A stretch of DNA of 64,000 bases, taken from an uncultured Rhodospirillaceae bacterium (GTDB lineage Bacteria > Pseudomonadota > Alphaproteobacteria > Rhodospirillales > Magnetospirillaceae). The stretch is from the NCBI GenBank assembly GCA_903901915.1, contig CAIUSV010000068.1, positions 1-64,000 of the forward strand, read 5' to 3'. The position numbers and the translations under genes are program-made. This document shows, piece by piece, positions 1-64,000 of the stretch. Under the pieces are notes generated by a model. It did no database searches. It was not told where the DNA came from and saw nothing but the letters and a program-made list of their open reading frames with translations. Positions within the stretch are counted from its first letter, which is position 1; the number at the start of each line of letters is the position of its first letter.

Positions 1-1
1 C

Positions 2-1207
2 GACCCCATCGATGCGCCCTTGGCCGATACGCGTCAACCCCTGCCGGGGGACGGGCGCGCCCCCGTGGTGTTGCAGGTGCTGCCGGCCCTGGTCACCGGC
101 GGCGTCGAGCGCGGCACCGTCGACATGGCGGTGGCCCTGGCCGAGGCCGGCTGGACCGCCATCGTCGCCTCCGAGGGCGGTCCCATGTCCCGCGAGCTGA
201 GCCGGGCCGGCGCCGAGCACATCACCTTGCCGCTGGCCAGCAAGAATCCGCTGGTGATCCGGCGCAACGCCGACCTGCTGGCCGAGATCATCGCCGAGCG
301 GAACGTGGACATCGTCCACGCCCGCTCGCGGGCGCCGGCGTGGAGCGCCTGGATGGCGGCCGAGCGGACCGGCTGCCATTTCGTCACCACCTTCCACGGC
401 ACTTACAATCTGGGCTGGTTCGGCCTGAAAAACCGCTACAACGCGGTCATGACCCGCGGCGAGCGGGTGATTGCCATCTCCGACTTCATCGCCGAGCATG
501 CCACACGGGTGTACGGCCTTGATCCCGGGCGTATCCGCGTCGTCCATCGCGGTATCGACCTTGGGCGTTTCGATCCCGCCCGCGTCAGCCCCGAACGCAT
601 CATCCAACTGGCCCAGAAGTGGCGGCTGCCCGACGGCCATCAGGTGATCATGCTGCCCGGCCGCCTGAGCCGCTGGAAGGGTCAGGCGGTACTGATCGAG
701 GCCCTGGCGCTGTTGGGCCGGCACGACGTGCGCTGTCTGCTGGTGGGGTCCGACCAGGGCCGCACCGGCTATCGCGAGGAACTGGTGGAACTGGTCCGCA
801 GCCGTGATCTGGTGGACGTGGTCCATCTGGTGGACGAGTGCAACGACATGCCGGCGGCCTACATGCTGACCGATGTGGTGGTCTCGGCCTCGACCGATCC
901 CGAGGCGTTCGGTCGGGTGGCGGTCGAGGGTCAGGCCATGGGCCGCCCGGTCATCGCCACCGCCCACGGCGCCACCGGCGAGACGGTGCTGCCCGGCCGC
1001 ACCGGTTGGCTGACCCAGCCCGGCGACGCCCTGGCATTGGCCCAGGCGCTGGACCGCTTTCTTGCCCTGTCGGCCGAGGAACGCGACGGCATGGCCCAGG
1101 TTGCCATCGACTACGTGCGCAACAATTTCACCAAGGAAGGCATGTGCGCCAAGACCCTGGCGGTCTATGAGGAGGTGCTGGGCCGTGCCTCCTCCGACGC
1201 GGCCTGA
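2..1207 (+). CDS. GT4-family glycosyltransferase (5' end at window edge)
   Basis: The frame is open to the left edge, so the true start may lie outside; the first internal start is a TTG at 20 (395 codons). The product resembles GT-B fold glycosyltransferases of family GT4: an N-terminal glycine-rich acceptor-side segment (LPALVTGGVERGT), a central LPGRLSRWKG segment opening the nucleotide-sugar domain, and a C-terminal EX7E motif (EAFGRVAVE) that binds the donor in this family. There is no membrane segment, so it probably acts on the cytoplasmic face. It lies 1 bp before a GT9 heptosyltransferase-like gene, which suggests a shared role in LPS core or other envelope glycan synthesis. The exact donor and acceptor cannot be read from sequence. 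Confidence 0.88.
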   Translation, partial: DPIDAPLADTRQPLPGDGRAPVVLQVLPALVTGGVERGTVDMAVALAEAGWTAIVASEGGPMSRELSRAGAEHITLPLASKNPLVIRRNADLLAEIIAERNVDIVHARSRAPAWSAWMAAERTGCHFVTTFHGTYNLGWFGLKNRYNAVMTRGERVIAISDFIAEHATRVYGLDPGRIRVVHRGIDLGRFDPARVSPERIIQLAQKWRLPDGHQVIMLPGRLSRWKGQAVLIEALALLGRHDVRCLLVGSDQGRTGYREELVELVRSRDLVDVVHLVDECNDMPAAYMLTDVVVSASTDPEAFGRVAVEGQAMGRPVIATAHGATGETVLPGRTGWLTQPGDALALAQALDRFLALSAEERDGMAQVAIDYVRNNFTKEGMCAKTLAVYEEVLGRASSDAA

Positions 1208-1208
1208 C

Positions 1209-2129
1209 ATGACGTCCCATCATCGCATCCTGGTCATCAAGCTGGGGGCACTGGGGGATTTCGTCCAGGCGTTCGGCCCGTTCGCCGCCATTCGCGCCCA
1301 CCACCAGCGGTCCCGCATCACCCTGCTGACGACCCGGCCGTTTGTCGCCATCGCCGAGGCGTCGCCATGGTTCGATACCGTCTGGGTGGACGAGCGCCCG
1401 CAGCTGTGGCGGCCGGACCGCATCTGGCGGCTGCGCCGGCGGCTGCGTGGCGGCGGCTTCGAGCGGGTCTACGACCTGCAAACCTCCGATCGCTCGTCGT
1501 GGTACTTCCGCCTGCTGGGGGGGGACGTCGAGTGGTCGGGGATCGCCTCGGGGTGCTCGCATCCCCACGCCAATCCCCGTCGCGACACCATGCACACCAT
1601 CGAACGCCAGCGCGAGCAACTGGCCATGGCGGGTATAGCCGAGGTGCCGACGCCCGATCTGTCGTGGGTTGGTGCCGACCTGGGTCGTTTTGCGCTGTCC
1701 GTCCCCTACGTCCTGTTGTGCCCGGGCGGCGCCTCCCACCGCCCGGCCAAGCGTTGGCCGGCGGAACGGTTCACCGCCATCGCCAACCGGCTGGCCGACA
1801 TGGGTATCACCCCGGTACTGCTGGGGAGCGGCGTCGAGACCGCCGCCGTCGCCGCCGGCTGTCCCCGCGCCATGGACATGGCGGGGCGGACCTCGTTCCT
1901 CGACATCATCGCCCTGGCCAGCGAGGCGGCGGCGGCGGTGGGCAACGATACCGGTCCGATGCATCTGATCGCCGCCGGTGGCTGTCCGTCGCTGGTGCTG
2001 TTCTCGCACGAGTCCGACCCGGCGCTGTGCGCTCCGCGCGGGCAGGTGACGGCTTTGCGGCGGCCCAGCCTGGCCGAATTGGGCGAGGCCGAGGTTGCGG
2101 CGGCACTGGACCGGGTGTTGGCACCGTGA
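1209..2129 (+). CDS. Glycosyltransferase family 9 (LPS heptosyltransferase-like)
   Basis: A 306-residue protein starting at the ATG just after the preceding stop. The N-terminal ILVIKLGALGDFVQ and the C-terminal GNDTGPMHLIAAGG are hallmarks of the ADP-heptose:LPS heptosyltransferase family, which moves heptose from ADP-heptose onto the lipid A/Kdo core at the inner membrane. The second half carries the GT-B donor-binding domain (VLLCPGGAS, then PAERFTAIA). An ADP-heptose epimerase (hldD) is encoded further along at 12040. Its stop overlaps the GTG start of the next gene, so the three genes probably form one operon. Which core position it modifies is unknown. Confidence 0.9.
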   Translation: MTSHHRILVIKLGALGDFVQAFGPFAAIRAHHQRSRITLLTTRPFVAIAEASPWFDTVWVDERPQLWRPDRIWRLRRRLRGGGFERVYDLQTSDRSSWYFRLLGGDVEWSGIASGCSHPHANPRRDTMHTIERQREQLAMAGIAEVPTPDLSWVGADLGRFALSVPYVLLCPGGASHRPAKRWPAERFTAIANRLADMGITPVLLGSGVETAAVAAGCPRAMDMAGRTSFLDIIALASEAAAAVGNDTGPMHLIAAGGCPSLVLFSHESDPALCAPRGQVTALRRPSLAELGEAEVAAALDRVLAP

Positions 2130-3034
2130 GCGATCCGTGGCGCGCAACCCGTCGGCGGATGGAAGAACGGCTGGTCGGCGAACGCCGCCGCCAGACCGCC
2201 AAAGGCGAGCGCGGAGTGCCGTTTCCCTTCCTGTTCACCCGGGCATTGCCCGCGGCGTTTCGCGTTTCCGGCTTGTACGGTTGGGGTCGGCGCAACGCCG
2301 GCGACATCCGAGTGTCCAAGGTCGATATCGTCAGCCCCCGCCTGTCGCCGGCATTCGACGGCTATACCATTTTGTTCCTGTCCGACCTGCACGCCGCCGC
2401 CGTGCCCGAGGTCATGGTCAAGGCCGCCGCCATGGCGGCTCATCTGACGTTCGATCTGGTGCTGCTGGGCGGCGACTATCAGTGCTTCGGGACTCCGTCG
2501 GCGACCGAAACCGGCGGATTGCTGGCGCCGCTGCTGGGGAAATTGCGGCCACCCGATGGAATCCACGGTGTGCTTGGCAATCATGACAGCCACGACATGG
2601 TCGAGGCGCTGGAAAGCCTCGGCGTGGATGTGCTGGTCAATCGCCATGTCACCGTCGAGCGCGGCGGCGAGCGTCTGGTGGTGGCGGGAACCGACGACAT
2701 TCACTGCTTCTACACCGACGCCGCCCTGGCTGCCCTGCGACAGGCGCCCCAGGGCTTTCGCATCGCCCTGATTCATAGCCCGGAACTGGCCGATCAAGCG
2801 GCCGGCCTTGGCTTTGACCTCTATCTCGCCGGGCATACCCACGGCGGCCAGATCTGCCTGCCGGGCGGACGTCCGGTGTTCACCGCCTTGGACAGTCATC
2901 ATGCCCTGGCGTGTGGTCACTGGCGCCACCATGGCATGGCGGGCTACACCAGCACCGGCCTCGGCAGCGGCCTGCCGGCGGTGCGGTTCAACTGTCGTCC
3001 CGAGCTGGTGCTGATCCGGTTGCGGCGGGGATAA
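2126..3034 (+). CDS. Calcineurin-like metallophosphoesterase (YaeI-like)
   Basis: A 302-residue protein read from a GTG overlapping the preceding stop (GTGA); an ATG at 2159 is an alternative. Metal-binding motifs of the calcineurin-like phosphoesterase fold appear in order: SDLHAAA, GGDY, GNHDSHD, and AGHTHGGQICLPG near the C-terminus. This matches the YaeI/YkuE-type subgroup, whose characterised members are dimetal phosphodiesterases. No clear signal peptide or membrane segment is seen. Co-transcription with two glycosyltransferases suggests a role in lipid or LPS metabolism, but the substrate is an inference. Confidence 0.85.
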   Translation: MSDPWRATRRRMEERLVGERRRQTAKGERGVPFPFLFTRALPAAFRVSGLYGWGRRNAGDIRVSKVDIVSPRLSPAFDGYTILFLSDLHAAAVPEVMVKAAAMAAHLTFDLVLLGGDYQCFGTPSATETGGLLAPLLGKLRPPDGIHGVLGNHDSHDMVEALESLGVDVLVNRHVTVERGGERLVVAGTDDIHCFYTDAALAALRQAPQGFRIALIHSPELADQAAGLGFDLYLAGHTHGGQICLPGGRPVFTALDSHHALACGHWRHHGMAGYTSTGLGSGLPAVRFNCRPELVLIRLRRG

Positions 3035-3085
3035 GGCGGATATAGTCTTTACCGGCGGAACCCCGACGCAATCAGGCGACATCCG

Positions 3086-4738
3086 ATGATGACGGACAAG
3101 GTGGCGCTGCCCAGACGTTCGATGGCGATCATCCTGGCCACCGCGCTGGCCATCGGGATGTTCTGGCTGGTGTCGGTGCGGGCCTATATCGATCTGCGCG
3201 ATACCCGGTTCGTCGAGGCGTCGGCCGATGCCCAAAAGGCACTTGCCGCCTTCGAGGAACATGCCAACCGGGTATTCGATTACGGCGACACCCATCTGCG
3301 TTCGATCCGCTCGTTCTATCTGGCCTACGGCCTGGGAGACGGTTTGCGGCGGCATGTGGCCGATATCCGCACTCCCGACGACGATCGCGTCGCCAGCGAG
3401 ATGTTCATCACCGACCGGGCCGGCCGCATGGTGTTTCATTCGATTCCCGCGGGAGTTGGACGAGATATTTCCGGGATCGACTATTTTTCCGCCATCCGCG
3501 CCGCGCCGGGGGACGACCTCTACATCGACCCCACCCGGGTGGGAATCGTCACCGGAAAATATGGCTTCAGGATCTTGCGCAAGATCATCCGCAACGGGGA
3601 GTTCGACGGCGTCATCGGAATGGTGCTGCCGCCGCAACACATGGCGGATTTCTACAAGGTGCTCGATCTCGGCCCCAACAGCTCGCTGCTGATGGTCAAG
3701 GAGGACCATCGCTATATCGTCCGCCAGCCGCTGCCTTCCGACGCCATCTACGGCAGGACCATGGACTCGCCTTCGTTGTGGGACAGTCTGCGCGACCGGC
3801 CCCGGGGGATCTACAGCAGCGTCAGCGTTGTCGATGGCGAGCACAGGATGTTCGGCTACAAGAAGCTGGACAATTATCCGGTGGTGATCGACGTCGGTGT
3901 CGCCGAGCGGGACATCATGGAAAACCTCAAGCCGGCCCGGCGCAACATGGTCATCCAGGGGGTGATCTTCACCGTGGTGGCGGTGTTGTTCTGCTGGCTG
4001 GTGCTGCTGATCCTGTCGCAGAACCGCAGCCTGACCGCCAAGAGCCGCCAGCTCGCCCTGTCCAACGCCGATCTGGAACGCTTTGCCTACGCCGCCTCCC
4101 ACGACCTGCAAACCCCGCTCAGGACCATCGGCAGCTACGCCCAGTTGTTGCACCGCCGCTACCGCGATCGTCTTGACGCCGATGCCGACGAGTTTCTCGG
4201 CTACATGGTGGAGGCGGCGCGGCATCTGTCGTCGCTGATCACCGACATGCTGGATTATGCCCGTGCCGGCAGTCCGGGACGGCCGCAGGCGCCGGTGGCG
4301 GCCGAGCGGGCCTTCGAGCGGGCGGTGGCCAACCTGCGGGCGGCGATCGACGAGACCGGCGCGGTGGTCACGGCAGGCGAGTTGCCCGTCCTGCTCGGTG
4401 ACGAGACCCAGGTGGTCAGCCTGTTCCAGAATCTGATCGAGAATGCCCTGAAGTATCGCCATCCCGAGCGGGTGCCCGAGATAAAGGTCAGCGCTTGGCC
4501 CATGTCGTCGCTGAGTTGGTGCTTTGCCGTCGAGGACAATGGTATCGGTATCGAAGAGAGCTACTTCGACAAGATCTTCGTCATTTTCCAGCGGCTACAG
4601 CCCGGCGGATCCGAGGGAACCGGCGTGGGTCTGGCTCTGTGCCAGCGCATCGTCCGCCGGCTGGGCGGTGACATCTGGGTCGAATCGACGCTGGGGCAGG
4701 GGACCACGTTCTACTTTACCGCGCCCCGGCAGGAGTAG
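3086..4738 (+). CDS. Membrane sensor histidine kinase with extracytoplasmic Cache-like domain
   Basis: A 550-residue kinase with a first transmembrane segment around residues 11-30, a periplasmic region of about 250 residues resembling a PDC/Cache sensor, and a second transmembrane segment around 290-312. The cytoplasmic part has an intact H-box (AASHDLQTPLRT), N-box (NLIENALKYR), G1 box (VEDNGIGIE) and G2 box (GTGVGLALC), so it should autophosphorylate. The H-box flanks (ERFAYAASHDLQ) match the cyanobacterial phytochrome-type HisKA subgroup. No response regulator is adjacent, so this is an orphan kinase. The ligand cannot be inferred. An ATG one codon downstream (3089) is equally possible as start. 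Confidence 0.88.
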   Translation: MMTDKVALPRRSMAIILATALAIGMFWLVSVRAYIDLRDTRFVEASADAQKALAAFEEHANRVFDYGDTHLRSIRSFYLAYGLGDGLRRHVADIRTPDDDRVASEMFITDRAGRMVFHSIPAGVGRDISGIDYFSAIRAAPGDDLYIDPTRVGIVTGKYGFRILRKIIRNGEFDGVIGMVLPPQHMADFYKVLDLGPNSSLLMVKEDHRYIVRQPLPSDAIYGRTMDSPSLWDSLRDRPRGIYSSVSVVDGEHRMFGYKKLDNYPVVIDVGVAERDIMENLKPARRNMVIQGVIFTVVAVLFCWLVLLILSQNRSLTAKSRQLALSNADLERFAYAASHDLQTPLRTIGSYAQLLHRRYRDRLDADADEFLGYMVEAARHLSSLITDMLDYARAGSPGRPQAPVAAERAFERAVANLRAAIDETGAVVTAGELPVLLGDETQVVSLFQNLIENALKYRHPERVPEIKVSAWPMSSLSWCFAVEDNGIGIEESYFDKIFVIFQRLQPGGSEGTGVGLALCQRIVRRLGGDIWVESTLGQGTTFYFTAPRQE

Positions 4739-4838
4739 GCGGGGCTTCGGTTTTCCGTCAGTCCGACATTCCGTCTGGCATCGATGGACCGACCGGCGCT
4801 AAAATCACCCGTTTTCCGGGTTAGGGAGGCTGGCGGGC

Positions 4839-6323
4839 ATGTCGATACTGCCGATCGTTCTGGATCGCGGCAGCGACAGTACGCTGCAGGACCAGATATT
4901 CGAGCAGATGCGCAAGCTGATCGTCGCTGGCCGGCTTCCGCCCCGGACCCGTATTCCGGCGTCGCGGCAGATGGCCAGCCAGCTTGGGGTATCGCGCAAT
5001 ACCGTGATGCTGGCCTATGAGCGTCTGGTGGCCGAGGGCTACCTCACCACCCGTCCCGCGGCTGGCAACTTCGTCGCCAACGCGTTGCCCGAAAGCGCCG
5101 AATCCGCCCGGCCGGCGATGACGGATTGGGCGCGCAGCCGCCTTGGTTCGGCTTTTCTGATCGGCCGTCCGACGCCGCGCCCTCCCCGTGCCGCGATCGA
5201 TTTCGGCTTGCGGTCGGCGGCCCATACCGAATTTCCCATCAAGGTGTGGCGGCGCAAGGTCGGGTTGCTGCTCGATCACCATGGCGATGCCCTGGGCAGT
5301 CCGCCGCCGCCGGGCGGCGAGCCCCGGCTGCGGCGCGCCGTGGCGAGCTGGTTGGCCGGCGACCGCGGCCCCATCTGCCATCCCGATGAGATCATCATCG
5401 TGTCGGGCTGCCAGCAGGCCTATAATTTGGCCGCCCATCTCTTCGTGCGGCCCGGTGATCGCGTCGTGGTCGAAGGCCCCGGCCATTCGGGGGCGGATAT
5501 GGCGTTTGCCGCCCGGGGCGCCGAACTGATTCGCGTTCCCGTGGACGAGCAGGGGTTGTGCGTCGAGTCTCTGCCGGATGGACCGGTGGCCCTGGCCTGC
5601 GTGACGCCTTCGCATCAGAATCCGGTGGGCGGCGTCCTGCCGCTGGACCGCCGCCGCCAGCTGATCGAGTGGGCCAGACGGGCGGGGGCCTGCATCTTTG
5701 AAGACGACTGCAACGGCGAGAAGGCGCTGTGTTGGGATGGCGCCCCCCTTCCCTCGCTCAAGGCTCTCGATCTCCACGGCCAAGTGGTCTATGCCGGCAC
5801 CTTCACCAAGACCCTGGGGGCGGGGTTGCGCCTGGGCTATGTGGTGGTGCCGGCCGAATTCGTTTCCGTCACGCTCGACCTCAAGGACATGTTCGACGGC
5901 GGTAATCCCTGGCTGGAGCAGATGGCCCTGGCCAGCCTGATCGAAAGCGGCGGCTTCGATCGCCATCTCGACGACCTCGCGCGGCGGTGGCTGCCCCGAC
6001 GCGATTGCCTGATCGCCGAGCTGCGGCGTGCCTTCGGGACCGCCGCCGTCACCGGCGCCGATGCCGGTACCCACCTGGCCTGGACCCTGCCGCCCGAGGC
6101 GCCCGATGCGGCTGTGGTTGCCGCCGCCGCTGCCGCCGAGGGCATCGGCGTCTCCGCCCTGGCCGGCGATCTGTCGCAGGCCGGAGTGCCTGCCCGGTTC
6201 GTCGATCGTACTCTTTACCTCAACTATTCGTCATTGACCGAGGATGCCATTGCCCGCGGAATCCGTGGCTTGGCCACGATCATCAACCGAATGTCGGCGA
6301 CGACAGCCCTCGCCGTGGGCTGA
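4839..6323 (+). CDS. MocR/PdxR-type GntR regulator with aminotransferase domain
   Basis: A 494-residue fusion. Residues about 1-80 form a GntR winged helix-turn-helix (LQDQIFEQMRKLIVAG, then SRQMASQLGVSRNTV). Residues about 120-490 form a fold-type I aminotransferase domain with the PLP lysine in GTFTKTLGAGLRLG and the substrate-binding segment TPSHQNPVGG. Such MocR regulators use PLP or amino-acid-PLP adducts as effectors; PdxR members activate PLP synthesis. No pdxST, gabT or ehuABC-like target lies beside it, so the regulon is unknown. It stands alone, with its own 100-bp upstream region. Confidence 0.88.
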   Translation: MSILPIVLDRGSDSTLQDQIFEQMRKLIVAGRLPPRTRIPASRQMASQLGVSRNTVMLAYERLVAEGYLTTRPAAGNFVANALPESAESARPAMTDWARSRLGSAFLIGRPTPRPPRAAIDFGLRSAAHTEFPIKVWRRKVGLLLDHHGDALGSPPPPGGEPRLRRAVASWLAGDRGPICHPDEIIIVSGCQQAYNLAAHLFVRPGDRVVVEGPGHSGADMAFAARGAELIRVPVDEQGLCVESLPDGPVALACVTPSHQNPVGGVLPLDRRRQLIEWARRAGACIFEDDCNGEKALCWDGAPLPSLKALDLHGQVVYAGTFTKTLGAGLRLGYVVVPAEFVSVTLDLKDMFDGGNPWLEQMALASLIESGGFDRHLDDLARRWLPRRDCLIAELRRAFGTAAVTGADAGTHLAWTLPPEAPDAAVVAAAAAAEGIGVSALAGDLSQAGVPARFVDRTLYLNYSSLTEDAIARGIRGLATIINRMSATTALAVG

Positions 6324-6369
6324 AACTCCTTACCCCATGGTATAATTTTCCGCCGATCACCGTGACGCG

Positions 6370-6395
6370 TTAGTCTGTTCTTATAATAAGACTAA
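6370..6395. promoter_or_regulatory. Inverted repeat, possible operator upstream of the cytochrome cluster
   Basis: TTAGTCT at 6370-6376 and its exact complement AGACTAA at 6389-6395 enclose a 12-bp AT-rich spacer. A second, nested dyad (CTTAT-A-ATAAG) lies at 6380-6390. The region is unusually AT-rich for this genome. It could be an operator for the adjacent MocR-type regulator or for the downstream cytochrome genes; no regulator can be assigned. Confidence 0.35.
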
Positions 6396-6450
6396 TGCCA
6401 CGAAGCCCCGCCAACGCCATGAAGCCCGCCATTGTGGCTGAAATGCCACA
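6396..6450. repeat. Imperfect direct repeat and a 6-bp inverted repeat in the intergenic region
   Basis: ATGCCACGAAGCCCCGCC (from 6395) is followed by ACGCCATGAAGCCCGCC (from 6414), an imperfect direct repeat. A perfect dyad, TGTGGC at 6433-6438 with GCCACA at 6445-6450, comes next. The 371-bp gap from 6324 to 6694 contains no plausible gene; besides these elements it holds the structured leader at 6553-6636. Confidence 0.35.
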
Positions 6451-6552
6451 CTGATCCTGGACTCACTCATAATTCGGCAATTGGCTCTAACAATGGCCTC
6501 CCAACTTCCGTATTATCCCGCCCCAAGGTGTAGGTGGTTTCTGCGGGGAATT

Positions 6553-6636
6553 GCGGGAGCCGCCAACCGTTTAGGTTTGGAGCGCGCGTGTCCGGGCGAT
6601 TGCCGCCCGTGGCTTGTCCTGGCGGCTCCTTTCCGC
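6553..6636 (+). promoter_or_regulatory. Predicted structured 5' leader of the cytochrome operon
   Basis: GGAGCCGCCA at 6556-6565 pairs perfectly with TGGCGGCTCC at 6620-6629. A short outer extension pairs GCG at 6553-6555 with CGC at 6634-6636. Nested inside is a second perfect stem (6593-6598 with 6604-6609, loop ATTGC). The element ends about 60 nt before the ATG at 6695. It could be a regulatory mRNA leader or a separate small RNA; the structure is seen, the function is inferred. Confidence 0.4.
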
Positions 6637-6694
6637 ATTGGGGGGTCCGGCCTTGGGGTCGGGCAGTAACGGTCTGGCTTGGAGTGGCCCGAAG

Positions 6695-7279
6695 ATGTTC
6701 GCGTTTTGCAAAACCTTCTATCGCAGCAATACGACGCTGGTGTGGTCGGCGATCGTTTCGTTCTTCGCCGGCATCATCTTCTGGGGCGCTTTCAACACCC
6801 TGATGGAAGCCACCAATACGCTGATGTTCTGCACGACCTGCCACGAGATGGAATCCACCGTGTACCCCGAGTACATGGAGACGGTGCACTACAAGAACCG
6901 CAGCGGCGTGCGCGCGGTCTGCTCCGACTGTCACGTTCCTCATCCGTGGTTCTACAAGATCAAGCGCAAGATCGAAGCCAGCTCCGAGGTTTATCACAAG
7001 CTGATGGGCACCGTGGACACGGTCGAGAAGTTCGACGCCCATCGCCTGGAGATGGCCAAGCGCCAGTGGGCGGTGATGAAGTCCACCGACTCCCGCGAGT
7101 GCCGCAACTGCCACAGCTTCGAGGCCATGTCGCAGGCGGCGCAGAAGAAGAGTTCTTGGCAGATGCACCAGGACGCGCAGAAAAGCGGCGAGACCTGCAT
7201 CGACTGCCACAAGGGCATCGCCCACAAGCCGGTCCACAAGCAGCTCGAGGCGCCGCCGGCCAACCAGAGCTTTGAATAG
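6695..7279 (+). CDS. NapC/NirT-family tetraheme c-type cytochrome (CymA-like quinol dehydrogenase)
   Basis: A 194-residue protein with one N-terminal membrane anchor (about residues 13-33) and four CXXCH heme sites: CTTCH (46-50), CSDCH (76-80), CRNCH (136-140) and CIDCH (168-172). This length and architecture match NapC/NirT/CymA proteins, which oxidise menaquinol or ubiquinol at the periplasmic face of the inner membrane and pass electrons to soluble cytochromes. It heads a cluster with a ten-heme MtrA-like cytochrome and an outer-membrane barrel, so CymA-like service to that conduit is likely. No nap genes are nearby. The ATG at 6695 puts the anchor directly at the N-terminus. Confidence 0.92.
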   Translation: MFAFCKTFYRSNTTLVWSAIVSFFAGIIFWGAFNTLMEATNTLMFCTTCHEMESTVYPEYMETVHYKNRSGVRAVCSDCHVPHPWFYKIKRKIEASSEVYHKLMGTVDTVEKFDAHRLEMAKRQWAVMKSTDSRECRNCHSFEAMSQAAQKKSSWQMHQDAQKSGETCIDCHKGIAHKPVHKQLEAPPANQSFE

Positions 7280-7311
7280 ATCGCCCGTTATTAGGCACGA
7301 GGGAGGTTACC

Positions 7312-8241
7312 TTGAAGATTTCCACCGTTTCCCTGGCCATGCTGGCCGCCGTTTCCGCCACCCCCGCGCTCGCCGTCGATTGGGCGAGCGTGCCGGGCAA
7401 GGAAGTGGTTCTGTTCTATCCGGGGCAGTCGTCGCGGGAATGGACCATGACCGAGGGCGAGCATGACGGTGCCGCCAAGTACAAGGGCGGCAAGAACTGC
7501 TCCGATTGCCATATCGGCGAAGAGAAGAAGAAGGGCGATCGCGTCGTCGCCGGCAAGACCAACGAACCCACCCCCATCGCCGGCAAGCCGGGCTGGGTGG
7601 CGGCGACGGTCAAGACCGCCCATGACGACAAGAACTTCTATGTCCATCTCGACTTCAACGAGGGCACCCAGCCCGACTCCAAGATGGACGCGGCCTTCGC
7701 CACCAAGGTGACGATGATGGTTTCCGACGGCGCCGCCGCCGAGTCGGTTCGCAACGGGTGCTGGAGCACCTGCCACGACGACAACAGCAAGATGGCCAGC
7801 GCCGGCGCCGCCGAGCGCACCAAGTACCTGGGCAAGACCCGCGCCAAGCAGACCCGCCAGGGCGGCGGCGACGAGCTGAAGCCCGCCGAGGAATTGGCCA
7901 AGATGAAGGCCGCCGGCGAGTATCTCGAGTTCTGGCAGGCCAAGCTCAATCCGGGTGCCAAGGCCGTGGCCGACTCGTTCATCGTGTTCGACAAGCGTGA
8001 CGAAGTGAAGCCCAACGCCGTCACCGCCGAGGGTACCTTGGCCAATGGCGCGGGTTCCGTCACCCTGTCGCGGCCGCTGTCGGCGGGCGCGCCCTATAAG
8101 GATCTCGTCGCGGGCAAGACCTATACCGTGGGCTTCGCCATCCACGGCGGTCATACCGCCAAGAGGTTCCATTACGTTTCCTTCGCGCACACGCTTGTGC
8201 TCGATTCCGGTGCCGCCGATCTCGTGGCGGTGAAGAAGTAA
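7312..8241 (+). CDS. Ethylbenzene-dehydrogenase-related heme-binding periplasmic protein
   Basis: A 309-residue exported protein (signal peptide about 1-21, ALA cleavage motif) starting with TTG, chosen because a strong GAGGGAGG ribosome site precedes it by about 6 nt. The fold resembles the cytochrome c-552/DMSO-reductase-family gamma-subunit heme-binding domain (ethylbenzene dehydrogenase family): KNFYVHLDFNEG and a C-terminal TYTVGFAIHGGH segment. It carries one canonical site, CSDCH (63-67), and one unusual CWSTCH (150-155), a CX3CH. Catalytic molybdenum subunits that normally accompany such gamma subunits are absent. Its place between the NapC-like and decaheme genes suggests an electron-transfer intermediate or periplasmic redox partner. 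Confidence 0.8.
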   Translation: MKISTVSLAMLAAVSATPALAVDWASVPGKEVVLFYPGQSSREWTMTEGEHDGAAKYKGGKNCSDCHIGEEKKKGDRVVAGKTNEPTPIAGKPGWVAATVKTAHDDKNFYVHLDFNEGTQPDSKMDAAFATKVTMMVSDGAAAESVRNGCWSTCHDDNSKMASAGAAERTKYLGKTRAKQTRQGGGDELKPAEELAKMKAAGEYLEFWQAKLNPGAKAVADSFIVFDKRDEVKPNAVTAEGTLANGAGSVTLSRPLSAGAPYKDLVAGKTYTVGFAIHGGHTAKRFHYVSFAHTLVLDSGAADLVAVKK

Positions 8242-8261
8242 ACCAGGCTCCATTCTTGGAA

Positions 8262-8291
8262 GCTCCGTCGGCGGGGGATCGTCGGCGGAGC
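8262..8291 (+). other. Strong intergenic hairpin inside the cytochrome operon
   Basis: GCTCCGTCGGCG (8262-8273) pairs along all 12 positions, with two G-U wobbles, with CGTCGGCGGAGC (8280-8291) around a GGGGAT loop. No T-run follows, so it is more likely an mRNA-stabilising or processing structure than a terminator. It lies 17 nt before the decaheme start codon. Confidence 0.5.
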
Positions 8292-8308
8292 GAACGGGGG
8301 TAACAAAT

Positions 8309-9313
8309 ATGTTTGCACGACGACTGCTTAAGGCGCTCCTGTGCGTGGGCGTCCTCATGGTGGCCTCCACGGTTGCCATGGCTGCGGATGACTCCGCCAC
8401 GCCGACCGCCACCACCCTGGCGGCCGCCGACGGTTCCTCTCCCGACGCCTTCCCGGTGTACGCGGAGAAGGGGGCGGCGACCTGCCTCAAATGTCACGAT
8501 ACCGGCGCTGCCGCCGGCATCCTCCGCACCGCTCACGCGGTAAAGGGCGACTCGCGGACTCCGTTCGCGCAGCACGCTTGCGAATCCTGCCACGGCGCCA
8601 GCCCGCAGCACGTCGACAGCCACCCCGCCAAGGGTGAGAAGCGCGCGTCGCCGACGGTGGTGTTCAAGGGCGACCGCATCTCGTCGGCCGAGGCGCGTAA
8701 CGGCGTCTGCCTGACCTGCCATGAAAGCGGCGTCCGGATGAACTGGAAGGGCAGCCAGCACTCGAACAGCGAAGTCGCCTGCACCGATTGCCACTCGCTC
8801 CACGCCGAGAAGGATGTGGTCCGGGACAAGCGGACCCAGCCCCAGACCTGCTTCAACTGCCATGCCGAGCAGCGGGCCGACAGCTATCAGCTGTCCCATC
8901 ACCCGATCCGCGAAGGCAAGGTGGTGTGCTCGGATTGCCACAATCCGCACGGTTCGCCCGCTCCGAAGATGCTCAAGGAAGTTCGCGTCACCGACACCTG
9001 CTACAACTGCCATGCCGACAAGCGCGGGCCGTTCCTGTGGGAACACCAGCCGGTTCGCGAGGACTGCACCTATTGCCACAATCCGCACGGATCGATCAAC
9101 GCGCGGTTGCTGAAGGACAAGATGCCCTGGCTGTGCTCCGATTGCCACGGCAACAACAACATGGGCGGCGATGCCACCACCCACTCCGTCACTGCTGCGG
9201 GCGGCGCCTGGGCCAATGGCTTCTATTCCCGAGTTCAGGACCGGTCCTGCACCAACTGCCACTTCCAGATCCATGGTTCCAACAACCCGAGTGGCTCGGC
9301 CTTCCTGCGCTGA
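8309..9313 (+). CDS. DmsE/MtrA-family decaheme c-type cytochrome
   Basis: A 334-residue periplasmic cytochrome with a signal peptide (about 1-25, AMA cleavage) and ten CXXCH motifs, the first near residue 59 and the last near 314. Length and heme count match MtrA/DmsE/PioA-type cytochromes, which sit inside an outer-membrane MtrB barrel and conduct electrons across the outer membrane. The regular spacing of the hemes and histidines between them fits bis-His ligation throughout. The gene lies directly before the matching MtrB/PioB barrel gene. Whether current flows outward (metal or extracellular acceptor reduction) or inward (Fe(II) oxidation) cannot be read from the protein. Confidence 0.95.
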   Translation: MFARRLLKALLCVGVLMVASTVAMAADDSATPTATTLAAADGSSPDAFPVYAEKGAATCLKCHDTGAAAGILRTAHAVKGDSRTPFAQHACESCHGASPQHVDSHPAKGEKRASPTVVFKGDRISSAEARNGVCLTCHESGVRMNWKGSQHSNSEVACTDCHSLHAEKDVVRDKRTQPQTCFNCHAEQRADSYQLSHHPIREGKVVCSDCHNPHGSPAPKMLKEVRVTDTCYNCHADKRGPFLWEHQPVREDCTYCHNPHGSINARLLKDKMPWLCSDCHGNNNMGGDATTHSVTAAGGAWANGFYSRVQDRSCTNCHFQIHGSNNPSGSAFLR

Positions 9314-9346
9314 TCCTGCGGACCTAAGCAAACTTGAGGTGTGATA

Positions 9347-11530
9347 ATGTTCACGCGAAACGCACAAAAAGCCGCTCTGCTGGCTAGTGTTTGCCTGGTG
9401 CCGCTGTCGGCGGCCATGGCAGGTGACTTCGACGATGCCGCCCCGGCCGCCGCGGCGGCGGGGACCCCGGTCTACAACAACGAGGTCGAGATCGGCCTGC
9501 GCGTTCAAAGCGCAGGGTCGGCGGTGTTCGGCCGCTACAACGGCAGTCCCTATGCCGGCGTCTCGGTGCTGGGCGGCTGGTCCGCCCGTAATCGCGACGA
9601 TGTCTTCTATTACCAGACCTATGGTCGCGACCTTGACTTCGGCCGCGCCATCGCCCCCAACTCGACGGTCGGCCTGAAGGTCGGCGAGCAGGGGAGCTGG
9701 GGGCTGTCGGCGAGCTACGACGCCATCTCGTACACTCAGTCTCTCGACTATCAGAGCCTGTTCAACAGCAATGGCACCTTCGCCAACGGCGGCCCCGGCA
9801 CCACCTACGCCTCGGCCGCCGCCGCCTACCGGACGCTCGCCCCGGGCATCCTCTCGGCGGTGCAGAAGTTCGAGGTCGGGACCCGGCGCGACACCGGCGA
9901 GGTCGCCGGCGATTTGCGCTTCAACGACTGGCTGATCAGCACGTCGTTCTCGCACGAGCACAAAAGCGGCACCGTCGGGCAGTCGATCGATATCTCGACC
10001 AACATGGCCTTCCTGGCGCCGGTCGATTACGATACCGACCGCTACCGGGCGACCTTGGCCTATAACGGCGAAAAGCTTCAGGGCAAGCTGACCTACAGCC
10101 TGTCCAGCTTCCGCGACAACCTCACTTCCATCAGGCTGGACAGCCCGGTGCAGACCGCAGGTGTCGCCAACGCGGCCAACGTCGTCTTGCCGCCCAGCAA
10201 CATCGCCCATAACCTCAATGGCCAGATGGCCTACAATCTTACCGACAAGACCCGGCTCAACCTGAACATGGATTACGGCGTCCAGATTCAGAACGCGGTC
10301 ATTCAGCCGGAAGACTGGAGCCAGCAAACCCAGCGGTTCTATTCCGGCGATCCGCAGACCCTGAACGGCGTGGTGCAGACCATCTTCACCAATGCCTCCA
10401 TCGTCACCCAGCCGATGAAGGACGTTAATCTGCGGACGTCCTATACCCTGGACATGCGCGAAGGCAACCGGGCGCACTACCACATCCGCCAGGGCGAGAT
10501 GGGGACCTCGGCGGGGTGGATCCGTGACGCCCTCACCCAGTCCTACATCAAGAACACCGCTCTGATCGAGGCCGGGTACCGTATCCTGCCGTCGACCAAG
10601 CTGACCCTGGGTTATGTCGTCACCGACATGCAGCGTACCAACGCCCAGGTCGGCGAGACCCTGGAAAACCGGGCGACGGCCAAGGTTCGCACCACCGCCA
10701 TACCCGGCGTGACCACAAGCCTGGGCTACGAGCACGCGGTGCGGACGGTGTCGGACGTCGACGAGTCCCGTCCGTGGAAGGGGCTCAATAATAGCGGTGA
10801 CTGCCAAACCGCGAGTGCCACCCAAAACGGCACCTACTGCTTGGGTATCGCCAGTTACCAGGCCGCCCGGACCCAGGACGTCGTTCCGCTTCGTCTGTCC
10901 ACCAGCCTCGGTGACGACGCCACCCTGGGCCTGAACAGCAAGTTCACCGCCAACAACTACCCGGGCCAGACCTTTGGCGTGAGGCGGGAATACATGGTGT
11001 CGAGCGGTCCCGACGTGAGCTATCGCGTTACCGAAGGCCTCGACGCCCACACGTTCTACACCTTCCAGCGCAGCTACCGCTCCATGGCCATGAGCAAGGG
11101 GTCGGAAGTCGCCAATCCGCAGACGACGATTGGCCTTAACTGGAGCGAGGCCACCACCATCGACACCAGCACGTTCGGCCTCGGCGCGACGTGGAAGCCG
11201 TCGAACGAGTGGAAGTTCGGCTTCGACTATCTGTTCAACTTCGGCAACGAAGGTGTGTTCGTCTCGCTGCCGGGTAAGGGCTTCTCCGGCGAGGAATGGC
11301 GCGTCGATACCATGAACAACTCGGTCAAGGTCTTTGGCGAGTACGAGTTCGTGCCGGGCGCCTCGCTCAATCTCGCCTACAACTACGATCGTCTGGTCAC
11401 CGACGACCCGTTCGCTTGGGGCAGCCCGTTCTACGGCACTGCGGGCACCTCGGGCGCGCTTCTGACGGGCCAGGGCAATGCCGCCTATAACGTACACACG
11501 GTCATGAGCCGCGTGTCCTATAAGTGGTAG
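9347..11530 (+). CDS. MtrB/PioB-family outer-membrane beta-barrel (decaheme-associated)
   Basis: A 727-residue protein with a signal peptide (about 1-26, AMA-GDF) and a long series of alternating amphipathic strands ending in an aromatic residue (SYKW), as in outer-membrane barrels. Size and placement after a decaheme cytochrome identify the MtrB/PioB family, which forms the sheath around MtrA. GTG-ATA-ATG precedes the coding region; the ATG at 9347 was chosen because TGAGGT lies about 7 nt upstream. The CXXC motif near the N-terminus of Shewanella MtrB is absent; the only two cysteines of the mature part lie in one loop (GDCQTA and TYCLG). A strong terminator follows. Confidence 0.9.
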   Translation: MFTRNAQKAALLASVCLVPLSAAMAGDFDDAAPAAAAAGTPVYNNEVEIGLRVQSAGSAVFGRYNGSPYAGVSVLGGWSARNRDDVFYYQTYGRDLDFGRAIAPNSTVGLKVGEQGSWGLSASYDAISYTQSLDYQSLFNSNGTFANGGPGTTYASAAAAYRTLAPGILSAVQKFEVGTRRDTGEVAGDLRFNDWLISTSFSHEHKSGTVGQSIDISTNMAFLAPVDYDTDRYRATLAYNGEKLQGKLTYSLSSFRDNLTSIRLDSPVQTAGVANAANVVLPPSNIAHNLNGQMAYNLTDKTRLNLNMDYGVQIQNAVIQPEDWSQQTQRFYSGDPQTLNGVVQTIFTNASIVTQPMKDVNLRTSYTLDMREGNRAHYHIRQGEMGTSAGWIRDALTQSYIKNTALIEAGYRILPSTKLTLGYVVTDMQRTNAQVGETLENRATAKVRTTAIPGVTTSLGYEHAVRTVSDVDESRPWKGLNNSGDCQTASATQNGTYCLGIASYQAARTQDVVPLRLSTSLGDDATLGLNSKFTANNYPGQTFGVRREYMVSSGPDVSYRVTEGLDAHTFYTFQRSYRSMAMSKGSEVANPQTTIGLNWSEATTIDTSTFGLGATWKPSNEWKFGFDYLFNFGNEGVFVSLPGKGFSGEEWRVDTMNNSVKVFGEYEFVPGASLNLAYNYDRLVTDDPFAWGSPFYGTAGTSGALLTGQGNAAYNVHTVMSRVSYKW

Positions 11531-11549
11531 TGGTCTAGGTACTCCATGC

Positions 11550-11586
11550 GCGGCGGCCCCCACCCCGGGGCCGCCGCCTTTTTTTT
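11550..11586 (+). terminator. Rho-independent terminator after the MtrB-like gene
   Basis: An 11-bp perfect GC stem (11550-11560 with 11567-11577), loop CACCCC, is followed by C and eight T. It ends only 19 nt before the next ATG, so the NrfJ-like gene is either reached by partial read-through or has its own promoter within this gap. Confidence 0.92.
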
Positions 11587-11604
11587 GCGAGGAACACACA
11601 AAAA

Positions 11605-11949
11605 ATGCTGCGATCAACCCTTTTGGCCGCCGTCTTCGCACTGGCTGCCGCGACCGCGTCGGCCGCCGATCTGCCCGCTGAACATCCGCCGCTTCCGCCC
11701 CGCGCCGCGCCGGTGCCGACCCACTCGGGCACGGTGTCCGAGGCGTTTCCCGCCGGAGCCTACATTTATCTCCATGTCAACGGCGACGGCGGCGACGAGT
11801 GGATAGCCGGCCCCAGCGCCGACATCAAGGCCGGTGCCAAGGTGCGCTGGAACGACGGCTCGGTGATGACCAATTGGCAGGCCAGGGCGCTCAACCGGAC
11901 GCTCGAAAAGGTCCGTCTGGTCGAGGTGTTGGAGGTCGTGCGGAAATAG
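11605..11949 (+). CDS. Small periplasmic NrfJ-like protein
   Basis: A 114-residue exported protein (signal peptide about 1-20, ASA cleavage). The mature part has the pattern of the NrfJ-like family found beside multiheme cytochrome genes: GTVSEAFPAGAYIYLHVN, then WIAGPSADIKAGAKV, then a C-terminal MTNWQARALNRTLEKVRLV resembling the family's M-x-N-F-x-S-x-x-LNRTF ending. Family members are thought to assist multiheme cytochrome systems, but their function is unproven. Linkage to the NapC-decaheme-barrel genes supports a shared role. Family assignment is from motif memory, not from a database search. Confidence 0.65.
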   Translation: MLRSTLLAAVFALAAATASAADLPAEHPPLPPRAAPVPTHSGTVSEAFPAGAYIYLHVNGDGGDEWIAGPSADIKAGAKVRWNDGSVMTNWQARALNRTLEKVRLVEVLEVVRK

Positions 11950-11981
11950 CGCCGTCCTCCGAGCCGCGCGGTTCCCCCGGC

Positions 11982-12010
11982 TTGCCGGGGGCGGCCGGGC
12001 GGCCTATAAG
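11982..12010 (+). promoter_or_regulatory. Candidate sigma-70-type promoter for hldD
   Basis: TTGCCG (11982-11987) and TATAAG (12005-12010) are separated by 17 bp and lie 30 nt before the hldD ATG. The -35 overlaps a perfect 8-bp hairpin (CCCCGGC-TT-GCCGGGG) that could also end the preceding transcript. Confidence 0.5.
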
Positions 12011-12039
12011 GGGTTCGGATTGAATTTACGGAGCGTGCG

Positions 12040-13026
12040 ATGATTCTCGTCACCGGCGGGGCCGGCTTCATCGGGTCCAACATCCTGGCGGCGCTGGAGG
12101 AGAAGGGCGCCGGCAAGCTGGTGGTGTGCGACCGCCTGCGTTCCAACGACAAATGGCGCAACCTCGCCAAGCGCGAGCTTGCCGACATCGTCCATCCCGA
12201 GCAGCTGTTCGACTTTCTCGAAGCCAACCGCAAGAACATGGAGGTGGTGTTCCATATGGGCGCCATCTCGTCCACCACCGAGACCGACGCCGACAAGATC
12301 CTGGCCAACAACTTTTCGCTGTCGCTGGCGTTGTGGAAGTGGTGTGCCGTCAACGACGTGCGCTTCATCTACGCGTCGTCGGCGGCGACTTACGGCGACG
12401 GCGCCCATGGCTTCGATGACGATGGATCGGTGGACCATCTGGCGCGGCTGCGCCCGTTGAACGCCTATGGCTGGTCCAAGCATCTGTTCGACCGCCGGGT
12501 GGCGCGCAAGATCGCCTCGGGGGCACGGCGGCCGCCGCAATGGGCGGGCCTGAAATTCTTCAACGTCTACGGCCCCAACGAGTACCACAAGGGCGGACAG
12601 CAAAGCGTGGTGGCGCAGATCTATCCCCACGCCGAGAAGGATGCCGCCTATCAGCTGTTCAAGTCGCACAACCCCAAATACGGCGACGGCGGCCAGTTGC
12701 GTGACTTCATCTGGGTCGATGACGTGGTCGATGTGATGATGTGGCTGCTGGAGCATCGCCACGTCAACGGCCTGTTCAACGTCGGTACCGGTCAGGCGCG
12801 CTCGTTCCTCGATCTGGCGTCCGCCGTCTATCGGGCGGTGGGGCGCGAACCCAACATCAAGTACCGCGACACTCCGGTCGAGATCCGCGACAAGTACCAG
12901 TACTTCACCCAGGCCGAGATGGGCCGGCTGCGCCAGGCCGGCTATGCCAAGCCGTTCACCTCGCTGGAGGACGGTGTCGGAACCTATGTGAAGCGTTACC
13001 TCGCCGCCGCCGATCCGTTCCGCTGA
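12040..13026 (+). CDS. hldD: ADP-L-glycero-D-manno-heptose 6-epimerase
   Basis: A 328-residue extended short-chain dehydrogenase with the NADP-binding TGGAGFIGSN motif at the N-terminus and the catalytic YGWSK (Tyr-x3-Lys) near residue 143. GLKFFNVYGPNE and GQLRDFIWVDDV are characteristic of HldD/RfaD. The enzyme epimerises ADP-D-glycero-D-manno-heptose at C6 to make the LPS inner-core heptose donor, presumably used by the GT9 enzyme encoded at 1209. It has its own candidate promoter and its stop overlaps the lgt start. Confidence 0.95.
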   Translation: MILVTGGAGFIGSNILAALEEKGAGKLVVCDRLRSNDKWRNLAKRELADIVHPEQLFDFLEANRKNMEVVFHMGAISSTTETDADKILANNFSLSLALWKWCAVNDVRFIYASSAATYGDGAHGFDDDGSVDHLARLRPLNAYGWSKHLFDRRVARKIASGARRPPQWAGLKFFNVYGPNEYHKGGQQSVVAQIYPHAEKDAAYQLFKSHNPKYGDGGQLRDFIWVDDVVDVMMWLLEHRHVNGLFNVGTGQARSFLDLASAVYRAVGREPNIKYRDTPVEIRDKYQYFTQAEMGRLRQAGYAKPFTSLEDGVGTYVKRYLAAADPFR

Positions 13027-13832
13027 TGCTGTCGCTGGTCTATCCCCACATCGACCCCATCGCCCTGCAACTGGGGCCGTTCGCCATCCGTTGGTACGCC
13101 CTGGCCTACATCGCCGGGCTGATGCTGGGGTGGCGCTACGTCAAATGGCTGGCGGCGGGGCCGCCAGTCGCCATGAGCGACACCGACGTCGATGACTTCC
13201 TGGTGTGGGCGACGCTGGGGGTGGTGCTGGGGGGCCGCACCGGCTATGTGCTGTTCTACAAGCCGCTGTATTACCTGGAAAACCCGCTGGAAATCCCCAT
13301 GCTGTGGCATGGCGGCATGTCGTTTCACGGTGGTGCCCTGGGGGTGATCGTCGCCATCGTGCTGTTCTCGCGCCAGCGTCGCCGCAACCTGTTCCAGGTG
13401 GGTGATGCCATCTGCTGCGCCGTGCCCATCGGTCTGTTCTTCGGCCGTATCGCCAATTTCATCAATGGCGAGCTGTTCGGCCGTGCCGCCCCCGATGTCG
13501 CCTGGGCCATGGCGTTTCCCGGCGGCGGGCCGGAGCCGCGCCACCCCAGCCAGCTCTACGAGGCCGGGCTGGAAGGTGTCGTACTGGGCGTGGTGATGTT
13601 CGCGCTGTGGAAGACCACCGATATTCGCAACCGTCCCGGCGGCTTGGCCGGGGTGTTCCTGGCCGGTTATGGACTGGCGCGGATCACGGCCGAGTTCTTC
13701 CGTCAACCCGATGCGCATCTCGGTTTCCTATGGGGCGGCGCCACCATGGGGCAACTGCTGTCGCTGCCGCAGGTGGCGGCGGGCATCGTCCTGCTGCTTT
13801 GGGCTTGGCGGCGGGGGGCCGGGGCACGTTGA
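13026..13832 (+). CDS. lgt: Prolipoprotein diacylglyceryl transferase
   Basis: A 268-residue polytopic membrane protein with the Lgt signatures HGGMSFHGG, GRIANFINGELFGR and HPSQLYEA in order. Lgt transfers diacylglycerol from phosphatidylglycerol to the lipobox cysteine of prolipoproteins in the inner membrane, a step needed for the lipoproteins predicted at 15698 and 45576. The ATG overlaps the hldD stop (TGATG) and the stop overlaps the TTG start of the next gene, so the genes are translationally coupled. The N-terminus (YPHIDPIALQLGPFAIRWY) matches the family start. Confidence 0.96.
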   Translation: MLSLVYPHIDPIALQLGPFAIRWYALAYIAGLMLGWRYVKWLAAGPPVAMSDTDVDDFLVWATLGVVLGGRTGYVLFYKPLYYLENPLEIPMLWHGGMSFHGGALGVIVAIVLFSRQRRRNLFQVGDAICCAVPIGLFFGRIANFINGELFGRAAPDVAWAMAFPGGGPEPRHPSQLYEAGLEGVVLGVVMFALWKTTDIRNRPGGLAGVFLAGYGLARITAEFFRQPDAHLGFLWGGATMGQLLSLPQVAAGIVLLLWAWRRGAGAR

Positions 13833-14923
13833 CGGCACTTGCCGCCATTCTGGCGCAACGCATCCGCGACGGCGGCCCGATCTCCGTCGCCCAGTTCATG
13901 GAAGCCGCCCTGGCCGACCCCCGCTACGGCTACTACATGGGCCGCGATCCGTTCGGTGTCGCCGGCGATTTCACCACCGCGCCCGAGATCAGCCAGATGT
14001 TCGGCGAGCTGATCGGGCTGTGGTGTGCCATCCAGTGGCAGGCCATGGGGTCGCCGGACCGGGTGGTGCTGGCCGAGATCGGGCCGGGCCGGGGCACCCT
14101 GATGGCCGATCTGCTGCGTGCCGCCCGCACCTTGGCGCCATTCGCCGCCGCGCTGGATGTCCACCTGATCGAGACCAGCCCCAGCCTGCGCAACCGTCAG
14201 GCCCAGACCCTGGAGGCCGAAGCGGTGAGGTGGGTCGAGCGCTTCGACCAGTTGCCCGACGGGCCGCTGCTGTTGGTGGCCAACGAACTGTTCGACGCCC
14301 TGCCCATCCGCCAGCTGGAAAAGCAGCGCGGCGGCTGGCACGAACGCATGGTCGGCCTTGGCCCCGACGGCGGATTGGCCTTCGTCGCCGGCCCCAAGGT
14401 GGTCAAGCCGCCGCTGGGCGCCGAGGTGCGGGCCGCCAAGGCCGGCTCCATCGCCGAAATCTGCGAGGCCGGAAGGGCGCTGGCCGGGGCCATCGGCGCG
14501 CGGCTGGCGGCCACCGGCGGCGCCGCCCTGATCATCGATTACGGCCATGATGCCAGCGCTGCCGGCGACACCTTGCAGGCGGTCAAGGCCCATCGCTATC
14601 ATCCGGTGCTGAGCGATCCCGGCGAGTCCGACCTGACCGCGCATGTGGACTTCCAGGCCCTGGCGGCGGCGGCGGCGGCGAAGGGGGCGGCGGTGCATGG
14701 CCCGGTGGCCCAGGGGGCGTGGCTGCTGCGGCTGGGACTGGAGGAACGGACGGTGATGCTGATGCGCGGCGCCAGCACCGAAACCGCCGCCGATATCGCC
14801 GGGCGCGCGCGACGCTTGATCGATCCCGCCGAAATGGGCACCCTGTTCCGGGTTCTCGCCATCCTGAATCCGTCCATGCCCGTGCCGCCGGGCTTCGAGC
14901 CGCAAGGAAGTCCTCCGGCATGA
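13829..14923 (+). CDS. SAM-dependent methyltransferase, MidA/NDUFAF7 family
   Basis: A 364-residue protein read from a TTG overlapping the lgt stop (TTGA). The N-terminal RIRDGGPISVAQFMEAAL, then YYMGRDPFGVAGDFTTAPE and the SAM-binding segment EIGPGRGTLMADLLR define the PF02636 family. The mitochondrial member NDUFAF7/MidA dimethylates an arginine in the NDUFS2 subunit of complex I, so a bacterial role in NADH dehydrogenase maturation is plausible but inferred. It sits in the conserved alphaproteobacterial order lgt - this gene - pgeF, with 4-bp overlaps on both sides. Confidence 0.88.
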   Translation: MTALAAILAQRIRDGGPISVAQFMEAALADPRYGYYMGRDPFGVAGDFTTAPEISQMFGELIGLWCAIQWQAMGSPDRVVLAEIGPGRGTLMADLLRAARTLAPFAAALDVHLIETSPSLRNRQAQTLEAEAVRWVERFDQLPDGPLLLVANELFDALPIRQLEKQRGGWHERMVGLGPDGGLAFVAGPKVVKPPLGAEVRAAKAGSIAEICEAGRALAGAIGARLAATGGAALIIDYGHDASAAGDTLQAVKAHRYHPVLSDPGESDLTAHVDFQALAAAAAAKGAAVHGPVAQGAWLLRLGLEERTVMLMRGASTETAADIAGRARRLIDPAEMGTLFRVLAILNPSMPVPPGFEPQGSPPA

Positions 14924-15690
14924 TCACGCTGTCCGCCCTCAACGACTTCATCCGCATCCGGCACGGCTTTTTCACCCGCGAGGGCGGCGTGTCCGAGGGC
15001 ATCTACGCCTCGCTCAATTGCGGCCCCGGCTCCCGCGACCGGCCCGAGGCGGTGGCGGAAAACCGTGCTCGGGCCATGGCCATGATGGGTATGGCGCCCG
15101 AGTCGCTGCATACCGTCCATCAGATCCACGGCGCCGAGGTGGTGGTGGTGGATCGGCCGTGGACCGCCGAGACCCGGCCCAAGGCCGACGCCATGGTCAC
15201 CAATCGGCCAGGGGTGGCACTGGGCATCCTCACCGCCGATTGCGCCCCGGTGTTGCTGGCCGACGGCAAGGCGGGGGTGGTCGCGGCCGCCCATGCCGGC
15301 TGGCGCGGCGCCGTCGGCGGCGTGGTCGAGAACACTCTGAAGGCCATGCTGGCACTCGGCGCGCGGACCGAAACCATCGTGGCCGCGATCGGCCCGTGCA
15401 TCGGCCATCGCAATTACGAGGTCGGACCGGAATTTCCCGCGCCGTTCCTGGCCGAGGAACCGGCCAATTCCGACTTTTTCGCGCCGTCGCCGCGTAATCC
15501 GGGCCACCATCTGTTCGACCTGCCCGGCTATCTGTCGCGCAAGCTGTCGCGGCTGGGGGTGCACGAGGTCACCCGCGTGCCGGCCGACACCGTGCGCGAC
15601 GAGGCCCGCTTCTTCAGCTACCGCCGTGCCACCCAGCGGGGCGAGAGCGATTACGGCCGCCAGCTTTCCGCCATCATGGTGGATCGCTGA
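14920..15690 (+). CDS. pgeF: Purine nucleoside phosphorylase YfiH/LACC1 family (laccase-domain protein)
   Basis: A 256-residue protein of the DUF152/YfiH family. The zinc-binding residues are visible in TVHQIHGAEV, LTADCAPVLLAD and AAAHAGWRGA. Once annotated as polyphenol oxidases, family members are purine nucleoside phosphorylases/adenosine deaminases related to human LACC1 or, in E. coli (PgeF), correct peptidoglycan precursors carrying L-Ser. It starts at an ATG overlapping the stop of the MidA-like gene (ATGA). The substrate in this organism is undetermined. Confidence 0.88.
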   Translation: MITLSALNDFIRIRHGFFTREGGVSEGIYASLNCGPGSRDRPEAVAENRARAMAMMGMAPESLHTVHQIHGAEVVVVDRPWTAETRPKADAMVTNRPGVALGILTADCAPVLLADGKAGVVAAAHAGWRGAVGGVVENTLKAMLALGARTETIVAAIGPCIGHRNYEVGPEFPAPFLAEEPANSDFFAPSPRNPGHHLFDLPGYLSRKLSRLGVHEVTRVPADTVRDEARFFSYRRATQRGESDYGRQLSAIMVDR

Positions 15691-15697
15691 GCCGCCG

Positions 15698-16555
15698 ATG
15701 GGACCGTGGCCTTTCGCCCTCCTGCTGACGCTGCTGCTGGCGGCGTGCGGTGAAATTCCCCAGCCGTTCCGTCATGACGGCCCCAACGTCGCCGTTATTC
15801 CGGCGGCGGCGCGCGGCGTGGTGGTGCGGCCGTTGGACGAGGGGCCGCGCGCCCGTCAGATCGCCGACGCCATGGTGCGGCGCCTGCTGGAGGCCGAGGT
15901 CCCCGCCTCGACCCGCGATGGCGTGGCCGGCGGTTGGATCATCTCCGGCACCGCCGAGGACACCGGCGCCACCACGACGCTGCGCTGGCAATTGTCCACT
16001 CCCGCCGGGGTGACGCTGGCCTCGGCGACTCAGGCGATTCCCGCCGGAACCTGGGGCCGCGCCACCCCCAGGACCGTCGACCTCATCGCCGCCGAGGTGG
16101 TGGACAAGCTGTCGCCGCCACTGCACGGCGGTACCGCTGAAGTGGCGGCGCCGGCGGGCTCCCAGCGGCCCCCGAGGGTGGGGCTGCTGCCGTTGAGCGG
16201 ACTGCCGGGTGACGGCGACCGGGCGTTGATGGCCGCCATGCGCCGTACCCTCGAACGCACCGGCTTGACGATTCTTGACGGTGGCGGTGATGCCGATTTC
16301 ACCGTGCGCGGTCAGGTGACGGTGACTCCCGGCCGTGCCGGCGAGGAGGTGCTGGCGGTGGCGTGGACAGTGTCGGCCAGGGAGGGGGGGGATCTCGGCA
16401 GCGCCGCCCAGCGGGGACCGGTGCCCAAGGGGCGGCTTGACGGCCCCTGGGGGTCGCTGGCCACCGAGATCGCCGCCGGCGGCGCCGACGGCGTCGCCGA
16501 GATAATCGCCGCCCAGACGGGGGCCGCCCGGACGGGGGCGGTCAAAGCACCGTAA
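15698..16555 (+). CDS. Predicted lipoprotein of unknown function
   Basis: A 285-residue protein with a short hydrophobic leader and lipobox LAAC at about residues 13-16, so probably anchored in a membrane after Lgt processing. Two similar alpha/beta segments can be seen (RQIADAMVRRLLEAEVPA and DRALMAAMRRTLERTGLT), each followed by a beta-rich stretch, suggesting an internal duplication. I do not recognise a named family. It follows pgeF by 7 bp and its 3' end overlaps the convergent phoH by 14 bp. Confidence 0.75.
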   Translation: MGPWPFALLLTLLLAACGEIPQPFRHDGPNVAVIPAAARGVVVRPLDEGPRARQIADAMVRRLLEAEVPASTRDGVAGGWIISGTAEDTGATTTLRWQLSTPAGVTLASATQAIPAGTWGRATPRTVDLIAAEVVDKLSPPLHGGTAEVAAPAGSQRPPRVGLLPLSGLPGDGDRALMAAMRRTLERTGLTILDGGGDADFTVRGQVTVTPGRAGEEVLAVAWTVSAREGGDLGSAAQRGPVPKGRLDGPWGSLATEIAAGGADGVAEIIAAQTGAARTGAVKAP

Positions 16556-17273
16556 GCATGCTGGCGACCAGCGGGTGGCGGACGATGTCGCGTTCGTTCA
16601 GATCGACCACCGTTACCTCGGGCAACGCCCGCAGGCGGTCGGCGATGTCGGCCAGGCCGGACAGGCCGGGCAGCAGGTCGCTTTGGTCGGGGTCGCCGGT
16701 CAGCACCATGGTGGAATGCCATCCCAGCCGCGTCAGCAGCATCTTGATCTGGCCATAGGTGCAGTTCTGTGCCTCGTCGATGACGATGAAGGCATTGTTG
16801 AGGGTGCGGCCGCGCATATAGGCGATGGGGGCGATCTCAATGGAGCCGTCGGCCAGCAGGGCGCGCAGCCGCTTGCCGCCGAGGCGATCCGACAGGGCGT
16901 CGTACAGCGGCCGCAGATAGGGCGCCAGCTTCTCTTGCATGTCGCCGGGGAGGAAGCCCAGGGATTCGCCGGCTTCCACCGCCGGGCGCGAGAGCATGAT
17001 GCGCGCCACCCGGCCTTCCTCGAACGCCTCGACCGCCGCCGAGATGGCGAGATAGGTCTTGCCGGTTCCGGCCGGACCCAGCGCCAGGGTCAGGCTGCCT
17101 TCCTCGATGGCCTTAAGCAGCCGCCGCTGGTTGTCGCTTTGGGGCCGGACCTTGCGCACATAGCTCTGGTCGCGCTGATCATCGTCGCCGAGCGGACTCC
17201 AGCCCGAATCGGCGTAAAGGGTGACAACCGGTTCACTCTTCGACGCGGCGATCCGCGTGGCGCGCTTGGCCAT
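16542..17273 (-). CDS. phoH: PhoH-family ATPase (short form)
   Basis: A 243-residue P-loop ATPase with Walker A GPAGTGKTY and Walker B VIDEAQN, plus the family segments LSRPAVEAGESLGFLPGD and LTGDPDQ. It lacks the N-terminal KH-like extension of the YbeZ/PhoL form and so corresponds to the shorter E. coli PhoH type, named for phosphate-starvation induction. The protein is cytoplasmic; proposed RNA helicase or nuclease-linked roles are not settled. An intrinsic terminator lies just upstream on the same strand (17312-17340), so transcription starts within the last 40 bp before the gene. The 3' end overlaps the convergent lipoprotein gene. Confidence 0.9.
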   Translation of the reverse strand: MAKRATRIAASKSEPVVTLYADSGWSPLGDDDQRDQSYVRKVRPQSDNQRRLLKAIEEGSLTLALGPAGTGKTYLAISAAVEAFEEGRVARIMLSRPAVEAGESLGFLPGDMQEKLAPYLRPLYDALSDRLGGKRLRALLADGSIEIAPIAYMRGRTLNNAFIVIDEAQNCTYGQIKMLLTRLGWHSTMVLTGDPDQSDLLPGLSGLADIADRLRALPEVTVVDLNERDIVRHPLVASMLTVL

Positions 17274-17311
17274 CTAGGACTCCTTCGGTTGCTGGCGGGA
17301 AAACGGGCAAC

Positions 17312-17340
17312 AAAAAAGGGCCTCTCGCCACGAGAGACCC
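17312..17340 (-). terminator. Intrinsic terminator on the minus strand upstream of phoH
   Basis: On the minus strand GGGTCTCTCG-TGG-CGAGAGGCCC is followed by TTTTTT. It lies upstream of phoH and about 220 nt below the end of the CorC-like gene, so it ends either that mRNA or the separate small RNA proposed at 17312-17500. Confidence 0.85.
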
Positions 17341-17500
17341 TTGCCGGAAGATGCGGACCCCGCCGCGCCCGCCGATGGCGGGCGACCTTGTCCGGGCTTG
17401 TGCCCCGATGCTCGGTCCTGGTGAAGATCCAACGGCGACTCCTCCGTCCGCGGCTACCTAACTGGGAAAAGCTTACCCAAGCCGGACTCGCCTTGTCGAC
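17312..17500 (-). ncRNA. Candidate structured small RNA or long structured 3' UTR
   Basis: The 287-bp gap 17274-17560 has no plausible gene but contains three stems: a long-range one (17390-17400 with 17478-17487, one bulged G), a perfect 8-bp stem (17366-17373 with 17377-17384, loop GAT), and the terminator stem. On the minus strand a weak promoter-like ATGACA lies at 17530-17525. The sequence matches no RNA family that I can recognise. The opposite orientation is possible, since a run of eight T occurs on the plus strand near 17550. Confidence 0.4.
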
Positions 17501-17560
17501 AACAATTAAGGCGTGTCACGCGAGTGTCATACCATATGTGGGGTTAAGATTTTTTTTGCC

Positions 17561-18829
17561 TCAATCCTCGGGGCCGGGCGGCGTGACGCGCAGGCTGGTG
17601 ATCTGGTTGCGCTGGCGCCGGCCGATCTCGAAGCGGAATCCGTGGAAGCGGAAGACCTGGCCGACATCGGGAATCCGCCGCGCCTCGTGCAGTACCAGCC
17701 CGGCGATGGTGGCGGCCTCGTCGTCGGGCAGGCGCCACTCGAACTCGCGATTGAGATCGCGGATCGGGACCGATCCGTCGACGATGAACGAGCCGTCCGA
17801 TTGCGGCCGCACCCCGGCCACCGCCACGTCGTGCTCGTCGGCGATGTCGCCGACGATTTCCTCGAGGATGTCTTCCAGCGTCACGATACCAAGCAGCGAG
17901 CCGTATTCATCCACCACCAGGGCGAAGTGTTCGCGGCGCTGGCGGAAGGCCTGGAGCTGCTCCTGCAAGGTGGTGGAATCGGGGATGAACCAGGGTGGCG
18001 AGGCCAGCGCGGCGACGTCGATGCGGTCGATGCCGCCTTCGGTGCCGCGTACCGCCCGCAGCAGGTCCTTGGCGTGGACGATGCCGACGACATTGTCGGG
18101 ATCGTCCTTCCACAGCGGGATGCGGGTATAGGGGCTGTTGACCACCTGATCCAGAATGGCGGTCGGCGGCAGTCCGGCGTCGATGGTGGTGGCGTTGCGG
18201 CGGTGGGTCATCACCTGTGCGACCTCGACGTCGGCCAGTTCGAGAATCGAGCGCAGCATGCGGCGCTCTTCCTTGACCTCCTCCTCGCCGGCATGGACCT
18301 CGATGGCGCCCCGCAGTTCCATCATCGAGGTTTCCAGCGTGACGGTGGCGGCATAGCTGGCGCCGAAGATCCGGAACACCAGTCGTACGATCACTTCGAC
18401 CGCCCGCACCAGCGGGGTCAGGATCAGCACGGCGGCGGTGACCGGCGCCGCCACCAGCAGCGCCACCCGGTTGGCGTGATAGATGGCGTAGGTCTTGGGC
18501 AGCACCTCGCCGAACAGAACGATGATGACGGTCATGCCGGCGGTGGCGTAGGCGATGCCGGCGTCGCCGAACATCCCCACCAGGGCGCCGGTGGCCAGAG
18601 ACGAGGCCAGGATATTGACCATGCTGTTGCCCAGCAGCAACGCCCCGATCAGCCGGTCGCGGGTCGCCAGCAGGCGGTTGACCAGACTGGCGCGGCGGCT
18701 GCCGTCTTGTTCCAGCTGGTGCATTACCGGCCTTGATACCGCCGTCAGCGCCGTTTCCGAGCCGGCGAAGAACGCCGACATCGCCTGCAACACGACGATG
18801 GCGATCAGGGAAAGCGTGGCTTCGTTCAT
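17561..18829 (-). CDS. CNNM/CorC-family transporter with CBS domains (hemolysin-like)
   Basis: A 422-residue membrane protein: an N-terminal DUF21/CNNM domain of about four hydrophobic segments (residues 1-190), two CBS domains (about 205-330, VMTHRRNATTIDA and LGIVTLEDILEEIVGDI) and a C-terminal CorC/HlyC domain. Homologues act in Mg2+/Co2+ efflux or homeostasis; the name hemolysin is historical. The ATG at 18829 was chosen because the end of aroB supplies a GGGAGGTAGGGG ribosome site 2-10 nt upstream. It is the third gene of an aroK-aroB-corC-like operon. Confidence 0.9.
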   Translation of the reverse strand: MNEATLSLIAIVVLQAMSAFFAGSETALTAVSRPVMHQLEQDGSRRASLVNRLLATRDRLIGALLLGNSMVNILASSLATGALVGMFGDAGIAYATAGMTVIIVLFGEVLPKTYAIYHANRVALLVAAPVTAAVLILTPLVRAVEVIVRLVFRIFGASYAATVTLETSMMELRGAIEVHAGEEEVKEERRMLRSILELADVEVAQVMTHRRNATTIDAGLPPTAILDQVVNSPYTRIPLWKDDPDNVVGIVHAKDLLRAVRGTEGGIDRIDVAALASPPWFIPDSTTLQEQLQAFRQRREHFALVVDEYGSLLGIVTLEDILEEIVGDIADEHDVAVAGVRPQSDGSFIVDGSVPIRDLNREFEWRLPDDEAATIAGLVLHEARRIPDVGQVFRFHGFRFEIGRRQRNQITSLRVTPPGPED

Positions 18830-18834
18830 CACCC

Positions 18835-19947
18835 CTACCTCCCGGCGGCCATCTCGGCCAGCAGCGCGATCAGGTCGGCCTGGGGGACCTCGCGGGTGAG
18901 GAAGCTTTGGCCGATGCCCCGGGCCAGCACGAAGGTGGCCTTGCCGTCCTTGACCTTCTTGTCGCCCTCCATGTGGTGCAGCAGCCGGGGGATCTCCCAC
19001 AGTCGCCCACCGGGCAGGGCGGCGGGCAGTCCCACCGCTTCAAGATGGCGTTTGAGCCGCTCGGCGTCGTCCGCCGGCGCCAGTCCCAGCCGGGCGGACA
19101 GCCGCAGCGCCATCACCATGCCGATGGCCACCGCCTCGCCGTGCAGCATCTCGTCGGAAAATCCGCATTCGGCTTCCAGGGCGTGGCCGAAGGTGTGGCC
19201 CAGGTTGAGCAGCGCCCTGACCCCGCCCTCGCGCTCGTCGGCGGCGACGATACGGGCCTTGGCGCGGCAGCTGACCGCCACTGCCTGGCGCCGCGCCTCC
19301 GGGTCGCCCTCGATCAGACGGGCGCCGTTGTTCTCCAGCCAGGCGAAGAAGGCGGCGTCGTCGATGACGCCGTACTTCACCACCTCGGCATAGCCCGCCA
19401 GCATCTGGCGGCGGTCCAGGGTGTCCAACGCCCCGGTGTCGGCCAGAACCAGCCTGGGCTGATGAAAGGCGCCGATCAGGTTTTTGCCGTGGCGGGTGTT
19501 GATGCCGGTCTTGCCGCCGACCGAGCTGTCGACCTGGGCCAACAAGGTGGTGGGGATCTGTACGAAATCGACGCCGCGCAGCAAGATGGCGGCGGCGAAG
19601 CCGGTAAGGTCGCCGACGACGCCGCCGCCCAGCGCCACCACCAGGGCACCGCGCTCGGTGCGCGCCGCCAGCATGGCATCGAGCAGGGCCTCCAGGTGGG
19701 GAAAGTCCTTGGTCTTCTCGCCGGCCGGCATCACCGTATGCATGGGCGTCGCCCCGGCGGCGGCCAGGCTGCGCTCGACCCGCTCGAGATACAGCGGCGC
19801 CACCCGGTCGTCGGTGACCACCAGGACGTTGGAGCCGCGCATCACCGGCCGGATCAGCTCGCCGGCCCGGTCCAGCAGGCCGGGGCCGATGTGGATGGGA
19901 TAGGACCGCTCGCCCAGATCGACGGTGACGGTCTCGTTTGCACTCAT
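18835..19947 (-). CDS. aroB: 3-Dehydroquinate synthase
   Basis: A 370-residue NAD- and metal-dependent enzyme converting DAHP to 3-dehydroquinate, step two of the shikimate pathway. Family motifs in order: GGGVVGDLTGFAAAI, PTTLLAQVDSSVGGKTG, AGYAEVVKYG and the zinc-ligand segment NLGHTFGHALE. The ATG overlaps the aroK stop by 4 bp (ATGA), so the two enzymes are translationally coupled. Length is normal for the family. Confidence 0.97.
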   Translation of the reverse strand: MSANETVTVDLGERSYPIHIGPGLLDRAGELIRPVMRGSNVLVVTDDRVAPLYLERVERSLAAAGATPMHTVMPAGEKTKDFPHLEALLDAMLAARTERGALVVALGGGVVGDLTGFAAAILLRGVDFVQIPTTLLAQVDSSVGGKTGINTRHGKNLIGAFHQPRLVLADTGALDTLDRRQMLAGYAEVVKYGVIDDAAFFAWLENNGARLIEGDPEARRQAVAVSCRAKARIVAADEREGGVRALLNLGHTFGHALEAECGFSDEMLHGEAVAIGMVMALRLSARLGLAPADDAERLKRHLEAVGLPAALPGGRLWEIPRLLHHMEGDKKVKDGKATFVLARGIGQSFLTREVPQADLIALLAEMAAGR

Positions 19948-20513
19948 GTCTTCGGCTCCAGAAAATCGATCAGGGCGGCCATCACCCGGGCGACGGTGGC
20001 TTCGGCGGCTTCGTCCGAGGATTCTACGGTGATGTCGGCTTCGGCGTAGACGGGATAGCGCGCCTCCATCAGCCGGCCCAGTATCTCGCGCGGGTCGCCC
20101 TGCTTCAATAACGGGCGGTGGTCGCGCCCGACGGTACGTTTGACCAGCAGGTCGAGGCCGGCGCGAATCCATACCGAAATGCCGGTGTCCTTGATCCGCC
20201 GACGGGTGGCGGGATCGATGAAGGCGCCTCCGCCGGTGGCCAGAATCACCGGCCGGCCGTCCAGCAATCGGGCGATGACCTTGCGTTCGCCGTCGCGGAA
20301 GCCGGCTTCGCCATACTGGGCGAAATAGTCGCTGATCGAGCAGCCGGCGGCGGCCTCGAACTCAGCGTCGGCATCGACGAAGTCGAGGCCCAGGCGCGCG
20401 GCCATGCGGCGACCGACGCAGGATTTGCCCGCCCCCATCAGGCCGACCAGAACCACCGTGCGGTCGATACGTCCGTCAAGGCGTTCCGCCAGCCGGACAA
20501 GATCCTCTGCCAT
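19944..20513 (-). CDS. aroK: Shikimate kinase
   Basis: A 189-residue nucleoside-monophosphate-kinase-fold enzyme that phosphorylates shikimate at O3. It shows Walker A GLMGAGKS, the shikimate-binding DAD (VDADAEFE) and GGGAF motifs, and the lid arginines in GRDHRPLLKQ. An upstream in-frame start (20594) would add 27 residues not typical of the family, so the ATG at 20513 is preferred. It is first in the aroK-aroB-CorC-like operon and divergent from the gene at 20616. Confidence 0.95.
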   Translation of the reverse strand: MAEDLVRLAERLDGRIDRTVVLVGLMGAGKSCVGRRMAARLGLDFVDADAEFEAAAGCSISDYFAQYGEAGFRDGERKVIARLLDGRPVILATGGGAFIDPATRRRIKDTGISVWIRAGLDLLVKRTVGRDHRPLLKQGDPREILGRLMEARYPVYAEADITVESSDEAAEATVARVMAALIDFLEPKT

Positions 20514-20615
20514 GGACACTTCCCTAGCGTTGAACAACGGTCGCAGGGCCGATACACTGCCCGAGCTTTTAGCCCGGATTGCCCGTACTGTCACGAACGA
20601 GGTCGGCCGTCACCC

Positions 20616-20756
20616 ATGAGCAAGTTTGCCACCGTCATGATCGCTCTGTTGTTGGTCGTCGTCATCGGCGGCGCCGTGCTGCTGTCTTCCTGGGATCCGC
20701 CGCCCCCCTCGGCGAAAGTCGAAAAGGTCGTGCCGGATGATCGATTCCCGCGTTAG
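20616..20756 (+). CDS. Small single-pass membrane protein
   Basis: A 46-residue product with a hydrophobic segment at about residues 6-25 (ATVMIALLLVVVIGGAVLLS) and a short proline-rich, charged tail. The gene overlaps the next start by 20 bp in another frame, and the two share the divergent promoter region with aroK. It is too small for family assignment; its position in front of the exported 586-residue protein suggests a joint membrane or envelope role. Confidence 0.6.
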   Translation: MSKFATVMIALLLVVVIGGAVLLSSWDPPPPSAKVEKVVPDDRFPR

Positions 20757-22497
20757 CGTCGCCTGCTGGTTTGCCGCTTTCCTGCTGATCGCGTCGACGG
20801 CGGTTGCCCAGTCCGGCGGCGGCGAGCCGCTGCCGCTGAGTCCGCCGGGCGATCACGAGACCGTCATCAAGGTGGTGCCCTCGCCGGCGGCGGCGGAGGC
20901 CGAGCAGGCCAAGCCCGCCGGTTCTCCCAGTGGCCGTTTCGATGTCCAGGAATTGAAGGCCCCCGATGTCGAGGCGGTGGGGCTACTCGATGATCGCCAG
21001 GGCGGATTCGGCGCCGGGATGTGGGGTGGTACCGCCGCCGCCACGGTGCGTCACTTCCTGCCGCAATTGCCCGCCGCTTCGGGGTCGCGCACCCTGCGGG
21101 CGCTGGCCCGGCGGTTGCTGCTGACCGCCGCGGTTCCGCCCGAGGGCGGTGCCGGCGAGGCGCCATCGCTGTTGGAACTGCGGGCCGAACGGCTTTACGC
21201 CATGGGCGAGATCGACGGCGTCGCCTCGCTGCTGAAGGTGGCGCCGTCGTCGCTGACCTCGCCCGGACTCTCCCGTCTCAAGATCGATTCCTTCCTGCTG
21301 GCGGGCGACGCCAAGGCCGCCTGTGCCGAGGCCGCCACCCTGCCCGGCGGAGTCGATCCCCGGATGCAGGTGTTTTGCAACCTGATCGGCGGCCGGGTGT
21401 TGGAAGCCAATCTGGCGCTGGACCTGATGCGCGATCGCAAGGATGCCGACCACGCCTTCATCGCCGCCGCCGAGGCCTTGGCCGGCACTCCGCCGGCCAA
21501 GGTCGACAAGCTGCCCAGTCCGCTGCCGCTGCATCTGGCGGCGTTCAAGGCGGCCAAGCTGGCATTGCCGGCCGATGCCGCCGCCAACGCCACGCAACCG
21601 GCGCTGTTGCGGGCCATCGCCGATAATGCCGCCATCGCGGTCGATACCCGGCTGGTGGCGGCCGAGCGGGCCGAGGCTCTCGGGGCACTGGAGACCGACG
21701 CGTTGCGCAAGTTCTATGGTGCCGTCACCTTCTCTCCGGCCGAGCAGCAGGCGGCCATGGCCCAGGGCGACAAGTCGCCGCGCGGCCGGGTGTTGCTGCT
21801 GCGCGCGGCGCCAAGCGAGCCGTCACCCGTCGCCCGTGCCGAGCTGATCGTGCGCATTCTGACCTCGTCGGCCGAGCGTGGCGCCTGGAACGCTACCGCC
21901 CGGCTGTACGCGCCGATCATCGCCGAGATCCGGCCGGCGGCCGATCTCGCCGCGTTTGCGCCGCCGCTGGCGCGGGCGCTTTATGCCGCCGGCCGCCCGG
22001 AAGCGGCGGGCAACTGGCTGGCATTGGCCAAGTCCGACCCCGTCACCGCCAAGGCCGCCGCCGACGCCTGGCCGTTGGCCCGGCTTGGCCGTCTGGGCAA
22101 TGCCGAGGCCAGCCCGGCCGAAGCCTTTGCCGCCTGGCGTACCGCTCGCGAACTGCCGGCGGATCAGGCCGAGCGACGTGCCGCGGTGGTGCTCGATCTG
22201 TTGCAGGCGGTGGGCGACAAGGTGCCTGCCGCCGAGTGGCTGGCGATGCCGTCCGGCCCGGCCCGGCCAGCCGCCGTCAGCGCTGGGCCGGCATTGAAGG
22301 CCATGCTGCGTGCCGCCGCCGAATCACTCAGGGTCGGCGAAACGGTGCTGCTGGCGCTGGTGGCGTTGGGCGAGACCGGGCTGGACAAGGCCGATGCCGA
22401 TACCCTCAACCGGGTGGTGACGTTCCTGCGCGTGGTCGGCCTCGATCGCGAGGCACGGGAACTGGCGGTGGAAGCCGCCCTGGCCAATGGGGCGTGA
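20737..22497 (+). CDS. Exported alanine-rich protein of unknown function
   Basis: A 586-residue protein with a signal peptide (about 1-24, AVAQS cleavage). The body is almost entirely alpha-helical, Ala/Leu-rich, with repeated helix-turn-helix spacing reminiscent of TPR-like solenoids (for example RTLRALARRLLLTAAVPP and RLYAMGEIDGVASLLK), but no repeat is regular enough to name. It lies between aroK and xerD and overlaps both neighbours (xerD ATG in its stop). It probably acts in the periplasm. I do not recognise a characterised homologue. Confidence 0.75.
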   Translation: MIDSRVSVACWFAAFLLIASTAVAQSGGGEPLPLSPPGDHETVIKVVPSPAAAEAEQAKPAGSPSGRFDVQELKAPDVEAVGLLDDRQGGFGAGMWGGTAAATVRHFLPQLPAASGSRTLRALARRLLLTAAVPPEGGAGEAPSLLELRAERLYAMGEIDGVASLLKVAPSSLTSPGLSRLKIDSFLLAGDAKAACAEAATLPGGVDPRMQVFCNLIGGRVLEANLALDLMRDRKDADHAFIAAAEALAGTPPAKVDKLPSPLPLHLAAFKAAKLALPADAAANATQPALLRAIADNAAIAVDTRLVAAERAEALGALETDALRKFYGAVTFSPAEQQAAMAQGDKSPRGRVLLLRAAPSEPSPVARAELIVRILTSSAERGAWNATARLYAPIIAEIRPAADLAAFAPPLARALYAAGRPEAAGNWLALAKSDPVTAKAAADAWPLARLGRLGNAEASPAEAFAAWRTARELPADQAERRAAVVLDLLQAVGDKVPAAEWLAMPSGPARPAAVSAGPALKAMLRAAAESLRVGETVLLALVALGETGLDKADADTLNRVVTFLRVVGLDREARELAVEAALANGA

Positions 22498-23408
22498 TGG
22501 ATCGCCATGTCGAGGCGTTTCTTGAGCTGATGCAGGCCGAGCGTGGCGCGGCGCTCAATACAGTCGATGCCTATCGTCGTGACCTCGACGACCTCCAGGG
22601 GTTTCTTGCCCGGCGCGGGCTGGCGGTGGCGGCGGCCGACACCGCCGCCATCCGCGACTGGCTGGGTGAGCAGGCGGCGTCGGGCATGGCGCCCCGGACC
22701 CAGGCGCGGCGGCTGTCTTGCATCCGCCAGTTCCACCATTTCCTGTTTGCCGAGGGGGTGCGGTCCGACGATCCCACCACCACCGTCGACTCGCCGCGCC
22801 TGGGCCGTCCACTGCCCAAATATCTGAGCGAAGCCGAGGTGACGGCGCTGCTGGATGCCGCCCGGGCGCTGGAGGGCGAAGCCGGGGTGCTGATGACCGC
22901 CCTGCTTGAAACCCTTTACGCCACCGGTCTTCGGGTGTCGGAACTGGTGTCGCTGCCGGTGGCCGCCGTCGCCCGCGATCCCTCGGTGCTGGTGGTTCGG
23001 GGCAAGGGCGGCAAGGAACGCATGGTGCCACTGTCCGATCCCGCCCGTGCCGCCCTGTCGGCGTGGCGGTCGGTGCGTGATGCCGCCCAGCCCAAGGCCA
23101 AGGCGTCGCGCTGGCTGTTTCCCTCCCGCGCCGCCAGCGGCCATCTCAGCCGCAGCGGTCTGGCCAAGATGCTGGCCCGGATCGCCGTCGCCGCCGGAAT
23201 CGATATCTCGCGGGTGTCGCCACATGTGCTGCGCCACTCCTTTGCCAGCCATCTGCTGGCCGGTGGCGCCGATCTGCGTAGCGTGCAGCAGATGTTGGGG
23301 CATGCCGATATTGCCACCACCGAGATCTATACCCATGTGCAGGACGAGCAGCGGCTGCGGCTGGTGCGCCGTCATCATCCGCTGGCCGGGCTTGACAAGG
23401 GGGGATGA
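22497..23408 (+). CDS. xerD: Tyrosine recombinase XerD
   Basis: A 303-residue recombinase with an N-terminal SAM-like core-binding domain (about 1-90) and the catalytic domain with all active residues: Arg in TGLRVSEL, Lys in GKGGKER, His-x2-Arg in SPHVLRHSFASH, His in MLGHADIATTE and the nucleophile Tyr in IYTHV. Size and sequence fit chromosomal XerD, which resolves chromosome dimers at dif with XerC and FtsK, rather than a mobile integrase. The ATG overlaps the preceding stop. No dif-like site was found in this window. Confidence 0.9.
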   Translation: MDRHVEAFLELMQAERGAALNTVDAYRRDLDDLQGFLARRGLAVAAADTAAIRDWLGEQAASGMAPRTQARRLSCIRQFHHFLFAEGVRSDDPTTTVDSPRLGRPLPKYLSEAEVTALLDAARALEGEAGVLMTALLETLYATGLRVSELVSLPVAAVARDPSVLVVRGKGGKERMVPLSDPARAALSAWRSVRDAAQPKAKASRWLFPSRAASGHLSRSGLAKMLARIAVAAGIDISRVSPHVLRHSFASHLLAGGADLRSVQQMLGHADIATTEIYTHVQDEQRLRLVRRHHPLAGLDKGG

Positions 23409-23480
23409 CATTTAGCACTATGCCGTTAGTATTTGGTGCCTATGCATGTTTCCGTTCACCCTTTGAGGGCGCGCGACCGA

Positions 23481-23711
23481 ATGACTGACGACGAACTCAC
23501 AGCGGCGTTGCGGCGTCTGGGTCTGTCCCAAGCGGCCCTGGCCCGTCTTCTCGACGACCTTGGCGAGCGCCAGCCGGCCCCCACCACGGTGTGGCGCTGG
23601 GCCGACGGCCGGTCCCGTGTTCCCATCGGGGTCGGGGCGCTGCTGCGGTTGCTGGAAGAGATTCCCGACGATCTTCGGCTGCGGGTGACCCGGCGGGCGG
23701 TTCGGGCCTGA
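23481..23711 (+). CDS. Small helix-turn-helix DNA-binding protein
   Basis: A 76-residue product with an XRE-like helix-turn-helix (LRRLGLSQAALARLLDDLG, recognition part TTVWRWADGRSRVP). ATG 23481 was chosen because GAGGG lies about 11 nt upstream; an ATG at 23442 would add 13 residues. The gene stands alone after xerD, convergent with the penicillin-binding protein gene, 9 bp apart. It probably is a small transcriptional regulator; no target is evident. Confidence 0.7.
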   Translation: MTDDELTAALRRLGLSQAALARLLDDLGERQPAPTTVWRWADGRSRVPIGVGALLRLLEEIPDDLRLRVTRRAVRA

Positions 23712-23720
23712 CGGTTCGGC

Positions 23721-25829
<2,109 letters not shown>

Positions 25830-25924
25830 GGGGCCTTCTACCACGGGACGGCCGTCGCTCGGAACTGGCAACGGCGAGGCATTGGTTGTAGAGTAGCCTG
25901 ATCGCGGTTCACGAGGAATGAACG

Positions 25925-26128
25925 ATGGAAACCCTTGCCGTCACGGTCCCTGCCGAGCTGAAGCAACGGCTCGACGCGCTTGCCGCCGAGACCGGTCAGA
26001 CCCTGGGCGAGTGCCTGGCGGTGGCGGTCAGGGAATATGTCGAGAACTGGGAGACCCATCTGTCCGACGTGCACCAGATCGACGAGCACGAGGCGCGTGC
26101 CGTGCTCAAGGCCGCCGTCAACGAATAG
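25925..26128 (+). CDS. Small ribbon-helix-helix (CopG/Arc-like) protein
   Basis: A 67-residue product starting with a beta-strand and two helices typical of ribbon-helix-helix repressors (TLAVTVPAELKQRLDALA, then GQTLGECLAVAVREYV). Such proteins are often antitoxins, but no toxin gene follows: a terminator and then prs come next. It may be a solitary regulator or an orphan antitoxin. Confidence 0.7.
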   Translation: METLAVTVPAELKQRLDALAAETGQTLGECLAVAVREYVENWETHLSDVHQIDEHEARAVLKAAVNE

Positions 26129-26153
26129 GGTCATCTCGTCGCATCCAATGCAG

Positions 26154-26186
26154 GACGCCGCTCCGGATCGGGCGGCGTCTTCGTTT
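26154..26186 (+). terminator. Probable intrinsic terminator after the ribbon-helix-helix gene
   Basis: GACGCCG (26154-26160) pairs with CGGCGTC (26173-26179) across a loop that can extend the stem, followed by TTCGTTT. The T-run is interrupted, so termination may be partial. Confidence 0.6.
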
Positions 26187-26249
26187 GTGGGCCGGCTTTG
26201 TGGCGAGAGTGTGTTCCGCGCCGCAATTGGTCGGCGGAGCAATTGGGTT

Positions 26250-26279
26250 TTGACCCTGGGGGGCGACGGCTGATATACG
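26250..26279 (+). promoter_or_regulatory. Candidate promoter for prs
   Basis: TTGACC at 26250-26255 and ATATAC at 26273-26278 are 17 bp apart, about 48 bp before the prs ATG. This placement argues against an upstream in-frame ATG at 26281 as the start. Confidence 0.5.
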
Positions 26280-26325
26280 GATGCCGTCCCGCCATCGCTC
26301 CAGCCCGCGTTACAAGGTGCTCGCC

Positions 26326-27258
26326 ATGAAGATCCTTGCCTGCAACAGTAACCGGCCGCTCGCCGAAGCGATCGCCGAATACCTGACCATGTCGCTGACC
26401 AAGGCGGTGATCCGGCGGTTCTCCGACATGGAGGTCTTCGTCGAGATCCACGAGAACGTGCGGGGCGAGGACGTGTTCGTGGTGCAGTCCACCTGCTATC
26501 CCGCCAACGATAACCTGATGGAATTGCTGGTGACGCTGGACGCGCTCCGGCGCGGTTCCGCCCGGCGCATCACCGCGGTGATCCCCTATTTCGGCTATGC
26601 CCGCCAGGACCGCAAGTCCAGCCCGCGCTCGCCGATCTCGGCCAAGCTGGTGGCCAATCTCATCACCACCGCCGGGGCCGACCGGGTGGTGACGCTGGAC
26701 CTGCATTCCGGCCAGATCCAGGGCTTCTTCGATATTCCGCTCGACAACCTTTACGCCGCGCCGGTGTTCACCAACGATATCCGCGCCCGCTATCAGGGGT
26801 CGGACGTCATGGTGGTGTCGCCCGACGTCGGCGGCGTGGTACGGGCCCGCGCCATCGCCAGCCGCATCGATGCCGACCTCGCCATCATCGACAAGCGCCG
26901 CGAAAAGGCCGGCGTGTCCGAGGTGATGAACATCATCGGCGATGTCCGGGGCCGTCGCTGCATCATGGTCGACGATATCGTCGATTCGGCCGGAACCCTG
27001 TGCAACGCCGCTACCGCGCTGATGAATGCCGGGGCGGTGTCGGTCGCCGCCTTCGTCACCCATGGCGTGCTGTCGGGCAAGGCGGTGGAACGCGTCGTCG
27101 CCTCGCCGCTGGAGGAACTGGTCATCACCGATTCCATCCCCGCCACCGAGGCGGTCCGGCAGGCCCGCAACATCCGCCAGATCACCATCGCGCCGCTGAT
27201 GGCCGAATCGATCCAGCGCGTTTCGGAAGAGCGTTCGGTCTCCAGCCTGTTCGACTGA
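26326..27258 (+). CDS. prs: Ribose-phosphate pyrophosphokinase (PRPP synthetase)
   Basis: A 310-residue class I PRPP synthetase that makes PRPP from ribose-5-phosphate and ATP for nucleotide, histidine and tryptophan synthesis. Visible features: [12 protein letters not shown], the ATP/ribose segment [26 protein letters not shown] and the PRPP loop [11 protein letters not shown]. The ATG at 26326 gives the standard N-terminus ([17 protein letters not shown]) and follows AAGGTG; an upstream ATG at 26281 lies almost at the candidate promoter. Confidence 0.96.
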
Positions 27259-28162
27259 TCAGCCCGGGTCGGGAAACAGCACCCGCCCCAGCATCTCGAA
27301 TTCCGCCCGTCGCGCGCTGGATTTTCGCCAGGCCAGGCCGATGCGGCGCGAACCGCCGCCGGCCAGCGGGCGGGTGACCAGATCGCTGCCGATCAGCACC
27401 CCGGCATCCACCGCCAGTCGCGGCAGCAAGGTAACGCCCAGGCCGCCCGCCACCATCTGCACCAGGGTGCCGAGGCTGGTCCCCAGCACGCCCTCGCCGC
27501 GCGCCGGTGCCGGCAGCGAGCAGGCGGCCAGGGCGTGGTCGCGCAGGCAGTGGCCTTCTTCCAGCAGCAGCAGCTCGGCGGCGGCCAGATCGGCGCCGCC
27601 GACCGCGGCAAGGGCCGCCAGGGGATGGTCGGCGGGGCAGGCGACGACGAAGGGGTCGTCGGCCAGCGCCAGCATCTCCATTTCCGGCGCGTGGTAGGGC
27701 AACGCCAGCAGGGCGACGTCGAGATCGCCGTTGGCGAGGCGGTCCAGCAGCCGGGCGGTGAGATCCTCGCGCAACGTCAGCCGCAGCTCGGGAAACCCCG
27801 CCCGGAGCCGCGGCAGCGCCTGGGGCAGCAGGAACGGCGCCACGGTGGGAATGACGCCGAGGCGCAGCGGTGCCGGTCAGCGGCCGATGGTGGGCGTGAG
27901 CGAGGTCGGCGATGTCCTCGGCGCGGCGCAGCAGGTCGCGGGCGCGTTCGGCCACCGCTTCGCCCAGCGGCGTCATCAGCACCTTGCGCTTGGTCCGCTC
28001 CACCAGGGTGACTCCCAGCAGCGCCTCCAATTCCTGCAATCCGGCCGACAGCGTGCTCTGGGTCGCCAGGCAGGCCTCGGCGGCGCGGCCGAAATGGCGA
28101 TGCTGGGCCAGGGCGACCAGATAGCGCAACTGGCGCAGGGTGGGGATGCGGGGCGGCATCAT
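27259..28162 (-). pseudogene. oxyR: oxyR-like LysR-family regulator interrupted by a one-base frameshift
   Basis: From 28162 to about 27872 the minus strand encodes a LysR-type helix-turn-helix (TLRQLRYLVALAQHRHFGRAAEA) and linker. From about 27870 to 27259 the effector domain continues in another frame, starting with PLRLGVIPTVAPFLLP. Deleting one base near 27871 restores a continuous protein of about 300 residues. The effector domain contains GHCLRDHALAAC, matching the two peroxide-sensing cysteines of OxyR with the correct spacing. The start overlaps the stop of the upstream ABC ATPase gene (ATGATG). As given, the product would be truncated to a DNA-binding domain with a nonsense tail; a sequencing error is equally possible. 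Confidence 0.85.
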
Positions 28163-28977
28163 CGCCCCGGTTCGCCCCGGTGGAGCACCGGCATCACCTC
28201 GAAATAGGGGCGGATGATCGGGGAAGCGGATGCCTCGAAGGCCTCGAACGGTCCGTCGAACGACACCCGGCCCTCGTGCAGCATCACCACCCGGGGCCGC
28301 AACCGGACCAGCAGGTCCTTGTCGTGGGTGATGATCACGGTGGTGCGGGGCCGGTCGCCGGCCTCGTGCTCGAAATGGGTGGACAGCAGCAGGTCCTGGA
28401 TCTGCGAGGCGGTGATCGGGTCCAGCCCGGTGGTCGGCTCGTCGAAGAACATGCAGCGCGGCGCCATGGCCAGGGCGCGGGCGATGGCGATGCGCTTGGC
28501 CATGCCGCCGGACAGGCTGTCCACCCGGCTGTCGAGAAAGGCGGCGTCCGAGGCCAGGCCGACCGCGTCGAGCACCTGGCGGGCGATCTCGGCGATGGCG
28601 TCGGCATCAAGGTGGCGGACCTCCTCCAGCCACAGGCCGATGTTGTCGAGTACGCTGCCGGAGAACAGGGCGTTGCGCTGGAACACCACGCCCCAATGGG
28701 TGTGAAGCTCGGCGAGTTCGCCGGCGGCAAGCGCGGCGACGTCCACCAGCGGCGCGCCGGGGCGATTGTGGGCGGCGACCATGACGCGGCCGGCATCGGG
28801 CCGCAGCAGCCCCAGCATGTGGTTGAGCAGCACCGTCTTGCCGCAGCCCGAGCCGCCGACCAGGGCGATGAAGCTGCCCTGGGCGATCTCCAGATCACAG
28901 CCGCGAAGAACGGACTGGCCATCGAATGCCTTGGTCAGACCCTCGATCCGGATTTCGGTAGCGGTTTCCGTTTCCAT
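28159..28977 (-). CDS. ABC transporter ATP-binding protein (MlaF-like)
   Basis: A 272-residue ATPase with Walker A GGSGCGKT, signature LSGGMAKR, Walker B CMFFDEPTTGLDP and the switch histidine in VIITHDKD. The overall pattern, including GVVFQRNALFSGSVLDN, resembles MlaF/Ttg2A ATPases of phospholipid (Mla) import systems. No permease (MlaE) or MCE protein is encoded nearby, so its partner lies elsewhere. An upstream in-frame start (29019) would add an atypical segment overlapping a terminator; the ATG at 28977 is preferred. It is coupled to the oxyR-like gene by overlap. Confidence 0.85.
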   Translation of the reverse strand: METETATEIRIEGLTKAFDGQSVLRGCDLEIAQGSFIALVGGSGCGKTVLLNHMLGLLRPDAGRVMVAAHNRPGAPLVDVAALAAGELAELHTHWGVVFQRNALFSGSVLDNIGLWLEEVRHLDADAIAEIARQVLDAVGLASDAAFLDSRVDSLSGGMAKRIAIARALAMAPRCMFFDEPTTGLDPITASQIQDLLLSTHFEHEAGDRPRTTVIITHDKDLLVRLRPRVVMLHEGRVSFDGPFEAFEASASPIIRPYFEVMPVLHRGEPGR

Positions 28978-29010
28978 GTCCGCTTCAAGATACACCGCGA
29001 AAGCGCCATG

Positions 29011-29047
29011 AAAAAACAAAAGCGGCGGCTCGGATGCGAGCCGCCGC
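29011..29047 (-). terminator. Rho-independent terminator of asd
   Basis: An 11-bp GC stem (29022-29032 with 29037-29047, 4-nt loop) is followed on the minus strand by TTTTGTTTTTT. It separates asd from the ABC ATPase gene downstream. Confidence 0.92.
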
Positions 29048-29072
29048 CTTCGATCACGGGTGTCGGCGCCTT

Positions 29073-30092
29073 CTACTTTTTCAGGTAGTCGCGCGCCAGC
29101 ACCTCGGCGATCTGCACCGCATTGAGCGCCGCGCCCTTGCGCAGATTATCCGACACGCACCAGAACGACAGGCCGTTCTTGATGGTCGGGTCCTTGCGGA
29201 TGCGGCTGACGAACACCGGGTCATCGCCGGTGGCCTCGACCGGGGTGATGTAGCCGCCCGGCTCGCGGGTGTCGAGCACCACCACGCCGGGAGCGGTGCG
29301 CAACGCCTCGGTGGCGGCCTCGACGCTGACCGGGTTGGCGAACTCGACGTTGACCGATTCGGAATGGCTGACGAACACCGGTACCCGCACGCAGGTGGCG
29401 TTGACCTCGATGTTGGGGTCGAGAATCTTGCGGGTTTCGACCACCATCTTCCATTCCTCCTTGGTCGAGCCGTCTTCCATGAAGACGTCGATCTGGGGGA
29501 TCAGGTTGAAGGCGATCTGCTTGGGGAACTTCTGTGGTTTGATCGGATCGTTGACGAAGATCGCCCTGGTCTGCTCGAACAGCTCGTCCATGGCGTCCTT
29601 GCCGGCGCCCGACACCGACTGATAGGTCGAAACCACCACCCGCTTGATCTTGCCCAGGGTGTGCAGCGGCTTCAGCGCCACCACCATCTGAATGGTCGAG
29701 CAGTTGGGGTTGGCGATGATGCCCTTCTTGGTGTAGCCGGCGATGGCCTCGGGATTGACCTCGGGAACCACCAGCGGCACGTCGGGGTCCATGCGGAAGT
29801 GCGAGGTGTTGTCGACGACGACGCAGCCGGCCGCCGCGGCGCGGGGGCTGTGGATCGCCGAGACCTTGGCGCCGGGGGACGACAGGGCGATGTCGGTGCC
29901 CTTGAAGTCGAAGGTGGCCAGATCCTTGACCTTCAGAATCTTGTCGTCGCCGAACGAAACTTCCCGGCCGGCCGAGCGCGCGCTGGCCAGGGCGACGACC
30001 TCATCGACCGGAAACTTGCGTTCCACCAGAATCTGCAACATCGCGCGGCCGACATTGCCGGTGGCACCGATCACAGCAACCTTGTAGCCCAT
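29073..30092 (-). CDS. asd: Aspartate-semialdehyde dehydrogenase
   Basis: A 339-residue NADP-dependent enzyme that reduces aspartyl phosphate to aspartate semialdehyde for lysine/diaminopimelate, threonine and methionine synthesis. It shows the nucleotide-binding GATGNVGRAML at the N-terminus, the catalytic cysteine in IANPNCSTIQ, and the substrate-binding YQSVSGAGK. The ATG at 30092 is preceded by GGAGAACAGGA; a TTG further upstream is unlikely. A small candidate gene and a bidirectional terminator lie upstream of it. Confidence 0.96.
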   Translation of the reverse strand: MGYKVAVIGATGNVGRAMLQILVERKFPVDEVVALASARSAGREVSFGDDKILKVKDLATFDFKGTDIALSSPGAKVSAIHSPRAAAAGCVVVDNTSHFRMDPDVPLVVPEVNPEAIAGYTKKGIIANPNCSTIQMVVALKPLHTLGKIKRVVVSTYQSVSGAGKDAMDELFEQTRAIFVNDPIKPQKFPKQIAFNLIPQIDVFMEDGSTKEEWKMVVETRKILDPNIEVNATCVRVPVFVSHSESVNVEFANPVSVEAATEALRTAPGVVVLDTREPGGYITPVEATGDDPVFVSRIRKDPTIKNGLSFWCVSDNLRKGAALNAVQIAEVLARDYLKK

Positions 30093-30151
30093 TGTCCTGT
30101 TCTCCGTTCTCAATCAAGGGCCGCCGGATCCCGAGGCGCCTTTCGGATGCG

Positions 30152-30184
30152 AAAAGGCCCGCGAGTGGTTTCCGCGGGCCTTTT
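30152..30184. terminator. Bidirectional terminator upstream of asd
   Basis: GGCCCGCG (30156-30163) pairs perfectly with CGCGGGCC (30173-30180) and is flanked by AAAA and TTTT, giving a T-run on either strand. As asd (minus) and cheZ (plus) diverge here, a terminator in this place implies an additional short transcript, such as the small frame at 30212-30316. Confidence 0.8.
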
Positions 30185-30211
30185 CGTGCAGTCGAAACGA
30201 AACCGGCCCGC

Positions 30212-30316
30212 TCAAGCGGTCTTGGTGGTGCCGGTTTTGGGGGTGACGAGGCCGACCGTCGCCGGGGCGGATCCCCGGACGGGTAAGGCGTTGGTATTGG
30301 ACAAGCGCCGCACCAT
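30212..30316 (-). CDS. Candidate 34-residue small protein upstream of asd
   Basis: A short minus-strand frame begins with ATG 6 nt after a perfect GGAGG and ends 28 nt before a strong terminator on the same strand, the layout of an independent small gene or a leader peptide. The predicted product is basic and threonine-rich, ending GLVTPKTGTTKTA, with no membrane segment. No family is recognised. It lacks the runs of Thr/Met/Lys codons expected for a classical attenuator of asd, although Thr is frequent near the end. Confidence 0.4.
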   Translation of the reverse strand: MVRRLSNTNALPVRGSAPATVGLVTPKTGTTKTA

Positions 30317-30352
30317 GGCTTCCTCCATCGGCAAAAAGGATTACCGGAACCC

Positions 30353-31012
30353 ATGTCGCGGCGCAAGAAGAAAGGCTTGCGCCTCTGGTATGGTGGCGAC
30401 AATCGCGCTATCTTACGCCTTCCGTATGATCACACTGGACCTGAAATGCCGTATCCCCCCAGCGAAAGTGCAATTCTCAAGCGGGAACTGGTGGGGCTGT
30501 TCGGGCATCTGCAAAAAATCCGAACCGAGCTGGCGGCGCTCAATCCTCCCGGTTCGCCCGATCATTTCGGCAGCATGTCGGAACAGTTGGACGCCATCGT
30601 CGATGCGACCGAGGGCGCCACCAACACCATCATGGAGAGCATGGAGGACATCGATGCCGCCATGGGCGAGGCCCGTGCCGCCGCCCCGGACAATCCGGCG
30701 CTGAATCAGGTCTTCGACCGGGTGACCGACCGGGTCAACGCGGTGTTCGAGGCCTGCTCGTTCCAGGACATCACCGGCCAGCGCATCTCCAAGATCGTCA
30801 ACTCGCTCAAGTTCGTCGAGGAGCGGATCAAGGCCATCATCGTGACCTGGGGGCGCGACGAGCTGACCAAGGTGGTGGTCGAGATCAAGGAAGAGGACAA
30901 GGACCCCGACAAGAAGCTGCTGCACGGCCCGCAACTGCCGGGCCAGGGCATCAATCAGACCGACGTGGACAAGCTTCTCGGCCAGGATGCCATCGACAAG
31001 CTGTTCGGCTAG
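30353..31012 (+). CDS. cheZ: CheZ-family chemotaxis phosphatase
   Basis: A 219-residue mostly helical protein. The central segment ACSFQDITGQRISKIV matches the CheZ active-site helix, including the Asp and Gln (FQDxTGQ) that stimulate CheY-P dephosphorylation. The C-terminus contains two DVDxLL-like elements (DVDKLLGQ and AIDKLFG) resembling the CheY-docking tail. The start is uncertain: ATG 30353 gives a basic N-terminus and follows AAGGA at a long distance; ATG 30446 would give 188 residues starting MPYPPSESAIL. No che operon is adjacent; convergent ubiB follows directly. Confidence 0.8.
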   Translation: MSRRKKKGLRLWYGGDNRAILRLPYDHTGPEMPYPPSESAILKRELVGLFGHLQKIRTELAALNPPGSPDHFGSMSEQLDAIVDATEGATNTIMESMEDIDAAMGEARAAAPDNPALNQVFDRVTDRVNAVFEACSFQDITGQRISKIVNSLKFVEERIKAIIVTWGRDELTKVVVEIKEEDKDPDKKLLHGPQLPGQGINQTDVDKLLGQDAIDKLFG

Positions 31013-32554
31013 CTACTTCAGGAACAGCGCCACCGCCAGCGCCGCCGCGATCACCCAGGCGATGGCCGAGGACGGGCGGCGTGCCGCCCGCTGATCGGCG
31101 AAAATGGTCTTTACCGTCTCGGGATGCAGTTTGAGGCCCTGGTTGACCAGCATGGCATAGGTCTTCTCGGTCTCGGCCAGCAGGCGCGGCAGCCGCTCCA
31201 GCGAATTGACCATGCTGCCCACCGTGGCGCGGATGCGGGCTTCCGGTCCCAGGTTCTCGCGCATCCAGCCCTCGATCAGCGGCTGGGCCAACTGCCACAT
31301 GTTGACGTTGGGATCGAGGATGCGTCCGACCCCTTCCGCCACCAGCATGCTTTTTTGCAACAGCAGCAGTTGCGGCTGGGTCTCCATGGCGAAGGTCTCG
31401 GTGATCTGGAACAGTTGGCCGAGCAGCTTGGCGATGGAAATTTCGTTGATGGGGCGGCCGAAGATCGGCTCGGCGATGGAGCGGCAGGCCTGGGTGAAGG
31501 CGTCCAGCGACTGGTCGGCGGGGACATAGCCGGCGGCGAAATGGATTTCAGCGACCTTGCGGTAGTCGGCCGACAGGAAACCCAGCAGCATCTCGCCCAG
31601 GAAGCGCCGGGTGCTCTGGTCGATGCGGCCCATGATGCCGAAATCCACTGCCACCAGATTGCCGTCGGCATCGACGAACAGATTGCCGGGGTGCATGTCG
31701 GCATGGAAGAAGCCGTCGCGGAACACCTGCTTGAACATGGCCTCGGCGGCCTTGCCCAGGATCGCCACCGGGTCGTGTCCCGCCGCCAGCAGGCGGTCGC
31801 GCTCGTCCACCGGAATGCCGCCGACCCGCTCCAGGGTCAGCAGTCGCCGGCCGGTACGCAACCAATCGACCTCGGGCACCTTAAGGACGTCGTCGCCACG
31901 AAGGTTTTCGGCGAATTCGGCGGCGGCGGCGGCCTCGAAGCGCAGATCCATCTCCAGGGTGACGGAATCCTCGAAGGTCTTGACCGTTTCCACCGGCTTC
32001 AGGCGGCGGATGCGCGGCAGGGCCAGTTCGGCCCATTCCGCCAGCCAGAACAGCAGGTCGATGTCGCGGCGGAACTTGGCCTCGACACCGGGGCGCAGCA
32101 CCTTGACCGCGACCTCGCGGCCGTCGGTGGTGACGGCGAAGTGGACCTGGGCGATGGAGGCGGCGGCGACCTGGGTGTCGTCGAAGCTGGAATAGAAACC
32201 GTCCAGCGGCCCGCCCAGCTCTTCCTCGACGATCTGGCGCGCCTCGGCGGCGGGGAACGGCGGCAGCTTGTCTTGCAGGCCGGACAGGTCGGCGGCCATC
32301 TCCTCGCCCAGCAGGTCGGCGCGGGTGGACAGCGCCTGACCCAGCTTGATGAAGGACGGCCCCAGTTCGGTCAGCGCCTCGGCCAGGCGCTCGCCCGGTC
32401 GGCCATGGCCGACCGGCGGCTTGCCGCCGCGCAGCAGCGCCGAGCCGAAGCGGGCGATGGGCAGCGCCTCTTCGACCAGGAACAGGGCGTCGTGGCGGGC
32501 CAGGACCCGGGCGATGGTGAGCAGGCGATGAAGATTGCGGATCGACCGGATCAT
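31013..32554 (-). CDS. ubiB: UbiB family protein kinase-like ATPase (ubiquinone biosynthesis)
   Basis: A 513-residue ADCK/UbiB protein. The KxGQ motif is seen as FIKLGQALSTRADLL (about residue 70), the AAAS motif as AAASIAQVHFA, then the invariant VAVKVLRPG lysine, the catalytic HADMHPGNLF and the VDFGIMG metal motif. A hydrophobic anchor lies at the C-terminus (IAWVIAAALAVALFLK). UbiB supports ubiquinone synthesis at the membrane, probably by ATP-driven lipid extraction. It overlaps the upstream ubiE by 4 bp. Confidence 0.94.
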   Translation of the reverse strand: MIRSIRNLHRLLTIARVLARHDALFLVEEALPIARFGSALLRGGKPPVGHGRPGERLAEALTELGPSFIKLGQALSTRADLLGEEMAADLSGLQDKLPPFPAAEARQIVEEELGGPLDGFYSSFDDTQVAAASIAQVHFAVTTDGREVAVKVLRPGVEAKFRRDIDLLFWLAEWAELALPRIRRLKPVETVKTFEDSVTLEMDLRFEAAAAAEFAENLRGDDVLKVPEVDWLRTGRRLLTLERVGGIPVDERDRLLAAGHDPVAILGKAAEAMFKQVFRDGFFHADMHPGNLFVDADGNLVAVDFGIMGRIDQSTRRFLGEMLLGFLSADYRKVAEIHFAAGYVPADQSLDAFTQACRSIAEPIFGRPINEISIAKLLGQLFQITETFAMETQPQLLLLQKSMLVAEGVGRILDPNVNMWQLAQPLIEGWMRENLGPEARIRATVGSMVNSLERLPRLLAETEKTYAMLVNQGLKLHPETVKTIFADQRAARRPSSAIAWVIAAALAVALFLK

Positions 32555-33312
32555 AGACGCCAGCCGGAATGGATGGCGGCGATCCCGGCCGACAGGTTCC
32601 GCACCGTCACCTGATCGAAGCCGCAATCGCGGATCATCGTCGCCAATTCCTCCTGCGGCGGGAATTTGCGGATGCTTTCGACCAGATACTGATAGGCGTC
32701 GCGGTTGCCGGTGACCATCTCGCCCACCTTGGGCAGCACCGAGAACGAGTAGGAATCGTAAAGCTGCTTCAGCCCCGGCACGATGACGTGGCTGAATTCC
32801 AGGCACATGAAGCGGCCGCCCGGCTTGAGCACGCGGAACGCCTCGGCGATGGCGCGGTCCCAATGGGTGACGTTCCGGAGGCAGAAGGCGATGGTATAGC
32901 GATCGACGCTGCCGTCGGGGATGGGCAGCGCCTCGGCGTTGCCGCAGACCCAGGTGATGCCGTCGGGGAGATTGCGGTCCAGCGCCCGGTCGCGGCCGAC
33001 CGCCAGCATCTCGCGATTGATGTCGCACACCGTGACCGGTCCGCCGCCGCGCTTTTTCCAGCCGAAGGCGATGTCGCCGGTGCCGCCGCCGACGTCGAGC
33101 AAGGTCTGGCCGGGCTGGGGCCGCAGACCGTCGAGGAAGGCGGCCTTCCACAGGCGGTGGACGCCGACGCTCATCAGGTCGTTCATCAGGTCGTATTTCG
33201 ACGCCACCGAGTCGAATACGCCCTTGACCAGCGATACCTTGTCGTTCTCGGCGACGGTGCGGAAGCCGAAATGGGTGGTGCCGGGGGAATGGGAGTCGTG
33301 CTCGGTGGTCAT
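32551..33312 (-). CDS. ubiE: Ubiquinone/menaquinone C-methyltransferase
   Basis: A 253-residue class I methyltransferase with UbiE signatures: VFDSVASKYDLMNDLMSVG, the SAM motif LLDVGGGTGDIAFG, and the C-terminal GNRDAYQYLVESIRKFP. It C-methylates 2-polyprenyl-6-methoxy-1,4-benzoquinol and, where present, demethylmenaquinol. It is transcribed ahead of ubiB in the common alphaproteobacterial pair, often found next to mutM, which is nearby on the opposite strand. Confidence 0.95.
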   Translation of the reverse strand: MTTEHDSHSPGTTHFGFRTVAENDKVSLVKGVFDSVASKYDLMNDLMSVGVHRLWKAAFLDGLRPQPGQTLLDVGGGTGDIAFGWKKRGGGPVTVCDINREMLAVGRDRALDRNLPDGITWVCGNAEALPIPDGSVDRYTIAFCLRNVTHWDRAIAEAFRVLKPGGRFMCLEFSHVIVPGLKQLYDSYSFSVLPKVGEMVTGNRDAYQYLVESIRKFPPQEELATMIRDCGFDQVTVRNLSAGIAAIHSGWRL

Positions 33313-33441
33313 GGGGGCGCACCTTAGCCCGGATTTTTCGCACTGTCACGGCCACAACGGAGGAAAAGCGCCCATTCGACGCCTATCGCCGGCGGTTCGG
33401 CCACGCTATGCTGCGCGCCCCCGCCACCCTTCCGATCTTCG

Positions 33442-35286
33442 ATGCTGCCTGATCCCGCCCAGCTGACCGGCTTTTACCAGACCTGTTTCGCCATGGCGGT
33501 GATGACCCTGGCCGGGCGGCTGGTCTTGGTCGGTCGCGGCGGTCCGGCGGCGCAGTTCTTTGCCGGGTGGGGGGCGTTGTGCCTCGCCCTGACCTTGTGG
33601 GGGGTTCTCACCCCGGCCTCGTTGCGCATTCCCGCCACGCTCTTCGCCCTGGCTGCGGCGGGTGGGCTGCTGATCCGGCGCGAAGGCGAATGGCGCGGCG
33701 ATCTGGCCCAGGTGGGGCGCATGGCCGTCATCGCCTCGCCGCTGCTGCTGGTGATGGCCGATATTGCCCCGTCCCAGTCGGACGCGCTGGCGGTGATGCT
33801 GCCCAATTCCGCCTATATCCACGACTACGGCCACTTTCCCACCCAGGATGGCCCGTTGACCTTCACCGACGTGCCGGTGGCGCCCTACAACACCGAACTG
33901 GTCTCGCTGCTCGGCACCCTGGCCGGCGGTGGCTACACCGCCAACGGGCCGTCGCTGTTCACCATCTTGCTGCATCTTGCCGCCGGGCTGTTGCTGGCCG
34001 GGGTCGTGGCGGGCGAACGGCGGCCGGGATGGGCGGAGACGGCGTTGGGGCTGGCATTGGCTACCCTGCTCAATCCCGGTTTCGTGCCCAGGGTCAGCTT
34101 TTCCGGCTATGGCGAATCGCCGCTGGCCATCGGCTTGCTGTTCGTTGGCTGGCTGTCGCTGACGGCGATGGGCGACCTCGCCGCCGGGCGCCGGCCGCGT
34201 CTGCTGGCGCTGGGCCTGGCCCTGGCGGCGATGGTCAACGTCAAGCAGCAGGGAATCGGTCTGTTCGCCGCCTGGGTCGGCGGGGCGCTGGCGGTGGCGG
34301 CAAGCGACCCGCGCATCGGATGGCGCAGGGGAGGCCGCGCCGTCCTGGCCGCCGCCTTGCCGGCGGCCGCGCTGTATCTGGCGTGGCGAGGCTATGTGTT
34401 GACCCGGTTTCCCGCCGGCGAGCTGACGCCGCTGCCGCTGGCCCAGTGGGGCTGGGGCGAACTTCCCGTCATCTTGCGCGATACCGTCGTGGTGATGGTG
34501 CGCAAGCCCGTGCATTTCATCGGTGTCGTCTTGGTGCTGGCCCTGCTGGCGTGGCGGCCGCGCTGGCTGGGCGATACCGCCCGGCGGGCGCAGGTGCTGG
34601 CCGCCGCTGCCGCCGTGCTCTACAACGGCTACCTGCTGCTGACCTTCGTCGGCCATTTCAAGGCCGAGCATTCCTTTCATCGCTACAACACCCACCTGTC
34701 GCTGCTGGTGGTGCTGGCCCTGGTCCTGGCGGCGCGCGACGCCCTGGTCGCCCGTCCCGGACTTCTGGCCGGAAATCGCCGCCGGGTGGCGGGGGCCGTG
34801 GCCGTGGCGGTCATGCTGGCGGCGCCGCTGGCCGCCCGGCCGCTGCTGCGGTTCGATCTGGACATGCCGCAGCCGCTGTTGCGCCAGTTGGCGCGAAATC
34901 TTGCCGCCGAGATCGGGCCGGATGACAACGTCGCCCTGATTCTGCCCGGCGATAACGCCAGTGTCGGCGACGCCCTCGATTCGCTGCTGCGGTTCGAGGC
35001 GCCGCGGCGGCCGACCCTCGGCATCGGGGTGTTCGCCTCGGCCGGGCCGGAGATTTTCGCTCGGGCGTTGCGAGGCCGCTACCGGCTGGCACTGCTGTCA
35101 TGCACCGATGCCGCTCCCGCGTTGGGGCTGCCGGCCAACGCGGCGGCACTGCTGGCGTGGTCCGAAGCCGGCGGTTGGGGCGCGGTCAAGGTATGGCCCT
35201 ATCCGCCGGTACCGAAACGAACATGGTGGAACTGGACCGGCTTCATCGCCGGTGAACCGTTCTGCCTGAAATCGACGAGCCGATGA
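33442..35286 (+). CDS. Large polytopic membrane protein (GT-C-like), function unknown
   Basis: A 614-residue protein with about ten hydrophobic segments through residues 10-470 and a soluble C-terminal part of about 140 residues. Between early segments lies a soluble loop (about 120-150, SAYIHDYGHFPTQDGPL) containing charged and aromatic residues, as in GT-C glycosyltransferases that use polyprenyl-phosphate sugars; no definite DxD is seen. It sits divergent from ubiE and before mutM. The glycosyltransferase idea is inference from topology only. Confidence 0.65.
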   Translation: MLPDPAQLTGFYQTCFAMAVMTLAGRLVLVGRGGPAAQFFAGWGALCLALTLWGVLTPASLRIPATLFALAAAGGLLIRREGEWRGDLAQVGRMAVIASPLLLVMADIAPSQSDALAVMLPNSAYIHDYGHFPTQDGPLTFTDVPVAPYNTELVSLLGTLAGGGYTANGPSLFTILLHLAAGLLLAGVVAGERRPGWAETALGLALATLLNPGFVPRVSFSGYGESPLAIGLLFVGWLSLTAMGDLAAGRRPRLLALGLALAAMVNVKQQGIGLFAAWVGGALAVAASDPRIGWRRGGRAVLAAALPAAALYLAWRGYVLTRFPAGELTPLPLAQWGWGELPVILRDTVVVMVRKPVHFIGVVLVLALLAWRPRWLGDTARRAQVLAAAAAVLYNGYLLLTFVGHFKAEHSFHRYNTHLSLLVVLALVLAARDALVARPGLLAGNRRRVAGAVAVAVMLAAPLAARPLLRFDLDMPQPLLRQLARNLAAEIGPDDNVALILPGDNASVGDALDSLLRFEAPRRPTLGIGVFASAGPEIFARALRGRYRLALLSCTDAAPALGLPANAAALLAWSEAGGWGAVKVWPYPPVPKRTWWNWTGFIAGEPFCLKSTSR

Positions 35287-35393
35287 CCGGCGGGGCTTAC
35301 GCCGCCGGAGCCAAGCCGCCGGAAGCGGTGCCCGGCGATTGAGGGCCGACGAAACGAGTCGCGATGCGGACTCGCCGATATGAAGGAGTATCC

Positions 35394-36233
35394 ATGCCCG
35401 AATTGCCCGAAGTCGAGACCGTCGCCCGTGGCCTCGCCCGGGTCTGGGAGGGGCGGCATTTCGCCGCCGTCGCCTGTCACCGCGCCGGGCTGCGCCAACC
35501 CTTCCCCAAGGATTTCGCCCGGCGCCTCACCGGCCGGCGGATCGAGGCGGTCGGGCGTCGGGCCAAGTATCTGGTGGTGCGTCTCGATGGCGGGCTGACG
35601 ATGCTGGGCCATCTCGGCATGTCGGGGCGGATGGTGATCTCCGGGTTGCGCAATACGCCGCCGGGTCCCCACGATCATGTGGAGTTCGCCACCGACGACG
35701 GTACCCTGGTGACGCTGACCGACCCTCGCCGCTTCGGCCTGCTGACTCTGTGCGAAACCTCCGGGCTGGCGAATCATCCGCTGCTGGCGGGTGTCGGTCC
35801 CGAGCCGCTGGAGTCCGGTTTCGACGCCCAGGTTCTGGCCGCCGCCCTGGCGGGCAAGGCGACTCCGATCAAGGCGGCGCTGCTCGATCAGAAGGTGGTG
35901 GCGGGGTTGGGCAATATTTATGTCGCCGAAAGCCTGTTTCGCGCGGGCATCTCGCCGCTGCGGCCGGCCGGAGAGGTGACGCGGGCCGAGGCCGCCGCCC
36001 TGGTCGATGCCATCCGGGCGGTGCTGACCGAGGCCATCGCCGCCGGTGGTTCGTCGCTGCGCGACCATGTTCGTCCCGACGGCGAACTGGGCTATTTTCA
36101 GCACGGCTTCAAGGTCTATGGCCGCGCCGGCGAGCGTTGCCCCGATTGCCCCGGTGCTCCCCGCTGCGACGGCATCGTGCGGATCGTCCAGTCCGGACGC
36201 TCCACTTTCTATTGTGCAGAGCGGCAAAGGTAG
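35394..36233 (+). CDS. mutM: Formamidopyrimidine-DNA glycosylase
   Basis: A 279-residue bifunctional glycosylase/AP lyase that removes 8-oxoguanine and formamidopyrimidines. The mature N-terminus PELPEVETV supplies the catalytic Pro and Glu; RRAKYLVVRLDGG holds the conserved lysine; the H2TH region includes DQKVVAGLGNIYVAE. The C-terminal zinc finger is atypical: Cys249, Cys252, Cys258 and Cys274 are present, but the usual last cysteine (CxxC) is Arg277 (FYCAERQR). An excellent GAAGGAG ribosome site fixes the ATG at 35394. Confidence 0.94.
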   Translation: MPELPEVETVARGLARVWEGRHFAAVACHRAGLRQPFPKDFARRLTGRRIEAVGRRAKYLVVRLDGGLTMLGHLGMSGRMVISGLRNTPPGPHDHVEFATDDGTLVTLTDPRRFGLLTLCETSGLANHPLLAGVGPEPLESGFDAQVLAAALAGKATPIKAALLDQKVVAGLGNIYVAESLFRAGISPLRPAGEVTRAEAAALVDAIRAVLTEAIAAGGSSLRDHVRPDGELGYFQHGFKVYGRAGERCPDCPGAPRCDGIVRIVQSGRSTFYCAERQR

Positions 36234-36249
36234 TGGTATAGCGTTTGGC

Positions 36250-36603
36250 ATGGTCCGTATTCGGCATTTCGTTACCGCTTTGGTGCTGACCCTGGCCGCC
36301 CTGCCGGCCTGGGCCGAGGGCTTTCTTGCCGCCTACGAGGATCTGCCGCTGGCGCCCGGCCTGACCGAGGTGGCGGGGGCGGGTGTTTCGTTCGACTCGC
36401 CGGCGGGCCGCATCGTCGAGGCCTATGGTCACGGTGCCGTCAAGGTTGCCGATATCCTGAAATTCTACGCCGCCACCCTGCCCCAGCTCGGCTGGACCCG
36501 CGAGAGCGATACCCGCTATCGCCGCGAGGCCGAGGTGTTGCGGCTTGACCCCGTCGCCGAGCGGCAGGGGCTGACCGTCCGTTTCACCGTTTCACCCGAA
36601 TAG
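36250..36603 (+). CDS. Small exported protein of unknown function
   Basis: A 117-residue product with a signal peptide (about 1-22, PAWA-EG cleavage). The mature part is a compact alpha/beta stretch with [15 protein letters not shown] and a C-terminal strand LTVRFTVSP, similar in outline to small periplasmic proteins of unknown function. It lies 16 bp after mutM and 14 bp before the enoyl-CoA hydratase gene and may be co-transcribed with both. Confidence 0.72.
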
Positions 36604-36617
36604 AAGGAAGGACAACA

Positions 36618-37394
36618 ATGGCTTTCGAGAACATCTCCGTCGAGACCCGCGGCAACGTCGGCCTGATCGCGCTGAACCGGCCCCAGGCGATGAACGCGCT
36701 GTGCGCCGCCCTGATCGCCGAATTGGGCCAGGCGCTGGACGCCTTCGAGGCCGATGACGCCATCGGCGCCATCGTGCTGACCGGCTCGGACAAGGCGTTC
36801 GCCGCCGGTGCCGACATCAAGGAGATGGCGAGCCGGGGCTACATGGACGTCTACCTCAGCAACTTCATCACCAAGGGCTGGGAACAGATCACCAAGTGCC
36901 GCAAGCCCATCGTCGCGGCGGTGGCCGGCTTCGCCCTCGGCGGCGGCTGCGAGGTCGCCATGATGTGCGACTTCATCCTGGCCGGTGACAACGCCAAGTT
37001 CGGCCAGCCCGAGATCACCATCGGCACCATTCCCGGCGCCGGCGGTACCCAGCGCCTGACCCGCGCCGTCGGCAAGTCCAAGGCGATGGAAATGTGTCTG
37101 ACCGGCCGGTTGATGGACGCCGTCGAGGCCGAGCGCGCCGGTCTGGTCAGCCGGATCGTCCCCGTGGCCGAACTGGTGGACGAGGCGGTCAAGGTGGCCG
37201 GCAAGATCGCCTCGCTGTCGCGTCCCATCGTCCAACTGTGCAAGGAGTCGGTCAACGCCGCCTTCGAGACCATGCTGGGCCAGGGCATCACCTTCGAGCG
37301 CAGGCTGTTCCACTCGACCTTCGCCACCGAGGACCAGAAGGAAGGCATGGCCGCCTTCGTCGAGAAGCGCAAGCCCGCCTTCAAGAACCGCTGA
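36618..37394 (+). CDS. Enoyl-CoA hydratase (crotonase family)
   Basis: A 258-residue crotonase-fold enzyme that hydrates trans-2-enoyl-CoA in fatty-acid or related acyl-CoA degradation. The oxyanion-hole segments [11 protein letters not shown] and [18 protein letters not shown] and both catalytic glutamates (GGCEVAM and [13 protein letters not shown]) are present, so a true hydratase is likely. A GAAGGAAGG ribosome site precedes the ATG. No other beta-oxidation gene is adjacent; it could be a housekeeping short-chain hydratase. Confidence 0.93.
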
Positions 37395-37405
37395 GTCCGT
37401 TGAAT

Positions 37406-37428
37406 GGGGCCGGCGACGCGCCGGCCCC
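37406..37428 (+). terminator. Strong hairpin after the enoyl-CoA hydratase gene
   Basis: A perfect 10-bp GC stem (37406-37415 with 37419-37428, loop ACG) lies 12 nt after the stop. There is no T-run, so it may protect the mRNA end or terminate with Rho help. Confidence 0.55.
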
Positions 37429-37438
37429 GATTCGGTGC

Positions 37439-37467
37439 TTGACGATCCCGGTGTGTGGACATATAAA
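37439..37467 (+). promoter_or_regulatory. Sigma-70-type promoter of rpsT
   Basis: TTGACG (37439-37444) and TATAAA (37462-37467) are separated by exactly 17 bp, about 43 bp before the rpsT ATG. It is one of the best consensus matches in the window, as expected for a ribosomal protein gene. Confidence 0.75.
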
Positions 37468-37509
37468 CGCGCCTTCGATTTTGCACCTCAGTTCCAAGGT
37501 TTCGATCAC

Positions 37510-37782
37510 ATGGCCCATCACAAGTCGGCTAAGAAGCGCATCCGCCAGACCGAGCGCCGCACCGAGGTCAACGGCGCCCGCGTCAGCCGCATCCGCACCT
37601 TCGTCAAGAAGGTGGAACTCGCCATCGCCGCCGGCGATTCCGTCGCCGCCAAGGCCGCCCTCAAGGACGCGGAGCCCCAGATGATGAAGGGGGTCCAGGC
37701 CGGCGTGCTGCACAAGAACACCGCGTCGCGCAAGGTTTCCCGCCTGTCCGCCCGCGTCAAGGACATGAAGCCGCTGGCCTAG
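37510..37782 (+). CDS. rpsT: 30S ribosomal protein S20
   Basis: A 90-residue highly basic protein with the S20 N-terminus [17 protein letters not shown] and C-terminal [18 protein letters not shown]20 binds 16S rRNA early in small-subunit assembly. It has its own promoter and terminator. Its position just before dnaA is common in alphaproteobacteria. Confidence 0.97.
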
Positions 37783-37810
37783 GGCCCGCGCCGGTTTCAA
37801 GCGCCTCTGT

Positions 37811-37847
37811 GAAGGCCGCGCCCGCTGGACGCGGCCTTCATCGTTTT
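37811..37847 (+). terminator. Rho-independent terminator of rpsT
   Basis: GAAGGCCGCG (37811-37820) pairs with CGCGGCCTTC (37830-37839), followed by ATCGTTTT. Confidence 0.85.
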
Positions 37848-38311
37848 GAAACCCAGGCAGACTCGCGAGTCTCAAAACGCAAGCGAAAAATTTTGCGTGT
37901 TCGCGTTCCGATCACGTTGTCAGCGACGGGCTGCATCGGTAGAGTCGCGAACCTTGCCGATCGGGGACTGGGTTGCGGCAAGAAATCAATGCATATTTAC
38001 ATCAATTGTTCTTGATAGTGATCGCTTCTTCTGTGGCGCGGGTCACAGATTGTGTATGACTTTTTGTGATAACGGTGGGGTCTGTGTTTACAGACTTGTC
38101 GGCGAGGGAGTAGAACTCGTGGCGACGGCCTCTCGGAGGGGCGCCCACGGCGGCGCGAAGATCCGGGTGGCTGGCGGCGGGACCGGGGAACCGGTCGGGA
38201 TGGGACTATCCGCTTGCTGCGACCCGGCCATAGGGAGGTCGGGGGCGCCCCTGTCGCGTCAAGACTTCCGTGACGGGTGCCGAGTGCGGCTGAAGGATTC
38301 GGGGATCAACG
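37842..38311. promoter_or_regulatory. Palindrome-rich dnaA upstream region
   Basis: This 470-bp gene-free stretch holds a perfect 14-bp palindrome (37859-37872) containing two GANTC sites, a further GANTC near 37941 and another near 38297, an IR flanking the palindrome (37842-37849 with 37872-37879), hairpins at 37953-37982, 38030-38049 (TCTGTG/CACAGA), 38080-38095 (GTCTGT/ACAGAC) and 38181-38196 (GNRA-type GGAA loop), an AT-rich patch at 37983-38020, and one DnaA-box-like 9-mer on the minus strand (38051-38059, one mismatch to TTATNCACA). It must contain the dnaA promoter; no good -35/-10 pair could be fixed. Confidence 0.6.
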
Positions 38312-39706
<1,395 letters not shown>

Positions 39707-39734
39707 GGCGTCGGCCGCTTCGCCCCGAAATCGC

Positions 39735-39762
39735 TTGGGGTCTCGGACGCCTGTGATATACT
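39735..39762 (+). promoter_or_regulatory. Candidate dnaN promoter
   Basis: TTGGGG (39735-39740) and a perfect-looking TATACT (39757-39762) are 16 bp apart, 59 bp before the dnaN ATG. Confidence 0.5.
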
Positions 39763-39820
39763 GCCGGACCTGCCCCTGGGGAGCAGGCAGAGATCACTTC
39801 GGGTAGTCAGCAAAACCGCC

Positions 39821-40935
39821 ATGAAACTGACCATCGAGCGCGCCGCGCTGTTGAAGTCGCTGGCCCACGTGCAAAGTGTCGTCGAGCGTCGCACCACCAT
39901 TCCGATCCTGTCCAACGTCAAGCTTGAGGGCCGCTCCGGCGCCCTGTCGCTCAACGCTACCGACATGGATCTGGACATCATCGAGTCCGTCGCCGCCGAT
40001 GTGTCGCGCCCCGGCGCCACCACCGCCCCGGCCCACACCTTCTACGAGATCGTGCGCAAGCTGCCCGAGGGCAGCCAGGTCGAGATCGAGGTGAGTGGCG
40101 ACGATGGCCAGATGACGTTGCGCTCCGGCCGCTCGAAATTCTCGCTGGCCTGCCTGCCGGTCGAGGATTTTCCCGTGCTGTCGGGCGGTGATCTGCCGTT
40201 CTCGTTCTCGCTGTCGGCCACCGAGCTGAAGGCGCTGATCGACCGCACCCGCTTCGCCATCTCCACCGAGGAGACGCGCTACTACCTCAATGGCATCTAT
40301 CTGCATGCCGCGGTTGGCGAGTCCGGCGACGTGTTGCGTGCCGTCGCCACCGATGGCCACCGGTTGGCGCGGGCCGAGGTCACCCTGCCCGAGGGCGCCG
40401 CCGGCATGCCCGGCGTCATCGTTCCGCGCAAGACCGTGGCCGAGGTGCGCAAGCTGATCGACGAGACCGACGGCGAGGTCACGGTGTCGCTGTCCGAGAC
40501 CAAGCTTCGCTTCGCGTTCGGCGACGCCCAATTGACCTCCAAGCTGATCGACGGCACCTTCCCCGATTACGAGCGGGTGATTCCGGCCGACAACGACAAG
40601 CTGCTGGAAGTCGACTGCAAGAGCTTCGCCCAGGCGGTCGATCGCGTTTCCGCCATCTCGACCGAGAAGTCGCGTGCCATCAAGCTCAGTCTCGACAAGG
40701 GGGCGGTGACGCTGTCGGCGTCGAGTCCCGAGAACGGCAGCGCCGTCGAGGAGATCGAGGCCAGTTATACCTCCACCCCGCTGGAGATCGGCTTCAACTC
40801 CCGCTATCTGATGGACATCCTGGCTCAGGTCGAGGGCGAGTCCGCCCGCTTTGCCATGGCCGACGCCGCATCGCCGACGGTGGTGCGCGAGATTTCCGAC
40901 GGTGGCGCCGTCTATGTGCTGATGCCGATGAGGGT

Positions 40936-40939
<4 letters not shown>
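39821..40939 (+). CDS. dnaN: DNA polymerase III beta sliding clamp
   Basis: A 372-residue clamp of three similar domains. Recognisable segments are the N-terminus KLTIERAALLKSLAHVQSVV, RRTTIPILSNV, ATDGHRLAR in domain two and the C-terminal VYVLMPMRV that lines the partner-binding pocket. The ring tethers Pol III to DNA. The stop overlaps the GTG start of recF, so the two are translationally coupled. Confidence 0.98.
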
Positions 40940-44543
<3,604 letters not shown>

Positions 44544-44546
44544 GCC

Positions 44547-45539
44547 ATGAAGCGTATCGGAGTGGTGGGAGCGGGAGCCTGGGGCACGGCGCTGGCGTTG
44601 ACGGCGCGGCGGGCCGGCCGTGATGTCGTGTTGTGGGCGCGCGAGGCTTCGGTGGTCGAGTCGGTCAACGCCGCCCACCTCAATCCCGAGTTCCTGCCCG
44701 GCGTCACCCTTGATCCCGCCATTCGCGCCACCGGAGATTTCGCCGACGTCGCCGACGCGGACGCGGTGCTTCTGGTGCCGCCGGCCCAGCACCTGCGTGT
44801 CTCGTGCCGGGCGTTGGCGCCGTATTGGCGGGCGGGCACCCCGGCGGTGATCTGCGCTAAGGGCATCGAGCTTGCCACTTGCGCCACCATGGCCGAGGCG
44901 GTGGCGGCCGAGCTGCCCGGCGCCGTCATCGCCGTGCTGTCCGGTCCCACCTTTGCCATTGAGGTGGCGCGCGGTCTGCCCACCGCCATCACCCTGGCCT
45001 GCGCCGATCCGGCTTTGGGCCGGAAGCTGGTCGAGGCGCTGGGCACCGCCAGTTTCCGGCCCTATCTATCCGACGACCTTGCCGGGGCGCAGATGGGCGG
45101 CGCCGTCAAGAACGTGCTGGCCATCGCCTGCGGTATCGTCGAGGGGCGCGGCCTGGGCGATAATGCCCGCGCCGCCCTGATCACCCGCGGTCTGGCCGAA
45201 CTGACCCGGCTGGCGGTGGCCAAGGGCGGCCGTCCCGAGACCCTGATGGGATTGTCGGGGCTGGGCGATCTTATCCTGACCGCGTCTTCGACCCAGTCGC
45301 GCAACTACTCGCTGGGCTTCGCCCTGGGCCAGGGTCGGTCGCTGGCCGCCATCCTGGCCGAGCGTCATTCCGTCACCGAGGGCGTCCACACCGCCGGGGC
45401 GGTGATGGACCTTGCCGGCCGCCTGGGGGTCGAGATGCCGATCTGCGCCGGGGTCGATGCGGTGATCAACCGCGGTGTCGGTCTCGACGAGGCCATCGCC
45501 CGGTTGCTGTCGCGGCCGTTCCGTGCCGAGGGCATTTAG
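44547..45539 (+). CDS. gpsA: Glycerol-3-phosphate dehydrogenase [NAD(P)+]
   Basis: A 330-residue enzyme reducing dihydroxyacetone phosphate to sn-glycerol-3-phosphate for phospholipid synthesis. It shows the Rossmann GAGAWGTALAL, LSGPTFAIEVARGLPTA, the catalytic-lysine segment GGAVKNVLAIACGI and GLSGLGDLILT. The start lies 3 bp after the gyrB stop, so it is probably transcribed from the replication operon. Confidence 0.96.
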   Translation: MKRIGVVGAGAWGTALALTARRAGRDVVLWAREASVVESVNAAHLNPEFLPGVTLDPAIRATGDFADVADADAVLLVPPAQHLRVSCRALAPYWRAGTPAVICAKGIELATCATMAEAVAAELPGAVIAVLSGPTFAIEVARGLPTAITLACADPALGRKLVEALGTASFRPYLSDDLAGAQMGGAVKNVLAIACGIVEGRGLGDNARAALITRGLAELTRLAVAKGGRPETLMGLSGLGDLILTASSTQSRNYSLGFALGQGRSLAAILAERHSVTEGVHTAGAVMDLAGRLGVEMPICAGVDAVINRGVGLDEAIARLLSRPFRAEGI

Positions 45540-45575
45540 GGGTATAGTCGAGGCAACCGGCAAAAGGGGGAGCGG

Positions 45576-46091
45576 ATGTCTTTCGGCAAGGCTGTCGCGG
45601 TGGGCACCATCGCCATCGTTCTCGCCGGTTGCGGCAATCCCACCGAGGGTGAGCTGTGGGGGAGCGGCGCCGGTGCCGTGGCGGGTGGCGGGATCGGTCG
45701 CGCCGTCGCCATCGGCACCCATTATCCGGTGGCGTTAACCGGTGCCGGCCTGATCGCCGGCGCGGCCCTGGGCTATGCCCTGGGCGAGTATGTCGATCCT
45801 CCCGCCCAGCGCATGTGGGCCGCCGCCACCGTCGCGGCGGCGGAAGCCGGCCGTCCGGGCGAGCCGGTAGCCTGGGAAACCCACGGCCACAAGGGCGCGG
45901 TGACCATGGTGGGGGAAGGCTGGACCGATGCCGGTGGCCGCCTCTGCCGCGCCTTGCGCCAGCAGGCGAGCCGGCTGAGCGAGTCCGATCCGCCGTTCGT
46001 TCGTGATGTTGTCGCCTGCCGCGCCGTTGACGGCACCTGGGAGGTGGCGGCGCCTCACAAGGACCCCGAGCCGCCAGCCCCCGAGAGTTGA
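45576..46091 (+). CDS. Glycine-zipper lipoprotein (outer-membrane antigen-like)
   Basis: A 171-residue protein with lipobox LAGC at about residues 16-19, followed by a glycine-rich hydrophobic stretch ([16 protein letters not shown] and [16 protein letters not shown]) typical of glycine-zipper membrane proteins such as the 17-kDa surface antigen family. The C-terminal half carries two cysteines and the segment [14 protein letters not shown], resembling the domain that follows the zipper in these proteins. It is presumably an outer-membrane lipoprotein; function unknown. Confidence 0.75.
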
Positions 46092-46188
46092 ACAAAAAAT
46101 CGTTCCTCCTCAAAGGCTTGGCTTGACGCTGCCGGGAGGCTCCGGCATCCTTCAACCTGATCAACCCCCATCAAGAGGATTGCCCCCC

Positions 46189-46479
46189 ATGACCAAGTCG
46201 GAGCTGATCGCCCGCCTGGCCGAGCGCAACCCCCACCTTTACCAGCGCGACGTCGAACGCATCGTCACCACGATCTTCGACGAGATCGCCGGTGCCCTGG
46301 CCCGTGGCGACCGGGTCGAGTTGCGTGGTTTCGGTGCTTTCTCGGTGAAGACGCGCGAGCCGCGCCAGGGACGCAACCCCCGCACCGGCGAGACCGTGTC
46401 GGTGGAGGGCAAGGCGATTCCCTTCTTCAAGACCGGCAAGCAGTTGCGTGAAAAGCTGAACGTCGGCGGCGGTTCGTGA
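46189..46479 (+). CDS. ihfB: Integration host factor subunit beta
   Basis: A 96-residue DNABII protein. The arm region [15 protein letters not shown] and C-terminal [14 protein letters not shown] identify the IHF-beta branch rather than HU. With IhfA it bends DNA sharply at specific sites and supports recombination, replication and sigma-54 transcription. An AAGAGGA ribosome site precedes the ATG. The stop overlaps the GTG start of the LapA-like gene. Confidence 0.94.
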
Positions 46480-46745
46480 GGTTCGCCGTCTGGCTGCTGG
46501 GTCTGCCGTTGGCGTTCCTGGTGGTGGTGTTCGCCGTCGCCAACCGCCAGGAAATCCACCTTGACCTGTGGCCGTTGCCGTTCGGCATCGACATTCCCGC
46601 CTATCTCGCCGTCCTGGGGCCGCTGGCGCTGGGGCTGGTGGGGGGCGCGCTGCCGGTCTGGCTGTCGTCGGCGGCCGTCCGCCTGCGCGCCAACCGTCTG
46701 GCCCGCCAGTTGAACGCGTCCCGGACCACGCCTCCGCCGTCCTGA
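46476..46745 (+). CDS. LapA-domain membrane protein (DUF1049)
   Basis: An 89-residue protein starting with GTG overlapping the ihfB stop (GTGA). Two hydrophobic helices (about 3-23 and 41-63) flank the short [17 protein letters not shown] segment typical of lipopolysaccharide assembly protein A domain proteins (LapA, formerly DUF1049). In E. coli LapA/LapB regulate LPS synthesis through LpxC turnover; a similar role here is inference. It sits between ihfB and pyrF, a common alphaproteobacterial order. Confidence 0.82.
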
Positions 46746-46767
46746 TCCGAAAAGCCCAGAGCCAGCC

Positions 46768-47481
46768 ATGTCCGCCACCAATCCCGTCTTCGTCGCCCTC
46801 GACACCACCGAATCCGCTACCGCCGTTGCCTGGGCGCGCCGCCTCGACGGGTTGGTGGGAGGCATCAAGCTTGGCCTGGAATACTTCACCGCCAACGGCC
46901 CGGCCGGCGTGCGCGAGGTGTCGGGCCTGGGCATGCCGCTGTTCATCGATCTCAAGCTGCACGATATTCCCAATACCGTGGCCGCCGCCATGCGCGGCAT
47001 CGCCCGTGTCGGCGCCGCCATCACCACCATCCACGCCTCGGGCGGGGCGGACATGATCCGCGCCGCCACCGATGCCGCCCGCGACGAGGCGGCCAAGGCC
47101 GGCGTGGCTGCGCCGGCGGTGGTGGCGGTCACCATACTGACCAGCCTGGATCAGGCCGGCGCCGCGGCGGTGGGCTTTGCCGGGCCGGTGCAAGATCAGG
47201 TTCGGCGCCTCGCCGCCCTGGCGCAGGAAAACGGCGCCGATGGCATCGTCTGCTCGCCGCTGGAAGTGGAGGCGGTGCGGGCTTTGTGCGGTCCCGGTTT
47301 CAAGTTGGTGGTTCCCGGCATTCGCCCGGCCTGGAGCGAGACCGGCGACCAGAAGCGGTTTCTGACCCCGGCCGAGGCCCGTGCCAAGGGCGCCGACGTG
47401 CTGGTGATCGGGCGGCCCATCATCGCCGCCGCCGACCCGGCCGAGGCCGCCCGCCGCATCAAGGCCGAACTGGGGCTCTAG
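46768..47481 (+). CDS. pyrF: Orotidine 5'-phosphate decarboxylase
   Basis: A 237-residue TIM-barrel enzyme forming UMP, the last step of pyrimidine synthesis. The catalytic Asp-Lys-x-x-Asp network is seen in FIDLKLHDIPNTV. Other family segments are GGIKLGLEYF near the N-terminus and VPGIRPAW followed by GADVLVIGRPI. It lies 22 bp after the LapA-like gene and 2 bp before trpF. Confidence 0.96.
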   Translation: MSATNPVFVALDTTESATAVAWARRLDGLVGGIKLGLEYFTANGPAGVREVSGLGMPLFIDLKLHDIPNTVAAAMRGIARVGAAITTIHASGGADMIRAATDAARDEAAKAGVAAPAVVAVTILTSLDQAGAAAVGFAGPVQDQVRRLAALAQENGADGIVCSPLEVEAVRALCGPGFKLVVPGIRPAWSETGDQKRFLTPAEARAKGADVLVIGRPIIAAADPAEAARRIKAELGL

Positions 47482-47483
47482 CC

Positions 47484-48125
47484 ATGACGGTCGAGGTCAA
47501 GATCTGCGGCATCACCGACGACGAGGCGATGGATGCCGCCGTCGAGGCCGGCGCCGATTACGTCGGGCTGGTGTTCTATCCCCCCAGCCCGCGCGCGGTG
47601 ACGGCGGAACGCGCCGCCGAACTGGTCGAGTTCACCCCCGACGAGATCGTCAAGGTCGGGCTGTTCGTCGATGCCGACGATGCGTTGCTGGACTCGGTGC
47701 TGACCCGGGTGCGGCTGGACCTGTTGCAGTTGCACGGCGTCGAGACCCCCGAGCGGGTCGAGGCCATCCGTCTGGAATACGGTCTGCCGGTGATGAAGGT
47801 GATTTCGGTGGCCTCGCCGGCCGACCTTGCCGCCGCGGAACCGTTTCTGGCAGTGGCAGACCGGCTGCTGTTCGACGCCAAGCCGCCCAAGGGTGCCGTC
47901 CTGCCCGGCGGCAACGCCACCGCCTTCGACTGGACCATTCTCGCCGGTCGTAAGTGGGGGCTGCCGTGGATGCTGGCCGGCGGACTGACCGCCGCCAATG
48001 TCGCCGAGGCCATTCGCGTGTCCGGCGCCTCGGCGGTGGACGTGTCGTCGGGGGTGGAAAGCGCCCCCGGACTCAAGGACCCCGCCCGCATCCGCGCCTT
48101 CATCGAGGCGGTGCGGCGAGGCTAG
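47484..48125 (+). CDS. trpF: Phosphoribosylanthranilate isomerase
   Basis: A 213-residue TIM-barrel enzyme of tryptophan synthesis. It has the family N-terminus VKICGITDDEAM with the catalytic cysteine, GLVFYPPSPRAV, LLQLHGVETPE and the C-terminal catalytic region MLAGGLTAANVAEAI and AVDVSSGVES. No trpB or trpA follows in this window: the next gene is on the opposite strand after a set of palindromes. Confidence 0.95.
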   Translation: MTVEVKICGITDDEAMDAAVEAGADYVGLVFYPPSPRAVTAERAAELVEFTPDEIVKVGLFVDADDALLDSVLTRVRLDLLQLHGVETPERVEAIRLEYGLPVMKVISVASPADLAAAEPFLAVADRLLFDAKPPKGAVLPGGNATAFDWTILAGRKWGLPWMLAGGLTAANVAEAIRVSGASAVDVSSGVESAPGLKDPARIRAFIEAVRRG

Positions 48126-48167
48126 AGTTTCCCGCATTTAAGCTGAATCGGAAAATCGGGAAACTCT
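48124..48167. repeat. 11-bp perfect inverted repeat after trpF
   Basis: AGAGTTTCCCG (48124-48134) and CGGGAAACTCT (48157-48167) enclose 22 bp. The left arm overlaps the trpF stop codon. No T-run follows. Confidence 0.7.
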
Positions 48168-48192
48168 TGAGCCGGAGCGGCGTTTGAGCCAT

Positions 48193-48211
48193 GAAAAAGC
48201 GTAGCTTTTTC
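48193..48211. repeat. 8-bp perfect hairpin GAAAAAGC-GTA-GCTTTTTC
   Basis: Second of three consecutive palindromes in the trpF/GGDEF convergent gap. Its T-rich arm reads as a weak bidirectional terminator. Confidence 0.6.
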
Positions 48212-48225
48212 GTACAACCAGAATC

Positions 48226-48260
48226 CTAGAGAGGTTCAGCTTGAAGCTGAAGCTCTCTAG
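48226..48260. repeat. Palindromic intergenic repeat, copy 1
   Basis: A 35-bp near-perfect palindrome built of CTAGAGAG, TTCAGCTT, a central G, AAGCTGAA and CTCTCTAG with one G-G mismatch per arm. It overlaps the stop codon of the convergent diguanylate cyclase gene. An 18-bp stretch is identical to copy 2 at 52858-52875. Confidence 0.75.
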
Positions 48261-49231
48261 GCCGCCACCATCTCGGCGCCCATCACCCGGTTGCGGCCGG
48301 AATGCTTGGCGCGGTAGAGGGCGGCGTCGGCGGCGGCCACCAGATCCTCGGCGCTCTGGTCCGAGGACGGCACCACCGAGGCGGCACCGATGCTCAGCGT
48401 CACCCGGTCGGCGGTACGGCTGGCGCTGTGGGGTAGCGCCAAATCCATCACCGCCTCGCGGATGCGTTCCGCCACATGAATGGCGCCGTCCAAGTCGGTG
48501 GTGGGCATGATCACCACGAATTCCTCGCCACCGTAGCGCGCCGCCAGATCGGCGGGGCGGAACACCTGTTCGCCCAGGGCGGCGGCCACCGCCTTGAGGC
48601 AGGCATCACCCTTCTGGTGGCCGTAGGTGTCGTTGTAGAGCTTGAAATGATCGACATCGACCACCAGCAGCGACAGCGGCGTCTGCTCGCGCTGGGCATG
48701 CAGCCAGTCGGCGCCCAGCCGTTCGTCGAACGACCGCCGGTTGGCCAGTCCGGTCAGGCTGTCGCGCACCGCCAGGCTGTGCAGCGCCATCTGGGCCAGC
48801 TTTTGCTCGGTATTGTCGCGCAGCGTCTCGACCACCGCCATCAGGACGCCGTCCTCGTCATAGATGGGGCCGGCATCGATGGCGAGATACAGCCGCTTCT
48901 TGACTTGGGGCATGACGCACCAGTTTTCCGCCCTCAGGCCAAAGGCGCTTTCGCCCGGTTGGGAATGGCTGACATACAGCGCCCCGATCTGGTCGGTCTG
49001 CCCCAGCGCCAGCAGGTCGGCGAGGCAGTAGCGCGGCGAATCGTAGAACGCTCGCCAATGCTCGGTGGTTCCCAACAGTTCGGTGGCGGTGACGCCGGTC
49101 AACCGTTCACAGGCCTTGTTCCAGATGATCACCCGGCGCTCGGCATCCAGCACGAAGGTCGGCACCACCAGATGCTGCATCAGGCGCACGGCAAAGCTGT
49201 GCTCCTTGCTGGCAGGGCGTGACTTGGCCAC
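48257..49231 (-). CDS. PAS-GGDEF diguanylate cyclase
   Basis: A 324-residue soluble protein with an N-terminal PAS domain (about 20-140, including VPTFVLDAERRVIIWNKA) and a C-terminal GGDEF domain with active-site GGEEF (234-238). An inhibitory I-site RPAD (RxxD) sits five residues before it, so product feedback by cyclic di-GMP is likely. The start GTG at 49231 follows a GGGGGG stretch; a TTG at 49330 would add 33 atypical residues. It probably controls motility or attachment through c-di-GMP; the PAS ligand is unknown. Confidence 0.9.
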   Translation of the reverse strand: MAKSRPASKEHSFAVRLMQHLVVPTFVLDAERRVIIWNKACERLTGVTATELLGTTEHWRAFYDSPRYCLADLLALGQTDQIGALYVSHSQPGESAFGLRAENWCVMPQVKKRLYLAIDAGPIYDEDGVLMAVVETLRDNTEQKLAQMALHSLAVRDSLTGLANRRSFDERLGADWLHAQREQTPLSLLVVDVDHFKLYNDTYGHQKGDACLKAVAAALGEQVFRPADLAARYGGEEFVVIMPTTDLDGAIHVAERIREAVMDLALPHSASRTADRVTLSIGAASVVPSSDQSAEDLVAAADAALYRAKHSGRNRVMGAEMVAA

Positions 49232-49330
49232 CGCGAATATCCCCCCGAATTCTTGTGCCCCGGTCCATTGGCGGACCGGGTTGGCCCAACCTCCGGAGTG
49301 TGCCCTGATCCGGCAGGCTTTTCCACCCAA

Positions 49331-50902
49331 TCAGTGACCGCCACCTCCGCTGGCGCTGGGGTGTCGCACCTTCTGCAACAGCGGCAGCAGCAGCAGGCCG
49401 AGCAGGAACACCGAGGCCATCATCATCAGCACGTCGGCGAAGGCCATGGTGGTGGCCTCGCGCCGGGTCATCCGCCACAGCAGGGTCAGCGCCGCCTGAT
49501 CCGCCCCGCTTCCCAGCGTCGGTTCCAGCCGGGCGGCGAGACCTTCAAGCATGGCGGTCGCAGCCCCCCGCGCCGTCGTCAGATGCTCGGACAGCCGCAG
49601 CATGTGGGTGTCCAGCCGGTGGGTCAGCGCGGTGTTGATGGCAGCCAGACCGATGGCGCCGCCCAGGTTGCGCATCAGGTTGTAAAGGCCCGAGGCGTTC
49701 TGGACCTGTCCCGGCGGCAGATGGCCCAGCGCCACCGCGTTGATCGGTACGAAGCAGAACATCAGCGACAGCCCCCGCACCGCCTGGGGCAGAAACATCT
49801 CCCAATAGCCCCACTCCGAGGTCAGCGCGCTGTTCAGCCACAGGCCGCCGCCGAACAGCGCCAGACCGCTGCCCAGCATCCAGCGCAGATCCACGTGCTT
49901 GGCCAGGGTGCCCGCCAATGGCGCCGACAGCGCCTGGAACAGCCCGGTCACCATCATGGTGATGCCGATTTCCAATGCCGAATAGCCCCGCACCCGCCCA
50001 AGATACAGCGGCACCACATAGACCGAGCCGTAAAGGCCGGTGCCGATGATGAAGCTGTAAAGGCAGCCCACGGCGAAATTGCGGTCGGTGAACGCCTTGA
50101 GGTCCACCACCGGGTGTTCGGCGGTCAGTTCGCGCCAGATGAAGCCCAGCCCGGCCGCCGCCGAAATCAGCGACATGACGACGATGCGGCGGTCGTCGAA
50201 CCAGTCGTCGCCGGGGCCTTCCTCCAGCACGTATTGCAGCGCCCCCAGGAAGGTCGCCACCAGGACGATGCCGGCGAGGTCGAAACCCTTCAGCATCTCC
50301 AGCCGGGGCTGTTCCTTGCGGCCGAAGGTGATCACCAGCGATGCCACCACGGCCCCGGGCGCCACGTTGATCAGGAACAGCCAGTGCCAGTTCCACGCCT
50401 CGGTCAGCCAGCCGCCGAGCGTCGGCCCCAGGGTCGGAGCCATGGTGGCCACCAATCCGATCACCACCGACAGCCCGGCCTGCTGCCGTGGCGGAAAGAT
50501 CATGTAGACCGAGGCGAACACCGTGGGGATCATGGCGCCGCCGAGGAAGCCCTGGATCGCCCGGAAGACGATCATCGACTCGATGCTCCACGAGAAGGCG
50601 CAGGCCGCGCTGGCCACGGTGAAGGTCAGGCACGAGGCGAAGAACAGATAGCGGGTGGACACCACCCGGGCCAACCAGCCCGACAGCGGAATCATCACCA
50701 CCTCGGCGATCAGGTACGAGGTCTGGACCCAACTGATTTCCTCGGCCGAAGCGGCGATGCCGGCCTGGATCTGGGCGATGGAACTGGCGACGATCTGGAT
50801 GTCGAGGATCGCCATGAACATGCCCAGCACCATGGCCAGGAAGCCGATCCAGTCGCCCCGGCTGACGACGCGATCCTCGGGCCGGACCGCCGCCTCGCTC
50901 AT
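49331..50902 (-). CDS. DHA2-family multidrug efflux permease (EmrB-like)
   Basis: A 523-residue major facilitator with 14 predicted membrane segments. It has the DHA2 motif around LDIQIVASSIAQIQAG in helix 1, motif C-like GPTLGGWLTEAWNWHW in helix 5 and a C-terminal hydrophobic end (LLGLLLLPLLQKV). Such permeases pair with HlyD-type adaptors to expel hydrophobic drugs or uncouplers. The adaptor gene is immediately upstream with 31 bp between, and a TetR-type operator precedes both. The substrate cannot be deduced. Confidence 0.92.
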   Translation of the reverse strand: MSEAAVRPEDRVVSRGDWIGFLAMVLGMFMAILDIQIVASSIAQIQAGIAASAEEISWVQTSYLIAEVVMIPLSGWLARVVSTRYLFFASCLTFTVASAACAFSWSIESMIVFRAIQGFLGGAMIPTVFASVYMIFPPRQQAGLSVVIGLVATMAPTLGPTLGGWLTEAWNWHWLFLINVAPGAVVASLVITFGRKEQPRLEMLKGFDLAGIVLVATFLGALQYVLEEGPGDDWFDDRRIVVMSLISAAAGLGFIWRELTAEHPVVDLKAFTDRNFAVGCLYSFIIGTGLYGSVYVVPLYLGRVRGYSALEIGITMMVTGLFQALSAPLAGTLAKHVDLRWMLGSGLALFGGGLWLNSALTSEWGYWEMFLPQAVRGLSLMFCFVPINAVALGHLPPGQVQNASGLYNLMRNLGGAIGLAAINTALTHRLDTHMLRLSEHLTTARGAATAMLEGLAARLEPTLGSGADQAALTLLWRMTRREATTMAFADVLMMMASVFLLGLLLLPLLQKVRHPSASGGGGH

Positions 50903-50933
50903 CGGTTCTGCCCCTTGAACGCCGGGCGATCGT

Positions 50934-51965
50934 TCATCGCGGCGTTTCCCGGGTGTCCACCCGCACCACCACCGACAGGCCCGGCCGCAGCCGTCCGGCC
51001 AGCGGGTTGTCCTGCGCCACCCGGATGCGCACCGGGACGCGCTGGACCACCTTGGTGAAATTGCCGGTGGCGTTCTCGGGCGGCAGCAGGCTGAACTTGG
51101 CGCCCGATGCCGGGGCGAAGCTGTCCAGGCGGCCATCGATGGTCTGGCCGGGATAGGCATCCACCGCGATTTCGACCTTCTGGTCCGGCTTCATGCGGGT
51201 CAGTTGGGTTTCCTTGAAATTGGCATCGATCCACACCGAGGCCAGCGGTACCACCGCCAGCAATGTCTGTCCGGGCCGGACATACTGGCCGTCGCGCACC
51301 GCCCGGTTGCCGATCACGCCGTCCACCGGCGCGCGGATCACCGTGGCCTCAAGGTCGGTCTGGGCCAGGGCCAGGGCCGCCTTGGCCTGCTCCAACTGGG
51401 CCAGCGCCATGGTCCGTTCCGAGGCCAGTACCGCGATCTGGCGCCGCGCCGCCTGCAACTGGGCGCCCGATCCGGTCAGGCCGGCTTCGGCCTTGGCGGC
51501 GTCGGCCTTGGTGACGTCGAAGCGCTGGCGGCTGACGTAATCCTCGCGCACCAGCCGGGTGGTGCGTTCATGGTCGGCCTTGGCCCGCACCACCTCGGCC
51601 CGCGCCGCGACGATGGAGGCGCCCGACTGGGCGATCACCGAGTCCTGGACGGCGCGGCGTTCGTCGATCTGTTCCAGCTGCGCCAGCCGTGCCGCCACCT
51701 GGCCGCCGGCCTCGTCCACCTTGGCGCGGTAGTCGCGGTCATCGATGCGCAGCAGAATCTCGCCCTTGGCCACCGGGCGGTTGTCTTCGGCGCGCAGTTC
51801 GACCACGTAGCCGGCGACCTTGGGCAGCACGGCGGTGATGTCGCCATCGACATAGGCATCGTCGGTGCTTTCGATCCAGCGCCATTCCGAGAACCAGCGG
51901 CTGCCGGCCCATCCTCCGACCAGAAGGGCGGCGGTGGCAAGGGCGATGGCGATGGGCTTCTTCAT
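50934..51965 (-). CDS. HlyD/EmrA-family membrane fusion protein
   Basis: A 343-residue periplasmic adaptor with an N-terminal membrane anchor (about 4-22), the lipoyl half-motif STDDAYVDGDITAVLPKVAG, a long coiled-coil hairpin (about 90-190, Ala/Gln/Glu-rich) and the second half-motif VIRAPVDGVIGNRAVRDGQ. It should bridge the EmrB-like permease to an outer-membrane channel, which is not encoded here. It is the first gene of the pump operon. Confidence 0.92.
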   Translation of the reverse strand: MKKPIAIALATAALLVGGWAGSRWFSEWRWIESTDDAYVDGDITAVLPKVAGYVVELRAEDNRPVAKGEILLRIDDRDYRAKVDEAGGQVAARLAQLEQIDERRAVQDSVIAQSGASIVAARAEVVRAKADHERTTRLVREDYVSRQRFDVTKADAAKAEAGLTGSGAQLQAARRQIAVLASERTMALAQLEQAKAALALAQTDLEATVIRAPVDGVIGNRAVRDGQYVRPGQTLLAVVPLASVWIDANFKETQLTRMKPDQKVEIAVDAYPGQTIDGRLDSFAPASGAKFSLLPPENATGNFTKVVQRVPVRIRVAQDNPLAGRLRPGLSVVVRVDTRETPR

Positions 51966-51985
51966 GGCGATGTCGTCCAAAACTG

Positions 51986-52002
51986 AACTGAACGGTTCAG
52001 TT
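51986..52002 (-). promoter_or_regulatory. TetR-type operator before the efflux operon
   Basis: AACTGAAC-G-GTTCAGTT, a perfect 17-bp palindrome, lies 20 bp upstream of the HlyD-like start codon. TGAAC/GTTCA palindromes of this form are typical operators of TetR-family repressors of efflux pumps. No tetR gene is present within the window. Confidence 0.65.
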
Positions 52003-52151
52003 TGTACCGTGGCCGAGCCATGGGAGTCAACGGACCGCTTGGACGCGCATCGTTGTTCCGTGCGCAACAGTGTGGCGCATGATGGCGGGATTACCCTCCC
52101 GCTTCCGCCACCCTACCTTGATCGTGTAACCCAACCGACCCGAGGTCCGTC

Positions 52152-52853
52152 ATGAGCATCGTCATTCGTCCCGCCCAAGCCCGCTTCCATGGCCAGCACG
52201 GCTGGCTGGAGTCGTTCCACACCTTCTCCTTCGCCGGGTTCTTCGATCCGGCCCACATGGGATTTCGCGCGCTCAGGGTGATCAACGACGACTGGATCGC
52301 GCCGGGCGCCGGCTTTGATACTCATCCTCATCGCGACATGGAAATCCTGACCTATGTTTTTGCCGGCGCGGTCGAGCATCGCGACAGCACCGGCGGCCAC
52401 GGCATCGTCGGCCGGGGCGAGGTCCAGCGCATGACCGCCGGCACCGGGGTGCGCCACAGCGAGTTCAACGCCTCGGCCTCCGAGGAACTGCGGCTGTTGC
52501 AGATATGGATCCTGCCGGAAACATCAAGGCTGGAACCGGGGTACCAGCAGGCCCGTTTCGACGACGAGTCCAAGCGCGACCGCCTGCGGCTGATCGCGTC
52601 GCGGGACGGTCGGGACGGGTCGTTGACCATCCACCAGGATGCGGCGGTCCATGCCGCGCTGCTGTCCGAGGGGGCCAGCGTGTCGCATTTCCTGGCGCCG
52701 GGACGGGGGGCCTGGGTTCAGGTGGTGCGGGGCGAGGTCGATCTTGACGGCCATCGTCTGGCCGATGGTGACGGCGCCGCCGTCGAGGCGGTGGATCGCA
52801 TCACCCTGACGGCGCGCCGGGAGACCGAGTTCCTACTGTTCGACCTGGGCTAG
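52152..52853 (+). CDS. Pirin-family protein (YhhW-like cupin)
   Basis: A 233-residue bicupin. The metal site is formed by DTHPHRDMEILTYV (two histidines) and GVRHSEFN (His, Glu), as in YhhW and pirin, some of which have quercetin 2,3-dioxygenase activity. The N-terminal GQHGWLESFHTFSFAGFFDP matches the family. The gene is divergent from the efflux operon across the TetR-type operator, so the same repressor may control it. Physiological substrate unknown. Confidence 0.9.
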   Translation: MSIVIRPAQARFHGQHGWLESFHTFSFAGFFDPAHMGFRALRVINDDWIAPGAGFDTHPHRDMEILTYVFAGAVEHRDSTGGHGIVGRGEVQRMTAGTGVRHSEFNASASEELRLLQIWILPETSRLEPGYQQARFDDESKRDRLRLIASRDGRDGSLTIHQDAAVHAALLSEGASVSHFLAPGRGAWVQVVRGEVDLDGHRLADGDGAAVEAVDRITLTARRETEFLLFDLG

Positions 52854-52882
52854 AATATCAGCTTGAAGCTGAAGCACTCTAA
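52851..52882. repeat. Palindromic intergenic repeat, copy 2
   Basis: Shares the exact 18-mer TCAGCTTGAAGCTGAAGC with copy 1 (48236-48253), with the flanking CTCTA also kept. Like copy 1 it occupies the gap between two convergent genes and begins in the stop codon of the plus-strand gene. Confidence 0.7.
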
Positions 52883-52886
52883 GGTA

Positions 52887-53927
52887 CTACCTCAACGGTT
52901 CTTCCAGGAACTCCCGCACCGCCTGATAGAGCTGGCGGCGGTTGGTCTCGATCAGGGCGGCGTGAGTGGTTTCGCCGACCATGACGTAGCGTTTGAACGG
53001 GCTGTGGGTCAGCTGGTTGAACAGCTTCATGCCCATGGCGGGCGGCGCCTCGGCGTCCCATTCGCCCTGGATCACCAGCGCCGGCACCGAGATCCGCTCC
53101 GGATTCCATCGCGGCTTGCCCGAGGCCCAAAACCGCATGGTGTCCAGCACCACGCCGTTGGGGGCGCGCACGGTGCCGGGGACGGCGGGGTCAAGATCGC
53201 TGGCCAGCGTCGCGTTCATCCAGGCGGTGAACGTGGCTTTGGGCAGTACCGCCTCGCGCTTGGCTTCGGGCACCGCCTTCAGCCAGATGCCGCGGGCGTC
53301 GCGGGGATCGACCGAGCGCCAGGCGGGAACCCGGGCAAGATCGACATCCCCCGGCACCGGCCCGTCGCGCAGCCACTGCGGGGCGTAGAGCACCAGCCGC
53401 TCGACCCGTTCGGGGGTCTGGATGGCGAAGCTACCGGCGACGGTGGCGCCCCACGACCAGCCCACCAGCACCAGCTTCTGGGCATTGCGCCGCGACAAGA
53501 TGAAATCCACCGCGTTGGTGACGTCCTCCACCGCCTGGGTGGTATCGACCACCGGCGGGTTGGCCTCGGCGGTTTGCTTCATTTCGGGCGGGCGGCCGGA
53601 CTTGCCGTAGCCGCGGATGTCCAGGCAATAGACGTCGTAGCCCTTGGCCGCCATCCAGTCCATCCAGCTTTGGCCGTCCACCGCCATGTCGAACGAGGAA
53701 TGGGCGGGGTACGAGGCGCCGTGGAGGAACAGTACGGTCTTGTCCGATTTGATGTCGTAAAGGGCTTCGGGATGCTTGTTGCGCAGGTAAAGTTCGATGT
53801 TGGGCTGCTTCGACGAGATCTTGAACTCCTCGGTCACCACCTCGGCCGCCGCCGGTCGGGCGATGCCCACCAGCGCTGCGATCACTATCGCCGCCAGCCG
53901 AAGACTTCCCTTCATCGAGCCACCCAT
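52887..53927 (-). CDS. Exported alpha/beta-hydrolase
   Basis: A 346-residue protein with a signal peptide (about 1-28, PAAA-EV). The alpha/beta-hydrolase triad is visible: nucleophile in GWSWGAT, aspartate in VIQGEWDAEAP and histidine in ETTHAALIE; the oxyanion HG is LFLHGASYP. It is therefore a periplasmic or secreted esterase/lipase-like enzyme of unknown substrate. It lies 4 bp downstream of the DivL-like gene in the same direction. Start ATG 53927 is used; MKGS at 53915 is an alternative. Confidence 0.85.
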   Translation of the reverse strand: MGGSMKGSLRLAAIVIAALVGIARPAAAEVVTEEFKISSKQPNIELYLRNKHPEALYDIKSDKTVLFLHGASYPAHSSFDMAVDGQSWMDWMAAKGYDVYCLDIRGYGKSGRPPEMKQTAEANPPVVDTTQAVEDVTNAVDFILSRRNAQKLVLVGWSWGATVAGSFAIQTPERVERLVLYAPQWLRDGPVPGDVDLARVPAWRSVDPRDARGIWLKAVPEAKREAVLPKATFTAWMNATLASDLDPAVPGTVRAPNGVVLDTMRFWASGKPRWNPERISVPALVIQGEWDAEAPPAMGMKLFNQLTHSPFKRYVMVGETTHAALIETNRRQLYQAVREFLEEPLR

Positions 53928-53931
53928 GGGC

Positions 53932-56295
53932 CTATTCCTTTCCTTCGCTGGTGCCGGTGGGCAACCTTACGGTGACGGAGGTGCCTTCGCCCGGCCGGGA
54001 CGCAAGTTCGATGCGACCGCCATGCAGTTCGACGAACCGTTCGACCAGGGTCAATCCGCCGAACAGCCGGCCGCGTTCGTCCTCGGTCTGTCCGGGACCG
54101 GAATCGGCGACCACGAAGGCCAGTTCGTCGGCTCGTCGCTCCGCCCGCACCGTGACCCGGCCGCCGGCGGGGGTGAGTTTGATGGCGGTGCCGATCAGGT
54201 TGAACAACACTTGGCGCAGCCGCCGCTCGTCGCCGACGATCCAACCGATATCGAGCGGGCAGTCGAAATCCAGCGACAGCTTGCGCTCGCGCACCCGTTC
54301 GCGCACCAGCCCCAGCACCGCCGACAGCATGGGATGGACATCGACGGTGTCCAGTTCCAGCGTCATCTGCCCGGCCTCGATGGCGGCGAGGTCGAGGATG
54401 TCCGAGATCAGCGCCTGCAATCCCTGCCCGGCCTCGGTGACGCCGCGGACGTATTCGTGCTGGCGCTTGTTGAGCTTGCCGAAGTACTCGGCGGTCAGCA
54501 TCTCGGAAAAGCCGATGATGGTGGTCAGCGGCGTGCGGACCTCGGCCGAGACGTTGGCGATGAACTCGCTCTTCAGCAGGTCGGCTGCCGCCAGGGCCTC
54601 GTTGCGTTCGCGCAGCGCCTTTTCGACCCGGGCGGAATCGGTGACGTCCATCCAGGTCAGCAGCATGGCGCCGTCGGGCAGCGGCACCGAGGCGAAATCG
54701 ACGATGGTGTCGTCGAACCGCTCCAACCGGCCCTGGCGGGCGACCCGGTCGTTGAACAGGGCGATCAGGGTTTCACGCACCGCCGGCCAGTCCGAGGCGC
54801 GGTCGGGGCGGCCCTCGAAGAACGGCCGGTGCGCCTCGACCAGTTCGGCCAGATGGGGTTCGCCGGCCAGACTGGCTTCGGGCAGCGCCCAGATGCGGGC
54901 ATAGGCCGGGTTGTACAGCCGCAGCCGCCCATCGCCCCGGAACACCGCCGCGCCTTCGTGCAGATGGTCCAGGGTCTCGCGCTGCACCGCCAGGGCGGTG
55001 TTGAACGACCGCTCCAGCGCCAAGGTGTCGGTGACGTCCTCGTAGGTGAAGATCAGGCCGCCATAGGGGTGGGCCGAGATCACCCGGCGCAGCGTGCGGC
55101 CGTCGGGCAGATGCAGCAGGGTTTCGGCGGCGTCGATCAGCGAGATGAAGCGCTTCAGCTCGTCTTCCTTGTAGGCGCGGTAGTCGGCGACCTCGGGCAG
55201 CAGCCGCCGTTCGCGCAGCGCGTCGAGCACCGCGCCGTAGGTGGGCTGCGCCGACAGCCACTCGGCCTCCAGCCGCCACAGCCGGGTAAAGGCGGTGTTG
55301 AAGAAGGTCAGCCGCGTGTCGGTGGAGAAGATGGCGATGGCGGTGGCGAGATGCTCCAGCACCTCGGCATGGGCGGCGGCGTGGCGGGTCAGCTCGGTCT
55401 GCAGCTCCTCGACCCGGGTGAGGTCCATGGCGAAGCCGGCGGTCAGCAACCCGCCGTCGCCGGTGGCGAACGGCGCTTCGGTGATTTCGGTCAGGCGGCG
55501 CTGGCCGCCCAATACCAGATGGAACGATTCCGACCGGGGTTCTCCCGCTGCGCGCGCGCGCGCGGCCAGGGCACGGGCTTCGCGTACCGAGCCGTCGGAC
55601 GCCAGCTCGATCTGTCCCGCCACCGCTCCCTGGGGCGAGGCGGCATCGACGGCGCGGGCATAGGCGCGGTTGACGTGGACCAGCGACAGATCGTCGTCAC
55701 GTACCCACACCGGTACCGGCAGCACCCCCAACAGGCCGTCCAGCCGTTCGCGCTCGGCGGCAAGGCCGTCGATGCGGTCTTCCAGTTGGTCCAGTGCCGC
55801 CGCGCCCTCGCTGACGTCGTGCATCCACACCAGATCGGCCAGCACGTCGCCATCGGTCGAGGCGGCGCGCACCCCCACGGCGCGGACCCGCCGGCCACCG
55901 TCGCGCAAGCTCAGTTCCAGCTCGAAGCCCTGGCCCTCGGCGGCAAGGCGCTGCGCCGCCGTGTCCAGCCTGGCGGCGTCGCCGGCGGCGAAGGATTCCA
56001 GCACGTCCATGAAGGTTGATTCGGTGCCGGCGAACAGTCCCAGCAGCACCGCCAGCCGTCGCGAGCAGACCTCGCGTCCGCCCATCCAGGCGTAAAAGCC
56101 GTCGGGTGCCGCCAGCAGGCCCTGCATCAGCCGTTCAGCCTCGATCGCGGCGTCGGCGGCCCCCTGGGCCAGCGCCATCATGCGCCACCGTAACGCCGCC
56201 AGCACCACGATCGCCGGGCCCAGCACCAGCAGGGCGCCGATTCCCAGCGATAACGGATCGATCCAGCCGAGAACGGGCGTCAGGTCCGCCCCCAT
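53932..56295 (-). CDS. divL: DivL-like PAS-domain pseudo-histidine kinase
   Basis: A 787-residue protein with one N-terminal transmembrane segment (about 14-36), several PAS-like domains (about 50-560) and a HisKA-HATPase module. The H-box reads ANVSAEVRTPLTTIIGF: the phospho-acceptor histidine is Ala584. The N-box has Thr703 where Asn is invariant (NLIGTAIKLTP), and the glycine-rich G2 box is eroded (LFGGLTLVERF), while DSGPG is kept. Caulobacter DivL has the same organisation, a similar RTPLTTIIGFSE segment and tyrosine instead of histidine; it regulates the CckA-ChpT-CtrA pathway by protein contact rather than phosphotransfer. The divL assignment is inferred from this pattern. Confidence 0.75.
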   Translation of the reverse strand: MGADLTPVLGWIDPLSLGIGALLVLGPAIVVLAALRWRMMALAQGAADAAIEAERLMQGLLAAPDGFYAWMGGREVCSRRLAVLLGLFAGTESTFMDVLESFAAGDAARLDTAAQRLAAEGQGFELELSLRDGGRRVRAVGVRAASTDGDVLADLVWMHDVSEGAAALDQLEDRIDGLAAERERLDGLLGVLPVPVWVRDDDLSLVHVNRAYARAVDAASPQGAVAGQIELASDGSVREARALAARARAAGEPRSESFHLVLGGQRRLTEITEAPFATGDGGLLTAGFAMDLTRVEELQTELTRHAAAHAEVLEHLATAIAIFSTDTRLTFFNTAFTRLWRLEAEWLSAQPTYGAVLDALRERRLLPEVADYRAYKEDELKRFISLIDAAETLLHLPDGRTLRRVISAHPYGGLIFTYEDVTDTLALERSFNTALAVQRETLDHLHEGAAVFRGDGRLRLYNPAYARIWALPEASLAGEPHLAELVEAHRPFFEGRPDRASDWPAVRETLIALFNDRVARQGRLERFDDTIVDFASVPLPDGAMLLTWMDVTDSARVEKALRERNEALAAADLLKSEFIANVSAEVRTPLTTIIGFSEMLTAEYFGKLNKRQHEYVRGVTEAGQGLQALISDILDLAAIEAGQMTLELDTVDVHPMLSAVLGLVRERVRERKLSLDFDCPLDIGWIVGDERRLRQVLFNLIGTAIKLTPAGGRVTVRAERRADELAFVVADSGPGQTEDERGRLFGGLTLVERFVELHGGRIELASRPGEGTSVTVRLPTGTSEGKE

Positions 56296-56411
56296 GTCCT
56301 ACCTCTCCCCAAATCGGTTCCAAAGTGCCGGTCCGGCGGCGAAAAGACAAGCGGTGGTTGCCCGATCGGCGGTGGGCTGCTACACCTCGCGCGCTTAAAC
56401 GGAGACAAACG

Positions 56412-57059
56412 ATGCTGAAAAGCCTTTATGACTGGATGATGGCGAAAGCGGAACATCCGCAGGCCATCTGGTGGCTGGCGGCGGTGTCGTTCATCGAAAG
56501 CTCGTTCTTCCCCATCCCACCCGACGTGATGCTGATCCCCATGGTGATCGCGGCACCAAGCCGGTGGCTGCGCATCGCCGTGATCTGCACCATATCGTCG
56601 GTGATCGGCGGCTTCCTCGGCTACGCCATCGGCTATTTCCTGATAGACACCGTCGGCATGCAAATCCTTAACGCGTTCAAACTAGTAGAAGCTTACGGCC
56701 AGTTTAAGTGCTGGGCCGACAAGTGGGGCGTATGGGTGATCATCCTCAAGGGCTGGACCCCAATCCCTTACAAGTTGATCACGATCGCCGCCGGTGGCCT
56801 GAAGTTCGATCTATTGGCCTTCGCCTTTGCTTCGGTGATCGCACGGTCCATGCGGTTTTTTCTCGTTGCCGCATTGCTATGGCGGTATGGCGAGCAGATC
56901 CGTGCTTTTGTGGAACGACGCCTGAAATTGGTAACCACGCTGTTCGTCGTTGCCCTGGTCGGTGGATTCCTCGCCGTCAAGATGCTTAAAGGCAATGGCG
57001 GCGACGATTGCCCCGCCCCTGTTCCATCGACGGCAGACACGCAACCCATTGCTCGCTGA
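56412..57059 (+). CDS. VTT-domain (DedA/YqaA-like) membrane protein
   Basis: A 215-residue inner-membrane protein with about five hydrophobic segments. The VTT (SNARE-associated/DedA) domain is evident from SFIESSFFPIPPDVMLIPMV, the glycine-rich GGFLGYAIGYF and the re-entrant GWTPIPYKLITIAAG. DedA proteins are implicated in polyprenyl-phosphate or phospholipid translocation. Base use changes partway: the second half has more CTA, GTA and TTG-type codons than neighbours. A MITE-like element begins 36 bp after the stop. Confidence 0.88.
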   Translation: MLKSLYDWMMAKAEHPQAIWWLAAVSFIESSFFPIPPDVMLIPMVIAAPSRWLRIAVICTISSVIGGFLGYAIGYFLIDTVGMQILNAFKLVEAYGQFKCWADKWGVWVIILKGWTPIPYKLITIAAGGLKFDLLAFAFASVIARSMRFFLVAALLWRYGEQIRAFVERRLKLVTTLFVVALVGGFLAVKMLKGNGGDDCPAPVPSTADTQPIAR

Positions 57060-57095
57060 GGCATAACCTCCCCCTTCGTCACGGCCCGACTTGAC

Positions 57096-57331
57096 CCACG
57101 GCTGTCCGGTTCAAATTCGGCCGACGACATGCACGGCACTGAAGCTATGTGCTTTCCCATCCGCCGGCTCGTGACCGACACGGAATTTTCATCACAGAGA
57201 CACAGAGGCACAGAGAGAAAAAGATCGAATTCTTGTTCTCCGTGATGTCTCTGTGCCTGTGTGGTTCCTTCCCTACCGACTACCGAAATATCGTCGGTGC
57301 GGGGCAAGAAATTTAAACCGGACAGCCGTGG
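57096..57331. mobile_element. MITE-like element with 23-bp terminal inverted repeats
   Basis: CCACGGCTGTCCGGTT-C-AAATTC at 57096-57118 is matched by its complement at 57308-57331, with one mismatch and one extra base. The 236-bp interior encodes nothing convincing and contains tandem CACAGAGA-type units (57193-57217) facing their partial complement (57236-57263), so the whole can fold back. No clear target-site duplication is seen. The remaining gap to 57442 holds only a further inverted pair (ATCCACGCC near 57345, GGCGTGGAT near 57397). Confidence 0.55.
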
Positions 57332-57442
57332 ACGTATTTCGGCTATCCACGCCGATATGCGGGAACGACCCAGGAAACAATTTTCTCGACGGCGGGCGTG
57401 GATGCCCGTGACGAGCAAGAGCATGACGAAATAACGAAAAGC

Positions 57443-58527
57443 TTACCCTCGGTCGGGAAACATTCGCTTCAATCCCTCGGGCGAGGCGGCGCAGACGCCG
57501 CGTTCGGTGATCAGGCCGGTGATCAGCCGGGCCGGGGTGACGTCGAAGCCGTAGTTCACTGCCTGCGATCCGTCGGGAATCACCTGCACCTCGACCACGG
57601 TGCCGTCGGGACCCTTGCCGAAGATGTGGCTCTGTTCGCGGGGCGAACGCTGCTCGATGGGGATTTCACGCACCCCGTCGGCGACGGTCCAGTCGATGGT
57701 CGGGCTGGGCAGGCCGACATAGAACGGCACGCCGTTGTCATGGGCCGCCAGCGCCTTGAGATAGGTGCCGATCTTGTTGCAGACGTCGCCGTTGCGGGTG
57801 GTGCGGTCGGTGCCGACGATGCACAGATCCACCAGCCCGTGCTGCATCAGATGGCCGCCGGTGTTGTCGGCGATGACGGTGTGGGGCACGCCGTGCCAGT
57901 TCAATTCGCGCGCGGTCAGGCTGGCGCCCTGGTTGCGCGGCCGGGTCTCGTCCACCCAGACGTGGATGGGGATGCCGGCCTCGACCGCCTTGTACACCGG
58001 GGCCAGGGCGGTACCCCAGTCCACCGTCGCCAGCCAGCCGGCGTTGCAGTGGGTCAGCAGGTTGATGCGCTCGCCCTTGCGTCGGTGCAGATCGGCGATG
58101 ATCGCCGCGCCGTGCTCGCCCAGGGCGGCGTTCATGGCGGCATCCTCGTCGCAGATGGCGGCGGCGCGCCCGTAGGCGGCCTCGACGCGCGCCGATACCG
58201 CCAGCGGCTTCAGGCAGGCCATCATCTCGTCCAACGCCCATTTCAGGTTGATGGCGGTGGGCCGGGTGGCGTGCAGGGTCTGGTAGGCGGCCGCCAGCGC
58301 GGCGTCGCCGGCGTCGGCGTTCGCCGCCAGGGCCATGCCGTAGGCGGCGGTGGCACCGATCAGCGGCGCGCCCCTGACCCACATGTCGCGGATGGCGGTG
58401 GCGGCATCGGTCAGCGAGCGGAGCGTGACGGTGACGAAATCGTGCGGCAGTCGGGTCTGATCGATGATCTCGACCCCACGCCCATCGGCGGCCGGCCAGA
58501 TGGTGCGATAGGCGGTGCCGTTGATCC

Positions 58528-58531
<4 letters not shown>
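57443..58531 (-). CDS. mtnA: Methylthioribose-1-phosphate isomerase
   Basis: A 362-residue eIF2B-like enzyme of methionine salvage converting 5-methylthioribose-1-phosphate to 5-methylthioribulose-1-phosphate. Family motifs: [29 protein letters not shown] with the catalytic cysteine, [17 protein letters not shown], and [19 protein letters not shown] with the catalytic Asp. The start is a GTG that overlaps the stop of mtnP (GTGA). Confidence 0.94.
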
Positions 58532-59412
<881 letters not shown>

Positions 59413-59492
59413 GATGCCGCCCTTGTCCTGATGGAGTGATGCTGCGGTGGTGTTAGGACAAAACCGGGGCGGATGCAATGGCGGGTGGAGTC

Positions 59493-60938
59493 CTACTTGT
59501 CCGGCCCGGCGAACAGGGTGGCGGTGCGCACGGTGCGGCCGTTGCCCTCCAGCACGAAGCTGATCGGCAGGGTCTTGCCGGAAAGGATGGCGGCCGGGGC
59601 GGTGACGTAAAGGCGAAACTCGCCGACGCTGTCGCGCGGCACCGCCAGATCGGCGCTGGCAACCCGGGCTTCGCCGCCGACCACGTCCAAGGTGGCGCCG
59701 TCCAGGCCTTCCAGGCGGAGGGTGAAGGCGCGGTCCTCGGCCTTCATGTTCAGCACCCTGACCTCATAGCCGTTGCGGATGCCGCCGTCGGACATCTGGA
59801 CGAACAGCGGCGCTCGCTCGTGCAGGACGTTGAGGTCGATGTCGGGACGCGACACCAGGCGCACCAGCATGACGGTGCCGACCACGGCGATGATGCCGGC
59901 ATAAAACAGTGTGCGCGGCCGGATGACGTGGAAACCGGTGGGCTTGCCCTGTCCGCGCGCCTCGATGTTGGCACTGGAATCATAGGAAATAAGTCCGCGC
60001 GGCAGGCCGAAGCGATCCATCACCGCGGCGCAGGCGTCGATGCACAGGGCGCAGCCGATACAGGCCAACTGGTTGCCGCCGCGAATGTCGATGCCGGTGG
60101 GGCAGGCCTGGACGCAGGCGCGACAATCGACGCAATGGCCGCGGCCCTCGAAGCTCTGGTCCTTGCGCGCGGTTCCGCGCGGCTCGCCGCGCCAACTCTC
60201 GTAGGTGACGATCAGCGAATGCTCGTCGAACATGGCCGACTGGAAGCGGGAATAGGGGCAGAGATAGACACAGACCCGCTCGCGGGCGTAGCCGGCCAGC
60301 AGGAAGCAGAAGCCGCCGATGACGAAGATGAAGACATAGGTCGCCAGCGGCGCGTTGCCGGCGAAGATGTCGCGCAGCCCCTCGAAGGCGTCGCCGAACC
60401 ATAGGGTGAAGCAGATGCCGCAGGCGGCCGAGATTACCAGCCACAACAGGTTGACCAGCGCCAGCCGGGCGACCTTGCCGGCCGACAACGGCGCCCGCGC
60501 GAAGGCCAGACGCTTGGTCCGGCCGCCGATCACCAGGCGCTCGACCTGGACGAACAGGTCGGTATAGACCGTCTGCCAGCACAGGAAGCCGCACCAGACC
60601 CGCCCGGCCACCGCGCTCATCAGGAACAGGAAGATCGCCGCCATCAGCAGGATGCCGGTCAGGTAGTAGACCTCCTGCGGCCAGATTTCGATGAACAGGA
60701 AATAGGCCCGCCGGCCCGGCATGTCGATCAGGATGGCCTGGTCGGGCGCCCCCGGACCGCGATCCCAGCGCAGGAACGGCGCCAGATGCCACCACCCCAG
60801 GGTCGCGACCATCGCCCACCATTTCAGCGAACGAAAACGGCCGTGAACCGAGCGGGGATAGGCCTTGCCGGTTTCCATGTAAAGGGGAACCTCGCCCTTG
60901 TGCAGGGGAAGCACGGCGCCGGAAGCGCGATTGTCCAT
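59493..60938 (-). CDS. ccoG: Cytochrome oxidase assembly protein CcoG (FixG/RdxA)
   Basis: A 481-residue protein with about five membrane segments, two [4Fe-4S] clusters (CVDCRACVQACPTGID and CIGCALCIDACAAVMD) and a C-terminal periplasmic Ig-like domain. CcoG is a copper-reducing assembly factor for cbb3-type oxidase. The second cluster ends CA instead of the common CP, which leaves all four cysteines intact. The ATG at 60938 has GAGG at correct spacing; a second ATG at 60944 touches it. The ccoNOQP and ccoHIS genes are not beside it, and no FNR box (TTGAT-N4-ATCAA) precedes it. Confidence 0.93.
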   Translation of the reverse strand: MDNRASGAVLPLHKGEVPLYMETGKAYPRSVHGRFRSLKWWAMVATLGWWHLAPFLRWDRGPGAPDQAILIDMPGRRAYFLFIEIWPQEVYYLTGILLMAAIFLFLMSAVAGRVWCGFLCWQTVYTDLFVQVERLVIGGRTKRLAFARAPLSAGKVARLALVNLLWLVISAACGICFTLWFGDAFEGLRDIFAGNAPLATYVFIFVIGGFCFLLAGYARERVCVYLCPYSRFQSAMFDEHSLIVTYESWRGEPRGTARKDQSFEGRGHCVDCRACVQACPTGIDIRGGNQLACIGCALCIDACAAVMDRFGLPRGLISYDSSANIEARGQGKPTGFHVIRPRTLFYAGIIAVVGTVMLVRLVSRPDIDLNVLHERAPLFVQMSDGGIRNGYEVRVLNMKAEDRAFTLRLEGLDGATLDVVGGEARVASADLAVPRDSVGEFRLYVTAPAAILSGKTLPISFVLEGNGRTVRTATLFAGPDK

Positions 60939-60994
60939 GGCCATCCTCGCTCTTATATTAGAGGAGAACTATATTCTGAACCAACCACGATGTC

Positions 60995-61025
60995 CCTGCA
61001 AAAACACGCATGCGTGGATTGCAGG
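60995..61025. repeat. Perfect palindrome CACGCATGCGTG inside a longer hairpin
   Basis: CCTGCAA (60995-61001) pairs with TTGCAGG (61019-61025) around a perfect 12-bp palindrome at 61005-61016. It lies 57 bp upstream of ccoG. The 334-bp gap 60939-61272 otherwise holds an 8-bp inverted repeat (61163-61170 with 61186-61193) and the hairpin at 61222-61248; no gene is evident. Confidence 0.55.
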
Positions 61026-61221
61026 CCGTATCCCTGCTGGTAGAGGTAGGCCCTGTATCCGATCGCTATCCGTAGTGGCCCGAAACGGAAGTCGAGTGCC
61101 GGGGCATTTCGTCGATCCTGGTCGCGCGGCAAATGGGGCCTCAAGTCGTTGGCGGACAAGGAATCCGATTGCGTCGCAGCGGTCGAATCGGATAATCTCT
61201 ACCGTGTGCAAGAAAGTGCAT

Positions 61222-61248
61222 TCCGGGGGAAGTATCCTCCGGATTTTC
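61222..61248 (+). terminator. Terminator-like hairpin upstream of the FlaG-like gene
   Basis: CCGGGGGA-AGTA-TCCTCCGG with one G-U pair is followed by ATTTTC. It lies 25 bp before the ATG at 61273, so it may act as leader attenuator or end an unseen upstream transcript. Confidence 0.45.
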
Positions 61249-61272
61249 ATTTAGTCCAGATAGGAGGGCAGA

Positions 61273-61719
61273 ATGTCCACCTCGATCGCAGCCAGTTCCA
61301 GCCTCGCGTCTTCCGCATCGGACGTGGCGGTATCGGCGGCGCAGCCTTCTCATCACGAAGAAGCTGTCGCTCCGGTTCAGGCATCGGCTTCAGTTTCGGC
61401 TGACTCGCCCCATTTCACCAGTTCGGCAATCAAGGTCGACGGCGATACCGGCCTCGCCCTGTTGGTGGTTATCGACAACGATACCGGCAAGGAACTTGAC
61501 CGCTATCCGTCGCGCAAGGCGGTCGCGGAATATTCGCGGCATCAGGCGGCGGAAACCGTCAAGGCCGCGCCCGTTGCCGACAGCGGCAAGAGTGCCGCGG
61601 TCGATGCCAAGGCTCCGCCGGCTCCGGTGGCGGCTGCGGCTCCGGTTGCCGCGACGCCGGCTCCGGTGCTGCTGGGTGATACGGGAACGTCGTCGTCGTC
61701 CGCCTCGTCGCGGGGGTGA
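61273..61719 (+). CDS. FlaG-like small protein with low-complexity ends
   Basis: A 148-residue product with Ser/Ala-rich N-terminus, a short conserved-looking core at about residues 57-87 (DGDTGLALLVVIDNDTGKEL then DRYPSRKAVAEYSR) and an Ala/Pro/Ser-rich C-terminus. The core resembles FlaG-type proteins of flagellar filaments (a hydrophobic strand, then DTGKxLxxYP). A near-perfect GGAGG ribosome site precedes the ATG. No flagellar genes adjoin; the assignment is tentative. Confidence 0.6.
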   Translation: MSTSIAASSSLASSASDVAVSAAQPSHHEEAVAPVQASASVSADSPHFTSSAIKVDGDTGLALLVVIDNDTGKELDRYPSRKAVAEYSRHQAAETVKAAPVADSGKSAAVDAKAPPAPVAAAAPVAATPAPVLLGDTGTSSSSASSRG

Positions 61720-61725
61720 TGGCTG

Positions 61726-61751
61726 CCGGATGGCCCTGCCAAGCCATCCGG
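61726..61751 (+). terminator. Hairpin downstream of the FlaG-like gene
   Basis: CCGGATGGC (61726-61734) pairs perfectly with GCCATCCGG (61743-61751). There is no T-run; it may stabilise the 3' end between convergent genes. Confidence 0.45.
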
Positions 61752-61833
61752 TCAGGTGTGGGATGATACCAAGGTCCGACCGGAAGGGAGGGCCTATTGG
61801 CGTTTGGTTCGCGATGGAACTTTGCCTCGTCGG

Positions 61834-62859
61834 TCAGTCGCCCAGGGCGTGACCCAGCCGGGCCATGGCGGATTCGTCGCCCGGCACCCCCAATCTCAAA
61901 CGATCCGGCCGCCCGGCGAAGGCCCGCACCAGGATGCCGGCCCGCCCCAGACGGTGGTACAGCCGATCGGCCGCAGGGTGGCGGACCAGGGTGAACAGGG
62001 CGGTGCCGCCACAGATTTCCAACCCGTTGCGCTCCAGCAATTGCCGCAGTCGTCCGGTGGCCTCTTTCAGCCGCGCCGCCGTGGCCACGGCCCAGGCGTC
62101 GTCCGCCAGCGCAGCCGAACCAACCGCCAGTGCCGGCCCGGACACCGGCCATGGTCCCAGCATGGCGGCAAGGCGTTCCGCCATTGCCGGAACCGCCACG
62201 GCAAAGCCCAGGCGCAGCCCGGCCAGACCATAGAACTTTCCGAACGAGCGCAGGACCACCAGCCCCGGCCGTGACCGGGGGATAACCGAAATCTCGGGCT
62301 GGGTGTCGGCGAATGCCTCGTCCACCACCAGCAGCCCCCCGCGTGCCGCCAGGCTATCGGCGAGTGCCGCCAACCTTGCCGGGGCAAGCACGCTGCCGTC
62401 GGGATTGTTGGGATTGACCACCACCACGGCGGCGGCGTTGCCGACGGCGTCCGGGTCGCCGACCTCGGCCACGGCGTGTCCGGCGGCGGACCAGGCGCGG
62501 GCGTGCTCGCCATAGGTCGGTCCGATCACCGCCACCGGGCCGGGGGCGATCAGACGCGGCAGCAGTTGGATCAGCGCCTGGCTGCCGGGGGCGGCTACCA
62601 CCCTGGCATCGGCGCCGACGCGCCAACGCCGCGCCGCCGCCGTCAGCAGCGCCTGATGCTCGCTGTTTCCGGGCAGGCGGCTCCAGGCGGCGGCGGCGAT
62701 GGAGGGCAGCGGATAGGGCCAGGGGTTGACGCCGGTGGACAGGTCCAGCCAGCCTTGGGCCGGAACGCCCCAACGGGCCTCGGCGGCGGCGAGGTCGCCA
62801 CCGTGAACGGGCAGCGCCAAGTCGACATCCTCGCCGGCGGGCGAGGGTGTCAGCGCCAT
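61834..62859 (-). CDS. cobD: Threonine-phosphate decarboxylase (cobalamin synthesis)
   Basis: A 341-residue fold-type I PLP enzyme closely related to histidinol-phosphate aminotransferase. It has GWLDLSTGVNPWPYPLP at the N-terminus, VNPNNPDGS, LVVDEAFAD and the PLP lysine in RSFGKFYGLAGLRLGF. The LSTGVNPW(P) pattern and lack of a his operon favour CobD (called CobC in Pseudomonas/Rhodobacter), which makes the aminopropanol phosphate linker of cobalamin. It overlaps the upstream CoA-transferase gene by 10 bp; no other cob genes are in view. Confidence 0.83.
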   Translation of the reverse strand: MALTPSPAGEDVDLALPVHGGDLAAAEARWGVPAQGWLDLSTGVNPWPYPLPSIAAAAWSRLPGNSEHQALLTAAARRWRVGADARVVAAPGSQALIQLLPRLIAPGPVAVIGPTYGEHARAWSAAGHAVAEVGDPDAVGNAAAVVVVNPNNPDGSVLAPARLAALADSLAARGGLLVVDEAFADTQPEISVIPRSRPGLVVLRSFGKFYGLAGLRLGFAVAVPAMAERLAAMLGPWPVSGPALAVGSAALADDAWAVATAARLKEATGRLRQLLERNGLEICGGTALFTLVRHPAADRLYHRLGRAGILVRAFAGRPDRLRLGVPGDESAMARLGHALGD

Positions 62860-63956
62860 CCCGACAGAACCTCTTCGGCGCTCTGTTCGGTGAACGGCCG
62901 GCGCAGGCGGACGCGCGCGCCTTCCATCATGATCGGCAGCAGGACGTCGACGATGCCGTCGTCGCCGACATGGACGAAGTCGCGGGCGCGGTGGTGGGGA
63001 TGAAACGGCACCTCGGCCGGTTCCAGCACCGGCTCGAAGGTGCAGTTGGCGGGTTCCAGCACGGCGGTCCATTCCGCCAGGCTGCGGCTGGCGAACAGCG
63101 CTTCCATGTCGGCGATCAGGGCGGTCTGGGGCAGGGGTTCGTCGTGGCGATGAATCCATTCCGGGTGGCCGATGGCGGCGCAGAATGATTGCCAGAATTT
63201 GTCTTCCAGCGCGGCGATGGCGGCGAACCTGCCGTCCTTGGTGCGATAGATGCGGTAATGGGCGGCACCGCCGTTGATCAGGTCGGCCTCGCGCGCAGGC
63301 CCGCCCCAGCGCCGCCCGGCGGTCAGCACCCCGGACATCCACGACAGGGCGGCTTCCGCCAGGCTGACGTCGATGGTGGCGCCCTTGCCGGTGGCGCCGC
63401 GCCGCAGCAGTGCCGCCAGGATGGCGTTGACCGCCAGCATGGCGCCGGCATGGTCGGCCAGCGGCGGATAGGGCATCAGCGGCCGCTCGGCCGGGCCGGT
63501 GGCGGCCAGCATGCCGCTGGCGGCCAGATAGGTGACGTCGTGGCCGGCCCGGTCGGCGAACGGCCCGGTACCGCCATAGCCGGAGAGGCGGCAGGTCACC
63601 AGCCGCGGATTGAGTTCGGCCAACGCCGCCTCGCCGAATCCCAGGCGGCCGAGGACGCCGGGACGGAAGCCGTCCAGCAGCACGTCGGCACCACCGATCA
63701 TGCGGGCGAACAGCCGCTTGCCCTCTTCGGTCTTGAGGTCGAGACCGACCACCGTCTTGTTGCGGTTGGCCAGCTTGTAGAATGGGGTGGTGCCGTCGGC
63801 GTCCACCGGTCCCATGGTGCGCATGGGGTCGCCGGCGGGGCCCTCGACCTTGATCACCTCGGCGCCGAGATCGCTCAGCCACAGCGTGGCAAGCGGACCG
63901 GGGATGTACATGGACAGGTCGAGAACGCGAAGGCCGGCAAGGCAATCGGCGAGCAT
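62850..63956 (-). CDS. CaiB/BaiF-family CoA transferase
   Basis: A 368-residue class III CoA transferase. It has LRVLDLSMYIPGPLATLWLS, DLGAEVIKVEGPAGDP, NRNKTVVGLDLKTEEG and the catalytic aspartate in RAGHDVTYLA. Relatives include alpha-methylacyl-CoA racemase and various acyl-CoA transferases; the exact substrate is unclear. It starts at an ATG 44 bp from the right edge; its promoter lies at or beyond the window end. Confidence 0.9.
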   Translation of the reverse strand: MLADCLAGLRVLDLSMYIPGPLATLWLSDLGAEVIKVEGPAGDPMRTMGPVDADGTTPFYKLANRNKTVVGLDLKTEEGKRLFARMIGGADVLLDGFRPGVLGRLGFGEAALAELNPRLVTCRLSGYGGTGPFADRAGHDVTYLAASGMLAATGPAERPLMPYPPLADHAGAMLAVNAILAALLRRGATGKGATIDVSLAEAALSWMSGVLTAGRRWGGPAREADLINGGAAHYRIYRTKDGRFAAIAALEDKFWQSFCAAIGHPEWIHRHDEPLPQTALIADMEALFASRSLAEWTAVLEPANCTFEPVLEPAEVPFHPHHRARDFVHVGDDGIVDVLLPIMMEGARVRLRRPFTEQSAEEVLSGWR

Positions 63957-64000
63957 CGGGGACTCCGTGATGGGGCCTGAATGGTCCGGTCAGATCACCG

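Follow-up and report, generated by a model that had tools for sequence, protein, structure and literature searches.

Four genes in the window, by which we mean the whole 64,000-nucleotide stretch analysed, probably form an operon that joins a NirT-NirB-type module to an MtrAB-type conduit, with a diheme cytochrome c-552 as the periplasmic carrier and a MocR-type regulator in control. Such an operon would probably serve electron movement between the respiratory chain and the cell exterior. Sequence shows what the genes are, their heme motifs, the conservation of both gene order and repeat, and the terminator-like site.

From these features we infer the localisation of the proteins, the electron path and the binding of the repeat by this MocR protein. 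The NapC/NirT tetraheme cytochrome would exchange electrons with the quinone pool, and the soluble diheme c-552 (NirB-like, with the EB_dh fold) would ferry them across the periplasm, outward or inward. The decaheme cytochrome, held inside the MtrB/PioB barrel, would then conduct them across the outer membrane to or from an extracellular partner. The regulator encoded upstream would control the operon through a predicted two-box direct-repeat operator, within a wider regulon. The regulator gene and the repeat before the operon are what is new here; neither a MocR link nor the full NapC-c-552-MtrA-MtrB order was found in the mostly open-access, partly covered literature. One paper contains both MocR and extracellular electron transfer, the former as a regulator of a cyanide-responsive oxidase in Pseudomonas and the latter, in the accessible text, only in a cited title. 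All statements on published systems below refer to the accessible parts of the cited papers.

Layout of the locus

Pfam and NCBIfam profiles were run on the genes of positions 1367-13023 (Table 1). The open reading frames of the window place all five genes of the initial annotation on one strand in the order it gave, and the profiles bore out its identities for the conduit parts, the name of the fifth gene excepted. Its start for the NapC gene also holds, as the longest frame opens at 6614 and the membrane anchor fits the ATG at 6695. That five-gene list omits the MocR gene and the predicted operator. EB_dh, MtrB and NapC have one match each in the whole genome.

Table 1. Features of the locus, with positions in the window
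Feature	Position	Strand	Basis
MocR-subfamily regulator	4839..6323	+	GntR HTH + aminotransferase-like (PLP) domain
Predicted MocR operator	6457..6491	+	direct boxes CTGG, TTGG, 24 bp apart; pattern match 6457-6489
Sigma-70-like promoter match	6487..6516	+	9/12; first hexamer overlaps second operator box
NapC/NirT/CymA-type tetraheme quinol dehydrogenase	6695..7279	+	Cytochrom_NNT 1.1e-70; N-terminal membrane anchor
NirB-type diheme cytochrome c-552, EB_dh fold	7312..8241	+	EB_dh 7.3e-31; CX2CH + CX3CH
DmsE/MtrA-family decaheme cytochrome	8309..9313	+	NCBIfam DmsE family; 10 CX2CH
MtrB/PioB-family outer-membrane barrel	9341..11530	+	Pfam MtrB_PioB, NCBIfam MtrB/PioB
Intrinsic-terminator-like hairpin	11550..11586	+	11 G-C pairs, then 8-T run
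Small secreted protein, "NrfJ-like" in the initial annotation	11605..11949	+	relatives in loci L098/L099 near MocR + conduit

Because a terminator-like hairpin lies between the barrel gene and the fifth gene, the firm unit is four genes. As a class, terminator-like matches show no excess over shuffled sequence (6 against a mean of 4.7), and this hairpin has the longest stem of the six. Sigma-70-like promoter matches are likewise at the chance level (1 found, shuffle mean 1.1). The fifth protein matched no NCBIfam family and its only Pfam match was TOBE_2, below cut-off (E 0.057); the name NrfJ is tentative. It shares 41% identity with a protein of locus L098 that adjoins MocR and conduit genes. 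Its structure model is too poor for use (pLDDT 54).

The conduit and the direction of electron flow

The NapC protein has four CX2CH motifs, with CTTCHEM at heme I. The decaheme protein matches Pfam Paired_CXXCH_1 (2e-39) and the NCBIfam DmsE family (304 bits, cut-off 192), and the barrel matches Pfam MtrB_PioB (1.8e-87) and NCBIfam MtrB/PioB (275 bits, cut-off 240); the two genes are adjacent and both exceed the NCBIfam cut-offs, as in an MtrAB/PioAB conduit. The locus is not of the MtrCAB type, the MtrC/MtrF domain (PF22113) having no match across the genome. Neither an MtoD nor a PioC carrier was found in the cluster, whose genes match other Pfam and NCBIfam families. The earlier view is supported in so far as it saw a trans-envelope conduit of variant make-up, to which a heme carrier is added and beside which no MtrC or PioC-like protein is encoded. 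The claim that this heme protein is foreign to known conduit sets is not supported, for the order c-552-MtrA-MtrB has been published (PMC6933298).

A NapC-type tetraheme also adjoins the decaheme and barrel where cymA lies beside mtrAB or mtoAB in several Proteobacteria, but an EB_dh-type diheme is not mentioned in the accessible text on those loci (PMC6295460). The Mto pathway of Sideroxydans (MtoABD-CymA) similarly combines a CymA-type tetraheme, a decaheme and a barrel, whereas its small carrier is MtoD and not an EB_dh-fold diheme (PMC10654088).

In a Mto/Pio-like reading, which we hold less likely than not, the operon would run inward, with Fe(II) or another extracellular donor oxidised and its electrons reaching the quinone pool by way of c-552 and NapC. 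Homologues of MtoAB and PioAB function in uptake (PMC10654088, PMC8805035), MtrC is absent and the genome encodes a RuBisCO large subunit, although RuBisCO by itself is no proof of growth on Fe(II). NapC/NirT proteins, however, are mainly known as quinol dehydrogenases, the cluster has no MtoD- or PioC-like gene, and it was a culture reducing goethite that yielded the published relative (PMC6933298).

A MocR regulator and a conserved direct repeat

The product of the regulator gene has the GntR helix-turn-helix and aminotransferase domains of a MocR regulator, both above cut-off (Pfam GntR 53.8 bits, Aminotran_1_2 72.2 bits). It also passes the NCBIfam model PLP_TF_PdxR (359 bits, cut-off 320) and is PdxR-like by name. 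At further conduit loci a relative is encoded ahead of NapC, and in the window the direct repeat stands between the MocR gene and the operon. The repeat was present in 10 of 12 MocR-NapC gaps (shuffle mean 0.01, maximum 1 in 1000 rounds), the same gaps in which it had first been spotted by eye. A 24-bp box spacing gave 16 matches against a total of 7 over 29 other spacings, at loci that include those 12 gaps. Owing to this overlap, only a search of 55 genomes of the family is partly independent.

In that search, 18 of the 26 matches preceded electron-transfer genes on their own strand by 77-358 bp, including 11 of the 19 matches that were new. The genes behind the 18 sites encode conduit, NarI-like/Fe-S or heptaheme proteins, in some cases in genomes with MtrB and without EB_dh; MocR was seen near only three of the sites (G049, G006 and G007). 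Among the eight matches left uncounted, six had no electron-transfer match downstream. The other two (L167 and L171) are followed by a NapC-type match some 0.5 kb further along the same strand, and were not counted because by eye the matched letters read as heme-motif codons. A backward control pattern was commoner than the repeat, both in the genome of the window (10 matches against 2 for a looser pattern) and in the family genomes, so that the signal of the repeat is its position and not its frequency. The second box of the window (TTGG...CTAAC) is a weaker match and does not satisfy the tight pattern.

The repeat and the MocR gene together predict a MocR-controlled regulon for extracellular electron transfer, in which a regulator of the vitamin-B6 type may govern the operon of the window together with its counterparts in related bacteria. 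We lean, by a small degree, towards the wider proposal that MocR is a family-wide master switch of extracellular electron transfer acting through one conserved direct-repeat operator, which would cover conduits, two alternative quinone modules (NirT-NirB-type and NarI-like/Fe-S/NrfD) and heptaheme cytochromes. Such a switch, if real, would couple electron exchange with the surroundings of the cell to a signal from amines or vitamin B6. With the repeat as a simple tag, genes for extracellular electron transfer can be sought in bacteria that lack MtrC, and MocR is the candidate regulator.

It is unlikely that the MocR gene and the repeat serve pyridoxal or amine metabolism and that the conduit is their neighbour by chance. 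Known MocR regulons do mostly concern PLP, GABA, taurine and ectoine metabolism (PMC5320631), and the protein passes the PdxR model, but against this stand the positions of the 18 sites, some of them in MtrB genomes without EB_dh. TauR, of the MocR family, also has direct repeats (CTGGACYTAA); it governs taurine use (PMC5320631), whereas the repeat of the window precedes electron-transfer genes and has boxes 24 bp apart.

The EB_dh protein as a probable NirB-type cytochrome c-552

The EB_dh protein carries a CX2CH (C63-H67) and a CX3CH motif (C150-H155), which point to two c-type heme sites. Both motifs are kept in 77 of 77 filter-passing relatives; two weak partial matches, L147 and L152, have neither. 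Its gene begins directly downstream of the NapC/NirT gene (7312 after 7279). The order nirS-NapC-EB_dh occurs in L136 and L138, whose EB_dh proteins match that of the window at 32-33% identity (139-141 bits), and behind nirS in Azospirillum brasilense Sp7 and Ruegeria sp. B32 NapC and EB_dh form a single fused protein. Because its relatives stand in nirS-nirT-nirB order or are fused to NapC/NirT behind nirS, the protein is most plausibly a NirB-type diheme cytochrome c-552 and NirT partner; the L136 and L138 relatives are themselves called NirB from gene order and motifs. No nirS (cytochrome cd1) was found among the cluster genes or scanned neighbours.

NirB is believed to receive electrons from NirT, and fused NirTB is also known (PMC8954225, PMC13086519). 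The nirSTBM loci of Pseudomonas and Stutzerimonas resemble the window in that a diheme cytochrome comes after the tetraheme NapC/NirT, also in fused forms; there, delivery is thought to be to cytochrome cd1 nitrite reductase and not to an outer-membrane conduit (PMC13086519, PMC8954225).

A tree of EB_dh proteins placed the conduit-linked rows across a branch of 99% SH-aLRT from 33 nir-linked rows, in a quick tree with SH-aLRT support only and with L140 as a long branch. On this tree the window protein falls in a subfamily sister to NirB proper. The conduit-linked proteins do not form one exclusive clade, since their 23 rows need 10 label changes and solo copies are intermixed. The odd "gamma-subunit" protein is thus explained by a denitrification electron carrier that has a sister lineage in outer-membrane conduits, and one NapC-carrier module therefore appears to serve different terminal systems.

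Among 88 EB_dh places, NapC lies upstream of or is fused to EB_dh in 51, and a decaheme gene follows directly in 24. In 17 of these, the window counted in, NapC precedes and the decaheme follows; the other 7 have the decaheme without NapC. The NapC-EB_dh-decaheme loci span metagenome-assembled genomes labelled Alpha- and Gammaproteobacteria, among others, and the recurrence of the same gene order across genomes exceeds chance. The protein has further partners as well, for in 19 of the 88 cases EB_dh lacks both a NapC and a conduit neighbour. The divergences of the four proteins run parallel (r 0.86-0.96) across 15 of the 17 four-gene loci, a pattern that shared species history alone could give. 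L034 was not included, and L083 was lost because its contig breaks off within the decaheme gene. Of the 55 family genomes, 36 have an EB_dh carrier and 17 have MtrB, 4 of the latter without the carrier. The refuting condition named in the initial annotation, a heme gene not co-conserved with the conduit, thus gave a mixed outcome: the downstream decaheme genes and the parallel divergences favour a link, but an invariable tie is rejected by those 4 genomes and by the many EB_dh places without a conduit.

The order c-552-MtrA-MtrB was described in a metagenome-assembled genome of a goethite-reducing Telmatospirillum, where c-552 was proposed as an extracellular reductase (PMC6933298). Compared by description, this alphaproteobacterium shares with the window the diheme c-552, the decaheme MtrA and MtrB in the same order, with no MtrC found, but NirT is there encoded apart, within a nitrate operon, and MocR, the operator and the fifth gene are not mentioned in the accessible text (PMC6933298). 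We consider it improbable that the c-552 of the window is likewise an extracellular terminal reductase in place of MtrC. The published localisation rests on a predictor (BUSCA) and on the likeness of the order to mtrCAB (PMC6933298), and the lack of an MtrC-domain protein in the genome fits it. However, the NapC gene is directly upstream, and relatives are fused to inner-membrane NapC or lie in nitrite-reductase clusters. The N-terminus, read by eye, resembles a plain signal peptide, and a loose lipobox pattern matched 4 of 31 aligned EB_dh proteins and not that of the window. Fusion to NapC places the EB_dh domain beside the inner-membrane quinol dehydrogenase, which argues for a periplasmic carrier, contrary to the published extracellular c-552; the periplasmic carrier is a testable alternative to that idea.

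The initial annotation had regarded the protein as a gamma-subunit orphan foreign to known conduits. Its place is with the NirB/c-552 diheme cytochromes, and an orphan gamma subunit of a molybdenum enzyme is rejected on the c-type heme motifs and the failed family models (heme-b subunit model TIGR03477, 21.5 bits, cut-off 169.85; EbdC, 15.7 against 400). No molybdenum alpha or Fe-S beta gene was found among the scanned genes and no Molybdopterin-family frame on the contig of the window; as the initial annotation had it, the cluster holds no molybdenum catalytic subunit, the five Molybdopterin-family frames of the genome all being on other contigs. The protein shares its fold class with the ethylbenzene dehydrogenase gamma subunit and NXR-C, with remote profile matches (E 7.6e-7 and 3e-6), but EbdC is part of a molybdenum enzyme with noncovalent heme b (PMC10654088), whereas the window protein has c-type motifs. 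It is very improbable that a type II molybdenum enzyme with genes in another part of the genome uses the conduit through this protein as its gamma subunit, for which the EB_dh fold and the five frames might speak, given the two c-type motifs, the score far below the heme-b cut-off and the frequent link to NapC.

The predicted structure of c-552 (pLDDT 80, modelled without hemes) has EbdC as its best PDB fold (Foldseek E 3.7e-9, TM 0.43/0.60). The same search also returned carbohydrate-binding modules, at E 1.8e-5 to 4.6e-5.

A predicted electron-transfer operon downstream of a MocR-type gene

The gene order given in the initial annotation, from a NapC-type tetraheme through an ethylbenzene dehydrogenase-like (EB_dh) protein, a decaheme and a barrel to a small secreted protein, was found as stated, all on one strand. 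The first four genes are separated by 32, 67 and 27 bp. Between the barrel and small-protein genes is a terminator-like hairpin with eight T residues, the longest of six matches of its class, although shuffled sequences average nearly six. The small protein matched no NCBIfam family, and nothing in Pfam scored above cut-off.

Features of the conduit region and other window features
Feature	Position	Strand	Remark
MocR-type regulator	4839-6323		upstream of cluster
Short inverted repeat	6370-6395		seen by eye
Direct repeat	6457-6491		putative operator
NapC/NirT-type tetraheme	6695-7279	+	
EB_dh-family protein	7312-8241	+	
DmsE/MtrA-type decaheme	8309-9313	+	ten CX2CH
MtrB/PioB barrel	9341-11530	+	
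Small secreted protein	11605-11949	+	
FixG/CcoG-like 4Fe-4S membrane protein	59496-60944	-	

EB_dh, MtrB and NapC each gave one match across the organism's 4.1 Mb genome. The reported absence of MtrC held for the whole genome, where no MtrC-domain protein was found. The absence of a molybdenum catalytic subunit held for the surroundings of EB_dh: all five Molybdopterin-family frames are on other contigs. We consider it fairly likely that the NapC, EB_dh, decaheme and barrel genes form an operon for trans-envelope electron transfer, controlled by the MocR protein via a predicted direct-repeat operator; our confidence is slightly tempered because the shuffle test of that repeat was run on its discovery set.

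The EB_dh protein as a probable NirB-type diheme cytochrome

The EB_dh protein bears one CX2CH and one CX3CH c-heme motif, and both are kept in all 77 relatives that passed a length and score filter; both are missing from two weak partial matches in more distant genomes (L147 and L152). Its predicted model (pLDDT 80) best matched the ethylbenzene dehydrogenase gamma subunit (Foldseek E 3.7e-9, TM 0.43/0.60), followed by NXR-C and then carbohydrate-binding modules, and its sequence profile also retrieved EbdC and NXR-C. Identity as a molybdenum-enzyme gamma subunit was rejected, as the protein fails the gamma-subunit family models. Relatives occur in the order nirS-NapC-EB_dh at two loci (L136 and L138), and behind nirS as fusions to NapC in Azospirillum brasilense Sp7 and Ruegeria sp. 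B32. We read the protein as a putative NirB-type diheme c-552 because these layouts are the same as the nirS-nirT-nirB and fused NirTB arrangements on record (PMC13086519). Diheme NirB is thought to receive electrons from NirT (PMC8954225). In a 90-row tree, a branch with 99% SH-aLRT support split 23 conduit-linked rows from 33 nir-linked rows, which points to a sister subfamily of the nir-linked NirB rather than NirB itself.

Electrons would most likely pass from quinol to NapC, then c-552, then the decaheme in the barrel, and so to the outside; none of the cluster's genes codes for a surface cytochrome. A published proposal (PMC6933298) makes c-552 an extracellular reductase. Against this, the c-552 domain is fused to NapC in nir clusters, and the window's protein has a signal peptide without a lipobox (judged by eye and with a loose pattern, which 4 of 31 relatives match). 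These two features argue for a predicted periplasmic carrier. Electrons may also flow the other way: the published c-552-MtrA-MtrB relative comes from a goethite-reducing culture (PMC6933298), while this genome encodes RuBisCO.

A direct repeat upstream of conduit genes

Comparison of 12 MocR-NapC gaps by eye brought out a direct repeat, TGGNNY-N18-TGGNNCTA. Scanned as a pattern, it is present in all ten conduit-bearing gaps and in neither of the two with NapC-EB_dh alone, 10 of 12 altogether; its spacing is 25 in L038 and 24 in the other conduit gaps. When these same 12 gaps, its own discovery set, were shuffled 1000 times, the average was 0.01 and the highest value 1. Across 1.45 Mb (92 loci, the discovery gaps among them) a slightly stricter pattern matched 16 times at spacing 24, versus 7 times in total over 29 other spacings; one of the 16 (L053) has no conduit promoter near it. 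A looser pattern matched the genome of the window twice, once at the operon, and its backward control ten times; frequency alone is therefore uninformative.

A tighter pattern, which the window's weaker repeat copy does not meet, gave 26 matches, spread over 16 of the 55 family genomes; here too the backward control was the more frequent. Eighteen of these matches share their strand with an electron-transfer gene that starts 77-358 bp further downstream (decaheme 7, NapC-EB_dh 3, EB_dh 1, NarI-like 5, heptaheme 2). Seven of the 18 had been found before this search; among the 19 new matches, 11 precede such genes. The remaining eight of the 26 were left out of the count; two of them fall some 0.5 kb upstream of a NapC-type gene, yet their letters can be read as codons of a heme protein. 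In G050, G052 and G054, three of the 55 genomes, repeat matches and MtrB occur without EB_dh. A MocR gene lies near at least 3 of the 18 sites.

From the position and conservation of the repeat we infer that the MocR protein would bind it, and that this protein or its orthologue may govern an extracellular-electron-transfer regulon. The MocR regulator TauR recognises direct repeats of the form CTGGACYTAA, and cytochromes are said to be among MocR regulon members (PMC5320631). In Pseudomonas a subunit of a terminal oxidase is under the control of MpaR, which is probably also a MocR protein (PMC10790758). The c-552-MtrA-MtrB order (PMC6933298) and cymA beside mtrAB (PMC6295460) are already published, and the NirT-NirB pairing is long known. 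In the literature searched, as far as its text was accessible, we found no account of the complete NapC-c-552-MtrA-MtrB operon, of the sister relation to nir-linked NirB or of a MocR/operator link to a conduit. The predicted MocR regulon is the newest part of these findings. The short inverted repeat, TTAGTCT...AGACTAA, lies downstream of the regulator gene and ahead of the predicted operator.

Distribution of the carrier and the conduit

We examined 88 EB_dh places, a biased sample mostly retrieved with the window's protein as query. NapC precedes and a decaheme follows EB_dh at 17, the window included; 7 have the decaheme only, 6 NapC only, and 7 a conduit barrel elsewhere on the fetched stretch (4 with NapC, 3 without). 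Nir clusters hold 32 (in 24 of them NapC is upstream or fused, and the other 8 are second copies), and 19 have neither partner. The family genomes encode the EB_dh protein in 36 of 55 and MtrB in 17 of 55, and among 398 genomes of the phylum 53 gave some kind of EB_dh match and 36 had MtrB above cut-off. From these counts, the carrier is a module common to several systems, the conduit being one. Co-conservation of the heme-binding gene with the conduit, raised in the initial annotation, is thus partial: the three-gene order recurs at those 17 places, but EB_dh is absent from 4 of the 17 family genomes with MtrB.

A cytochrome b561-type gene, assigned by scanning a relative (L055), adjoins carrier and conduit in place of NapC at L044, L049 and L059. 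L084, also without NapC, has a NarI-like triheme, Fe-S and NrfD set (1970-5100) near the EB_dh and conduit genes, with the repeat upstream; NarI-like relatives lie downstream of the repeat at four further places. At L090 (5892-8759) a tetraheme protein and a related Fe-S protein follow EB_dh. At L092, L095 and L100 EB_dh adjoins a small monoheme protein and a gene resembling a PQQ-dependent alcohol dehydrogenase (identified by a scan in L100), which may point to a further partner for this carrier. In L077 (G039:C1:3259077-3260001), from a relative of the same genus, the match to the EB_dh gene upstream of decaheme and barrel is broken into two pieces whose frames differ, and a TGA falls in the second. 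The conduit at L044, L045, L049 and L059 is followed by two conserved genes, presumably resembling a DUF1800/DUF1501 pair; the b561-type gene of L044, L049 and L059 lies on its upstream side.

Heme I is CX3CHxM in 14 of the 52 NapC-type proteins of the fetched loci, CX2CHxM in 37, the window's canonical NapC among them, and neither in one. Thirteen of the 14 are in EB_dh loci outside nir clusters (L032-L037, L041, L060, L091, L093, L094, L098 and L099) and one is in the nir locus L143.
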